Part shown: piece by piece, positions 1-64,000 of the stretch
Position numbering within the stretch: the first letter of the stretch is position 1
How the letters are laid out: every line of letters starts with the position of its first letter
Assembly (NCBI GenBank): GCA_036346225.1
Contig: JARFIW010000108.1
Location: 310,001-374,000 of the forward strand
Reading direction: 5' to 3'
DNA from: Platerodrilus igneus
Lineage: Eukaryota > Arthropoda > Insecta > Coleoptera > Lycidae
Length of the DNA stretch: 64,000 bases
Position numbers and translations under genes: made by a program
The notes under the pieces: generated by a model
The model's input: the letters and a program-made list of their open reading frames with translations, nothing else
Databases searched by the model: none
Told to the model about the DNA's origin: nothing

Positions 1-302
1 GGCATCACTTTTATGTTGAGTTATTCGATTTTTTAGCCATTGTTTTGACTGACCTACATAAGTTCTATTGCAACTACATTCTACCTTATAAATAACATTA
101 CTGCATAATGTTTTTTCGGTGTTATCTTTTAATTTAGTGAATAACCTATCTATTGATTTTTCATAAGTATAAGCTATTAGAATATCAGGTTGTTTCAAGA
201 TTTTGGTTAGTTGAGGGGTTAAATTTTGAATAAAAGGTAATTTTCTGAAATTTGTAACTAGTGGTCGGTCTATTGATGAAGTTTGTAGATTATTGGAGTA
301 TA
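1..302 (-). repeat. Inverted arm of the Penelope-like element (pairs with 711-1013)
   Basis: Reading the minus strand of 1-302 gives the sequence of 711-1013 almost base for base. The two differ by one A/T-run length (6 T at 111-116, 7 A at 897-903) and very few substitutions. The arm covers the end of the transcriptase and the start of the endonuclease, and is separated from its partner by about 408 bp. Near identity points to formation during the same insertion or soon after. The shorter run in this arm keeps the linker and the endonuclease in one reading frame, whereas the sense arm has lost it. Confidence 0.9.
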
Positions 303-916
303 TTGACATATATTGACATGCCCTTTATAGTCAAATATGTAGATGACATTTTATGTTCCATTCCAGAACACTTGATCGAATATACTTTATATATTTTTAA
401 TAGCTTCAATACTAATTTGGTTTTCACTTTCGAAAAAGAAATTAATTTCAGTATTTCTTTTCTAGATACGTTAGTCCTCAGATCTCCCATAAATACTTTA
501 TATTTTGACATTTACAAAAAACCTACTGACTCTGGTAGATACTTAAATTATCATTCTAACCATGCTTTTATTCATAAACTTAATACCATATTAGCTTTAA
601 AATACCGTATTCAAAAATTAGCGAACCAAATTTACTTACAAACAACTTAAAAGGGTTGGAATATATTTTACTAAACAACGCATACCCAAAACCTCTTTTA
701 AAGAAGTTTTTATACTCCAATAATCTACAAACTTCATCAATAGACCGACCACTAGTTACAAATTTCAGAAAATTACCTTTTATTCAAAATTTAACCCCTC
801 AACTAACCAAAATCTTGAAACAACCTGATATTCTAATAGCTTATACTTATGAAAAATCAATAGATAGGTTATTCACTAAATTAAAAGATAATACCGAAAA
901 AAACATTATGCAGTAA
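303..916 (+). pseudogene. Penelope-like reverse transcriptase, C-terminal part (broken)
   Basis: The frame from 303 to 650 contains KYVDDIL, the palm catalytic motif of reverse transcriptases, about ten residues after the inverted-arm boundary. It is followed by a FLDTLV block and a KPTDSGRYLNYHSNH block, which are typical of Penelope-like palm and thumb regions. The frame stops at 650 and homology resumes in another frame from 656 to 916 (thumb and linker, including LNNAYPKPLLKKFL). The open frame that starts at 261 includes inverted-arm sequence, so its first 14 residues are not part of the protein. Fingers and most of the palm are absent, so the product cannot be active. Confidence 0.8.
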
Positions 917-917
917 T

Positions 918-1259
918 GTTATTTATAAGGTAGAATGTAGTTGCAATAGAACTTATGTAGGTCAGTCAAAACAATGGCTAAAAAATCGAATAACTCAACA
1001 TAAAAGTGATGCCAGACTTGGTAAACTAAGTTGTGCTTTGTCATCACATTTACATGCAACAAATCACACTGCTAAATTCGAAGACACCAAAATTTTAGAC
1101 ATTGAAAACAACTACCACAAAAGACTATTCCTGGAATCCTTTCACATTCTACAACAACCTAATCCACTCAACAGCAAACAAGATACAAACAACTTAAATA
1201 TAGTATATTCTTGGCTATATAAATTTAATAATAGCCACTTTCACAGACCGTTAATTTAG
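918..1259 (+). pseudogene. GIY-YIG endonuclease domain of the Penelope-like element
   Basis: In frame from 918 the peptide begins VIYKVECSCNRTYVGQS and continues LKNRITQHKSD. This is the GIY-YIG core with the two cysteines and the R...H positions seen in Penelope-type endonucleases, which nick target DNA for insertion. The domain ends at a stop at 1257-1259. It lies in a different frame from the upstream linker because of an extra A in the run at 897-903. A later start at 1038 would miss the catalytic motif, so the domain is best viewed as the continuation of the broken polyprotein. The domain itself has no internal stop. Confidence 0.8.
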
Positions 1260-1760
1260 ATTCTACTAATAAAACAAACATTTCGTTCCTAAAATCTTAC
1301 CCCTCCCCTTGTTTTTTTTTTACGTTTCCTTCATATTTTTCTAATTTCAAGTCAATTTCCAATCGTTATACTTATCATTAACTAATAATTTAATAAAATT
1401 TACAACCTCATATTAGTTATTTAAGCTTTTTCTATTTTTTCTTTTTATAATTTTTTATTTTACTAAAATTAGCATTGTACACATAGTTAGCTTTTGTAAA
1501 TATTTGTTATTGTTTTCATAATTATCAAAAGTTATAACTGTAATTTATGTATTAGTTTTTAAATGTAGAAATTCTTTAAGTCATGGTAATTATGTAAGTA
1601 GATTAGCTATACTGTTTTTAACCTTACAAAACTAAATTCATCATATTTTAGTCTATGATTAAGGCAAAAATATTCATGCCGAAACGTCAGAATAAACGTT
1701 ACAATTTGACATTATAGTTCTTATTTTACGAACGAGTGCATCCCAAGAAACCAACAGATC
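1260..1760 (+). other. 3' non-coding tail of the Penelope-like element
   Basis: AT-rich sequence after the endonuclease stop with no open frame. It contains a T-run at 1311-1321 and the ATGCCGAAACGTCAG block at 1676-1690, and ends in AACGAGTGCATCCCAAG shortly before a (TA)n tract. I place the end of the element around 1760 because the sequence turns into simple repeat there. No target duplication could be identified. Confidence 0.5.
1645..1693 (+). ncRNA. Possible decayed hammerhead ribozyme in the Penelope tail
   Basis: The order CTATGA (1653-1658), GGC...GCC helix, GAAAC (1681-1685), GTC (1686-1688) follows a type I hammerhead. In an intact one, CTGATGA precedes helix II, then GAAA, then the NUH cleavage triplet. 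Here the first core box lacks a G and has extra bases, so it would not be active. Hammerheads are known in Penelope-like elements, which makes the match plausible, but helix I is weak. Confidence 0.35.
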
Positions 1761-1797
1761 TATATATATATATATTACTAGCGTTCGAGAAACTACC

Positions 1798-1850
<53 letters not shown>
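1761..1850. repeat. (TA)n microsatellites
   Basis: Two (TA)n tracts, 1761-1775 and 1803-1850, separated by about 27 bp. The second abuts the 3' end of long-LTR unit A. Confidence 0.95.
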
Positions 1851-1853
<3 letters not shown>

Positions 1854-3879
1854 CCGTGGTACTCGGGTAAAAGCCTCACCAACAAAAATATATTCGAAAA
1901 TTTTATTAAATTTTCAAAACTCGAAAATTGCACATAATAGAAAATTTTTCAAAAATTAAATAATTAAAAAAATATATATTTCTTACCCGTTTTCCTCTCT
2001 TCCTCGGTTGAATTGCTTTCTTCAACTGCTTCCGGCTAGCTCAGTTGGACCTCCTCTTGGATATCTAGATTCACTTTCATATTCTCTATCGTTCATGCAC
2101 ACTCTCAATAAAACTACAAAATACAACAAACATACAATCTTTTATTTATCACTATTTACAAATAAAATTCAATATTGTCCACATTTCAGTGATCACGTTA
2201 CATCTCAATAAATCCTATTTTGTAATGTCCTGTATTTTATTTTAAATTATCAAACACATAGAATGTACCCGGAGTAAATGGGCCCTGAATAATATCTTCT
2301 TTCTCATTCCTTCTTTATAATTTATTTTAAATTAGTATACTCTGGAGTATGGTGAGCTCATGATAACCCAGTTAATTATGAATAATGTATGCCCTTATAC
2401 TTCGCATACTCTTACAACAAACTAAAAAAAAAACAACCCATGTACTCTTTACAAAATTTAAATTCCTGATGGAACGTTAATAAGCTTTATATACACCTTC
2501 AGATTTCTATTTAATTACCATAATAAAGTTAGTTATACGTATTATGTTCAATACGCCAAAAATGCACAATAACTTCAAAATCTCTCTCATACGTCACCCA
2601 ATATTCATAGTTTATAACCACACAATTTCAAAGCGTTACCTGGAATTTCTAGAAGATCTCTGCTCTGTGGACGATGCCGTGTATTTACTTCTTTCTGGTC
2701 TGCAGGCCGCTTCTGGCTATTAGTAGAAGAACCCCATTTAAGTTGAACTGCTAGCGCTGCCTTCACGGTGTATCCAATTTCCAAATCCAAATTAATTATA
2801 CGTCTTTCACAATTATTTACTTTAATCTACGTTACTTAACGTCACGACACGAGCTTGTTAAAAAAATTATATATGATACCTCAATTAAAAAATGTAATCT
2901 TGGCACACAAGCCGCGTACAAATTATGAGGCTAACACCGTGCAATATAATTTAAAATAATTTTATTCTACTTACAAACTCGTGGTAGCTTTCATACGTAG
3001 TCTGAAGCGATCGAAATATTAAGGGCTTTCATTATATTTTCGAAAAGTATTTATACAGTTTAGGCTGCCACCTCCTGGCCACATTCACCCGAAATTCCTC
3101 ATCTACAACAACGCGTTCTTAAAATTTTGAGCTCAACCGATTTCTAAGTCCGCGAATTTCAGCGCACCGTTCCAATCTTTTCTGAAAATTAATATACACT
3201 ATGCTCGTATTTTCTCATGTCCAACTAACAATATCGACCAATCGTCTATCCACTGACGTTCTACAAATCCCGCCTATCCCACGCTGTCCCTTGCTTATGC
3301 GTTTTCTACGTCTCTTTCTAACCTGGTTTGAGTGGTAGAAAATCGATATTCCTGTCCATCTGCTATCTAACCCCACGTGGAGACCCTACGTGCTTTAAAT
3401 AACAGTTCATTAGCGTTTAATGGGAAAACATCCGACCGTTTACCCGATATTTATTTGTTATCTACAAAAATAAGTAGAAGCTGACATTTACAAAACCTGC
3501 AGGTGTTCAATTTTAACGAACGTTTTAAATAACATTTCTACGAGTTGGATTTCAGCGTATTTCAACCCCGCCGATATATTTGTTTGTTAGCAACGCGTTT
3601 CACCTTGGTATTATTGATGTTTACACGATTTTATGCATATTATACGTAAATGACCGTTTAATTAAACTCAATTAAATTAATAAATTAATGTCATTGGCTT
3701 CTACCATGTAATTTCTTTGCACCTACTAAATTTTAATCATTATTTGTAAAATTTTGTTAATACCTGTTACTTAAAAATGAACTAACTGGAATAAATTTCG
3801 CCCGTAATTTCTGGTAGTTTCCTTTATACAGGGTGTTTTGAAATTGCTTCATTTATATTTACTTTTAACCCTTTAAAAC

Positions 3880-3887
<8 letters not shown>
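1851..3887 (-). mobile_element. Long-LTR unit A (solo LTR, minus strand)
   Basis: A dispersed ~2-kb unit. Read on the minus strand it begins TATAGTGGTTTTAAAGGG at 3887 next to (TA)n and ends ACCACGGCA at 1851 next to (TA)n. It is clearly homologous to D (16190-18228) over its whole length. Visible in order: a CCCTGTATA box near the start; TATA box at about 3047-3056; first exon with donor TTT|GTAAGT near 2974; second exon 2640-2790 with donor CAG|GTAACG; a block around 2339-2371 shared with D, E and F; AATAAA signal with downstream T/G-rich sequence; and a last GGGTAAGA donor near 1985. TG-like start, CA end and TATA-to-poly(A) order fit an LTR with a long R region. The starting G is mutated to A. 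Confidence 0.65.
2640..2790 (-). other. Candidate coding exon inside unit A
   Basis: On the minus strand an ATG opens a 50-codon frame beginning MDLEIGYTVKAALAVQLKW and ending at a clean splice donor (CCAG|GTAACG). The homologous stretch in unit D (17271-17410) also starts with ATG and keeps GYT.EALA.QLKW, with several of the base differences falling at third codon positions (GGA/GGT, CTT/CTG, GCA/GCG). This suggests that the exon once coded for protein. I do not recognise the family. In D it is broken by a stop, and in F and G it has decayed. Confidence 0.4.

Positions 3888-3921
<34 letters not shown>
3886..3921. repeat. (TA)n microsatellite shared by units A and B
   Basis: A (TA)n tract lies between the head of A (minus) and the head of B (plus), so the two units are head to head with no other sequence between them. 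Confidence 0.95.
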
Positions 3922-3922
<1 letters not shown>

Positions 3923-6029
3923 CTCATATTTAGACCAGGGTAGAAAATTAAATAATCACATCAAATAATTTTAATCACCGTGTATAAGGAATTTTATTAG
4001 ATAATACGCTTTATTATAAAACCGTGAAGCATAAAAATTCATTCGTTTCATTAAAAATAAGGGAGTTAAATCATCTACAAGACGCTTGCTATAAAAAAGG
4101 AAGCAGTATTAAAAAGCTCTACATGTAATTTAATTATTCCTAGTAAAGAAACAAAGAGAAATTACGTGCAAAATTTATATTAATTAACTCAATTTTAAGT
4201 AACCGGTATTAAACAAAATGTACAGATAATAATTAATATTTGATTAGGAGTCACTAAAAATTAAAGGGTATTAATTTTAATCGAAGTTAATTGAACCATT
4301 AGTAACATATAATATCTATAAAAACTTGAAAAAACCCAATAAAATGCAAATCGTAGAAGTGTTATTATGTTTGAACACCTGCGTATTTTTTAAAAAGCTC
4401 ATTCTGCGTAAATTTTGCAGATAATTAATGGTTACAGAGAATGTTGGAGAAACCGTCGCATAATAGTTACGAGAAATGCTAAAGGTGGGTTATTTCACAG
4501 TCCACATGGACTGAAATAATCGATAATAAAGAATATCAATTTGCACCAATAAGAACAGGTTAGATAGAGACAGATAATATGCGCAAGACCGAGACACATA
4601 TAGTAAAAGGCGTGAGTGGAGTAACGTCATTGGGTTGCGATTGGGTGAAAATAAAAGGCAAAATTGAGAGGTAAAAATAACATTTCTGTATAAAATTCAA
4701 TTAGTTATTTCCAGAAGTTGCGAGCCGCGTCGAAATTTCTGAGATGTAACTGGTGCGAGTGCAAATTTCGTAAAAATCGCATGCCGGGCTGCGGAATGGG
4801 AACCTAGCAAGCGAAATTCTTTAGAATTGTCCGTTTTGGGGAACAGACCGACAGACAGGCTAACCGCTATATATACCCAGGTTAATATGAAGAAGCTCTC
4901 TTAGATCTTCGACTTGATTCAATGCGTTAAACAGTGCTTTTTAGTTTTCCGGTTTTGATTAAATAATTTAAACAGTTTGCTCGTATATTTTGGTGATTTA
5001 AAAAACAGTTTGTTCTTGACGTGCTACAATGAATGTAGTTTAGTGCACTTAGAAAAGAAGATACAAGGTAATAAAGTTAGTATCACTGTACTAATTAGTC
5101 AAAATTTGCAACGACGAATGAATACACAAAAGTAGGCAGTTTTGGCGTATATTGGTGAAAGAAGCATGAATTTCTTTGCTAATTTTTCGGGGGTGTTAAT
5201 AATTAAATGGTTCATAAACATGACTGGATCCACAAAACAAGGTTCAGATATACACAGATGAGTTCCGGAAAAGCCCTGAAACAACTTTAGATGAATGGTG
5301 GTGGAGAAATTTTAAAAGCGTTGAGAATCAGAAGCCGTAAATATAACCCAGTTGGAATGGTGTGATTAACAAAGGGACGAGGTACATTGAAGCTACGAGT
5401 GCAGTAACCTTCAGGTAAATTATACTATTTTGTTTGAACTTTGATGTTTTCGTGTGTGTTGAATAACTTTATAATTTATTTACTAAAATGGACAGTAATG
5501 AAGTTGTACAAACAACAAATTTTTAATTTTAAGGTGAAATTTTCTTGTTTAAGTCGAAAGGAGTATTTAGTATTTATGTTCTTGATGAAAATTTGGGTAT
5601 GTCTTTGAGCTCAATTAGACGAACCTGGTTAATTAACGTAAAGGGTGGTAGATGCTCCTTTGTACTCAGACTCAGGTCTGCATATATTGTTACATTAATT
5701 AGTAGGCATCCTACAAGGACTTTAATTTTGGATGCACATTAAAATGATAACAAATTTAAATCTTGAAATTTTCTGATACTGAAATTTATGCTGAAGTTTT
5801 AATTTTGAAATTTTAATGTATTGTGAATATTGATGTAAATAGAGTTAACGTTGATGTTTGTGGTAGGAATGTGTTTGTTTTTTTTTATGAATGAGGATGA
5901 AGGTTTATCTAGGGGAGCAGCCGAGGCGATGAACAGAAGAAAGTCGACGGACCAGTTAAATTAGGAGGTTTCACAGCATACATGACGCCCAATTCGTGAG
6001 GCTCGAATCTAATACAGGGATACACAGCA
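3921..6029 (+). mobile_element. Long-LTR unit B (plus strand)
   Basis: A ~2.1-kb unit starting TACTCATATTTAGACC after (TA)n and ending TACACAGCA before (TA)n. It is the inverted counterpart of C (6280-8605), forming a subfamily distinct from A and D. Landmarks: CACCGTGTATAAGGAA near the start; CACCTGCGTATTTTT around 4376; TATA box CTATATATAC at 4867-4876; an exon-like stretch ending TTCAG|GTAAAT at 5412; and one PBS-like module (GACGCCCAATTCGTGAGGCTCG) about 45 bp before the end. The 65-codon open frame at 5545-5742 is not preserved in C, so I do not call it a gene. Confidence 0.6.
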
Positions 6030-6060
<31 letters not shown>

Positions 6061-6279
6061 CTGTCACTAATTAGAATTATTTTTACTTAATTACAGTCTT
6101 ATCAGAACACACACACACAGAACATTTAAAAATTCATAATATTGTTTTTAAAAACGTTACATTGAAGTACTCAATTTTCATTTTCAATATTTTTGACCAT
6201 CAGGATATTTCCTCATTTTACAGGAGGGATTCATACCCTTTGTTTCAAAACGGTTTCCCGGCATTTTATATATATATAT
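6030..6279. repeat. (TA)n - spacer - (TA)n between units B and C
   Basis: (TA)n at 6030-6057, about 208 bp of unmatched sequence including a short (AC)n at 6110-6119, then a second (TA)n at 6266-6279. B and C meet here tail to tail. The spacer shows no gene. Confidence 0.8.
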
Positions 6280-8602
6280 TGCTGTGATACCCTGTATAAA
6301 ATCGAGCCCCACGTTGGGCGCCAAGAATGCTGTGAAACCTCTCATATCTCTAGGTACTGGCCCTTTTAAAAAAAAACATTCGAGCCCCACAGTTTGGGCG
6401 TCAAGAATGCTGTGAAACCTTATAAATCACCTGGTCCGTTGATTCCTTCTGTTAATCGCCTCGGCTGCTCTTCTAGATAACTTCCATTCTCAATCATAAA
6501 AATTAAACAACACATTCCTACCACAAACATCAACGTTAACTCTATTTACATCAATATTCAGAATACATTAAATTTTCAAATTAAATTTGAACATAAAATT
6601 CAGTTTTAAAAAGAATTTCCGGATTAATTTTATTATCATTTTACTGTGCATCCAAAATTAAAGTCCTTGTTGGATGCCTACTAATTAATATAACAATATA
6701 AGCAGACCGGAGTCTGAGTATAAAGGAGCATCTACCACCCTTTACGTTAATTAACCAGGTTTGTCTAATTGAGCTCAAAGACCTACCCAAAGTTTCATCC
6801 TATTCCCGAACATCAAAACAAAATACCCTTTTACTTAAACAAGCAAATTTCATCTTAAAATTAAATTTTATGGTTAGAAAAATTCCACTAATGTCCATTT
6901 AAAGTAAATCAATTATAAAGTCATTCAATACACACAAAAATGTCAAACAAAATAGTACAATTTACCTGAAGGTTATTGTCCTCGTAGCTTCAGTGTAATC
7001 GTCCCTTTTGTAAATCACACCATTCCAACCGGATTCTATTTACAGCTTCAAGTTGTCAACGCTTTAAAATGTTCTCCATCACCATTAATTTAAAGTTGTT
7101 TCTAGGCTTTTCCGGAACTCATCTGTGTATATCTGCCTCTGGTTCAGTGGATGCAGACACATTTACGAACCATTTAGTCATTAACACCCCGCAAAATAGC
7201 AAAGAAATTCATACTTCCTTTTACCAATATTACCAATATACGCCAAAACTGCCTACTTTTGGGTATACATTTGTCGTTGTAAATTTTACTAATTGGTACC
7301 GTGATAATAAACTTTTATTACCTTGTATCTAAGTGCACTGAAGTACATTCATGTTAGCACGTAAAATAACCAATTATTTTGAGTCACTAAAATATACTAG
7401 CACACTTTAAATTATTTAATCAAACTAAAATGCACTGTTTAATATCAAGTCGCGGATGCACGAGCTTTTAACGCATCGAATCGTCGAAAGTCTAAGAGTC
7501 TAAGAGAGAAACACATATTCCCGCCTGTATATATAGCGAATAGCCGACACGTCGCTTTGTTCCTAAAACGGGTAATTCCAATGAATTCCTCATTCTACGT
7601 TCCCAGTCTGTAGCCTGCACGTCGATTTTTATGAATTTAGTACTCACCCATTGAGATCTCAGAAAATTTCAACACGGCCCGCAAAGTTGTCCGAGAAAAA
7701 CTAATTACTTTTATACAGAAATTGTTGTTCTACCTCTGATATATGCATCCTATTTTTAACCAATCGCAGCCCCTTGACGTTGCTTAAATCCCGCCCTTTA
7801 CAATATGTGTCTTTGCTTGACGCATTTTCTTTTCCTTTTCTAACCTGTTCGTATTGGTGCAAATTTATATTCTTTATTATCGATTATATTTTAGTCCACG
7901 CGGACTGTTATCTGGGTTTAATAAACCCGTATCGCACATTCTCGTAAATACTAAGTCCCGGTTTCTCCAAGATTCTTTGAAACATTAATTATTTGCCAAA
8001 TTTACGCAGAATGAGCTTTTTAAAAATACGCAGGTGTTCTGTATTTCCTGCTAAAGCATCTGATCGTTTCCAATATCCTTAGAATCAACATGTTTATCCA
8101 AACAAATTAACTTGAAATTGCCTTTTAAAAACACGCAGGGTGTTCAAACGTAACATTTTAAATAACCTTCCTACGATTTGACTATTATTGGGTTTTCACA
8201 AGCCTTTTATGCTTATTATATGTTATTAACGGTTTAATTAACTCCAATTAAAATTGATTTCCATCCTTTTCATTTTTTAGCGAATACACCTTAAATATTA
8301 ATTATTATATGTACACTTTGTTTTACTACCGGTTACTTAAACTAGGGTTAATTAATATAAACTTTGCACGTAATTTCCATTTGTTTAGGAATAATTAAAT
8401 TATCCACTGCGCTTTTCAATACTGCTTCTTTTGATGTAAAGCGTCTTATAGATAATTTAAATTTCTTATTTTACTGAAACGACCGAGTTTATTTATGCTT
8501 CAAGGTTTTAATAAAGCGTATTATTTAATGAAATTCCTTATACACGGTAATTAAAATTATTTGATTTGATTATTTAATTTTCTACCCTGGTCTAAATATG
8601 AG

Positions 8603-8605
<3 letters not shown>
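6280..8605 (-). mobile_element. Long-LTR unit C (minus strand)
   Basis: Inverted homologue of unit B. On the minus strand it starts at 8605 (TACTCATATTTAGACC) and ends GGTATCACAGCA at 6280. TATA box around 7528-7536; exon donor TTCAG|GTAAAT near 6965, matching B. The tail holds two PBS-like modules, each preceded by an LTR-type end (TTTCACAGCA). Module 1 is diverged, at about 6380-6410, and module 2 is an exact match to the lysine tRNA 3' end at 6302-6323. A ~2-kb inverted pair this close could form a large hairpin and is prone to rearrangement. Confidence 0.6.
6302..6323 (-). promoter_or_regulatory. Primer-binding site matching tRNA-Lys(CUU) 3' end
   Basis: The minus strand reads TGGCGCCCAACGTGGGGC plus four further matching bases, complementary to the 3' terminus (CCA included) of the conserved animal tRNA-Lys(CUU). 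Four bases upstream is an LTR-like end, CACAGCA. Reverse transcription of a Lys-primed LTR retroelement would start at such a site. It is embedded in the tail of unit C, not before an internal coding region. Confidence 0.7.

Positions 8606-8640
<35 letters not shown>
8605..8640. repeat. (TA)n microsatellite
   Basis: (TA)n tract bounding the head of unit C. Confidence 0.95.
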
Positions 8641-8642
<2 letters not shown>

Positions 8643-11600
8643 ACACTCACGTGTTTATGAACATACCCTGCCACTTGCAGATGTATTTCATTTTATTGTA
8701 TCTTGCTTGCCGCCTATTCCCTTTGGGGATTGTTCGTACAATTTTTCTTGAGCTCTTCTATACTTTCTATCAAATCTCCACATACAAAGTCACTTCTATC
8801 AAGCCCAACCCCTTTGTTCTTTTCGTGCGTATCTCTACATTTTGATGTTTTCAGGAAATGAGTTCTATATAATTTCTACTTATCGTCCTCCCATTGTTAA
8901 TCGTATTTTATTACGGTCACCGTCTGCTTAATACAATGTATCGAGTTTACTTTATGCTATTTCACCCTTCTCACTCTTTTCAGTCTTTTACTATGAATCC
9001 TATAACTTCCGTATTCAGTGCTGAACATCTTTTTTAATACTTTGTGGCAATTGCAACAATGTCTGTGATTTTCCTTTATATTAATTCAAACTGTTTATTA
9101 ACAACTATGTCATATTGCACGGAATTTATTAAACCAACGTCCTAACGCTCATATTTGGTGTGCATATTCATGAATGCACTGTTATTTCCCTTATAATTCT
9201 GAAAGCATTCTGAATAACATGACACACTTTCACTATAAAATTTCATTGTTATAATATAATTTGTTTGTTTATGTTCTTGTGGTTTAAAACAATTTACAAC
9301 TCGTTATTTAAGTTCCATTATGTATTTTACAGAAATAAAATGATCATCTTTCGTGTTGTCAGTTTAATTAGAATATAAATATAGATTGAATTGCAAGTCT
9401 ATTTTACAGGAAAATTAAAATTATACAAAGTGATTCAATAAGAAGTTATTCCATTCAAGATTAAATATTATTTCTTTCATTCTAAATTAATGTTAACATA
9501 ATGCGTTGCGTTACAATTTTCAATGCTCGGTGGTTTATTATGATTACATATTCAGAACACAAAGTATATTTACTATAAATTTGGCAATTTATACATTTCT
9601 TTACTACCAATAATTAAAAAACAAAACATTTGTTAGATTTTAGTGAATATCCAACAAAAACCGCTTGCGTTTTAATCAATAAAATGTAAAGTTAATTATT
9701 ACAAAGATGGCTTTTAATTGTTTCAGATGACTTTAACCTACGTTATCAAGAATTAGACGTGCCACCTCAGCAACACTTCATATGGTCAACTGAAAGCCCT
9801 ATTAAAATATTTTCAATTAAGAAGTTGCTTGCTCCGTAAAGGTATGTCTGAAGTATGTTTGCCATATTTATGAACAAGAAATTATTCTCATGTTGTGTAT
9901 TTAACAAACGTTCCTGATTATACTTTTTAAATATAAAAACGCCAGTATGGTATTTTTAATACTTTAGTTGATTTGTCGTATACTTATTTATCATCGACAT
10001 GTTGTGTAAAAGAAAGAATGGGCAAAAAATATCAAATTGTATTGCAGAATTGTTAAATGTATATCAATAGTTTTTCAATAAATGCAGTAGTGGCCTACAA
10101 AACGTTTCTAAATGTTTCTTCGAACTTTGAAAATAAAAATTGTTATGGTATTCTTATGCAGACAAGAAAGAAAGCAACAAAGTATCCCATACATCGAATA
10201 CCGCAATAAAACAGGGACAGAATGGTAGAATCGAACTCCAAAAGAATTAGAATTCAGACTAGCTCAAAAACGTCGTAGAGTCGGGTGGGTGATATAAAAA
10301 GAAAAATTTGGAAATCTCGGCAAAAAGTTATATTATCAACTTACAGTTCCAAAAGAATACTTGCAAAAGTCAAAAATACATTTATATAATCGTTCGTTAT
10401 AACGTTGTAACATTTTTATTTTTCAGTCGTAATTTAATTGCATTGAATTACAAAAATAATGCGCTAAGCGTGCATTGTTCCTTAGGGATCTAATTATATT
10501 AATATATCTGTGTCGCATAAAGCTATTTGCAAGTACATCTCTATTTGATTGTTTCTTGTTCGCCCCTCAGACGGCGCGATCGCTCAGCTCTGGTTTCAAC
10601 AAACAATCGGCCGCCTGCAACAGCAGTGTTAAGATGTATTTTCGGCTGGAGGCTGGCAACCTTTGCATCGACTATTAATCGTTGGGATATCTTTTAATAA
10701 CGGTTGGTAAAGTATATATTATACGAATTAATGTAATTTGAGGTAATTTATTTAGCGCGTCCTGTAGAACGCGACCTGTAGAACGCGACCTGTAGAATGC
10801 GACAAAATATAATTCGACAATGTAGAATGCAACGATAAAGAATGGAACAAATATAATTCGTCATCTAGGATCCAAAGTATTACCGTTATTTAGGAACAGT
10901 TGATTTGAAATTCGCCTCAAGAAATTTGTCAGATAAGAAATTATGGAAGATAATTTGGATGCAGTCGTTTCAAATTAGAATGTATGGTAATTTTGCTTGA
11001 AGAACGGAAATCCCGTCTCAATTTGTTGTGAAGCGGCTAATGCAGTTTTTGGTTCGTAATTAGTTGTAAGATTTTTAAAGTTTAGAACACATAAACTTGC
11101 TTTTATGTTTAGTACACGTAAATTGTGTAAATTTCAATTAATTGTTGAGCTGGTTTTACAAGTTGTAAAACGAAATTTTGTCGAATTAGCTTTCTAAAAT
11201 AACATGCTTTGTTCCATATGAATCTTCGATAAGTTCAACGTGTATCTTCGACGTCATATTTTCCTGTTTTGCACAGTTGACAGATGTTGTCTTGCCTATT
11301 TTTGTGATCAGCTTTATCTATACATAGATTATTAAACGTGAATATGAAAGTTCAAATTCTCATTATGTTAGGTTCTAGTAATTTGTTATCCACCTGAAAA
11401 GATCTGCCCAGATTAGAATTTAATTCACTGTGTTATGCTTACAAATCATTATCACTTTAATTTGTATAACAAGTTCATGTTTAAAGTAAAGTTGGTTGAT
11501 TAATGAAACAAAATAAGGAAAGTTAAGACTTTAACTTTGATGTAGTTGATTATGACAATTTTTTGTTACAAGTTCCGATATTTTAAAAGAGTTTTTTTTA

Positions 11601-13126
11601 GTAAACGTTTAGTTCAAAATCTAAGACTTTCATTTTGGTCAAATGCGATCAAATCTAATTACATTAAGCTAAAATTTTTCTGAGTAATAATTTGATGCCA
11701 ATATTATATTGGAAATATTTTTTTTATTATTTCTTTATATTTATTTATAGGACACAAATGGTTCTACTTTTTTATTTATTTCATCAACATTTTGTTTTCG
11801 GCCTTACTTAAGGTTGGTTTGACGCAGCTCTAACTTCTTTTCTATTCTGTGCTTTATTTATTTAACCTTTGCAATTTCCTACAGGAGCTGCGTCTTATTT
11901 TAATAAGACAGGTTTTTGTTAACGAAGGCGATCATTTTATCTTTGGGTTTCCACGTCCGCCCTTAGAACTGTGCTTTTCAATTATCGTAATTATCTCAGG
12001 ACATTGTGGCGCCTATTTGATTTAGCTTAACTTTGGTTTGCAAACAGAATTCGACTTACCCCCCCACTTCTCATTGCTCTACCCAGGAATAGACCCCTAG
12101 CTATGTCGGAAGACTTTGTTCTCCAGCGCCATAATTTAAAAGAAAATAAGTTACAGTGACGCCGCAACGTTTAGGGCCCAAACAACAATAAAATTGGGGC
12201 GTGATGACAATAAAAATTGGTTCACTGGCGCTCACAACGTGGTGCCTTTTTGTAAAACAAAAAATTGTTTCAACGTGATGTAAACAAAGCTTCAATTTAC
12301 ATATAATACAGTATAAATCTAAACATTTGAAAATATCCAGAATGAAATCTTATTATCTAAATAAATAAGTACATATATTCATGAAAGAATACTTACATCT
12401 TGTTCCAGCCCTAAATATTTACGAGAAATAATACAGTAGCATCTGCTTTGGGAAGTGCACCTCGTAAGATTTAAGAACTTAACAATAAATTTTAAATAGC
12501 CTAATAATATATTTACTAGCAAGTCATTGACGCTAACATTAATTTACACAGAAAAGGAAACAGTAAAAAGTGCCTTAACACAAGCTTTGAGAATAATGTA
12601 CATAATCGTTCGCGTTTTGAGCATTGATTTGGTAATATACAGTCTGCAATTTATTGCGGAATCAACCAAAAAGAAGCGTCTTTTAAAATTTTATGGTTGC
12701 GAGATGCGCTTCTTACAGCAAGCACAAAAATACCATGTACGTTAAGCTATCGGCATCTTTGATGCCATCTTAGGATGAGGAAATGCAGACTGCATTTGTC
12801 TAACGCTGGATGCTGGAACCAACAATTTAACTATACTAATACACTATGTATAAAAACGCATTTTGAAATCGCGACTTTACAACGCTAAAAGGACGTATAA
12901 TAGAATAGTCGAATATGTAAGAGAGCCCTTGTAACAGTATAATTTTACTGCTATAAGTTCTTTGATGTAGGCATTATAATTTGAATAAGGGCTCCTATAC
13001 TTGCGGCCACGTCCCCAATGCTCCACCCGGAGGTACTACATTGGGTTTAAACGCGAAAATAAACGTGCTTCTAATTAATTCTAACTTCATAATTAATCCA
13101 CCTAAATAAAATTCTAAATAAAAACC
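8641..13126. other. Gene-poor stretch, nothing assigned
   Basis: About 4.5 kb of AT-rich sequence with only short, unconvincing open frames (largest about 72 codons). It holds a 14-bp minisatellite (10753-10802). Two weak PBS-like patches occur at 12158-12179 and 12222-12246, with CGCAACG and GGCGCTCACAACGTGG respectively, so old LTR-tail sequence may be present. There is also a 10-bp inverted repeat, GACGCAGCTC...GAGCTGCGTC, at 11820-11894. No host exon could be supported. Confidence 0.5.
10753..10802. repeat. Short minisatellite, 14-bp unit
   Basis: Three adjacent copies of GCGACCTGTAGAAC with one or two changes (…GAAC, GAAC, GAAT), followed by a decayed copy further right. Confidence 0.75.
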
Positions 13127-13210
13127 TAACAAACCTAAAATCTAACAAACCTAACAAATTCTAACAATCTAACAAACCTAAAAATCTGACAAACTGAAAC
13201 AAAAACTAAA
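13121..13210. repeat. Degenerate CCTAA/TTAGG-like run
   Basis: Irregular repeats of AACAAACCTAA and CTAACAAACC. The minus strand gives scattered TTAGG, the insect telomere motif, but spacing is uneven and the run is short. It is more likely a simple AT-rich minisatellite than a telomeric relic. Confidence 0.4.
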
Positions 13211-13592
13211 AACAGGGTTGTAAATAATGGTATCCCTAGCGCTGACTTTGGAGTGTACCCGATCAACAAGACACAAGCAAAAATGAGAGGGTGAGGGATC
13301 CGTAATACCGGATAGCAGACGCCGGCTCTGCTTACCGGTGCGACCTGAAGGGTCGTCTTAAAACTATCCAAATCTAGCTAACTAATTTAAATCCATCCCT
13401 AGCTTTCCCTATCATTCCCTAACTGATTTATATTATGATTACTTTGATGTAGGCAACTTAATTTGCACAGGTTACTGTTAGTTAGTGTGAGAAGTGTGTT
13501 TCCTTGTTCGGAGAGCAGGATTGCTCAGGGCAGGGATGTCGACGTTCGATTTTACAGCGCGAGTATCTTTGATTGAAATCGATTGAAAGGTC

Positions 13593-14209
13593 TGTTATAC
13601 GTCCGCTGTTCTAGTCTAAGGTATAACCGTTAAAGTCCCGCGCGTGATTGATAAGAGCCACTACAACAGTTGGCAACATAATAAACACGTACATAATATT
13701 GCGCAACAAGATATTACGTCAGAATTGCGTCTCAAATTTGGATCACATACAAAAGTAGAAGATAAAATGTACTCCCGTAAAATGTGGAGCTTTTCACAAC
13801 CTTGCGGTTATTCCTTTCCATTGATCTCGTTGTTGGACGTGGGTCGGCCTTTGCCCCTCGTCGAAACCAGATTAATTTGTCTTCCCTCTTCTTTTGTAGC
13901 GGTACGATAAAGGATACAGGTATAGGTACGATAATATGGTACGATAAAGGCAACCTACATTTTGAAAGAGAAGATAAAAAGAGGCACAGATCAACCTCAC
14001 TGTTCGACGTTTCGTTGACTAGTCCTCACGTGTCGGAAAATTCCACTTACTTTCCCACTCCGCGTCTGCGCATTCTCTGGCGCCGACGCAACTGTCTAAA
14101 GTGACGGAAATGCACGCACAAGTCTATTTTTAAAATATTTGCTCGATTTCAGTCACATATTTAAACTAAAAACAGAAATGTTTACATAGCCGATTTTCGG
14201 CATGTAACA
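13593..14209 (-). mobile_element. Solo LTR (TGTTA...TAACA) with GGTC target duplication
   Basis: The minus strand begins TGTTACATGCCGAAAATC at 14209 and ends CGTATAACA at 13593. The plus strand has GGTC immediately before (13589-13592) and after (14210-14213), a 4-bp target duplication usual for Ty3/Gypsy insertions. The start is homologous to the solo LTR at 60927-61614 (TGTTACGTGCCGAAATAAG). The element is richer in GC and CpG than its surroundings. Open frames across it (for example 13784-14104) are incidental. The internal region has been lost, presumably by LTR-LTR recombination. Confidence 0.8.
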
Positions 14210-14213
14210 GGTC

Positions 14214-15149
14214 AAGACGATTATCCTTTAGCTATTATTGTTGAGTGGTATCCAAGTGAAATATAAAAATATAACATTTAACTTGTGTTTAAGAAGCAGG
14301 CTAGGGGTAACTAGTTAAAGTGAAGGTTATTGTATTATTAATTCCGGGTTGTAAATCTTTTCTTTAGCTTCAATCCAACGGCGAATTTAATAGTAATACT
14401 TTTTGAAATTATATGGTGGATAGGGGGCAAGCACCACACCACTTCAGCATTGGTAGAATAAATTGATATCCCGACTTAAGATCTCGTGTTATTTAATTTA
14501 GGTGCATCTTTATTTTCCATTACCTTAAAATTTGGTTGGAATGCGGTAAAGTGGTGATAAGGACAACTTTGGGATTTGGGAAAGTGAACAAATACGCATC
14601 AATATCGCCATCGACACATTTTGGGCACGCCAAGGTGAAGGATTGTAAGCTCAAGCAGGTGGTGGTTTAAGTGTGATAATCACAGATATTTATGTTATTA
14701 ATCTAAGCCAACCGAAGTTGTTCAATCGCGTTCAAATACCTGTTGACATTTTACAACCATAAACTTTCTAACCTCCAAATATACCTTTTTGCATTTACGT
14801 ATGTATGTAAACCAACTTAGTTTATTTTGTAAATTAATTTTATTTGTTAATTCTTGTTAAGTGTCAGATTTGTCAAATTGTGCATTTATGAAGTTGTAGG
14901 TAGAGCACCTAGAATCACTTGAGTTTTTCTTTTTTAAAGTAAACCAACCATGTAACCTTTTCAATTTGGTATTTATTATTACATTTATTCTGAATATATT
15001 TGTGTGTCGTATGGTATTTAATCTCATATATTAAATCGGTTAATCAATTACTGGCAGTCGATTAAATAATTTTTGACTAAATTAAATAATACGGAACTAA
15101 TTAAATCGTATGCATTTTCATGATGATAAAGATTTTGGATTGTGAACTA
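14214..15149. other. Gene-free stretch
   Basis: AT-rich sequence without recognisable genes or repeats, leading into a (TA)n tract at 15150-15183. Confidence 0.5.
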
Positions 15150-15188
<39 letters not shown>

Positions 15189-15234
15189 TAAAAAGGAATT
15201 ATTGGCAAGTGACTCAAATCAGCCACGAGGGCAT

Positions 15235-15277
15235 CCTGTCGATGCGTTACGCCCTAATTGGGGCTCATCAGGACAGG
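15235..15277 (-). ncRNA. Hammerhead ribozyme, array copy 1
   Basis: Minus strand: helix I CCTGTC/GACAGG, core CTGATGA, helix II GCCC/GGGC with a six-base loop, then GTAAC in place of GAAAC, short helix III, and ATC cleavage triplet. The A-to-T change in the GAAA box (plus-strand base 15249) probably disables cleavage. Confidence 0.75.
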
Positions 15278-15533
15278 AGTAGCAAAGTTGTAAAATTTAA
15301 CACAGACACCTTATGGGAAGTACAGCATCACCTAGCTCACAATTTGTGTCTTCGTGTCGTTTCACCTGACATCACAAGTTTTAACAACAGTCGACACGGA
15401 GGAGATCCGGCTCAACTGCCTTTTTCCATAGCCAAAAGTTATATTTAAGAGAAAAGTCGGTTTAATGAGTCTTAAATTAAACAAAGTAAAAAGGAATTAT
15501 TGGCAAGTGACTCAAATTCAGCCACGAGGGCAT

Positions 15534-15576
15534 CCTGTTGACGCGTTTCGCCCTAATTGGGGCTCATCAGAACAGG
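15534..15576 (-). ncRNA. Hammerhead ribozyme, array copy 2 (core intact)
   Basis: Minus strand: helix I CCTGTT/AACAGG, core CTGATGA, helix II GCCC/GGGC with loop CAATTA, core GAAA, a palindromic ACGCGT that can serve as a very short helix III or pair between two copies, and cleavage triplet GTC. All conserved core bases of a type I hammerhead are present. Predicted cleavage lies between plus-strand positions 15540 and 15539. The near-absent helix III is like that of minimal hammerheads in Penelope-like elements and retrozymes, which act better as dimers. Confidence 0.85.
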
Positions 15577-15822
15577 AGTAGCAAAGTTGTAAAATTTAAC
15601 ACAGACACCTTATGGGAAGTACAGCATCACCTAGCTCACAATTTGTGTCTTCGTGTCGTTTCACCTGACATCGCAAGTTTTAACAACCGTCGACACGGAT
15701 GAGATCCGGCTCAACTGCCTTTTTCCATAGCCAAAAGTTATATTTAAGAGAAAAGTCGGTTGTGAGCTAGGTGATGCTGTACTTCCCATAAGGTGTCTGT
15801 TAAATTTTACAACTTTGCTACT

Positions 15823-15866
15823 CCTGTCCTGATGAGCCCCAATTAGGGCGATACGCGTTGACAGGA
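15823..15866 (+). ncRNA. Hammerhead ribozyme, inverted array copy
   Basis: Plus strand: CCTGTC helix I, CTGATGA core, GCCC/GGGC helix II, then GATAC instead of GAAAC, ACGCGT-like helix III, GTT cleavage triplet and GACAGG. One core substitution (A to T) makes activity doubtful. Confidence 0.75.
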
Positions 15867-16117
15867 TGCCCTCGTGGCTGAATTTGAGTCACTTGCCAAT
15901 AATTCCTTTTTACTTTGTTTAATTTAAGACTCATTAAACCGACTTTTCTCTTAAATATAACTTTTGGCTATGGAAAAAAGGCAGTTGAGCCGGATCTCCT
16001 CCGTGTCGACTGTTGTTAAAACTTGCGATGTCAGGTGAAACGACCGAAGACACAAACTTGCCAATAATTCCTTTTTACTTTGTTTAATTTAAGACTCATT
16101 AAACCGACTTTTCTCTT

Positions 16118-16190
<73 letters not shown>
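16118..16190. repeat. Compound (TA)n microsatellite
   Basis: (TA)n interrupted by GT steps at 16139-16140 and 16159-16162. It separates the hammerhead array from unit D. Confidence 0.95.
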
Positions 16191-16197
<7 letters not shown>

Positions 16198-18228
16198 GTT
16201 TTAAAAGATCAAAAATAAATATAAACAAAGCAATTTCAAAACACCCTGTATAAAGGAACAACCAGAAAGTACGTGCGGAAATTATATTAGTTAATTCATT
16301 TTTAAGTATCTGGTATTAACGAAATTTTATAAATAATTAATGAAATTTAAGTAGGTTTACAAAGAAATTAAATGGTAGAAGCCAATGCCATTAATTTATT
16401 AATTAATTTGAATTTAATTGAACGATTATAAGTTAAAAACCCGGTAATACCAAAGATGAGACGCGTTGCTAGCGTACAAATATATCAGGAGGGTTAAAAT
16501 ACGTGGAATATCCAACTCGGAGAAGTGTTATTTAAAATGTTACGATTGAACACCTGCGTATTTTTCTAAAGTTCAAGTTCTGCTTAAATTGTGTAGATAA
16601 CAAATGGTTACAGAGAATGTCGGATAAACCGTCGCTTATATTCATGCGAAATGCTAATGAGGGGGTTATTTAACGCACGCAGACGGTCCACGTGTGTAAA
16701 CAGCGCACAAACCAGGATATCGATTTTTCAACCACTCAGACTAGGTTAGACTGAGACGGAGAAATCGTATAAGCATGCGACCACAATAGTAGAGGAGGGA
16801 TTTGAGAAACGTCATTAAGTCTACGATTGGTCGATATGTTAGTTTAACTTGGCATAGACGCGAGGATAGTGTAGCGTGATTTTCTTGAAACTTTATAACG
16901 AGGTATTGAAATTCGCAGATTTGAAATTGGGGTTGAGTGTAAAATTGTGGGAATGTGTGTGGTGTGCAGTGGATTTCGGATAACTGGGGGCCTGGAGAGG
17001 TTACAGTCGAAAGACATAAATACTCTAGAGAACTAGGACTCGCTCTCTTGTCTTTTAACTGCGTGCCTTATTATTTCGATCGTCCCGAAAGCACATATGA
17101 AAGTTAAACATGAGTTGTAAGTATTAACAAATAATTTAAAGTGTATTGATTAGTGATAACCTCTAAATTAATTAAAACGCGGTTAATGTGCCGAGATTAT
17201 CTTATTGAGGTATCACCTATAGTTTTAATCAACTCCTGTCGGGACATTAAGTAACGTAAATTACTGTGAAATGGAATTTGGTTACACCGAGGAGGCGTTG
17301 GCGGATCAACTGAAATGGAAGTCGTTTAGTAATTGAGAGAAACATCCTGCCGATCAGATAGAAAATTACATGGCATCATCTACAGGGCGAAGATCTTCTA
17401 GAATTTCCAGGTAGCGATTTAACATTGTGATTTCTATAAACTGTAAATATTGGGGTGGCGTATGAGAGTGTTTTTCAAGGTAGTGTGAATTATTTGAGTA
17501 TTGAACAGAATTTGTGTAAATAACTTTATTACGGTATTCAACTAGATATTGAAGGTGTTTAGAAAGCTTCTAAACGTTCCATCAGAACGTGAAATTTTGT
17601 GAAGAGTACATGGCTTTGTTTTTTTTTAGTTTTAGAGTATGCAAAGTACAAGGGCATACATTAATTGGGTTATTATGAACTCACCATATCCCACAGTTTA
17701 CGTAGAGTATTAAAATAAATAAATAAATTATAATGAAGGAATTTTAGAGAAGGTATTATTCAAGATCCATTTACTCCGAGTACATTTTATGTGTTTGATG
17801 ATTTAAAAATTAAATACAGGACATTACAAAGTAAAATTTACTGAAGTGTAACGTGAACAATAAAATAATAATGAATTGCATTTGTAAATATGAATAAATA
17901 AAAGATTGTATGTTTGTTGTATTTTGTGGTTTTATTGGGCGTATGCGTGAATGATAGGATTTATGAATGAATATAGCTATCCAAAAGGAGGTCCTAATGA
18001 TCTAGCCGGAAGCAGTTGAAGAAGGCCATTCAACCGAGGAAGAGAGGAAAACGGGTAAGCAATTTTTTTTTGACTTATTTAAATTTTTGGAAATTTTTCT
18101 ATTTTCGAATTTGAAAATTTAAAGTAATTTTCGAAAATAATTTTGTTGGTGAGGATTTTACCCGAGTACCACGGCATAATTTTGACGCCCAATTCGTGAG
18201 GCTCGATTCTTATAAGGTTACACAGTAA
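16190..18228 (+). mobile_element. Long-LTR unit D (plus strand)
   Basis: Full-length homologue of unit A. Starts TATAGTGGTTTTAAAAG, has CACCCTGTATAAAGGAAC near 16240, TATA-like CATAAATAC at 17015-17023, donor GAGTT|GTAAGT at 17117, and second exon 17271-17410 with donor CCAG|GTAGCG. The GGGTTATTATGAACTCACC block is at 17667-17685 and the AATAAATAAAAG poly(A) signal near 17892. Third donor GG|GTAAGC is at 18055. The tail reads ACCACGGCA (an LTR end), one PBS-like module, then a second LTR-like end CACAGTA against a short (TA)n. Confidence 0.65.
17271..17410 (+). other. Candidate coding exon inside unit D (broken)
   Basis: Begins ATG and reads MEFGYTEEALADQLKW before a stop eight codons later. 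It aligns with the exon in unit A and ends at the same splice donor. Relative to A, whole codons are missing near the start and in the ALA run, and several differences are synonymous. Function unknown. Confidence 0.4.
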
Positions 18229-18236
18229 TATATATA

Positions 18237-19664
18237 CGTAAATATGTGCATAAACTTTAAATTTTGTAAATATATGTTGCAACTTATTAGGCACTTTCAT
18301 TTATTTAATTACAAGTGTGACAATAAAAAAGCAATCTTAACATTAATTGGTGTGCCATTTCAAAAGTTATACAAGCCTAACCCATTGGAGCCCCATCAGA
18401 AGGAGGCTCATACTCATATTTCGTGTCAAATCAGAAACGGTTTGATTATCGTTTCCTATAATAAAGTTTGAATATTAGGAAGCACCACCCTTCGAACGCT
18501 CGGTTTGTATTTATACAAATTCAGAACGACATGGGCAAGTAAAATAAAACCATTCTCACCAATAGAAAGTTAAATCTTCTACGAAAGCATGCAAAAATAT
18601 ATATTCCAGACAACAACAGTGAAACATTCCTAGAATGTAAGCAATAAATAAGGCATAATATGATAATTAATTCCATTGAATTTCGTTGTTCGAATGGGAA
18701 AACAAAATATATTTTAAAACATCTAAGCAAGTATGCAGCCAGGCATGCAGCCAAAAAAAATCGGTTGCCTAACTTTAGAAATGGTTTGAGGTTTATATCA
18801 TTATCGATCCACGCTACAAAGCTGATTAGGGGAACGATTTTATTATTCATAAAACTTGAGTAAGCTCCAACGTCTGCAAATATAACAAAGCTTTTTTACG
18901 ATTTTTGAAAATGTTTTGTGGAATATCCTATTGGAAATAACTAGCGTATTTCAAGGAAGGAGAAACTATTGAAGTGGTTTGAGGAGCAAATGCTTGCTTG
19001 TTTCAATGAATAACTATTGGAAATAATAAGTAGCTGTTAGAATGTGTTACAGGAATTGATATGGCGAGCTTCTAGCTTTTAGAAGTGGTCTTACGATAGC
19101 AAACATCTTTACACTGAGGGAAATTTTTATACAGGACGTTTTAATGCGTATTTATTGAACTTGTTAAGCTTGTATAATTTGAGAATAACATAAAAAGGGT
19201 ATACATTAGTGTTTCTAATTAAAGTAGTTGCAAATTAATGCAGAATTGCTCTATTTCAAAAAGTTAACGTAACAAAATAAACTTCATGTTTCAGCATCCT
19301 ATTTGTGTATTGATACATTTTTTGTAGAATCATTAATTAAAATTAATAATGTATACGTTATTAGTCTTATTCACAGTATGTGATACGTTATTAGTCTTAT
19401 TCACAGTATGTGTGCCATAAAACTAATGCTAGTGCGTTAATTAAGTGTATATAGAAAAGTATTTATTAATTTAAGTTAATTAAAATGAGTTTTATTCTGA
19501 AAGTACCCTTAAAATTTTATAGAAGCTGGGTGGTTTACAGTTTACAAAGGGGCTATTCAATTACAGTGCAGTCGCGTTACTCCTAATATTTGTTTGCACG
19601 AGCATTTCGGATTATCAATTTGTTCGAAGTATAGAGGGATTGTAAAAACAACGAAAAATACGTA
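18237..19664. other. Gene-free stretch with a 30-bp exact duplication
   Basis: No supported gene. 19353-19382 and 19383-19412 are two adjacent identical 30-bp copies (ATACGTTATTAGTCTTATTC...). Open frames on both strands at 18244-18471 and 18521-18863 overlap each other and show no recognisable domain. Confidence 0.5.
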
Positions 19665-20612
19665 TAGCAGGTTCGCGGAGAGCTATAAAATAATTCTTAT
19701 CTCTTTTATTGAACTTTAAAATCCGCACGAGTTCCTCGAACCGGCGTTTATTCAATAATTAATTTAGAGAAATTTTTTTAATATTTGGCGTATTTTTTTT
19801 CTCAATAAAGAAGATTTCGGATTAATATTTAAAACTCATAAAGTGTTATTTTGATCAAGAATGGATATTTTATTTTTATATTATACACACACGCAAAGGT
19901 AATTAAAGCTTGCGATTGCTTTTTTTATGGTTTCGAAAATGCAAACAGGTCTGCTTCTGCGGTATCTAAAACGTGTTCTAACACATATTTTTATACATAG
20001 AAAATTTATTACATATATAATTAAAGCATCTAATGCTTTGCATCCTTAACAGGAGTGAATATTTTTAATCTACACGCGGGAATATGCTGTTTATTTTAAT
20101 GGTAAAAAATAAAGCTCGTTTTTAAGACATCTTTAACTAGAATGATTGTTTACACACTGAAATTGAATGGCTTTGTATTTATATCTTAGTAATTCAGCGT
20201 AGCATGCATATATCTTACAATGAAACTCGTTTATATTAAGTCTAGAAGACTTTATTTACCCATACAGCTTAAAGTTTTTACATAATTACATAGGAGCTAC
20301 TTTTATGTTTCCAATAACGCGAGTGCAACGAACGACTTTTCGTTTTACATCTTAAAATTATAATTTTTATTCTAACCAAGTTAGTATCTTTAAAAACGTA
20401 CACAGCTCTTTTTCAATTAGGAAGCATATTACGTTTTCAATACACCACATGCGTATTTTAAAAATGCATTTTAAGGTATCTTTAACAAGAATAAATATTA
20501 CACACGGCAATTATGCTTTTTATTAACGCCGATGAATTTAGTGGCTTTGTATATGCAATACGCTTATATTTATACAATATGGTTATAGAATTGGGATTTC
20601 AATGATCTCGTG

Positions 20613-20614
<2 letters not shown>
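19665..20614 (-). repeat. Repeat K1 (minus), partner of K2
   Basis: The minus strand from 20614 (TTTCACGAGATCATTGAAA) down to about 19665 matches 32922-33910 on the plus strand, including the block AACGCCGGTTCGAGGAACTCG. The outer end abuts (TA)n. It looks like the upstream (U3) part of another long-LTR subfamily. Confidence 0.65.

Positions 20615-20673
<59 letters not shown>
20615..20673. repeat. (TA)n microsatellite between K1 and E
   Basis: Uninterrupted (TA)n of about 58 bp. Confidence 0.95.
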
Positions 20674-20680
<7 letters not shown>

Positions 20681-22704
20681 GGATTCAAAGGGGTAAATCA
20701 TTGTGATACAATAAAATTTCAACAACCCTGTATATAGAAAAGAGCAAATAGAAGTTCAAAGATACGCAAAATTAACTATAAGTTATTTTAATTCAACACA
20801 TAAGCAAAAAAGAACGTGCCGTGTAAGAAAATCAATAATCCCAAGGCAATTGTATTCGTTATAAAAGTCAATGTCAGTTTTATCAGATACGAGGAAGCAT
20901 CGAATCCAAGAAGTTGTTATGTTCAAAACGATCGATAATTAACAGAAACACCTGCGTTTTAAAAGGTTACATTCGAAGAAGTCGAGCGTGTGTTAAGGTA
21001 GGATTTCATAGAAAATATTTTCAACCGTCGGTTTGGTATAAACAACAAGGCTAACAAACATTTTAAAGAGCGAGGGAAATGCACAATCGGTTATACACAA
21101 CAGATAAAGACAAATATAAAAGCGTTGGGATTAAAATGCACGTACACTATACACGTGGAGTTGAGATAGGATGTCATCAATATCGATTTTCTGTAACTCA
21201 AGTGGGGTTTTGAACGAGACAGCAGACATGCATAAAACAGAGATAAATAGCGTTTAGGAGGAGTTTGGTGACGACAGAAAACTCTGTCATTGGTCTAAAG
21301 TCAACAGTGTTAGAAACGAATGCACACGCGACGGTTGTAAGGAATTCGAAGTATACAATAAGCACGGCGGGAAAAATTTTCAGAATCAACCGACGGTTAT
21401 GCTCAAAGTTTGTAGAAACGGTATTGAAAATAAGCCTTTCGCTGGAAGAGCGTCCACTAAGGGGATTTTGAAAGCATATAAATACCCAACCTAGGTTATT
21501 GAGGTTCTCTTCTCTTCTCTTCAGTTCGATTTTCGATTACTGCGGCAAAGTGCAGAATGCTGGTTCAGACCAGCATACAATAAAGTTTTGTTTTGTGAGT
21601 ATTATTTTATGTGATTATGTTTCCGTAAATAGAGTGGTAGTAAGTATAACAGTAGTAGCGGACCTCTAATTATTGACGTGAAGTACGAGTAGTGCATATT
21701 AAATTAATAAAGGTCCGGCTACTACTAAGCAAAAATCAATAAATGGAAACATGATATATGGGGGTAACCAAAGCTGGTAACCTATTTCGTGTGCATGATA
21801 TGGATGGTAGAGGCCTGTGGATTCGACAAGCAGTATAGTCAATGGTAACAACGCCAAAGGGTTTTTATGGTAACCATCTCCAATGGGAATGAAGACTAAA
21901 GAATTCTCCAGGTATTTATTTGAGGTTTCTGTTGTTGTATAAACATTTGTGAAATTTTGTGCTGTGGGGTTGACGTTTTTTGTGGCATGTTTATGGTTGT
22001 AGAAATTTATTGTAAATGATACATGTACTGGACTATTGATTAATGTTTAAATATTGAAAAAGGGTGTATTTAAAACATCCAAAATTTAGTCGGGATAAAA
22101 ATTGAATTCTAAAGGGTAAACGGGTCTGTAATTTTTGGTTTTAATTTATGCAAGGTTTAAAAAGCATATACAAACTAAACTGGGTTATTATGAGCTCACC
22201 ATACTCCAGTGTGAAGTCAGTTTAGGGTAACATGTTGGGACCCTTCTACTCAGATCTCATTGAAGTTGTTTAAAATTTATTAGAAAAATCAAAGACTTTA
22301 AAACATATCATAATTGGAGTTTTATAATAATTGTATCTAACTGTTTTTAACACATGTAAATATAATTTATCTGTTAATAGGTGTAAATAAAAGGTTGTAT
22401 GGTTGTGGTATTATTTGGTAGTTCTATTGAATGGTGTGCGAGTGTGAAAGAGATATGTCTATAAATTTAGGTATTCCAGAAGAGGCACAGCTGAGCTAGC
22501 CAGGGAACTGAAGGAATTTGAAGGAGAAATAAAAGGGTAAGAAATTTATAAAATTTTTATTTTGATTTTCGAAAAATTTTATGTTGGCCCAATGAAGGAT
22601 CGATGTTCCAGCTTCGTTCTCGAATTTTTATAGGTTCCACGGCAACTTTTATGACGGCCCAACGCTGGGGCTAGATATAAAACCTTAGTCCTCGACTTCC
22701 ACGG

Positions 22705-22707
<3 letters not shown>
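20674..22707 (+). mobile_element. Long-LTR unit E (plus strand)
   Basis: Starts TTGTTGTGG directly after (TA)n (LTR start TG) and ends TTCCACGGCA before (TA)n. CCCTGTATATAG box near 20728; TATA box CATATAAATAC at 21475-21485; donor GT at 21595 (TTTT|GTGAGT); second-exon donor CTCCAG|GTATTT near 21912. The shared GGGTTATTATGAGCTCACC block is at 22183-22201, AATAAAAGG poly(A) signal near 22386, and third donor GG|GTAAGA near 22537. The tail has two PBS-like modules (GGCCCAACGCTGGGGCTAG is the clearest). Confidence 0.65.
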
Positions 22708-22740
<33 letters not shown>

Positions 22741-22751
<11 letters not shown>

Positions 22752-22952
22752 AATAAGATATACCGACTGTTTGAAATATTATTTTAGTATAGATTTCGGG
22801 GAAGCAGTCAAACTTATCAAATTAGCAATTTAGTAAGGTTCTCTTTATAGTTTTACATATTTAAATAGAAAGTACTAACTTAGGGAATTAAGTTTAAGAT
22901 ATTTGATCACTTCTCTCCTTAATTATTTTACAACACTTTAGTCTAGTCAATT

Positions 22953-22954
<2 letters not shown>
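22741..22954. other. Spacer between units E and F
   Basis: About 210 bp between two (TA)n tracts (22707-22740 and 22955-22987), starting with (AC)n. No gene. Confidence 0.6.
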
Positions 22955-22987
<33 letters not shown>

Positions 22988-22990
<3 letters not shown>

Positions 22991-24949
22991 AGTGGATTTA
23001 AATGGTTAAATTTGGGTATAAACAATGCAATTTCAAACACCCTGTATAGAGGAAACAACCATAATTTACGTGCGAAATTTATTTCATGTATTTAATTTAT
23101 AGTAACAAATAATACCATAATTTTATAATTAAGGGATTAAAAATTCGTAGGTTCGTAAAGAAAACAAACTGTATAAGCCAATAGAAATTATTAATTAATT
23201 TAATTCAGTTTAATTCAAAGGGTTATAACGTCAAAAACGCATAAGAGCGTGAAAAATCGATAATTACAAGGCGAAACGCTTTACTAACAAACAAACACGT
23301 CGAATATAGGAAATACCTTGAAACGCAAACTCCTAGAAATGTTATTTTAAAACGATCGTTAATTGAACACCTGCATGTTTTGAAAGCTCAACTTCTATGT
23401 ATTTTTGGAGCATAACAAGCAAGTTTCGAAGGATATTGGTCAAACGGCAGTCGCAAAGCACGTATACAACTCCACGTGGGGTAGATATCACGCGGACAGT
23501 AATAGGTAATAGTTAGTAGTAATAGTTAGAAGGAAACATATAATATGCACAAGAGAGGAATAGAGTTAATACAGGCGGGGTTTTAAGACGTCATTGAAAG
23601 GTATCATTGATCTAAATAGTTAGTTTTACAACAGACGAACACGGGACAGATGAATGCTGTTTTTTCGGAAAATAGCATAGCGACGAGCTAAATTTCAAGG
23701 AGTTTGAAAACGGTTATACAAAATTTGAAGAAAGAGTTATTTTGCAATTAGGATTTCGGGTAAAGTGTGGCCGAGAGGGGCCTGGCTTATAATATAAATA
23801 AGCTAGCGAAATTGATAGCTTTCTCTTTGACTTCTGTAATTTGCATCGCTTACGACGTACAGAACTCTACTAACGAGCTTGTAAGTATTAAAATTTATAA
23901 ATTAAATAGTACAGTGTTAAATTGTTGGCCTCATAGTTTGAAACGCGAATAGTGTCGAGTTTATATTTAACTAAGGTACAACAAATATTTTAACAAGCTC
24001 GTAACGTAAATTAAATTATGCAATAATAAAAAAGTGTAATATACTTGGATTTGGATATTGAGATGTATCTGGAATGAGTAGCATGCAGCGCAACGTAGAT
24101 GGTGTTCATCTATAAATAGCTGGAGGCGGCAAGCAGCGCATAATCACTAGACCGAGGGTTCAGGAACATAATACCTCGTCAACAGAGATGGAATATTCAA
24201 GTTTTTCCAGGTAACGCATTAGAATTTGCTGTTTTTTTCAAACTATGGAAATTATTTGTGATGTGTGAGAGTGAGCTTTGATGGTATTTTTCGTTATTTT
24301 GCGTATTGAAAAGAATACGTATAACTAACTTTTATTATGGTATTTGAATATAAATCTAAAGGTGTACGTAAAGCTTATTAACGTTCCTCATGAATTTAAA
24401 TTTTTATTGTTAAGAGTACATGGGGTTTTTTGTGTTTGTAGTAAGGGTATGCAAAGTAAAAAGCATATATTAAAAAAAATTGGGTTATCATGAGCTCACC
24501 ATACTCCAGAGTGTAATAATTAGAAAAAATATAAATAAGGTATTATTTAGGGCCCATTTACTCCTGTTACATTAAATGAGTTTGATATTTCAATTTAAAA
24601 ACGAGGACTTTACAAAGATATCATTAATTGAGGTGTAACTTGAGCACCGAAATGTACATAATCTTGAATTATTATTTGTAAATAGTGGTTAATAAATATT
24701 GTATGATTGTTGTATTATTTTGTGGTTTTATTGAGAGTGTGCGTGAACCGTAAAGATTGTGATAGTAAATCTAGGTATCCAGGAGGAGGCCCAACTGAGC
24801 TAACTTGGGAGCGGTTGAAGAAATCAAAGTTGATGGAAGCAGAATCTGGGTAAGAAATTTTTTTTTGAAAATTTTTCTTTTTGTGAAATTTTCGATTTTT
24901 ATAAATTGTAAAGTTTCGAATCTACCGAGATCCTAAAGAGGGGCCACGG

Positions 24950-24952
<3 letters not shown>
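22988..24952 (+). mobile_element. Long-LTR unit F (plus strand)
   Basis: Canonical TG...CA unit: TGTAGTGGATTT at the start and GGGGCCACGGCA at the end, both against (TA)n. CACCCTGTATAGAGG near 23038; GTGTGGCCGAGAGGGG box at 23765-23780; TATA AATATAAATA at 23791-23800; donor AGCTT|GTAAGT at 23881; exon-2 donor TCCAG|GTAACG near 24211. The GGGTTATCATGAGCTCACC block is at 24482-24500, with a poly(A) signal AATAAATATTG near 24690 and third donor at 24849. No PBS-like module in the tail. The exon equivalent to that of A has lost its frame. Confidence 0.7.

Positions 24953-24990
<38 letters not shown>
24952..24990. repeat. (TA)n microsatellite between F and G
   Basis: F ends and G begins directly at this tract, head to tail, with no other sequence between them. 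Confidence 0.95.
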
Positions 24991-26640
24991 TTGTAGTGTT
25001 TTTAAAGGGTTAAATTTAAGTATAAACAAGGCAATTTCAAACACCGTGTATAGAGGAAACAACCAGAATTTACGTGCGAAATTTACTTCATTTAGTGAAT
25101 TTAAAGTAACAAGTATTAACAAAATTTTACAAGTAGTGATTAAAATTTAGTTAGGTTCGTAAAGAAAATAAATTGTAGAAGCCAATGCAAATGATTAATT
25201 AATTTAATTGAGTTTAGTTGAAAGGGTTATTACGTTTAATACGCATAAGAGCTTGAAAAATCGATAATACCAAGGTGAAACGCCTTGCTAACAAACGAAC
25301 AACCGTTGAATATAAAATACCTTTAAACGTAAAACTCCTAGAAATGTTGTTTTAAAAACGATCGTTAATTGAACACCTGCAGGTTTTAGAAATGTCATGT
25401 TCCTCTTATTTGTGTAGATAAAAGACAGAATTCGAGGTATATCGGGTAAACGGTCGGACGGTTCGTATAAATGCTAACTAAAAGTTTCCTTAAAGCGCAG
25501 AAGGAATGGACAATCAATGAAATGCTTTGGAAAGAGTCAGGCATAATAACAGTTCACTTCAAAACGCACGTATTAAGTCCACATGGGTTAGATAGAACGC
25601 GGACAGCAATATCGATTTTCTACCACTCAAACAAGGTTAGAAGGAAACAGAATATGCATAAGAGATGAATAGCGTTAATACAGGCGGGGTTTCAAGACGT
25701 CACTGAATATCTCATTGGTCTATATAGTTAGTAGTACAACAGACAAACACGGGAAAATTTGAATGCGGGCTTTTCGGAAAATATAATAACGAGTTAAATT
25801 TCGAAGATTTCGAAAACGGTTGAACCAAAATTTTAAGAAGCATTATTTTAAATGAAGGATTTCGCGTGAAGAGTGGCCGAGAGGTGGCACTTCGAATTAT
25901 ATAAATACTCTAAAAGAATTAGCATGGCTCTCTTTTAACTTCGCTCTGAGTATTTTCATCGCTTCAGACTACGTACAGAAATTTACCACGAGCTTGTAAG
26001 TATATAAAATTTTTTAAATTAAATAGTACAGTGTTGGTCTCATAATTTGAACGCGGATAGTGACGAGTCTAAATTTTATTGAGGTGCAACATATATTTTT
26101 TTAACAAGCTCGTGAAGTGACGTAATGTAACGTAAATTAAATTAAGCAATTATAAAAGAAGTGTAATATACTTGGATTTGGATGCATCGTGAATGCAGAG
26201 CAGGCAGCACAACTTATAGGGTGTTTATCTACAAATAGCTGGCGGCGGCGAGCAGAGCAGAACCACGTAACCGAGAGCGAAACAACTTAACGGCATCGTC
26301 AACGGAGTAGGGATATTCAAGAAATTCCAGGTAACGCTTTAGAATTTGTTGTTTGTATAAACTATGAAAATTATTGTGATGTGTGAGAGTGAACTATTAA
26401 GGTATTTTGCATTATTTGGCGTATTAAAAATAATACGCATAACTAACTTTTATTATGGTATTTAGATTTAAATCTAAATTCGTGAGGCTCGATTTCTTAA
26501 AGGTAACACAACTTTTTATGACGGCCCAACGTTGGGGCTTGAATGATTTTTAGGGAGTTCCAGAAATTGATCCCAGTAACACGGCAATTTTATGACGCCC
26601 AATTCTTGAGGGTCGATTATTTATAGGTTAACACAACAAT
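24991..26640 (+). mobile_element. Long-LTR unit G (plus strand, internally deleted)
   Basis: Closely related to F from its start (TGTAGTGTTTTT) through GAGTGGCCGAGAGGTGG (25870-25886), TATA TATATAAATAC (25897-25907), donor AGCTT|GTAAGT at 25996 and exon-2 donor CCAG|GTAACG near 26330. At about 26480, after AAATCTAAA, it jumps straight to tail modules. The conserved block, poly(A) signal and third exon are therefore missing. The tail carries three PBS-like modules, the most of any copy together with H. Confidence 0.65.
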
Positions 26641-26661
26641 ATATGTATATTTATATATATA

Positions 26662-28626
26662 TTGTGCTGTGGTAAGGGGTTGTTTAAGGGTGTACTTTAT
26701 AGTAAAGGTCGTTTAGAAATGAGAAATTACCATAGGCAGCAGAAAACTGCGTTTATTTAGGAAAGAATTAAGAAATGGAGATAGTTTGTAGATAGTAAGC
26801 AGTCAACACCCTGTATATAAAGTATAAATAGTTTTAGGCGACGCAAATAAACATAGGAAGACGCATAGTTAGCGTAGAAACCAGGAAGACATTCATTAGG
26901 TAAATAGAAAATATTAAATACCCTGTAGATAAAGTTTTAGTTAATTTAGGTATAGCAAGTAATAATATTTTTCAGTGGAAGCACGCGTATATTTGTAGGT
27001 AAATATAATAAAGTGTAAGCAGACACGCATTCAAAAGAGTTCCAAACGATTAGATTAATACGGAGATAGAAATAGAGCTTCAGGTAGCATAACATAAATG
27101 CCTGCAAATAGCTAACCATTTTTGATAAGAAAGTATATTAAAAATTGCGTGAATAACATGTAAATATGAAAATTAAAAGTCGAATTGCATCAGTTGTTTA
27201 TGGAAAAGCAATTAGATCTATCAACACACCGCATGTTGATAACGAAGACAGCTGCGACCAGCTTACAATTATTGGGAATCGTGGAGAATTACATCAGAAA
27301 CTACTTTGAATGTAATTATTTGATTGGTTATAAATGGGCGACGAGCTCTAGACCATACCCACTGACGGAGTGGGAACTGAATAATATATTGGCAGGTACA
27401 GTGATAACGAAGTCAGTTTGCAACTCAACAAAGGCCGAAGTGCGCCGCTATGAAATAAAGTAATACGTAATAATTTTAAAAGTGAAAGATAAAATAAGTG
27501 CCAAGATGAAAACTATAATTGCCGATTAAACGTAAGTACATTTTGGTGAATTTATTTTAAAATAAAACATAAAAATAATAGGGCTTTGAAGTACGGGAGA
27601 AAACAAACTACAATTTCTAAGTCCGGGGAAAATAGAGTAATACAATTTCTAAGTCTGGGGAAAAATAATACAATTTGAGTAAGGGAAGAAAATAAAATAC
27701 GATTTCAAGTCAGAGGACAATAATATTAAGAATTCTATTCTAAGTTTGAGGAAATTGATTGATAAGAAGTAATAAGTCTGATATGAAACGACAATAAATT
27801 GGGGTGCATAAATTAATAATGGTAGTCCATAGGGTAATGGCAATAATTTAAATGTAATCCTGAATTGGGGGAAGATAATTTTTATTCAAATGGAAGCGTC
27901 GATATGAAGAAAATAGACCAGGCCAGATTTTTTTAGTTATAAGACATTTTATTGTTCTATATATATTTTTTTATTTTGAATATTGAATTTGCTTAATATA
28001 ATATGAATGTGAAAAAGTCAACAAAAGAGGTTGCATACGTATAAAGTGAGTAATATGATAACAGGTTTAGAATGTTCTACACTTCGTTGATAAAGATAAT
28101 AGGTTTCTTTTGGTGACTTTGGGTTTTGAGTAAAAAGGATATGATGTTTAATAAATGAAATTTACAACATTAACTAATTGAAAAGTGTATATCAAATAAT
28201 TTACAAAAACTGTACATAATATATTGGTTTCATTATATAAAATCGAAATTAACTGAATTTCATAATTCCAAATAAATGCTAGTCGAGGTCATAAGATAAG
28301 GTCAATGGGAGTAATTTGTTAATTTAAATAGTTCAAGGAGGAGCTACGAGTTGAATAGGAAATTGATAACAAGTAAGGCGGCAACATATCGAATTTTGTT
28401 AGTGGTTGACAAGGTTGGTTCAAGATAAAATTCAGTTAAGTTTCTGGAGGGAATTTATAGCAACATTAATAAGACGGCCCAACGTCGGAGATAATTTCAA
28501 TCTTGTTTATACATAGTAATATTAATATGGTCGCCCAAATGATGGAGCGCGAATAATTTAGAGGAGCATAGCATAATTAATATAACAGCCCAACGAAGGG
28601 GCTCGATAATTCCAGTAGTAGCATAG

Positions 28627-28629
<3 letters not shown>
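26662..28629 (+). mobile_element. Long-LTR unit H (plus strand, divergent)
   Basis: Starts TGTGCTGTGGTAAGG after a degenerate (TA)n (26640-26661) and ends AGCATAGCA before (TA)n. CAACACCCTGTATATAAAG occurs twice-like near 26805 and 26920. TATA box TTATAAATGGG at 27328-27338, donor AAAC|GTAAGT at 27532. The tail has three PBS-like modules (GGCCCAACGTCGG, TCGCCCAAATGATGG, AGCCCAACGAAGGGGC). The 92-codon frame at 27185-27463 runs through the TATA box and is not called as a gene. Confidence 0.55.

Positions 28630-28668
<39 letters not shown>
28629..28668. repeat. (TA)n microsatellite between H and I
   Basis: Uninterrupted (TA)n joining the tail of H to the head of I. Confidence 0.95.
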
Positions 28669-28670
<2 letters not shown>

Positions 28671-30968
28671 ATGTGATTAGAATTCATATTACATCATCTC
28701 ATAATAATACGTTGTAAACCCGAGAAAATTCAAGAAAAAGCCCAATTATGTAGATATTTATTTGTATAGAGAAGAGCATTTGTGAAAACATCCGGTATAG
28801 GAAGTATAAATGCATAGGGAGTGTGATTGAAAAGAGCCTTCATTCTTATTACATAACTTAATGACGAGTGAATAGTGTTTTAAGATAATAATAATATATA
28901 ATTTGCGTGTAGGAGGGCGTTTGTCAAAGAGTTTCATCCTTAATTAAATAATTTAACGAAATATCGCGTTTACGTTCAACGGCATTCTTGACACTTAAAC
29001 AAGTGCATCAAAAAAAATTTAATTGAGTAATCAATGAGTTTCATCCATATTTTTTTATGAAAGCTGCGTGTATAATATTTAATTTTTATATTTACATTTA
29101 ATAACCAAAGTACGACAAAGGGTATTAAGTTTTAAATCGTATCTCTAATTTAGTAGCGTGGCCCGAGCGGTTACTGCTAGGTGAAATAAAATATTCTTGT
29201 GTTTTGAAAATTTAAAAACTTTAGAACGAATACAAAACAAGGTAATTTAATTTTTGTTTGGAATTGTGTGACGTGAAGGTGCTCCTAATTAAAAATATAC
29301 AGGGCGATTCTATAAATTGTACTAGTATGGTGTTTATAAATAAAAATTAAGCATAGTGCCCGAAGTTTGACTTAAAATAAAAAAAGTGGTCGACCAACAT
29401 GGATGAACTGAACCATGGCGCTGATTACGTAATTTTAAAAATAAAAAATAGTTGTCAAGACAGTTGACAAAATTATAGGTTAGAACATATAAAACCCGTC
29501 GAAACCCAATCCGCCACAACTACCGCTTGTTTTTTCGAAGTTAGAATTTATAATATCCGAGGATGTCATTGGTTGTCCTCTCGACGGGGGTATCGCAATT
29601 CTATTGGTCCACGCAATTATAAATAAAAATTAAAATTAGACGTTACTTATTAATATAGAGTTCCCAACAACAGTTACACAGAGGCTAATTAAACGGTGAT
29701 CTTGGAAAGTAGTTGATATTTCAACTACTTTGCGATTTTATTATTTATATGACGTAGTGAGTGTACACAGAGTTGTAAACATTTTAGGAGGGAGGAGGTG
29801 CTGTGAGGCATTGAGAGGCGTCGGGAGGCGGTGGCGCTGCACCAGGACCATCCAATCCTACTACTAAAGTAAATAAAATTGTGAAATTTTAAGATAATAA
29901 ATCTTTTATGCCTAAGCCTGAATGTGATTTTCGTTAAATTGCCTCAATTAAATTATGAAAATGCAATATGTACCGTGGCCAAGAGGTTATTCGATGCCTT
30001 TTGGGCATGCCACAGTACGCTTTACACGCGCTCTTATGGGGGCTCTGATAAGCTCGGTTATTATATTAAAAAAATATCTTTATATTCGTTTCTATTTTTT
30101 ATATTCTTAATTGCTGCTCTTAAATATTAAACTCTTTAACCAAGAATACATTCTGACTTTGTTTTTGTGTATTTCCAAAGTGGCTAAAATACTAATCTGA
30201 AGTATTCAAATGATCGTATTTGGAGTATCTAATGTCGGGATTGCAGTCTCAATTTTTCTGTGATCGCAAATAATTATTAAGTTTGGTCAAGTTCAGAGAT
30301 CGGAATATATTGTATTGCGTGTACCACCCTGCACAGTATTTTGGCACTGATAAAATGACTTAAATTATTCCCAATGTATTATTTTCTACAACAAATATCA
30401 ATCTTACCCGTAGTCTGATTGGAATATATTACAAGCGTTCGAAGCACCATCTAATTAAACTAGAGTAATGACAGCTTACGTACAAATAAATCAATTTACA
30501 AGTTTCCGATCCACTGATCTAGATTCTCCAATGCCGCCATTTCATTTAAAATGGAAAATGACGACAAAAACACATTTAATGTTATGCTCCATTTCTGCTC
30601 ACGTATAACAGAACGTCGTGCATAATTTTTCGCACCTGTCATTACTGTTACTTTTATTTACAATACAAATGTGTTTATAATCTGTTAATAGTAAAAGTTA
30701 TTGCTTTGCATTGTGTGGTTTCGATTTAATCGATCTAGTTACAATTGCGATTTCTAATTTAAAACGAAGAGAAATTTTATATAGAAAAGATGAAACTGTT
30801 TCTGAACATAATTCGGTATTGTTATAGTGGATGTTATTTATATTTTTATAATTTTATTCACTAATAATTTTCGTACGGATATTTTGTCCATTAATTTTAT
30901 ACGCTGCGAGAGTGCAGTGGGAAAAATAAGTGAGTTCTCACTAAAATAATACTTATGCTTGCAGGAAA
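28668..30968 (+). mobile_element. Long-LTR unit I (plus strand, tentative)
   Basis: Starts TGATGTGATTAGAATTC after (TA)n. The first ~480 bp (28668-29150) are an inverted match to 32435-32892 (unit J). After 29150 the two differ. A GCGTGGCCCGAGCGG box (29157-29171) and a TATA-like ATTATAAATAAA (29617) fit the family layout. I infer that the unit runs to the palindrome at 30969, where PBS-like tails of I and J meet. The right limit is uncertain. Confidence 0.4.
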
Positions 30969-31091
30969 ATTGGTGCCCAACGTGCGCCACAAATTTACGG
31001 CATTTTATTAGCACCCAACGTGGACTCAAGAGTTTATGTTGGGTGCCAATAAAATGCCGTGAATTTATGTGGCGCCACGTTGGGCACCAAT
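30969..31091. repeat. 123-bp near-perfect palindrome made of PBS-like motifs
   Basis: Left arm from ATTGGTGCCCAACGTG and right arm ending CACGTTGGGCACCAAT are reverse complements over about 60 bp each, with a few mismatches and almost no loop. Each arm contains two copies of the lysine-PBS-like core GCCCAACGTG / CACCCAACGTGG. The open frame on the minus strand at 30838-31143 simply reads through this structure. Confidence 0.85.
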
Positions 31092-32890
31092 AAAAGTGAT
31101 ATCGACGGTCTCGAATAAAAGCTGTTTCTGATGAAAACCTCAAATTTGCCCGCTGTCTAATTATTTTTGGCTAGATCTCTTCTAATAAAACCACTAGATT
31201 CAAACATCGGATTTATAATAATATTAATACGAAATATTCATTTATAAACAATCTTTCAAATGCCAGTTTTTACATTCACAACGGGTTTCTCGTATAAACA
31301 GTAACTTAAAATACAGTATCTATGAAAAATCACTTCCTCTCATCAGAAAACAGAGCCTAAAATTTCCGTAACAGCTTTGGCTTACGAACATCTTAAATAT
31401 ATCAAAAAATATATAACTTCTGGATGATCACTTTTATACTGAAAATAAATTCTATAGATCTCTCTTTTATAACTAGAATCATAAATCATAAATCTTAATC
31501 TCATAATTTTAATTCACAAATAACTCCCTAATTAAATCTTATTATATACAAAATTTATCAAAATAAGTCGGATGCTTTAATAAACTCCCTTTAAAAATCG
31601 TATTTAAACATATCTGATCAGTTAGGTTTAATCATTTTCTTATATATTGGTGAAAACTTGCACCGAAGGCTTGCCACCATTCGGATCAAATTATCGGCTT
31701 GCATATTCTACTCTCACTCTGACTGGCACACAATAAATCTTAACTTACTACTCTATAAATATGAGTCCTTTAAATTTAAACAAGATTTGTTGTACCGTTA
31801 CAAATATGCTGGTCGTTTTATTTGTCCATGTTCCAAAATCCTTCAAATCGTTTTAAAAATTACCATTCCAATCATATATGCTTGCAATTTAAGTAACCTT
31901 ATCTTGCGGTAATCTAATTACTTTCAATTATCTATTCTCCATTTTGAAAGCATTGCAAATATTATAAATAATCTACTCCCTTCTGAGTATCAAAAACACA
32001 TTGACGTCGACTGCTTTACTAAAACAGTCTCTTAAACCATATTTAAATAAATTTTATTTCTAAAACTGTCTTACTACGTGACGTATTATCATCAGGTCTA
32101 GTGCCTCGTGACGTTTGGATAGGGACTCGATAGCGATTTCAATATCCATTGGGTTATATAAGAGCGAGCCTCTGTGACGTAAGCATCTAAAAATTTCGCG
32201 GTTTGTTTCCATGGTTTAATTGGCTTATTCTCGAAGGCGTATAATGCAACATTCGAAGATTTATCATTTTGTTGCCTTGAGCATCACTAATTATTGTCGC
32301 TTCCATATCTTATCGATATTCAAGATTTAATTGCTTAGTTTATCATTTTCACGAATTCTATTGTCGTCCTCAACTATTTCATCCATTTTAGCAGTTGATT
32401 GTTCTAGAATATAGGATAATGAACATTTTTCTTAATACTTAGAGATACAATTTAAAACTAATACGCTTCGTCGTACTTTGATTATCAAATGTAAATATAA
32501 AAATTAAATATTATACACGCAGCTTTCATAAAAAAATATGGATAAAACTCATTGATTACTCAATTAAATTTCTTTTAATGCACTTGTTTAAGTGTAAAGA
32601 ATGCCGTTGAACGTAAACGCGATATTTCGTTATTAAATTATCTAATTAAGGATGAAACTCTTTGAAAAACGCCCTCCTACGCGCAGATTATATTTAATAC
32701 CATTATTATCTTAAAACACGATTCATTCGTCATTATGTTATGTAATAAGAATGAAGACTCTTTTCAATCACGCTCCCTAAGCATTTATACTTCCTACATC
32801 GGGCGGTTTCACAAATATGTTCTCCAAACAAATAAATATTTATATAATTGGGTTTTTTCTGAGATGATGCAGTATATACTCTAATCACAT

Positions 32891-32892
<2 letters not shown>
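31092..32892 (-). mobile_element. Long-LTR unit J (minus strand, tentative)
   Basis: On the minus strand it starts TGATGTGATTAGAG at 32892 beside (TA)n. The first ~455 bp match unit I. A TATA box (CTTATATAACCC on the minus strand) lies at about 32153-32164. The inferred tail ends at the palindrome at 30969-31091. The 84-codon frame at 31658-31912 (plus) has no recognisable domain. Confidence 0.4.

Positions 32893-32921
<29 letters not shown>
32892..32921. repeat. (TA)n microsatellite between J and K2
   Basis: Tract shared by two unit heads facing away from each other. Confidence 0.95.
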
Positions 32922-32926
<5 letters not shown>

Positions 32927-34860
32927 AGAGATCATTGAAACCCAAATTCTATAAATAGAATCTACCCAAGGAGAAGGAAACGGGAAAAATTGAAATTTCC
33001 GAATATTTAATTACTCCATCTTGTATTAAATATAAGCGTATTGCATGTGCAAAGCCTCTGAATTCATCCGTGTTAATAAAAAGCATAGTTGCTGTGTGTA
33101 ATATTCATTCTTGTTAAAGATGCCTTATAATGCATTTTAAAATACGTATGTGATTTATTGAAATCGTAATACGCTGCATAACTGAAAAAGGGTTGTATAC
33201 GTTTTTAAAGATACTAACTTGGTTTGAATGCAAATTAATTTTAAGATGTAAAATGAAAAGCCATTCATTGCACTCGCGTTATTGGAAAACATAATAGTAG
33301 CCGTTATTTAATTATGTAAAAACTTTAAACTGTGTGGGTAAATAAGGTCTTCTACACTTAATAAAACCTAGTTTTATTGTAAGATATGCATATCATGCTA
33401 AATTACTAAGATATAAATACTAAGTCATTCAATTTCAGTGTGTAAACAATCATTTTAGTTAAAGATATCTTAAAAACGAGCTTTATTTTATTACCATTAA
33501 AATAAAGAGTATATTCCGTGTGTAGATTAATAATATTCACCCCTGTTAAAGCATGTTTTAATTATTTATATATGTAATAAATTTTCTGTGTATAAAATGT
33601 GTGTTAGAACACGTTTAACATACCATTTAAGCAGATCTTTTTGCATTTGCAAAACCATAAAGAAAGCAATCGCAAGCTTTAATTACTTTCCGTGTGTGTA
33701 TAATATCAAAAATAAAATATCCATTCTTGATCAAAATAACACTTTATGAGTTTTAAATATTAATCCAGAATCTTCTTTATTCAGAAAAAAACGCCAGTTA
33801 TTAAAAAATATTGAATAAACGCCGGTTCGAGGAACTCGCTTGGATTTTAAAGTTCAATAAAAGAGATAAGAATAATTTTATAGGTTTCCGTGTTAAAATA
33901 GGATAAAAGAAGACCGCGAACCATTAACTTGTTGCGTTAGAAGAGGATAAACGACGTTTTTACTATAAACATCATTTACGACAATTGACACTAATTGGAT
34001 CGTTAAAGCGCGAAAGAGGTATAAATTCTTGCATCAGCCGTGACTAATTTTCTAGAAGGATCAGGAAGGATCTCGAATATGAAGTATAGAGATATTTTTT
34101 GTATATAAGCCGAAACTTCATCGGAGCCAAATAACATGTAAGATTCGCGATTCATCATTCCTTTCTGAATCAAGCAAGATGTAAGATTGTATTTAATAGG
34201 GAACTTTGAAAAAAGAATTAATTCCTTGAACGTATAAGTTTAAGTAATTCATATTACAAGAGGCAATAAGTAACTTTGCAGAATTATGAAACAATTATTA
34301 TATACCACAAAATTGGACGATCTTCGACATAAATAATGCAGATGCGATATCTATTGCTGAGTTTAAGTAATTAAAAATAGAAGATGCACTTTGCAAACTG
34401 ATGTTTTTACGTCAAAATGGAGATTAAAGATAATCTGGATAATCTTGTACACTGAAATTTTAACGTTAATTTAAAATGGAATCATGAGGTATTTAATACT
34501 ATTAATTACGATGGAAATGAAATTTTGATAAGCGCTATTTTTTGCAAGTATAAAATTTTGATCCTTTGTTTATTAATTGGTAAGAATATTTGAATATTTT
34601 TGTAATTTAAATTAGAATAAATTCTCAATTTTTATTTGTAATAAGGATAATTCACAACATTGTGAGGTCGAAGTTCGAAGTATTTTGATCTTTGCTAAAT
34701 AAATTATTTGTCAAGAGTTATTGGCCAATCACCTTTACAAACGTGGTAATAAAGGATGGGTAAATTATCCACCTATTAATTGAAAAGGCTTGTGTACTTG
34801 GTAACAAAATTCAGGTAAGGAATATTTTAGTAATAAATTTAGAAATAATTTTTTATATGA
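32922..34860 (+). mobile_element. Long-LTR-like unit K2 (plus strand, right limit unclear)
   Basis: 32922-33910 matches K1 in inverted orientation. Beyond that it continues with features of the same architecture: TATA GGTATAAATTC at 34018-34028, a donor GCAAGAT|GTAAGA near 34180, and a donor ATTCAG|GTAAGG at 34816. No tail with PBS-like module was seen, so the end at 34860 is only the last feature that I recognise. Confidence 0.45.
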
Positions 34861-37800
34861 ACTTAAGCTGTAAACTGTTCTATATTCTTTGTATGAAAGA
34901 AAATGTTTTGAACGCATAAATGTTTCTCGAGGTTTCCGTTTCATTTCGTTTTGTAAATTTCACAGTAAAATTCCCGTTGAGTTAGCGAGGCACACAAATA
35001 GAAAAAGAAGCTACATTGCATCCTTATGAACAAAATATAATCTTTCCCAACTCAAAGACTGTGTCACAGCACCCTTCAAAAACTAGATGTAAAATAAACT
35101 TACAGTTTAAATGACTTCGTGCTAGCTCTTTGCCGGTAGATCTGAAACATAAATCTTCTACTAAATTTGTAGGGTTCCCAGGTCGTTCGTTCTCTAAATG
35201 AAAGGTAAATGCGTATTAATAAAATTTTTACTGAGCGTCAAATATGTACAAAAGAATGAAATGTTGTGTTTGTTAAATAAGTTACGGCATAGTTTAATAA
35301 TCTCGCGATTCTATATGTCACGTTTCATGAAGTACTATAATTGGTTTTTTCACACCAGGCTTCTAATTTATCTCACTTGAACATTTTGTCAAAGTACTGA
35401 AGTATTGTTTGTACATAAAAAATCTCATGCTAAATAATGTTAATGGCTTGTTCAATTCAGTGTAAAGTTCACCTTACAAACACATTATAAATCAATACTC
35501 AAAGTTTTTCAATAAGTTTACAATTTCCACAATAAAATATTGATGTTATTTAAATATAAAATAGACTAAATTTCTTACCTTTGTTTGTTGTGTGCGCAGC
35601 TATCAGCTGCTGTCCTTGATGCTCCTCGCTCAGCACAATGAAGCTTTAATTTGGATTATGTTCTGTTTAGCACCAGCATTTTGTCGTCAATGGTTTTCTC
35701 AAAGGCGTAGTATGAAAACTGTAGGATTTAAAATAGAACTAAACCATACGTGGAATTTAAATAATAATAAACCGAACTAAGAATAAAATCTGTACAATTT
35801 AAAATATAATTCTAACACAGTCGTAAAATTTAAATGGTGTTAACCCCGACGTAGAACCAAAATAGCATTTAGAACGTAGAACCAAAATTTAAATAAATAT
35901 GAGTTATAATAAATTCTTACCCTTACTTTTAATTAAACAGCTTTGTGTATAACGTTGATAACATTCTAGGTTCGTTTGCAAATTCATAACTTTTAATTAA
36001 GTTTCGCTAATTTTATTACTTTTATGCAAACTAGCGTGCTGATTGCTTATTTTCACAGAACAAAATCCCATTTTAGACGTTCTGTCCCTTATTTATATGA
36101 TTTTAATCGTGGGATTTGTGGAATATCTACTGCATTGAAACGTTTCCCAGCATGTGTGATATTTAAAATTACTTAACAAATTAGGAAATCTAATAAAGCA
36201 TTCAAATATATGTTGAATATCGTTTCTTATAAATTTTACCTTTATTGGTCTTATATTAGAATACGATCATAGCCGACTTACACTACACCTGATTAAAGAA
36301 ATTGCGGAATGCTTGAACTTTTGCCTTGGAAACCGATATTAAATGAAATGTGGGCACTTGCTTACTACTGATGTATTGCAATTGTGCAAATTTTTATTTG
36401 TTTATTTCATAGCGTTTATAAGAGCATTGTGTCCTATTACTCGTCAATAATCAGGTCAAAGATACAATACAGTGGTAATCACGTGTCCTTACAGAGGGCG
36501 CAATTGGTTTCACATGAATTGCAACCAAGGTTACTTAAATCGTGTATAAAATGAGCATAGGCCAAGTACAGTAGGATTTAGCTTACCTTGAGTCCTAAAT
36601 AATTAAGATATATCAAATTACGGAATCCTTGATTACGTCTTTGATCACGCAAAAGTCCTACTACGTATTGTTCGTCTGCATAAACAGAGCCGCAGGTCAA
36701 ATCCTCACCTATGTGCAAATTGTTTTAGCGGAGTTCATTACCTTCAACATTAATAAGGAAACACAGGTACTATTAGGTATATGAAAGGTAGAGGGATTAC
36801 AGATAGGAATACTCCATCACTCTGATTTATGAAGTACTATTCAGCAGTCTTCAAGGTAAGATAGTTGCGAACAGAATGAATCATGGCGTACGTTGTTCTT
36901 CCTAACTCTCTACCATTCCTTGAGCGTAGCGCGTTCTCATTGGTCAAAACGATATCTACTTTTTCTGGACACTTACACCGCTATAATTAATTCCCTGAGC
37001 AGTGCTGGGAACTCAAAACCGCGTATACTTATAAAAGCATTTTAAAAAACCCGAGGATATTGACACGATCTATTTTCTGCTGAATTGATATGTGTAATGC
37101 CGCTAGATGCTAAAACTATTTTACAAAACCATGTGCATCATACTTTAAATTAATGATATGAAATTCCCTATGATTACGTCGTATTAGTGTTCCTTTCTGC
37201 TGTTTGTTTTAGTTTTACTAGTGTCATTCGGTTCGCACGCTGTGTAGTGGTATTTTTTAGTCACGTATGCCAAACTGGTATTGGTTGGTATGACCTGTGT
37301 TGTGGTGTTACAACGTTGTGATGTGGTGATTGCAATCAAGTTTCTCGTCCAATGTCACACCTAAATATTTGCCTGTTTGTGCTCGTGTGATTAGTTAGTT
37401 TGTTACCCGCAATACTAGCGAACCAGTGAAAAAGAACGAAATCAGAACTAAACAAAGGAATGGGAGAGAAATGACCAGAAAACGAATGCCACTCCCGCGC
37501 TTAACACAGTCGGAGATTGGAGGATCTAACGAACGAAACGACGTTACCCACCAGCCAATTCACCTTTTTTTTCGAACATCTGTACCTATAAGAATAATTA
37601 AACACAAAAGGCACATAAAATATAACTCTATAAATAATTTCTAGGAATTTAGACAGCAAAAGAGAATTAAAATGTAAGGACAAACATCTGTAACCTTCTT
37701 ACATACTAATTATGTGTAGTAAGAATCACATCGAAGGGTGTTTTGGAAACAAAGGAACTATTCAAGTATACCCTTAAATAGTTCCGCATAATTTAGGATA

Positions 37801-40736
37801 ACGAACTAAGCGAATTTATCCACCGTAATTAATAATAATCTATATCGCCACAGCAAGCAATTAATACTAATCGTGTATACTTACTTACTAAATTGATGCA
37901 AATCGAATTTGTTCTAGCTAAAGCTACTGAAGCATACATGTACAAAATCACATATTTACATGTAAATGTACAGATAAAATTCCAAGTTGTTAGATAAATC
38001 TTTTAGGCTGTAGTGTTACTCTTAACATTGCTAGAATGTAGGTAAACTACATACCATTCAGGAGTAAAGCAAACAGCTGTCGGACATCATCATATAGTAT
38101 TCCTTCACGCAGGCTGTGAAGGGCATTGGTAGCTATAGCGGTTTCCATCTCATCCTATCTTGATCTACATACGGATACGGAAGCCAGATAAAATATGCTG
38201 TAACAATAACTTAAGTTTCTATGGTACAACGAAGCAAACCTTAGTTCTATGAATCGAAGAATATTGAGTATAAATTCGGGCTGAAAATATCAACATTTCT
38301 GTTAAAGGAATCTCTTCGTTCAATTACTTACCAGTCACGTAAAAGAAAAAGCACGTTTTTCATTATACGAATTTGCAATTCCCCTATTTAGCCGAGAAGA
38401 ATCAACGCTACCAGGCGCTAAATATGTAGTAAACTCGTTCAACCAATATAGTTATGAAGTTGTTTTCCGAAGAAAGAATCACGGAAATCCCATATATAAT
38501 AGAAATTAATTTGAGCAGTGTTTATCTTGCCAAGATAACACAGCTGTTTTATCTAATTACCATTAAACTAGCAACATTCAGGAAATTACTAGTTAGTAAA
38601 TATTACACGTCTAGATAAGGGACAAAAAGAATATAGAAAAGCGAACTCTTGAATTTAATAAAGGACTAGCACAATTGGCTGCTTAACTAAGCAGACTTGA
38701 AATCGTAGAAGTGTAGCAACCCGTAAATTAAAATAAGTAGAAACTGAAATAGTTTTTAAAGTAAGGAGACAGTAAATTTTCAAATACAAAATAGAACGTA
38801 TCATGTTGTGTATTAAAATGCATGGGTTGCGTTTAAAGGTTCCCTTGCTTACTGTATATGTAGTTGTGTCGATGCGCTTTTAAATTGTTAGCAGTCCAGT
38901 TGTATAGTTGGAATAATACGCTCGTTGCCGTCTTCGAGGGTCTGTTACCGGTAAAATGAGCGTTATATTATAAATTAGATTTGCCCTAAATGGGCGTGGA
39001 CCCCGCAACAATTTTAGGGGTGCGCCGGATAACTACAGTAATGCAAAAGTCTTATAAAATCCAAAGAAAAAATATTTAAAATGACCGAAATACAAACCAA
39101 CTACGTTACACTAATCAATTGCGCTGAAAGGCTTTTCTATTACCATAATTAAGGGGCGCCAAACGATTTTGTCTCAACAATCCCTTTGATATTAGCCTTA
39201 CATGGTAGACGGTTTTTCCGAATATGCCTCTTTTGCTTCTGGTTTTCTAAATTTATCACATTATACTTTGCCTTTTTCTAAAATACCGTCAAATTAAAGA
39301 AAATTGTGAAGTAAAATGCCTCTTTCAAATACGACTCCGCCACTGGGGTGACTGCATATCTTTTCACAATGACCTAATTTTTATCAAGTTCGTATATAAA
39401 TGTAAATAAATTCAACCTATATTTAACCTCTACTGACATTAAATAATTGCAATATAAATACAGATATACCTTCTTTAAAAGAAAAATCTAATTTCTTAAT
39501 ATCAAACTAGCCAGGTATTACTGAAAGATCATAAAAAACATTAGATCAGATCCATTTTTTCGATTTCCCGTTTCCAATATTGAAATGCATGACATTCTAA
39601 ATGCTATTTCTGGAAATGCCCTTAGTAACAATGCAGAAAAACAATTCTTTCTTTTTCGTTTCATATCCATTCAAAATACTAAATATTCATTTTTTGATTA
39701 ACATTAAATCCACCCCCACCCCCTCAATAAAGCTTACATTTAAAATCAATACGCACATATTTCTTGATCTTTTTAAATGTTACAATTAAATATAATTAAA
39801 ACTAGAAGCGTCGCAAATTTATAGTCCCACAAAATAATTACTTTTACGTTTAATTAAATTCCTATTACTTGAATACAATCCCCTGTATATTTAAAATTCA
39901 CACCTACATAATTATAAATTATAGACCTGAAAGCTCATATTTTACTCAGTGTTTAAATTCCAATTTCCCCTTCAAAACTTTCAAGGTGTTGAGAAATCTC
40001 CAGTATTTTAACTTTTCTTCTTTCCAGCTAACAGCTTCTTTACCACATCACAAAATCCAAATTATTAGATGGGTGAACTCTCCGGATCTTAACCCTTTTT
40101 AACCGGTCGTGAGGACGTTGATTCTACGAACTTGTGATTGAATCATACCTCACTCTTACAAACGTAGTTCACAAAAATAGGTCGCATGCCGCATGTTTTT
40201 TCTATGCGAAGACGTCGACATTTACATCTTGGAGCTGTTTCTATTCCGCTTTTAACTCCTTCCCCCCCCCACAAATACATTTTGATGTTTCTAAATAATG
40301 TTCTTGAACTTCATTTTCAACTGTAGTGCTTAGTTGTTATATTACATTTCTCCCTCTATACAAATTCGTTCTAACAATGTAACATTTTATCTATGCTGAA
40401 TAAAGCAGTTATTGTTACCTTACTTTGTATTATTGTTGTAGTATGGTACTGTTTTAATGTTCTTATTGTGCTACGTACCTAGACGTAGCCGGAGGAAAAG
40501 TAAATACCAGGCTAACTACAAAACGCGAAGAGTGAGGAGATTCACCTACATACCAAGAAAACAAAAAGAAAAGACACGTCGCCCGCGATTATCTATTAAC
40601 AAATAAAAATAAATAAAGGAGACTGTACAAACAAGCAAAAGCAATAAATTAAGCGTTACTATTTCAAAACAAACAATTATGTGATATGAACAATTTAGTA
40701 CTTTAGATACGAAGTGTGCATCTCGTATTTTACACA
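34861..40736. other. Gene-poor stretch, nothing assigned
   Basis: Almost 6 kb of AT-rich sequence. Short open frames (for example 35592-35780 and 37426-37644) have no recognisable domain. A TATA-like ACTTATAAAAGC at 37027-37038 is isolated. No repeat family or host exon could be supported. Confidence 0.45.
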
Positions 40737-40975
40737 AAATAAAATTAATCAGTAGTAAATAAACATGTGATAGCTTTTGTCAAGCGTTTTGTTGTTAAAA
40801 TTGCACCTAATACTTTTTGTAAAATAAATTAATCAGTAGAAAAGAATTAACGTGTGAGAGCTTTTGTCCAACATTCTTTTAAATTGTACATAATACCGTT
40901 TGTAAAATAAACCAATCAGTACAAAAGAATAAGCGTGTGTCTGTCAAACATTTTTAATAATGGTACTTCACACCT
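40737..40975. repeat. Tandem repeat, ~84-bp unit, three copies
   Basis: AAAATAAATTAATCAGTA and the following AACGTGTGAGAGCTTTTGTC recur starting near 40737, 40820 and 40904 with moderate divergence. The spacing is 83-84 bp. Confidence 0.8.
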
Positions 40976-42140
40976 GTAGAGCGATAATATCGATTTGCAG
41001 CAACAAACAATAGTCCTACAGTGTCACGTTTCTTATCACGTAACTACACCAAACGCTGATGCGGAATATGCTATTGATACACACAAAAGAAAACAAGTTG
41101 TATACCTGTATGTGGCTGGATACTTAGCTTGCAATCCGTTGGGAGTGAGTCAGCACAGCAACGCCATGTTAGTCAGGATCCATTCACCCTGCCACCGTAA
41201 CTGCCGCAGCGGTCTGCAGACAAAAGCAGTTGGTCGACGACAATGAACAGTTGGGCCTACATAAAGAAAGAACCCATTTGGGCCCCAGCTAAGAGCAATA
41301 CACGCAAGATACCTTTTACTTGTCGAACAAAGAAATGTGCATTACTTTTGAAGTACTGTGACGAATAATGTAGAAAATATTTCAACGCAAAGCTGCAGAA
41401 TCAAATTAAATATTGGTTCAAATAACACGAGTTCGAACTGCAATCCTTGCGTTTTCGAAGCACGATTAGCAAAACTGGAAAACACGCTATCAAAGAATAG
41501 TAGGATCTATCATTTCGACAAGTCTTTAAATGGGAAACACCAGAGAAAGCAATTATACGTCATCGGAATGTTCAACAAATTACCGGATACCTAAAACAAA
41601 GTCTTGACTATTTAATTTATCGAATAAATTTTCGTTTTAAAAGCAAAGTGGATTTGAGTTAAAATTATGTTAAGCTCGCTTATACTGAACAGCTACACTA
41701 TATAGGGTATTGTTGGAGAATTTAAGAATAGAAAGGGAATTTATGTAAATGAAATAACCAAATACCGGATACGGTTTTACTGCCGGAAATGAACGTAACA
41801 GGTGGCCGAGACGGACAATATCTGTCTATTGTAAATTTTATCTTTTCATGTTTTGTAATATTAATGTTTCATTTGCGGTTTTAAATTAAGTCATCGTCCT
41901 GGATTATTACGTTTACAATGTATTTAAAAGGAATACTGTTATACTTTATTTTCTTAATTACCTTTATAGAAACAAAATTTGAAATACCAGACATAATTAA
42001 GATTCGTGAAATCTACTGTACAGAATGCGTCCATATTTGATCCGTTCATCTAAATTTAATGTTTACATCTTATAATCTGATTTATACTTAACGTAACGTG
42101 AACGCGTTACAAGTCTACTTCCACTACGATCAAGATATTG
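40976..42140. other. Gene-free stretch
   Basis: Open frames at 40995-41246 (83 codons) and 41358-41594 (78 codons) show no domain that I recognise. A GGTGGCCGAGACGG box at 41801-41814 resembles the upstream box of the long-LTR units, without a TATA box close by. Confidence 0.4.
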
Positions 42141-42541
42141 TTAGCTTAGGATATGACACACGACACCTCCGTGGCTTTTCAGGATCTGAGGCAGTTCTCG
42201 ACCATAATATCGAAAGAACGGACCGCACACGGAACCCTGTAGGCAACCCTTGGTTATTCTGACGGTGATACTGTAGATATTTGATCCGGTAGTTCGTAAT
42301 GTCGTGTACATGATCTGGCAGTAGCTCATAAACACCGGATACAGTTGTTACGGAAATTTAGGTTCTGTAAACGAACAAACAGCGATGGCCAACATAGGCT
42401 GTTGAAGGCGCCCTCGATGTCTACCATGGCGAGCGTCACGTATTTGTGGGTTACTTCCGTCAGGGTGTTTGTCGTGACTTTTTTGCGGGTTCTGTCTCGA
42501 CGCATTGCACATTCCTTTAACATAACCTCAAAGAATTTCAT
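42141..42541 (-). pseudogene. R1-type non-LTR reverse transcriptase fragment
   Basis: On the minus strand, 42541-42326 reads through VTLAMVDIEGAFNSLCWPSL, the DIxGAFD palm motif of R1/Jockey-type LINE transcriptases (the usual D after F is N here). After a frameshift, 42335-42141 contains KGCLQGSVCGP, the conserved CPQGSVLGP block downstream of it. The two motifs lie in the expected order and spacing. The YxDD box and both ends are missing, so this is a short dead relic. Confidence 0.75.
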
Positions 42542-45500
42542 TCAGAATAAAAAGCGTATTTATACGAGCTTCCAATTATAAGCTTCGGCGAATTAAAAAT
42601 TTAGTACTTCTTGCAAGAATGGAAAAAATTTGTGATTTTTGTAAGGGTTTGCTGGATATTTCTGAAATGACAATACGCTCAAGCTTCATGGTCATTTTGG
42701 AAACTTTACTATTTGACATCTTCGAATTTCGTTGTGTAAATACGTGTGATTGACACTCCGACGAACCTTGGCCATTTTGTAAGATTGCCTGTTAAAATTA
42801 TATCTCACCTTGTACCTTTTTTTACAAGCTGCATGATGCACTTAAGCCGTAAAGCCGACCTGTCATTAAAATATACCCTGCTGTGTAAATCATGTTGGTA
42901 TTATGTAAACGAATAGCGAACAGGTTTCTTCTTTGTGTGGAATTAGGCGCCGCAGTCTGGGAACTTCTAACAAGATAAATCGAATCTCTTTCTCGCCCTT
43001 TTTATACCGCCTACTATTTATGGTTAACACGGCATTTAAGCGTCAGATAGAATATTAGAGATCGCATTAAAATAAACGGACTTCTTAATTACAGAAATTG
43101 GGTACGTTCTTAAACTGGATGGTGAAAACAGTATTGAAGTTGGAGGGCGCTGTAGTGATATTTTAACGACGTAATTAGAATATTTAATTATTGTAGTTCG
43201 TTTAGTTTCTTGAATTAGAATTGCTGTTGCTAACAAACTACACTGACGAGCTTACAAAGCGCGGTCTCTCAATTGTTTTTAAAAATATTACCAATTCGTT
43301 AACTGATGTATATCTATGGAGGTAGTGACTATTCAAATCTCCTGCACCATCTGCAGCGGAGGTCTATGTACAAGATAAATAAATAGGCATTCTACTTTAC
43401 TGCCCAGAACGCTATCACATCTCCACTCGCAATAAAAAGTCGAGTTTCATTAGTAGACGACATTCAGGCGAGCGCTGACACCCAACCGCACTCGTCTTAA
43501 CAGAAAGTCACAATGTTAGGAAAAAGTCCTTAGTTTACACTAAAAGGAATTTAATGCGTCAAAGTGACCCGTAAAAGAAGTGTGTTGTTATAAATAGCTG
43601 TGTACAAACCCCATGACCTTACTTAATTAATATCTTGTTACGTACCGTGCCTGCACGTGAATATATTTATTTTTACTTAATTAAATCTTACATTTATTAT
43701 TACTTTTACGGTTATTTGAGTATGTATTAACAATTTCGATCTATTAAAATTTCCGCTTTGTTTGTCTTACACGGCATTATTGAGATGTTACACTTTATAT
43801 AATTTTATGCGAAAAGTTAGGCAACTCCTTACTCTACGACCGGTTCTCCGGGAGTCGTTGACCAAATTTCTAGAGTGTGGAGAGTAGTTTCGTTTGTAAG
43901 AAAAACAACCTAAGTTGGTTGTAGGAATTATCGCAGAACTGTTGGTTTGTTTGTGGAAAATTAGAAATATTTTATCTGGTTTAATAAGGAAAAGTATAAT
44001 TTGTGTAAGGTTTAGTGAAACAATGAAGGAAAATCGTAAAAATCATGACACTATTGGTTCCGTTTTTCCTACTACACCCTTGACAGATTTATTAGTATTC
44101 TAAATTTATATAGGTCCTCATTTTTGTTTACAATTCAGAATTATTATACTTTGAACTAGGCAAGTGTAATAGCTAGACACTTTTTGGATGGAGATATATA
44201 AATGCTCGCGTTGATATATTCCGATTCAGTCAAGTGGATAATCCCATATATTCGAATTAATAGTTTGACGTGCCATGTGTTTCAAGAGACGCCGACTACA
44301 AAAAGCTGCTGTGAACCAACCGTGACTTATCAGAACGCTGTGATAAGCTTGAGGCAAGAACGTCATTGTAAACTCTAAAGCTTGCTGTTTCTTCTCTGGA
44401 TCGTTTTGCTGAATTTTCTCATGAAAAATTGGGTCTGGATTTTTTTCTGTAAGTTTATAAGGTTGCTACAGTGAAAGTGAAGTTACTTCGCCCCAGTCGT
44501 CGGAAATGTTACAGTGACAGCTGTTATTAGTTGAGTATTTACTAGATAATAGATTAGCATTGATTGTCTTATAAATTTTGTTTATATAAGTTTAAAGTTG
44601 CACAATTGTTTAGGTGACCTTTTTTTTACTAATAATATTTTTTTCAGACACAAGAAGGAATGTATTTTGCCCTGTAACAGTTCTTATTGATTGTTTAACT
44701 AAGTGACTTTTCTTGTTCTATTAATTTTTTAAAGAAAAAAAGTGTTAGCAACCAAGCGACCGAGAACAACCCTTAATGTTTTTTTGCTAATTCTTATTTT
44801 AGGTTAAAAATTTAATTGAGGTAGTTGTAGTTTGTAGATCTTCCGGGATGTTCTAGATAATTTTTTTTTAAGTTGGTTTTCCTTTTTATAACATGTTGTT
44901 TTCTTAAGGTTTCCTTTTCTTTCTGTGTGATCCACTCCACTACGACTTTCCAGCTAGCACGGTCTTCTTTGGATTTCCCTTGATTTTTTTGCGGTACCGA
45001 CTTACCGTTCCCTTGCTTACAGTACTTTCTTTTCTCTTGTCCGCAACAATTACCGTAACAATCCAAAGCTTATTCGTGCAAATTTTTAATTACGAATAAT
45101 AAAATAAACAAAGCTTACATTAGCCTCCGGCGTTGTGCTCTTTTTATAGGGGATCGTTGGTTCCGTTTTCCTAAATTTGTTATCATATGGTTTTCTGCAT
45201 CTTCGTTGTAGCGCCCTAAAGGAAAGGTAGGAACGTCTAATCGGGGGCACTGCATTGAAAAAAGCGCGGTAACGCAACTCTCGATAAGCCCAGTTGCATT
45301 CGCGAGGAACGGTACTAAAATGTCCACCTAATTCCCGGCAGAATTTGGTCCGAGGTCCAATAAAGATTTCTTATAATTTTCCCGAGAACGATAAAAATTT
45401 CCGAGACGATATCTTAACGTATTTATAGTAAATCAATCTAATACTACAATGTAATTACTGGTTTATAACCCACTTAAGGTTGGATCCAGGAAACAGAGAA

Positions 45501-45768
45501 ATTACTAGATACGGTAATCGAAAAAAGAATGTTACGGGTTAATTCACTTAACACGCAACAATGTATAAACAATATGTTTAGACCACTGATTAATAATAAA
45601 AATTATGCAATAGTGATTCATACAACTCATAATCTGCAAGTTCATTATAAATAGTTCTCTTTAGTTTCCTCACTTCGAATCATTAGGATTTCTTTTGGGT
45701 CATTGCACTCGCTGACTCCTTTTACTTTCAGGAGTGAGTATTACCACTTCTTGAAGTAGCAGCTGCTT
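42542..45768. other. Gene-poor stretch, nothing assigned
   Basis: Minus-strand frames at 44812-45066 (lysine-rich, 84 codons) and 45115-45327 (70 codons) are the longest, but I recognise no domain. A TGTTACGTACCG at 43637 resembles an LTR start without a matching end. Confidence 0.4.
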
Positions 45769-45978
45769 TTATCCTTTCATGCATGCTTCTGATAAGCTAT
45801 GAAATCTCGTGAGAAATGTATCCCATTTCTTCTGTAAAGCTCCTGTTGAACCTGTGATGACACTGACATTGACATATTCTTTTTCCCAAAGTGGTCGATG
45901 GGATTCAAAACCAGACTTCGAGAAGGCAGGAATTCCTACTTCTAGATATTGCTGTACGTCTCTGCCCATATAATACAA
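45769..45978 (-). pseudogene. Possible LINE-derived C-terminal fragment
   Basis: The minus strand reads YVNVSVITGSTGALQKKWDTFL, which recalls the VIPVVIGATGAL... segment that follows the reverse transcriptase in several insect LINEs. It directly adjoins the 3' LTR of the Ty3/Gypsy element. The call rests on this one motif. Confidence 0.3.
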
Positions 45979-45984
45979 GCATTA

Positions 45985-46503
45985 TCAACGATGAAATTCT
46001 AAAGCTCTCGCAACAATTTATTTTCAGCTAATCGCTAACGGTACAAATACTAACTTCTAAAAACTACCATGCTATTTTCTTAATTACTTACTATTGAGGC
46101 ACTATAATTAACTACTTAAACACTAATTACTAATTTTAATCGTTCACTACAGTAATTTATATCACATAGTGCAATTTATATAAGCAGTAATTTAAATCAC
46201 ATGTAGTACTACTCTATTTCATACCTCGACTTTGAAATCTTTAAATTAGAACTCAGATTGTAATTAAAACTTCAATTACAACTGAACTTCAAGTGCACTA
46301 GTTATTTCGAGAACATCCCGAAATTATCCAAATAACAATCTCGAGAGCTCTTATTGTATGGGTAACAATTATCTTATAACCTATCAATCAAGACCATCTA
46401 ATGATCTCGTGCCGCAGGGCTTATCAATCAACTTTTGTGTATACACGCCCTCCTTACATTCCGATGTGTTATTCTGGTCAAATGTAAACTAAACGGCGCT
46501 ACA
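45985..46503 (-). repeat. 3' LTR of the Ty3/Gypsy element
   Basis: On the minus strand it begins TGTAGCGCCGTTTAG at 46503 and runs to about 45985 (ATTTCATCGTTGA). It aligns along its length with 52655-53210, with many substitutions. The divergence from its partner indicates an old or recombined pair. Confidence 0.8.
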
Positions 46504-46709
46504 TTGCACCTTTGTAAACCTGTTCTGTTCCAGAACACTTTGAGACCCCTTTGTTGGAAGTCCCTGTAGAGATAAGGATAGTAGAAACCATTTCTGCAGT
46601 TCCCATGTTGATAGAAATAACAATGAACACTTTATAGCAGACACCCTACCATTTGGACTGCACACCAAAATTTTGACCCTATTTTCTGGAACACTACCTC
46701 CAGCTTATT

Positions 46710-47043
46710 TCATCTCCTGTCCAATTCATCGTGCCCACCACCGATCTTGGTTATGACCAACTTCTTGTCTTCAAATTTGATCATCTGGTCCTTGAGGTTT
46801 ACTAACGCCTTCCACAAATTCTGATGATAATCTGGTTTTCCAGAAGGCTGTTGCTTAGTCACCAGGTACCAGACGTTACGATGTCGGTCCTTTATGTGTA
46901 TGGCTTTTCCAACCTCTGGTTGTTGTCGGCAAAGTTCATCCCGATCACAAAATTCATTTTTAAATACCCGGGCAAATTGTCGGAACATATCGGGGTCCGC
47001 TGTTGCACAATGTTCCAGGGAGTATTCCGATGGAACTTCGAAT
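46710..47043 (-). pseudogene. Macro (ADP-ribose-binding) domain at the end of pol
   Basis: The minus strand reads FRVTEEIHGD, then after a frameshift VPSEYSLEHCATADPDMFR, VGKAIHIKD, VWYLVTKQ and LVITKIGGGHDELD. This follows the macro-domain order: GDLF..., SLAHCVAAD, then YLVTK, then the KIGCGLD-type loop. Macro domains bind or hydrolyse ADP-ribose. I know of such domains in some insect Ty3/Gypsy-type polyproteins. Here it follows the integrase C-terminus, as in the second, partial copy at 50770-51040. The usual GRGIA loop is changed, and the domain is frameshifted. Confidence 0.7.
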
Positions 47044-47114
47044 GATCACCATGAATCTCTTCCGTAACCCTAAATCCGGCTTTACCTGTGCGGCTGTACA
47101 GAGATATGTACCAA

Positions 47115-47448
47115 TTATATCTCGGTTAGATTTTCGTTGATCCTCACGAGTATAACTGTTTGTTCATTGTATAGCCAGATGCGGTCGCCCTCTTGAAATC
47201 CAAACTCCTGCGCCCTTATGTCATATTTGGCCGTAATTCGATCACTTGCGATCTGATAATTTCCTAACATTACCATGGATGTCATGCATCTTGCGCTTGA
47301 GCTTATCGATGCAGTTCTCGCCGACGATGTCATCTCCGGGCTTACACTCAAACTCATGATCACATGGTAGACGTATCTCACGTTCCAGCATAGCGCATGC
47401 AGGTGTCTGTCCAGTGCTCTCATGAAGCGAAGACCGATAGGTCAACAA
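47115..47448 (-). pseudogene. Integrase C-terminal region (pol, copy 1)
   Basis: Minus-strand frames include YRSSLHESTGQTPA, the HESTG.TPA motif after the integrase catalytic core, and FQEGDRIWLYN, the beginning of the small C-terminal domain. The two lie in different frames, showing a frameshift near 47300. Confidence 0.75.
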
Positions 47449-48005
47449 AAGTAGATGTAAATATTGGTCCCAGTCTTTCTGATGTTATTCGTGTCTTTCT
47501 CATCCCCAACACCCGTCAAACTTCTTGAAATAACACCCACTCAAAATTTCTGCCGTGATCGGTGTGCAATTTCATAAAAACTCCAAAACGGCAGAACAGT
47601 TCCTCTACCAGCACGTCAACGACGGTTTGGTATTGCATACGCTTCGGTCCACTTCGTAAAATAGTCCAAGGCTACCAATATGTACTTATTCCCGGAGACT
47701 GTCTGAGGGTGTGCACCGGCATTATCGATTGCCACTCTCTTAAAAGGGCTTCCTACGCTGTATTACCTCATTGAAGCTTTACGGTTCCCCATTCGTTCAC
47801 ACAGCTGACACTTGTGGTACCACGCTTTAACATCATACTTGCAGACTACCCAATAAAATCTTGCTCGGACCTTTTCTAGAGTTTTCTTAATTCCAAAATG
47901 TCCTTTCGAGGTTCTATTATGTAGATGTCTTAAAACCACCTCCGACACCCGACTTATAGGAACCATCGCTTCAAGCGTACTCACGGATCCGTCTCCATTC
48001 TCCAA
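47449..48005 (-). pseudogene. Integrase zinc-binding and catalytic core (pol)
   Basis: On the minus strand 48005-47763 gives VLRHLHN...GHFGIKKTLEKV...YHKCQLCERM, an HHCC zinc-binding domain with both histidines and both cysteines. From 47760 down, with frame changes, the core is seen as AIDNAG, SGNKYILVALDYFTKW (first two catalytic Asp regions) and scattered later blocks. The catalytic part carries stops. Confidence 0.75.
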
Positions 48006-48239
48006 GGATCACACCAAGATCACATTTTTATACCTTCAAGGAATCCCATTGTACCCAGTACATCTTCAGGGTGCTACTCAACGTACTAATATCCTTTCAA
48101 GATGGGCGTTTTCCTCTGGCTTTCAAACCCAGAATGACACCTAGGTCTTTATCATTATCTTGTTCGGTTTGCAGCTGTAGAGGATGCTAATCCTCATTGA
48201 TCACAGTAGTCCGATCAAACACATCATTCTTCTTATCTA

Positions 48240-48581
48240 ACCGTGCGCTTAGCTTGAATCTCTGGGGCGAGGTCGATTTGAAAGTGTACTTGCATTACGA
48301 TGACTGGAACCAGTACGATGTTCCGTGCCGATGTCATACTACTGCAGCCTTTCTATCCATCTGGCGACTTGGCCTTTCGTGTTTCTTATACTGTAATAGC
48401 CGCTTTAAAGTGGCGTGGTTAGTTTTCTCCTGAAATTTTCTTTATTAGAGGTACTTATAAAAGTGTTCACCGGATTTCACCACAGTCAATAGTTCCCTTC
48501 TTGTAACGCAATAATTCCATTTCGGTATCGAAAGCACCTTTGTAAAGTAACTGGTGACTCTTTTGTCCACAAATGCATTAG
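48240..48581 (-). pseudogene. RNase H domain (pol)
   Basis: Minus-strand reading shows WNYCVTRRELLTVVK and HATLKRLLQYK, matching the NYC.TRRELLAVV and DHAALRWLL blocks of Ty3/Gypsy RNase H. It lies between the transcriptase connection region and integrase, as expected. Stop codons interrupt it. Confidence 0.7.
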
Positions 48582-49493
48582 CTATTGGAATGCAATTTTG
48601 TAGTCTTCATCCAAAACGTATTCGCGCCCTTCTTCTGTTAACTTGGTCAAGAGCTTGGCAGTATTTGCAAACCCGGATATGGATCTTCTGTAATTTATGC
48701 ACAATTCCTGAAAGCTGCCTAACTGACGTTTGTCTTTTGGACATCGGCCATTCTTATACCACTTTAACTTTTTCCGAGTCTGGTCTAACTCCGTTACGGA
48801 GAAACGAAGCTCCCTAGTTATTTCACTTCTACGCATAGCAGGTGACACTTCTTTGGACTCTGTTTCAGATTGGCTTCTCTGAGTCTGGGATACACTTCTT
48901 CCAAATTTCCCAAATGATACCCATATGACTTTCGAATAACAATCACGTCATTCAAATACACAAGGTACGTTTTGCAAAATAGCCCGCGCAATATGTTATC
49001 CAATAAACGCTTGAAGGTGGCAGGAGCGTCGCAGAGCCCAAATGGCATAACTGAAAATTGCCATAGGTCGGTACCAATAGTGAAAGCAGTTTTTTTCCCG
49101 ATCTGTGAGTTCTATATTCACTTGCCAGCAGCCACTCTTTAAATCCAAGGTTGAGAACGATTGCGACCCTGAAAGCGTATCTAGGGTATCGTCAATTCTT
49201 GGAAGTGGGTAGCTATCCTTCTTGGTCACGTTATTCAATCGTCTGTGGCCCACATAAGATCTTGTTAATCCGTTTTTCTTTTTAACAACAACAGCAGGCG
49301 ATATCCAGGAGTTATCAGAGTGCTCAATCACTCCTTTTCTCATATCTCTAATCGCTTTCTCGGCCTCCTCGCGTTTAGTCAATGGGAGTCTCCCTGGCTG
49401 CTGCTTTTTTGGGCGAGCATCTCCTACATCGATTGCAGTCACTCCTAATTGATCGCCGTCGACCGCGAACACATCCGAGTACCGTCGGATCAA
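48582..49493 (-). pseudogene. Ty3/Gypsy reverse transcriptase (pol)
   Basis: From 49493: a KREEAEKAIRDM block, WISPAVVVKKKNG, RRLNNVTKKDSYPLPRIDDTLD, FSTLDLKSGCWQV (first catalytic Asp), then after a frameshift MPFGLCDAPATF, VYLNDVIVI, and the thumb and connection LGSFQELCINYRR...FANTAKLLTKLTEE. Family order and spacing are complete. The YxDD box reads YLND, so one of the metal-binding aspartates is replaced. Three frames are needed to follow it. Confidence 0.85.
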
Positions 49494-49518
49494 GTTTTTA
49501 AGTTCTGCCAGTTGTTAT

Positions 49519-50063
49519 TCATGATGCTGGTACGGTTTTGTCAACTGCTTTAATAACTGCGGAGCACCCATTAGTGGGTAGTTTTTTATTAACACTGCCA
49601 CACCCCTCCACGCCGTCAACCAAAGAACACCTCTCAACCGTTGCATTATTTTTCAACGCGATATTGTAGTTATTGAGGTATAAATTCCTAACAGGTACAC
49701 CATCCATCGCTTTGATCAAAGCCTTTTAAACAAGCACGCCTTCTCTGAGGGATTCGTCAGTAATCGGTGGAATAGGGCTCACTAAGCCCTCCCGGGAAGA
49801 ATCATGCAAACCTCCCATTGACACATTTTCTGTCCTTCCAGGTAGGATAACGTAGTCCGTCGGACAAACTCGCACAGAAACGTCGACTGCTTCTTAAACG
49901 GCACTTCCGCGTTCCCCACTCTCATGACATCCTCTTTCATATCTACATGGAATCCATACCTCGTGAAGATATACATTTCCAAGATAATTCCTTCGGTGAC
50001 GTTCGCTATTACTACCCGATGGTGAAATATTTTGCTCCCAACTCTGATTTTTACTTCGAACAT
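49519..50063 (-). pseudogene. Protease and linker region (pol)
   Basis: The minus strand 50063-49782 gives FEVKIRVGSKIFHHRVVIANV, GIILEMYIFTRYGFHVDMKE and VMRVGNAEVPF. This is the second half of a retropepsin-like domain (I.G.D...YGF) followed by the linker to the transcriptase. The active-site DTG segment is lost in the deletion that joins gag capsid to this part near 50090. 49719-49519 continues the linker in another frame. Confidence 0.65.
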
Positions 50064-50082
50064 TGCGTGTGTTTAAAGTTCC

Positions 50083-50345
50083 TCACCAACTATGGTTCGA
50101 TGATGTACCGTCACGCACTACATCTGGATTAACAATTGTCCCCGTGACTCTGGTATAACGAAAAACTTCACAGTCTGCCGTTAATACTACGTCGCTTCTT
50201 TGGCCATGGTCTGATATGGTCTGCAAAATATTCAAGGCTTCACCTCGTAACGCGAAAATCAACATGGTGTCCCTTTCACTATCGTTCCAGTCATTAGCTT
50301 TCGCGACAGCCTTGAATTGCTTAAAATATGCCTGCCAAGGTTACT
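50083..50345 (-). pseudogene. gag capsid fragment, copy 1
   Basis: Minus strand YFKQFKAVAKANDWNDSERD then MLIFALRGEALNILQTI, a Ty3/Gypsy capsid N-terminal block. After ISDHGQRSD the frame continues directly into sequence upstream of the protease, so the capsid C-terminus and nucleocapsid are deleted. Confidence 0.7.
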
Positions 50346-50479
50346 TTCGATCAAATCTTGACGGTTTTACTCTGAAGCTTGACCTTATTTCGCATTCCCG
50401 AGATTCTTACATTCTGGGGCGTGCTGTTGTATCACAGTCACTGAGGACTCTGGTGTCTGCACTGTTGGAGAATTAATCC

Positions 50480-51040
50480 GTTCTTCCTTCCTCAGTACCT
50501 CTTCTTCCATTTTTTTCGAGTTCTCTAACAATATTTGTGAAAATCTCGCTTCTAGTACTTGCGTATTTTCTAATTAAGCATTTAAAAACTTTGTTTCTAA
50601 TTTCTGCAAACCGCGGGAAATGTGGCTTCCGGCGTTTGCAGGCTCTCCAAAAGTTTCGCTTCGAGATTTTTCAGCGGATTTAGCATTTTTTTTATAACCT
50701 CCTTTTTCAATTGTTTAACGACTTTCAGATTTTGATATAATTTTTCTGTAAAACGTGTTACTTTCTTTTGGTTTTCTGCTTTACCAGAAGGCTCTTGTTT
50801 AGTCATCAAGTAGTAGGCGTCCCTTGTCGATCTTTTAGCCTTATGGACTTTTCAATCTTCAGTTATTGTCACCGAAGTTGTTCCAGACCACCAGATTTAT
50901 TTTTAAACGCACGAGCAAGTCCTCGGGGCATATCAAGGTTTGCCGCTATACAATGTGCCAGAGAATATTCCGGTGGCACATCGAATAGATGTCCTTGAAT
51001 CTCTTCCGTGACACTAAATCTCGCTTTGCCTGTGCTGCTG
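50480..51040 (-). pseudogene. Chimera: macro-domain start fused to gag coiled coil
   Basis: The minus strand 51040-50790 reads FSVTEEIQGHLFDVPPEYSL, AHCIAANLDMPRGLARAFKN and YLMTKQEPSGKA, the first half of a macro domain. Without LTR or leader it becomes KVTRFTEKLYQNLKVVKQLK, the charged coiled coil of gag, which is also present at 52060-52380. The junction lies at about 50770-50790. The macro C-terminal half, a 3' LTR and a gag start have been lost between the two copies. Confidence 0.7.
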
Positions 51041-51079
51041 TACAATCATGAACCAATCATTGCTCGGTCCAGACGTTGG

Positions 51080-51440
51080 TTCATCTTCTGAGCGTAACTG
51101 TTCGTTTCACTGCTTGCCATCCTCCGGTATTACAGGCGTCATCACCATCGTGGGGTGCTAATCGATTAACGTGCACCATTATTGTTCTTCTTGGAAGCTT
51201 ACGAATCCGATACGCCACGCCATTCATATTTTTTACAACTTTGTGCGGTCCCTCCCAATGTCTTTGTAACTTTGGTAATAGTTCACGCCTCTCTCTGGTG
51301 TTGTATAGCCAGACGCAGTCGCCTTCTAGAAAGTCAGACTTCTTTTTGGGTTTATTACATTTGTAATGTATATGCCCAAACTCGTCTAAACTCGCTACAA
51401 TTCCAGAGTCGGTGTTCCTTCTTCTTTGATGTTCATAATG
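51080..51440 (-). pseudogene. Integrase C-terminal region, copy 2
   Basis: The minus strand reads SDFLEGDCVWLYN, LLPKLQRHWEGPHKVV, MNGVAYRIRK and TIMVHVNRLAPH. This is the small SH3-like C-terminal domain of Ty3/Gypsy integrase (GDLVWLYNP...KLQ..WEGPY.VV) and the tail before the macro domain. It is less damaged than copy 1. Confidence 0.75.
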
Positions 51441-51519
51441 TACTCGTCCAATGATCTCCTCTATGCTCTTCTTGTCCCTGCTCCTTTACGGAGCATCTCA
51501 CCTTACTACTACCATGATG

Positions 51520-51965
51520 CGAAGCTTGCTTTGCCGCGTCTAATTTCTAGGGTCTTTGGTCGAGCTAGCCGTGTTGCTTGCTGGATCTCTCCATCGGGTA
51601 TCGCATCAACAATAGTATGTACTGTTAGCTGTTCTAGGAAGCTATTCGGCGCCGTTGGGTAGGTTAATCTCACCAAACGTGCAAATTTTTGTTGACCTTT
51701 TGATAACAGTTCTTCACTTGAGCGTGGTACACTTGTTACATATGAATTTCGCCGTATCTCATTTCCAACCTTGATGTTAATACTCCGTAGCTTCTTTGGT
51801 CATGGTCTGGTACGGTCCACAAAATATTCAAGGTTTCACCTCGTAACGCGAAAATCAACGCGGTGTCCCTTTCACTATCGTTCTAATCGTTAGCTCCCGC
51901 GACAGCCTTGAATTGCTTAAAATATGTCTGGCAAAGTGACTTTCCATCAACTCTGGGCTGTTTTA
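51520..51965 (-). pseudogene. gag capsid, copy 2
   Basis: The minus strand reads YFKQFKAVAGAND, NDSERDTALIFALRGETLNI, then RLVRLTYPTAPNSF, LEQLTVHTIVDAIPDGEIQQ and ATRLARPKTLE, the N- and C-terminal halves of a Ty3/Gypsy capsid. It runs directly into integrase C-terminal sequence, so nucleocapsid, protease, RT and RNase H are deleted in this copy. Confidence 0.7.
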
Positions 51966-52059
51966 CTCGGAAGCTTGACGTTAATTCACATTTCCGACAT
52001 TCTTACAATCTGGGGCGTGCTGTTGTATCACCGTCATTGAGGGCTCTGGTGCTTGCACT

Positions 52060-52614
52060 GTTGGAGAATTAATCTGTTTTCCTTCCTCAGTACCCTTATT
52101 TCCATTTTTTTCGAGTCTCTAACAATTTTTGTGAAAATCTCGCTTTTGGTTCTTGCTTACTTTCTCATGAATCATATGAAAAGTTGTTTCCAATTTCTGC
52201 AAACTACCGGAAAATGTGGCTTCCGATGTTTGCAGGCTCTCTGAAAGTCTCGCTTTAAGATTTTTCCGCGGATTTGGCATTTTCTTTTATAAACTCTTGT
52301 TTCAATTGTTTAACGACTTTCACATTTTGTCCTAATTTTTCTGTAAAACGTGTTACTTTCTTTTAGTTTCGCTGCGGTCTGGTTCAGTTTTTTTGTAAAA
52401 TTTGCGGCACTTCGTTCTTGTTTTTTAGCATTTTCTTCTGACTTCGCTACCAAGATCGTAGAGTTTTGGTATTGTTTCTTTGCGCGTACTTGTAATTTTT
52501 CTGAAAAGCGTTCCTATAGCTTTGCGGAATTTTTTTCCATGTCGGACTTGAAGTTCTTCAAAAAGCAAAGAATTTTGCGGTCCATTTCCTGTTGTTTTTT
52601 TTCCTCTCTAAAAT
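52060..52614 (-). pseudogene. gag N-terminal charged coiled-coil region
   Basis: The minus strand is rich in Lys and Glu in several frames (KVTRFTEKLGQNVKVVKQLK is shared with the chimeric copy). Stops and frameshifts are frequent. The open frame on the plus strand at 52350-52739 is its shadow. Confidence 0.55.
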
Positions 52615-52640
52615 TCCTCCACTTGTCACCAATGCAACAT
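52615..52640 (-). promoter_or_regulatory. Probable primer-binding region of the Ty3/Gypsy element
   Basis: Just inside the 5' LTR the minus strand reads TTGCATTGGTGACAAGTGG, resembling the TGGTGTCAGAAGTGGGA leader common to many Ty3/Gypsy elements. The tRNA was not assigned. Confidence 0.45.
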
Positions 52641-52654
52641 TATTTTCAACTGTC

Positions 52655-53210
52655 TATACATTTCAACGATGAAATTTTAAAAGCTTTCGCAACGATTTAT
52701 TTTCAGATTATCACTCACGGTACAAATACTAACTTCTAATAACTACGATGCTATCTTTTTAATCACTACTGAAACACTATAATTAACTATGCAAGCACTA
52801 ATTTTTAATTAAAATCAATCTCTACAGTAATTTATACCGCACAGTGCAATTTATATCAACAGTAATTTATATCGCACATGTATCACTACTTTATTTCATA
52901 TCACGACTTTCAATTCCTTAAATTAGAACTCATACTGTAATCAAAGCTTCAATTAGAACTGAACTGCAAGACCCTTTAACGACTATTTATACCTTATTTA
53001 ATTATACTAGTTACTTTGAGAAATTATGCAAATAACATTCCCGAGGTCTCCTATTGTGTGGTTAATAATAATCTTGTAACCTGTCAATCAAGACCATCTA
53101 CAGATCTCGCGCCGCAGGACTATTCAATCATTCTTTATATATAAACGCCTCGCTTAGATTCCGATGTATTACTCTGGTCAGAGGTTGACTAAATGGCGCT
53201 CTATATTACA
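52655..53210 (-). repeat. 5' LTR of the Ty3/Gypsy element
   Basis: On the minus strand it starts TGTAATATAGAGCGCC at 53210 and aligns with the 3' LTR down to ATTTCATCGTTGAAAT near 52655. It has an insertion relative to the 3' copy near 52975-53000. Confidence 0.8.
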
Positions 53211-53213
53211 CAA

Positions 53214-56200
53214 CTATGTGTAATATACCTAAATTAATTGTATAGAAAAATTCCGTTCAATAATTATTTACTTAAATAATTTTTGTGAAGCGGTTTTGTC
53301 GCGTAACAAGGATTTTTCTGATTCTGTCCCAAACGAGTTTATATTTTGATATAGATTGTTACGTATTTCTAGTAGACGCCACGTTGTGCGTCAAAGTTAT
53401 GTCACGTTGGCTCGTAGCCGTGCGTAACAAAAGAAAATCCAAGAAAAACAGTGAACGGGCTCAATCGGAGAGTGGGGGGGGGGGGGGTTGTAGAAAGCAG
53501 ACCAATCTATAAGGGATGCGGCTGTCAGGAGTTAGTACCAGTACCTGCCATAGAGAACTTAGAATAGTAAACCTGAAAGAAAAACAAATTAGTCCTGCAA
53601 ACCTGAAACAGAGAAAAAGCATAGCCTATGGATCAAGTATAAATTGTTCAGTACTTTATAGAATAAATAAGAGCAACTGTTTAGATAAACTCTATAATCT
53701 AACAACAGTAATAGCAGTACAGAAAAATTCTGAGTACAAAGTGAGGCCATATTGGGGAGTAGCAGAAACGTTTCATCACACACCAATTAAACATAATTCA
53801 GGTAAAATGTAACAAAAAAAATATAAATAGGTAAGACATAATTACTCTAAGTAATTTAGTAAAATTTTTAGCAAAGACATAAATAAGTAGATAAGCACAA
53901 TTGTTCTGAGTCATTCAGTAGGGTTGATTGTTCTTTTTTTTTTTGTTATTAAATAGTGGGCAAGTCTATCGCAAAGGTGTCAGAACGGCAAGGAATATTG
54001 CACAAACAAACGGGTAGATATTTACAGTAAGAACAAATAGGAAATAGTGCAACTTACACAAAGTCCTTCAGTACCGCTTCCTTGCCATTGCAGTGTGGGA
54101 TCCACGAGGTCTGGCACTAACGAAGCACTGCACCCTAGACTGTGAGGGTGTTGATGGAACTTATCACAACTTACCCTAATCACACTGACTGCTTTCACTG
54201 GGGTTAGCAGCGGACCTTATCACGCGAAGGAACTAGGTATATTAGTTGCATAACCATACAAAAAGCAGCGAGGAACTTCAACCACTACTTTTGTATACCG
54301 GTAGTCTGTCACAGTTTAAATATCACCAAACAAAGCAAGCAACAAAAGCCATAATAAGTAAAGCACATGTATCACTAAAGGGAGTCCGTAACCATGTCCT
54401 TAAAAACCGCGTGCATCGAGTTAAAAGTAGAACGAAACAGTATCTTTAACGCAATTCCTATATCGGAACCAAAGACCAACTACGACTCCGCGACAGTTAG
54501 TTCTACGGCTTTTTTTCCCATAAGAAAGACGACTAAAAAACGTTTAGTAGACACGCGTAAGCACTAAAGCCGTACGTCGAAAGTTCTTCGAACACACGTG
54601 CGTCGAGTTTCATCAACTCTACCACTCTTAGTTCAACCAGAAAAACCGTATCTTACACTTAATTTTTGACATCTCGCACGCAAGAACAAAGCACGACCCT
54701 TTTTTGTTTATATTTAATCCTACTAGTACAACTTCTGATCGCCTACCTAGACTGTATATCCACATATTAATTACTGCGGGATTATTTATTAATGACAAGT
54801 GGAAAGTAATTTTACGAGTATTCCAATTTACAACTAAACCATCTTTTAAAATTAATACCGGCGAGTCAACTTGCATATCAATCTGAAAACTAGGCGGAAG
54901 TATTTACTTTATACCAACCGCGATCCAAAAACGATGTATTTTAAGAATTAAGTAGACTAAAAATGTTAGGCCACCAAAAATGCACGTTACAAGATCCTGT
55001 TTCGTCCTTAAACTTTTTACCTAAGTTATCCTTCAACAAGGAACCACAGTGGTGTGTGTGTAGTAGTAACTCGTTTTTGCGCACATTATTTTATCATACA
55101 AGCGACTGTTCGTGTAGCTGCCGTCTAGTTAACATGTGCATTTTCGAGTAGCAACAAGTTTTTGCTTGGCAGCAGTGTGTTCGTCATAGGACCAGTAATC
55201 AGTAAGTGCACAATCATTTAATTTACAAACAACATTTGAATTATTAATTGCATCCAAAGTCATATTTGGTGGTCCTTTATTAATCAAACATCCATTAGAA
55301 ACCCTTAATAAACTCCTTAATTAATCCGCATTCATAACAGATCTTTTCATATTATTTTTAATATTTCATTTCAATAAATAATACAGAAGTCAGTTCTTTC
55401 CCTAGCCAGTTCACTATTTAAACCCCTTGTTTGATATTGTTTGTCAACACTTGACTTAATTTACATTTCTAAAAATTCGATTGCATAAACTAAAGTGTCT
55501 GGCAATGAATGTCAAAAATAACTAGAGTATACCAGATTTTCTTGCGAGAAATTTGGCCTTTGAACTTTTGATTTCAAGTGATGTATGTGACTTTAGTACA
55601 CATAAATTTTTGGGGAGAAATTCCGTTTCAGACTAACATTTTTGTTTAATTTACTCAGAATATGCATTAGAATGTCAAGAATGTTTGGTTGCTTTGTACT
55701 CTAAAGATAGGTTAAAGGAGAGATTCCAAAACCATTTAAAGATACATGCTGTATTTATCTTTTAAACTTCTAAATATCCGGTGTATACTAAGATAAAACT
55801 GGTAAATCTTTTGGGTTCTTTATAACAGAACCATCAGTACCCTATTACGATGCTTAAAGCTACATAATTTTTGAACACTCGTTCTTACCTTATTATTAGT
55901 GTGGAACCGGTCCACGGGTGGTCTTGTTCCCGTGAAATGGCGTTACCCCACAGGAAGCAGCCACCGTGATATGTGTTTGGGTTCGCTGAAGCTGAAGTAA
56001 GTCGGAACAAAAACAGACCAGAAAGATGGAGTTTTTAGCAATTAAAATATGAAGAACTGATTCTCACAATGTTGATATTCCCTCGAGGTATGCGGTATGC
56101 GTGCTAGTACAGGGTAGAGTTTCGGTTAGATATATACATAGAACGAATTCTATTACAAATTTAACAGTTTGGACGAGCTCAATGAAAATAGTAGTGAGAT

Positions 56201-57562
56201 CATCGCACTTTCGGTTATATCGGAAGTTGCCATCATCTTCTTTATTCTAAAAGGAACATGGTACGTTTTACTTAATTTTTAGATTCTATATAAAATTTAT
56301 AGTAACGCTGACATACAAAATTAGGCGTTTTCGAGGTATTTTGATTTTTTCGAAAATTTTTGAAAGTCGTTTTCAGTTAAATTCTAAACTAATAACTTGC
56401 AATCTGTAAGAGTAGTATCATAAACCGTATCTTTTAGACAAGAAAAAGATGTATTATCATTTTTAATTACAACGTAAACATGGTAGGTATTTTTCAAAAA
56501 CGGTGGTGTTCAATACATTCAATTGTTGAACATAACAGATGCTCCGTCGTATATCTGTCCGAATAGTTGTTATTTTCAACGTGATTAAATAATTCTGTAG
56601 ATCTCTACCTAATCGGTAAAATAAATCTATTTTTCACATGTCGAACCTCGTAAACGTATTCAATACAGTTGGAAGTTGGGACCTATCTATTGTCAGTAGT
56701 TTCATATAGCATCAAAATCCACGTCATTGATGAAAAATTGCTTCCTAAGTACTGCGAAATATTTCTGACGTCTCTAAATCTAATGCTGGGTCAAATTCTC
56801 GAGCAGATTCCAAATATTCCCGAAAATCTTCTATTTCGAGTAGACCGTAGACTTCCAATGTTCCCTGAACAACAATTCTCCCTTTCCCCCAAAAAAAAAA
56901 AAACAAACGGTTTGGATTAATCGTTATAAAATTGTTCGATTTTCCTTTTTCTTATAAATTGGAGTGCTGCTCTGCCATCTTCAGGCTCTGTAGGTTGAAC
57001 AGTGAATGAAGAAAAGTTTTTTTATGGGGATATATGAAGAGCATTGTAAAACCAAACCCGTGGATATGGATGACTTGAGAAGACGAATAACACTTGCGAT
57101 TAGGTCGGTCACGCCTGAGATGTTAAATAAAGTTAGAAGACGTTTTTATTTATGATCAGGATGTTGCTAAGACTTCTGTGGAGAGCATTTTGAACATCTA
57201 CTTTACTGACATTCTTGGTTTTTGTTTTTTAAAATTATGAACACATAGGTTTTGAGTGTGTTGGAATTTCGGTAATAGTATGATTTTTTTTGTTAATTTT
57301 TGCAATAAATGTGAAAACAATAACATTTTTGAATAGAAAATGAAGAGACTTTTCAAATGATATATCACAAGCCCCATATGTCTCATTTAAAAATTGGGGG
57401 TTGTAATTGTTCACTCGAAGAGGATTTAATGTAGGGATTAAATTTTTTCCTTGCAAGATGTCAATTCATAATCTAAAATGGATACGTTTCGGATTTTTCT
57501 TTAAATATGTACAGTTATCGAAGTAACGAATGTTGTCCATTTTGCTGTTCCACACTATATAT
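53214..57562. other. Gene-poor stretch, nothing assigned
   Basis: No supported gene. It contains a run of 14 G at 53474-53487, a 98-codon frame at 53516-53812 and an 83-codon frame at 56669-56920, neither with a recognisable domain. GCTGAA|GTAAGT at 55991-56002 could be an isolated splice donor. The rest is AT-rich sequence. Confidence 0.45.
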
Positions 57563-59376
57563 TGATGTGGTAAAGATGTCACAATAGGTCATTAAGTATC
57601 ACATTCTGTGAGAAAACGTACCCGAAAGTAAAATTTTCTAACATTTAAATTTTACCCTGTATAATATTCTCATATGATTCCTATCCCATGTAAAATAACA
57701 CGCTCTAATGGCATATAGTGTTGTGAGATACCATTTAAAAACGCAGCCCAATCAATCATTCATTTAAATTCGTGTATAAATATTTATTATCTAGAAAAAT
57801 ACCTTTAAAACAAGTTTTATTGCATTTATACAGACTGAAAAACGAGTCTACGGATTTACCTACTTTACGAATACTAAATGACATCGATGTCAAATTATCT
57901 GCTTGAAGAATATCATTTAATAAACTTAATAAACTGTTTTAAAAGACAAATAGTTCCAGCCGGCTGAAATATAAAAATCCGTACTTTTCTAAAATGTAAA
58001 TAATGCATTCATCCGCTTTAGGAATATTGGTCAATAAACGTTAATTATTCAAAACGTTATAACACAATTGCGAGTTTTAATGCAAAGTAGGTTTTTTTCA
58101 AAGCTAATTTCGGGACAGTTCTAGAATAAATTATATTTACATTAACAAGCTGATTATCTTATGTGAATGCATGACCCAATTCTCAGAATGCTATAACCCC
58201 GAGACATGCCATAAAATCAGATAAGACAAATAGTTTTAATGGCTATAATTATTATAGAAGCTCGAAGGGGACAGCCATAACCAACAATTGATTTAATTCA
58301 TTAATAAAGGATGATTCAATTTTTATGATTGCAATAAATTTAAACTAACGGACCATTAAAGAGATAAGAACGCGAAATTGCGGTAAATAGTTACATCATG
58401 CGGATGACTAATACTTGTAGAAGGTAATCGAAGTAACGAGAGCGATTCATTTAATCATTCGACATTCAAGATTTAACATTGAAGTTTTGAACATAAGTTA
58501 TGAGACATTCGATCGTTGATAGATAATTATTTTATGGAGTGCAACGACGATTTATTGCTCCAATATAAATAATAAGTTATCTTGGGGCAATGTCACCGCT
58601 ACTTTATTGTGTAAAAGTACTTTTGATCTGATACTTCGACATGAAGATTGAGTAAAATGGAGATCTAAAAATTTGGAACCAGTTAATTCCTATGGAAACG
58701 ATTTTTTAAGCAGACAGGTGGTTATAAAGATAAGAATATCAGCAAGAATTTGACAATCTAAACCGCAAGTATAATTTTGTTTTAAACCTTGAAAGACAAT
58801 TTATTAAGTAGACTAAGCTAGTATAAGTTTTTATTTTGCGTACAGAAAATAATTTGTGTATAGATAGTTTGATGTTAGCGATTTTGAAGCCAAATTTCTA
58901 GGAAATTTGACCCCTACAAAAATTTCTGCTCGACGTCGTTGTTCAACTACACTGAGAGACAGGGTTATATAAGAATATTTAAATTATCCACAAAAATTTT
59001 AAAAAAAGTTTTGTGTCATACGAAATGTTTTGGGATTTTTTAATTATTAACGAGGATTAGGTGAAGGTTATATTAATATGTAAGTAGCGATAGAACGTTG
59101 TTTCCTACTAAACTTATATCTGCCTGTATAAGTAGATTACATAGATAATGTGTCTAGAAGGATGTTTTTGAATGCATCAAAGATTGTTCATGAAATTCTT
59201 TGAGATTTCTGTGTTCCATTTCATTTTCGTAAAATCCACAGTATATTTATCGCTTAGCTAGCAAGAGAAGACTGGCAAAATAAGGTAAGAATCCACACCA
59301 TATCATTTTTATTTTTTCAATTAATACAATTACAGTTTCTATGATACACGGCGGCTGTACACGAATATTCACAGCA
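57563..59376 (+). repeat. Left LTR of the gag-only element
   Basis: TGATGTGGTAAAG at the start after CTATATAT, TTTACCCTGTATAATATT at 57649-57666, and CACAGCA at 59370-59376. Donor-like ATATGTAAGTAG near 59081 and TAAG|GTAAGA at 59285 repeat the layout of other units. The TATA box of the right LTR (TGTATAAAAGG) is degraded here (TTGTAGAAGG near 58425). Confidence 0.75.
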
Positions 59377-59400
59377 TTAATTTGTGGCGTTCCAATCTAG
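59377..59400 (+). promoter_or_regulatory. Diverged primer-binding site and leader
   Basis: Immediately after the LTR end: TTAATTTGTGGCGTTCCAATC. The TGGCG start sits at the same distance from CACAGCA as the lysine-type PBS in unit C, but the following bases have diverged. Confidence 0.5.
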
Positions 59401-60768
59401 ATGAAAATTAGAGTTTCTTATCTCGTAGGATTGTGTGGAAATTTTCTATGTAATATTACATTGGTTTCTAACATGTCTGACACAATGAAAGAAGTTCTTG
59501 GGGGTTTGAGAGCTGAAGGAGTAGAAATTGGTTCTGAGGAAAGTGTTTATTTGGAAGAACCAAAAATAGAGAATCCAGAGGTGAAAAAAGAAGAAAGTGT
59601 AAGAGAGGCTCAGGAATCAAAAATAATTATTAAATATAAATAAAAACATGCAGGAAATGAGAGAAAAGAATGAAAGAAATGAGTGTAAAGAATGAGAGAG
59701 GCATGCAGGAATTGAGTGACAAATTTGATAAGAATACTCAGGAAGTAAAAAGTATGAAACAAAATTTAAATAAATGAATGACAAGATACGTCGGGATTAA
59801 GAGAAACTAACAGAACCATGGACGAAATGAATATTGAAATTAGAGGAAGGGTGGTACAACTTGTAGAGGAGGTAGTTGACATGAAAGAGGAGATTGTGCA
59901 AATAAAAGCAAATAGGAAGCACGTGAGAAAAAAACTAATGGAAAAATTAAAAATTTAGATAAAAAGTAAACGAAATTGATGATAGTTGTCAAGCCGGGTT
60001 TTTAACGCTTAGAAATGATTTTGGAAATCTTAAAACAGATTTGGGAAATAAAGTTGAAAATCTAGAAGATAGGTTTAAAAATATTCATGTTGGGGAATCT
60101 ATGAGATGGGGTCAAACTAGTGTTCTGTTGGAACAACATTCAAAATTTTATGGGAATAATAAACTTAACCCTATAATATTTTTAAATAACGTGAAAACTT
60201 TGATACTAATTTAAATGTAGCGAGGTCCATGTTAAAAAGGTAGTGCAGAAATTTGATTTGGGCTGATTGAGAATGAGTTAAACTCTTTCAAAGACTTGGA
60301 ACTTAAACCTTTAAAACATTTTTGGGGGGATAACCAGCAATTTAAGGTTAGAGATAATTTACTTATGGGCAAGTACAGCAGTGATTCTGGCATGACAAGG
60401 GAGTTGTATGCCATAAAGAAAGTTTGTGTTGCTAGACAACTTGATCTTCCTTTAGAGGAAAAGCAAATTTTCATATATTTAGGAGACACTTCGAAACAGA
60501 GGTGAGGAAATGCATCGCCTTACAAAATATTAAAGACAGATGTATTTTTGGAGTATTTTCAATGTATGAGATGGGTCAACCACGGAGGATGGAGATCAGA
60601 CCAACGGTCAGCCTATAAATGCATTTAGGTTTCAACGAAGCAATCGTCAAGAAATGTACCATGACAGAACATTCGATAGCGGGATGTACAAAGAAGCAAC
60701 TGGAGTCCAAATAATGCCATCAAGAGGGAGAACAATTAATCCCGTACCACTGAGAATAATTAATACAA
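59401..60768 (+). pseudogene. gag-like protein, several frameshifts
   Basis: The first frame (59401-59643) has an in-frame second Met at 59473 (MSDTMKEVLGGLRAEGVEIG), a start like those of insect gag proteins. Then comes a long coiled coil in shifting frames (ETNRTMDEMN, VVQLVEEVVDMKEEIVQIKA), FYGNNKLNPIIFLNNV, and a capsid C-terminal block: LKPLKHFWGDNQQFKVRDNL, MGKYSSDSGMTRELYAIKK and ARQLDLPLEEKQIF. The basic tail HGGWRSDQRSA... follows. FW.....Q..VRD.L..GKY is a common insect retroelement gag signature. No zinc knuckle was found. At least five frame changes make it non-functional. Confidence 0.7.
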
Positions 60769-62726
60769 AGTAATTTATTTTCAAAGAAGCCAATTTCGTA
60801 ACGGTTCTAGAATACATTGTAATTACGTTAATAAGCAATGTGAATGATACGTCAATTTGAAGAAAGCGATAACACTGGTAAAACTGTAAAACAGATAATA
60901 TTATAAGTTTTAATGACTATAAAATTTGTTACGTGCCGAAATAAGCCGTAAACATTTATTTAGTTTTGATGTGCGGGAGTTTTCGCGCCTTAAATTTGAA
61001 AGACTTGGCGCGTATTTCCGTTACGTCAGAAGTGGGTTGGACGAACTTCGCGCCGACGCGAGTGGCGAAGAAAAAGTGGGAAAGTTTCCGGGAGACGATG
61101 AGGAAACGAGAAACTTTTGCTTTGAACATCAACAAGAGTGGTCGTGTCTGGTATCGTATCGTACTGTATCTTTATCCTTTTTTATGTAGATTCCCTTGCC
61201 TTTAGGTTGATTGTCGTCCCTACAAACCTATTCCTGCCGTTCCGCTACATAGGTAGAAGATAAATTTGGAAGGCAACCTGGCCGAACCACAGTCCACGCC
61301 CCGCCGTCGCTAGCCGGAGCAATCCTGATGGAGGTTGCAGCCATCATCTTTAAATAATTCGGAAGGGGGCCCTTAGCAACCCTGACGGAAGTGATCCTGT
61401 AGGAAGCTGTACCTATTCATGTGTGTACCTTGCTTTAATAACCTATTGTATGAATTTTATATATTTCGTCATTACGCGTAATAATTTGCATATTGTGTGA
61501 CGTCATTGACAGATAGCCGCGCTAAAATCCGTATTAAAGATTAGCGTTACCAACTGCCTTTGCGTCTAGTATACCGTGTTTGCGGGACTGTAAGAATCAC
61601 GCGTAAACGTAAGAAATTACAGAAGCTTGTAAAGGAAGAGAGAGAAGCCAACAATTAGATTCATGCGTTACTAAAAGATAGGAAACTTTTGTGCTCGCCT
61701 GATAGGCCATTAGAGAAAAAAAATGACGTATTAAGAATGTGTTTGTATAAAAGGCGGAAGTAATGAGAGCTATCCATTCAAGATTTAACATTCTAGGTCT
61801 GTACATAAGTACTTTATCGTTCGATTATTGATAGATAGTTACTGAATGGAGTGCAGAAATTATTAATTTATTGCTCAAATATAAATAATAAGTTATGTAA
61901 GTGGAAGGTCACCGGCTATTTAATCTGTTGAGAATAAACGTATTTGCAAACTGATACTTCGTTATATGAAGATTAAAATGGGACAAGGAATTTTTCGATG
62001 CTGTTAATTGTAATGGAAAACGACCTTTAGATAACGATAGCGATAAGAATACCAGCAAGAATTTGATAATCCAAACTCAAGTATACTTTTATTTTAAAGC
62101 TAAAGAGACGATTCGTGTATCATTCAGTAGATTAAGCCAGTTTTTATTTTGCGTAATGAAAATTATTTGTGAATGGATAGTTTTATTTTATCAATTTTGA
62201 GGTCAGAGCCCTAGGTGTTTTGACCCTTACAAAAATGTCTGCTGTAGGTCGCTGATCAGCTACACAGAGGCGAGGTAATACAAGCATATTTAAATTTTAC
62301 ATACAAATTTTAAAGAAAATTTTGTGAGTCGCATATGAAATGTTTTGGAGTTTTTTAATTAACAATTAACAAGGATTAGATGAAGATTGTATTAATATGT
62401 AAGTAGTGATAAAATGTTGTTTCATTCTAAACTTAAACTGTAAATTGCATGTACAAGCTTTCTTGATATCTGTGTGAGTGTAAGTAGATTTCTTAGATAA
62501 TGTGTGTAGAAGGAAGTTGTTTTTGTATGTATTTAGGATTGTTTATAAATATTTTTCGGATTTCTTTGTTTCATTTCATTTTCGTAAAGTCCACATCATA
62601 TTTGTTGCTAAACCAGCAAGAGAAAATGTGCAAAATAAGGTATGAATCCACATCATATCATTTTATCTTCAATCAATACTCATTGCAACTTTATAATACA
62701 GGGCCGCTGTACTCGAATATTCATAG

Positions 62727-62728
<2 letters not shown>
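60769..62728 (+). repeat. Right LTR of the gag-only element (5'-truncated, interrupted)
   Basis: Matches 58078-59376 of the left LTR, with a 688-bp foreign insert (60927-61614). TATA box TTGTATAAAAGG at 61743-61754. It ends TATTCATAGAA against (TA)n, the terminal CACAGCA having changed. A frame at 62500-62970 overlaps the LTR and the microsatellite and is incidental. Confidence 0.7.
60927..61614 (+). mobile_element. Nested solo LTR, same family as 13593-14209
   Basis: Starts TGTTACGTGCCGAAATAAG and ends ACGTAAGA (family end TAACA with one change). AATT lies on both sides (60923-60926 and 61615-61618), a 4-bp target duplication. It is CpG-rich compared with the host LTR and absent from the left LTR, so it inserted after the element did. 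The overlapping frames at 60926-61205 are incidental. Confidence 0.75.

Positions 62729-62773
<45 letters not shown>
62729..62773. repeat. (TA)n microsatellite
   Basis: Uninterrupted (TA)n between the gag-only element and unit L. Confidence 0.95.
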
Positions 62774-62776
<3 letters not shown>

Positions 62777-64000
62777 CTATGATACCGCCGCACACCGATG
62801 TGATTAACGTTCAGTTTCCTGCTAAACGCCACGGGTCTGTGTCTCTATATAATCTCAACTCTAAATTTTTAATATACTTCTTTTTATATGCCTCGACTAG
62901 CTCAGTTAATCTACACAGAGTACACGACGATACGATAACAAAGAAAGTCCACCCCCCCCTTTTCCTCTAGCTTTTTTCTACTTGAATGATATAAACGAAA
63001 CAAACCAAAATTTGTGTAATGACCAAGGATATTTACACTTTACACTTTATTAACTTTGATAATTTGATTTGCTATTCATAAATTAGCCTCTGAATCAAAA
63101 TAATATTATCAATCTCATTATGCTCAAATTATAACTCCCTTAAAGTCAGCAAAAATAACACTGTATACTACTGGAAGTACTTTTTGAACATGCAAACAAC
63201 CTTCCTTCTCTCTACTTAAATTTTTAAAAGATGTTTGATGACCCTTTACAAATTAAATACTTCAATATATGCCAAAATGTAAATGTTAAAGTTGAAATAA
63301 AGCCTTATACTAATAAAGAATTTTATTTCTGACCTGCGTTTTTCTTGCTTGTTTCCAATTCTTAGAACTGCCTCTGCATATGGTTGACCAGCACCCTGGA
63401 TTGTTTTCACTTAAACTCTCTTGTTTACTGCGTAGTACAGCTCGCCCAGTCTAACCCTTAGTTTGATTAATTTTACCCTTCAATGCTCATATGCTTATGT
63501 AGACCACTGCTTTATTATATATCTTCACTAGACCAATTATTTAAATCCGTTTCTTAGATTAGTTCAATAGAGTAGTTAATTAGAGTCGTTCATAAGATTC
63601 TTCGCCAGAGTAGTTACTTAGAGCCCTAAATTATTAAATATTAAAATTAGGTTTAATTAATAATTCTACCTTATGTTTTTCAATGTTAACGGCAACTTTT
63701 ATCGTAGATCGGCACTAGAATTATTCTTTTAAAATTTTTCTATCTCGACTATCTAAATAATTATTTAATTTTTACTATTTTCACTCCGCGTGATATTATA
63801 CTTTGAACTGTTATAATTGTGCCTTGGTCGAAGAAAGACTGATTGTTTACCAAGTTCTATATAAAGGCTCCTTTCTTCACCTGTATCATTGGTTTTCCGA
63901 GCGTATTTTGTTAATTGAGGCGTTGTACTTTGTCTTATTTTGCAGCCTTTGGTTTTTCTATAAAGTTACCATCAAAACTCGTGTCGAAGTGATGCATTTT
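62774..64000 (-). mobile_element. Long-LTR unit L (minus strand, cut by window edge)
   Basis: The minus strand ends GGTATCATAGCA at 62774 against (TA)n, the tail-type end of this family. CTAGCTCAGTTAA at 62898-62910 recalls the third-exon region of A. On the minus strand an AATAAAG signal lies near 63300. A TATA box, CCTTTATATAGAAC, at about 63855-63868 is followed some 27 bases later by TCAGTC, the arthropod initiator consensus. The head lies outside the window. Confidence 0.5.

Follow-up and report, generated by a model that had tools for sequence, protein, structure and literature searches.

A 933-bp insertion inside a (TA)n tract of the Platerodrilus igneus genome (positions 15185 to 16117 of the window, the 64,000-nt stretch of DNA analyzed here) contains a ~299-nt unit that bears a type I hammerhead ribozyme and occurs three times, twice in tandem and once inverted. 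Its sequence features support the view that the array is an animal-type non-LTR retrozyme, and we consider it likely that the array represents one insertion of a nonautonomous, noncoding retrozyme made by Penelope-like element (PLE) machinery. This is the simplest account because the arrays of the family share the target type, the geometry, and the tail of PLE insertions. An earlier note on this DNA had reported hammerheads in a ~298-bp repeat, first tandem and then inverted, a description borne out by the three unit copies and the 43-nt hammerhead match in each. The array was also where that note had placed it, except that each end (15186 and 16118) was one base off. The inverted arrangement had been recorded there but left unused, though it is the most informative part.

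The array is flanked by (TA)17 on the left (15151 to 15184), the putative insertion target, and by a (TA)-rich tract on the right (16118 to 16194) that terminates a ~2-kb repeat; other copies of this repeat in the window have comparable (TA)n ends. Overall, (TA) tracts account for 0.8% of the window, and the GC content of the 2 kb around the array is 0.364. Copies 1 and 2 have minus-strand ribozymes and together span 15185 to 15760, with a 299-nt period and 97% matches. Copy 1 (15185 to 15482) has its RNA 3′ end at 15185, at a putative start site that we call site A (ending in TTTTTACTTT), while copy 2 (15483 to 15760; 278 nt) is truncated at its 5′ end, at a head-to-head junction (15759 to 15762). 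Here the opposite orientations meet at 15760, with the RNA 5′ ends facing and a 2-nt TT overlap. Copy 3 follows on the plus strand (15760 to 16055) and ends in a second, internal jump (16055/16056). The remaining 62 nt (16056 to 16117) are a plus-strand fragment of the unit, made up of a part that reaches site A (16056 to 16081) and a 36-nt “tail” from site A to a second site, B (16082 to 16117), where the RNA 3′ end reads TTTTCTCTT. The array therefore ends at site A on the left and at site B on the right.

Several other repeats were observed in the window. Copies of the ~2-kb repeat lie at 1852 to 3883, 16195 to 18176, 22987 to 24952, and 24992 to 26478, with (TA)n at one or both ends; they are about 71 to 84% alike in the longer pairings, and the retrozyme array and a PLE remnant both abut such (TA)n tracts. 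A short tandem repeat with a 14-bp unit (CGCGACCTGTAGAA; 3.4 copies) is found at 10756 to 10803, and a near-palindromic hairpin at 30969 to 31091, perhaps a MITE, scores 40.7 bits to Rfam mir-1271 (gathering score, 80.5). On the minus strand at ~46000 to 52000, matches to RVT_1 and Integrase_p58_C mark degraded pieces of retrotransposons, probably gypsy-like.

The Rfam model Hammerhead_1 matches 43 nt in each copy, with 31.9 bits for copy 2 (15534 to 15576, minus strand), 25.4 bits for copy 3 (15823 to 15865, plus strand), and 22.8 bits for copy 1 (15235 to 15277, minus strand); the whole-window E values are 5.4 × 10−4, 0.075, and 0.54, respectively. All three score under the gathering score of 34, and a default Rfam scan reports none. 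The covariance-model check suggested in the earlier note thus gave a match at the expected place in copy 2, though below that threshold. A strict type I descriptor had copy 2 as its sole match in the window and found none in 150 Markov-1 random windows. The core bases (CTGATGA, GAAA, and GTC), helix I (6 bp), helix II (4 bp), and the palindrome ACGCGT that had been described for copy 2 were all found, with a predicted cut at 15540/15539. The cores of the other two are damaged: GAAA reads GTAA in copy 1 and GATA in copy 3, and the cleavage triplet of copy 3 is GTT. Because of the GAAA substitutions, only copy 2 among the three looks competent.

Helix III of this retrozyme consists of a single A-U pair around palindromic CGCG. 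The newt and axolotl ribozyme HHR_Amex1, as described in PMC7229834, likewise has a one-bp helix III closed by a palindromic tetraloop (here, A-CGCG-U) and cuts poorly as a monomer but much better as a dimer; the host and the unit differ. The helix III found here thus resembles this weak amphibian type and not the more stable invertebrate one (PMC7229834). Since helix III is so short and its loop palindromic, cutting probably needs two hammerheads acting together. When the circular unit was folded, the minimum free energy was −69.1 kcal/mol, hardly more stable than 100 Markov shuffles (z = −0.8), and helices I and II formed in this fold but helix III did not. Five additional pairs outside helix I (GCTAC/GTGGC) are invariant in the three copies and hence offer neither support nor contradiction. 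Two further structural candidates were rejected. A compensatory change in helix I (one C-G to U-A among the three copies) was reached in 185 of 500 shuffles and is no evidence, and a stem-loop in the tail, with a 7-bp stem when folded in isolation, is lost in a diverged subfamily (L003 alignment) and was dropped.

Metazoan non-LTR retrozymes are described as tandem units of 150 to 450 bp with a type I hammerhead, present in many dispersed arrays (PMC7229834). The resemblance to animal retrozymes proposed in the earlier note is upheld on each of these points, as the family studied here has a type I hammerhead with a conserved core and a tandem, noncoding unit of ~299 nt, lacks a long ORF, and occurs in many dispersed copies. 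The sense frames of the unit are interrupted by stops, and all three have stops between the hammerhead and site B. The ORF list of the window has no RT and GIY-YIG ORF between pLTRs in the array. The coral, mussel, and axolotl elements (PMC7229834) are further alike in forming dimers to long arrays, in showing neither LTR-like structure nor ORF, in their many copies, and in sharing their genomes with PLEs. They differ in that two preferred 3′ ends, a 36-nt tail, and head-to-head twins are shown in the present genome; the words “inverted,” “tail,” and “head-to-head” are absent from the main text of PMC7229834, and no tails or head-to-head twins of a retrozyme appear in the titles and abstract openings surveyed. 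A use of one start site per side as regular as that described below is likewise absent, for retrozymes and PLEs, from the texts consulted. The pDo500 satellite of Dolichopoda crickets (PMC2837043) is similar in carrying a hammerhead with a conserved core in a short repeated unit, but that unit is about 500 nt long, and its hammerhead is significantly more conserved than the rest, which is not the case here (P = 0.81; see below).

To describe the family, we used the host assembly (2.71 Gb; 1723 contigs), which holds at least 195 matches to the unit, a lower bound from scoring 40 of 1136 first-look candidates. We examined 30 loci from the genome search and 32 fetched stretches, with overlaps dropped or merged; as these were the best-scoring places, the sample leans towards copies resembling those in the window. 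Near-full copies were defined as reaching from rotated-unit positions 1 to 10 to positions 290 to 299 with at least 85% identity. This filter excluded copies that were shorter or more diverged, including copies 1 and 3 of the window. The resulting 151 near-full copies comprise 141 distinct sequences. The hammerhead core is intact in 139 of the 151, and one identical hammerhead is common to 91. A covariance-model match (below the gathering score) and genomic copies with a conserved core, whose lack the earlier note had named as grounds for giving up its reading, were therefore both found. The monomer, which the note had not recognized, was found in no other collection searched (by exact patterns only): a 20-mer of the unit gave no hits in a viral-contig collection, and a degenerate hammerhead pattern was found in no stretch of a genome-contig collection. 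One viral contig (IMGVR_UViG_3300047174_000068; L001) has the degenerate pattern at 14202 to 14282, with a near-identical core and helix II, and this stretch matches Rfam Hammerhead_HH9 at 27 bits (gathering score, 52).

Among the window copies, 6 of the 43 hammerhead positions vary, versus 3 substitution sites in the other 255 (P = 4 × 10−4 by Fisher's test), an excess that has a P value of 0.005 once four indels outside the hammerhead are added. Two of the six hammerhead sites (of nine substitution sites in all, with the hammerhead making up 43 of ~298 nt) adjoin the cleavage/ligation site. Selection for dead ribozymes was considered for this cluster and rejected, as the 151 near-full copies show no hammerhead excess (mean minor frequency, 0.98% in the hammerhead and 1.46% in the remainder; P = 0.81). 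None of the 151 carries the GAAA changes seen in copies 1 and 3 of the window. Because the genomic copies show neither the excess nor those changes, the cluster appears to be local. CpG decay is an unlikely source, with a window CpG observed/expected ratio of 1.10. In three full copies of the diverged subfamily L003, the hammerhead has 0, 0, and 1 changes in 43 nt and the outside has 27, 27, and 28 changes in 256 nt (P = 0.02 by Fisher's test for 0 of 43 versus 27 of 256).

Two long arrays stand out in the genome. C858 (L032 to L034; G000:C858:19078000-19101500) spans about 21 kb in four blocks of the same strand, with up to 33 hits per block. In C254 (L035 to L036), one block carries 40 hits in about 11 kb, among them opposite-strand copies at one end. 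One of the two is interrupted by a long G run, unlike the short arrays in (TA)n. These long arrays were perhaps expanded by recombination, and, together with the fact that the C858 blocks end outside (TA)n, they are what would be seen if the family were ordinary satellite DNA, spread and amplified by recombination, with an incidental hammerhead. We give this explanation almost no credence for the family as a whole, since most of the 42 clusters described below are short, lie dispersed, and have their ends at preferred, RNA-like 3′ positions within (TA)n, and the hammerhead core is kept. Divergence is 1.3 to 1.45% within arrays and 1.9% between arrays, and 87 of 116 private variants occur in single copies. 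This pattern was also considered with regard to a monomeric circle as the template, and it neither supports nor excludes a circular template.

We then compared the ends of the arrays in 42 clusters from 38 sources, including the window. The outer ends comprise 54 RNA 3′ ends and 19 5′ ends. Of the outward 3′ ends, 45 lie in two narrow zones 36 nt apart, with 24 in the A zone and 21 in the B zone. In rotated-unit coordinates, the A zone has 18 ends exactly at site A (178), 2 at 176, and 4 at 183, two of the last extending a few unit bases beyond A; the 21 ends of the B zone are at 221, which is site B (214) plus flanking TATA matching the unit by chance. The other nine 3′ ends lie elsewhere, some of them being block edges inside the long C858 array, and the 19 5′ ends are scattered over 18 positions. 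(TA)n is directly next to 41 of the 45 A and B ends (21/24 in the A zone and 20/21 in the B zone), 2 of the 9 other 3′ ends, and 6 of the 19 5′ ends. The listed 3′ ends showed no poly-A, and (TA)n does not allow target-site duplications to be recognized. Sites A and B lie 57 and 93 nt, respectively, from the hammerhead cut.

For the junctions, the cluster set was modified by extending C333, C356, and C1253, merging C858 and C254, and adding three arrays, again giving 42 clusters. Opposite-strand junctions are head to head in 22 cases and tail to tail in 1 (binomial P = 6 × 10−6 versus 1:1). Twenty arrays have 3′ ends on both sides, and the final tally, made partly by eye, is 15 A/B, 1 A/A (L046), 0 B/B, and 4 unassigned (L045, C1253, L050, and L059). 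The script alone gave 14 A/B, 2 A/A, 3 with A and an unclassified end, and 1 with B and an unclassified end. Inspection by eye moved L050, whose right end passes B into non-(TA) DNA, and L059, whose left end is not site A, to the unassigned group, and took the right ends of L058 (..CTCTCTT) and L049 (..ATATACTT) to be B and A-like, respectively. The excess of A/B arrays is significant for 15 of 16 (P = 5 × 10−4) and also for 13 of 14, without the two additions made by eye (P = 0.0018). Arrays with a one-sided 3′ end have B in 9 cases, A in 7, and another end in 4, and two further clusters are truncated where the fetched stretch stops.

Inversions are likewise produced by twin priming and would also be expected if a LINE-type retrotransposon moved the retrozyme, with the opposite-strand copies resulting from L1-style twin priming. 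LINEs have been proposed as carriers beside PLEs (PMC7229834), and Nematostella hammerhead repeats are described with 15-bp LINE-like target duplications (PMC4918200). Nevertheless, LINE-type movement seems very unlikely for this family given the two preferred internal 3′ ends, the (TA)n targets, the absence of poly-A at the listed 3′ ends, and twins with both 3′ ends outward, one of type A and the other of type B.

PLE-type insertion, by comparison, has parallels for each of these features, namely, the (TA)n target, the 22 to 1 bias towards head-to-head junctions, and sites A and B 36 nt apart in 15 A/B twins. The PAc PLE protein cleaves both strands of AT-rich DNA and initiates reverse transcription at internal positions of its own RNA; the optional 30- to 40-bp PLE tail is the stretch between two RT start sites, with a hammerhead upstream (PMC11167929). 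Pen2a_Av is described with two direct pLTRs and one inverted pLTR, the head-to-head arrangement being the commonest, and with a 31-bp tail on one inverted pLTR (PMC3846280). The retrozyme thus resembles both PLEs in its AT-rich target, in its direct and inverted head-to-head copies, and in a one-sided tail that corresponds to the gap between two internal RT starts, which are putative in the retrozyme. It also resembles PAc in having the hammerhead some tens of nucleotides upstream of the RT starts: from the figures of PMC11167929, we derived a distance of 85 to 92 nt between the PAc hammerhead cut and the RT start, and the distances in the retrozyme are the 57 nt (A) and 93 nt (B) given above. 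The retrozyme array differs from these PLEs in having no RT/EN ORF and no similarity to the in-genome PLE 3′ regions compared.

PLE remnants are indeed present in this genome. At the beginning of the window, outside the array (1 to 1256; 1 to 303 on the minus strand and from about 315 on the plus strand), an RT-like frame with YVDD is followed downstream by a GIY-YIG match (885 to 1256; 23.1 bits, cutoff of 22.6). Neither Pfam nor NCBIfam gave an RT match for the RT-like piece, and its assignment to a PLE rests on the adjacent GIY-YIG domain and on motifs that we take to be of PLE type. The GIY-YIG piece has no relative in viral contigs, phages, or PDB sequences, and the predicted structures of two PLE pieces were uninformative (mean pLDDT values of 41 and 43). 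This remnant is itself head to head near 303, and its 3′ region runs into (TA)n at 1803 to 1851. PLE remnants also lie within ~0.6 kb of two other arrays: in L039, RT and EN pieces lie between 1101 and 2016 and the array is at 2532 to 2973, and in L044, an EN piece is at 1828 to 1995 and the array is at 2612 to 3721. The PLE 3′ regions of the window and L044 align, and each enters long (TA)n 113 to 114 nt past a GAAACGTC-like motif, which resembles the hammerhead half-site of PLEs; the window copy has an additional short (TA) tract ahead of the long one. The PLE 3′ regions compared gave no Rfam hammerhead match, and no clear shared sequence was found between the retrozyme and the 3′ regions of three PLE remnants. 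Because of this lack of clear shared sequence, the nearby PLEs need not be the partner of the retrozyme.

The same parallels could suggest that the unit serves as the pseudo-LTR (pLTR) of a PLE not yet sampled, in which case the arrays would be pLTRs, single or in tandem, whose ORF was lost or was never present, rather than an independent retrozyme. Direct and inverted copies, the tail, and a hammerhead upstream of the RT start are all as in PLE pLTRs. We regard this as unlikely, since the units in the clusters examined mostly abut head to tail with no intervening ORF, in blocks of up to 33 and 40 hits, and stops interrupt each of the three sense frames in the region from the hammerhead to site B. 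Furthermore, PLE hammerheads are called minimal in a review, being without helix III or loop-loop contacts (PMC7761336), whereas the retrozyme hammerhead fits Hammerhead_1 and has a short helix III, and the unit has no sequence relationship to the PLE 3′ regions of this genome that were compared.

Insertion of an independent retrozyme by PLE machinery, the reading that we prefer, could proceed as follows. Read-through transcripts would be cut by the hammerhead, after which a host ligase would circularize the RNA. Both strands of (TA)n DNA would then be cut by a PLE protein, which would initiate reverse transcription within the unit, using site A at one DNA end and site B at the other. Passing around the circle (or down a multimer) more than once, each enzyme could produce tandem units, and the two products would be joined at their 5′ ends. 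The 36-nt difference between A and B would correspond to the PLE “tail.”

Several observations speak against parts of this scheme. RT start did not differ between the top and bottom strands in vitro (PMC11167929), so by itself this result would not lead one to expect an A end paired with a B end. The PLE hammerhead was also dispensable for insertion in vitro (PMC11167929). The three PLE remnants without clear sequence shared with the retrozyme and the A/A twin array (L046) likewise count against PLE machinery. The unremarkable circular fold and a within-array divergence only slightly lower than that between arrays do not demonstrate a circular template.

PLEs were already a strong candidate for the mover of animal retrozymes, based on their co-occurrence, shared hammerheads, and tandem copies (PMC7229834, 2020). 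The ends and the twin structure described here would be traces of the mechanism, linking a retrozyme family to PLE-type integration, and sites A and B yield exact predictions for where cDNA synthesis begins. We see about even odds that animal retrozymes relate to PLEs as SINEs do to LINEs, keeping a PLE-like cis-module and being inserted by the PLE complex from both ends at once, from A at one end and B at the other. Our judgment is equally balanced on whether this module comprises the hammerhead, followed by two RT start sites within ~100 nt, and nothing else. A tail on one inverted copy is already known for PLEs; what would be new, if this is true, is a near-obligatory twin insertion with one of each site, obeyed by a retrozyme. 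If general, the one-A-one-B pattern informs how PLE complexes engage two DNA ends.
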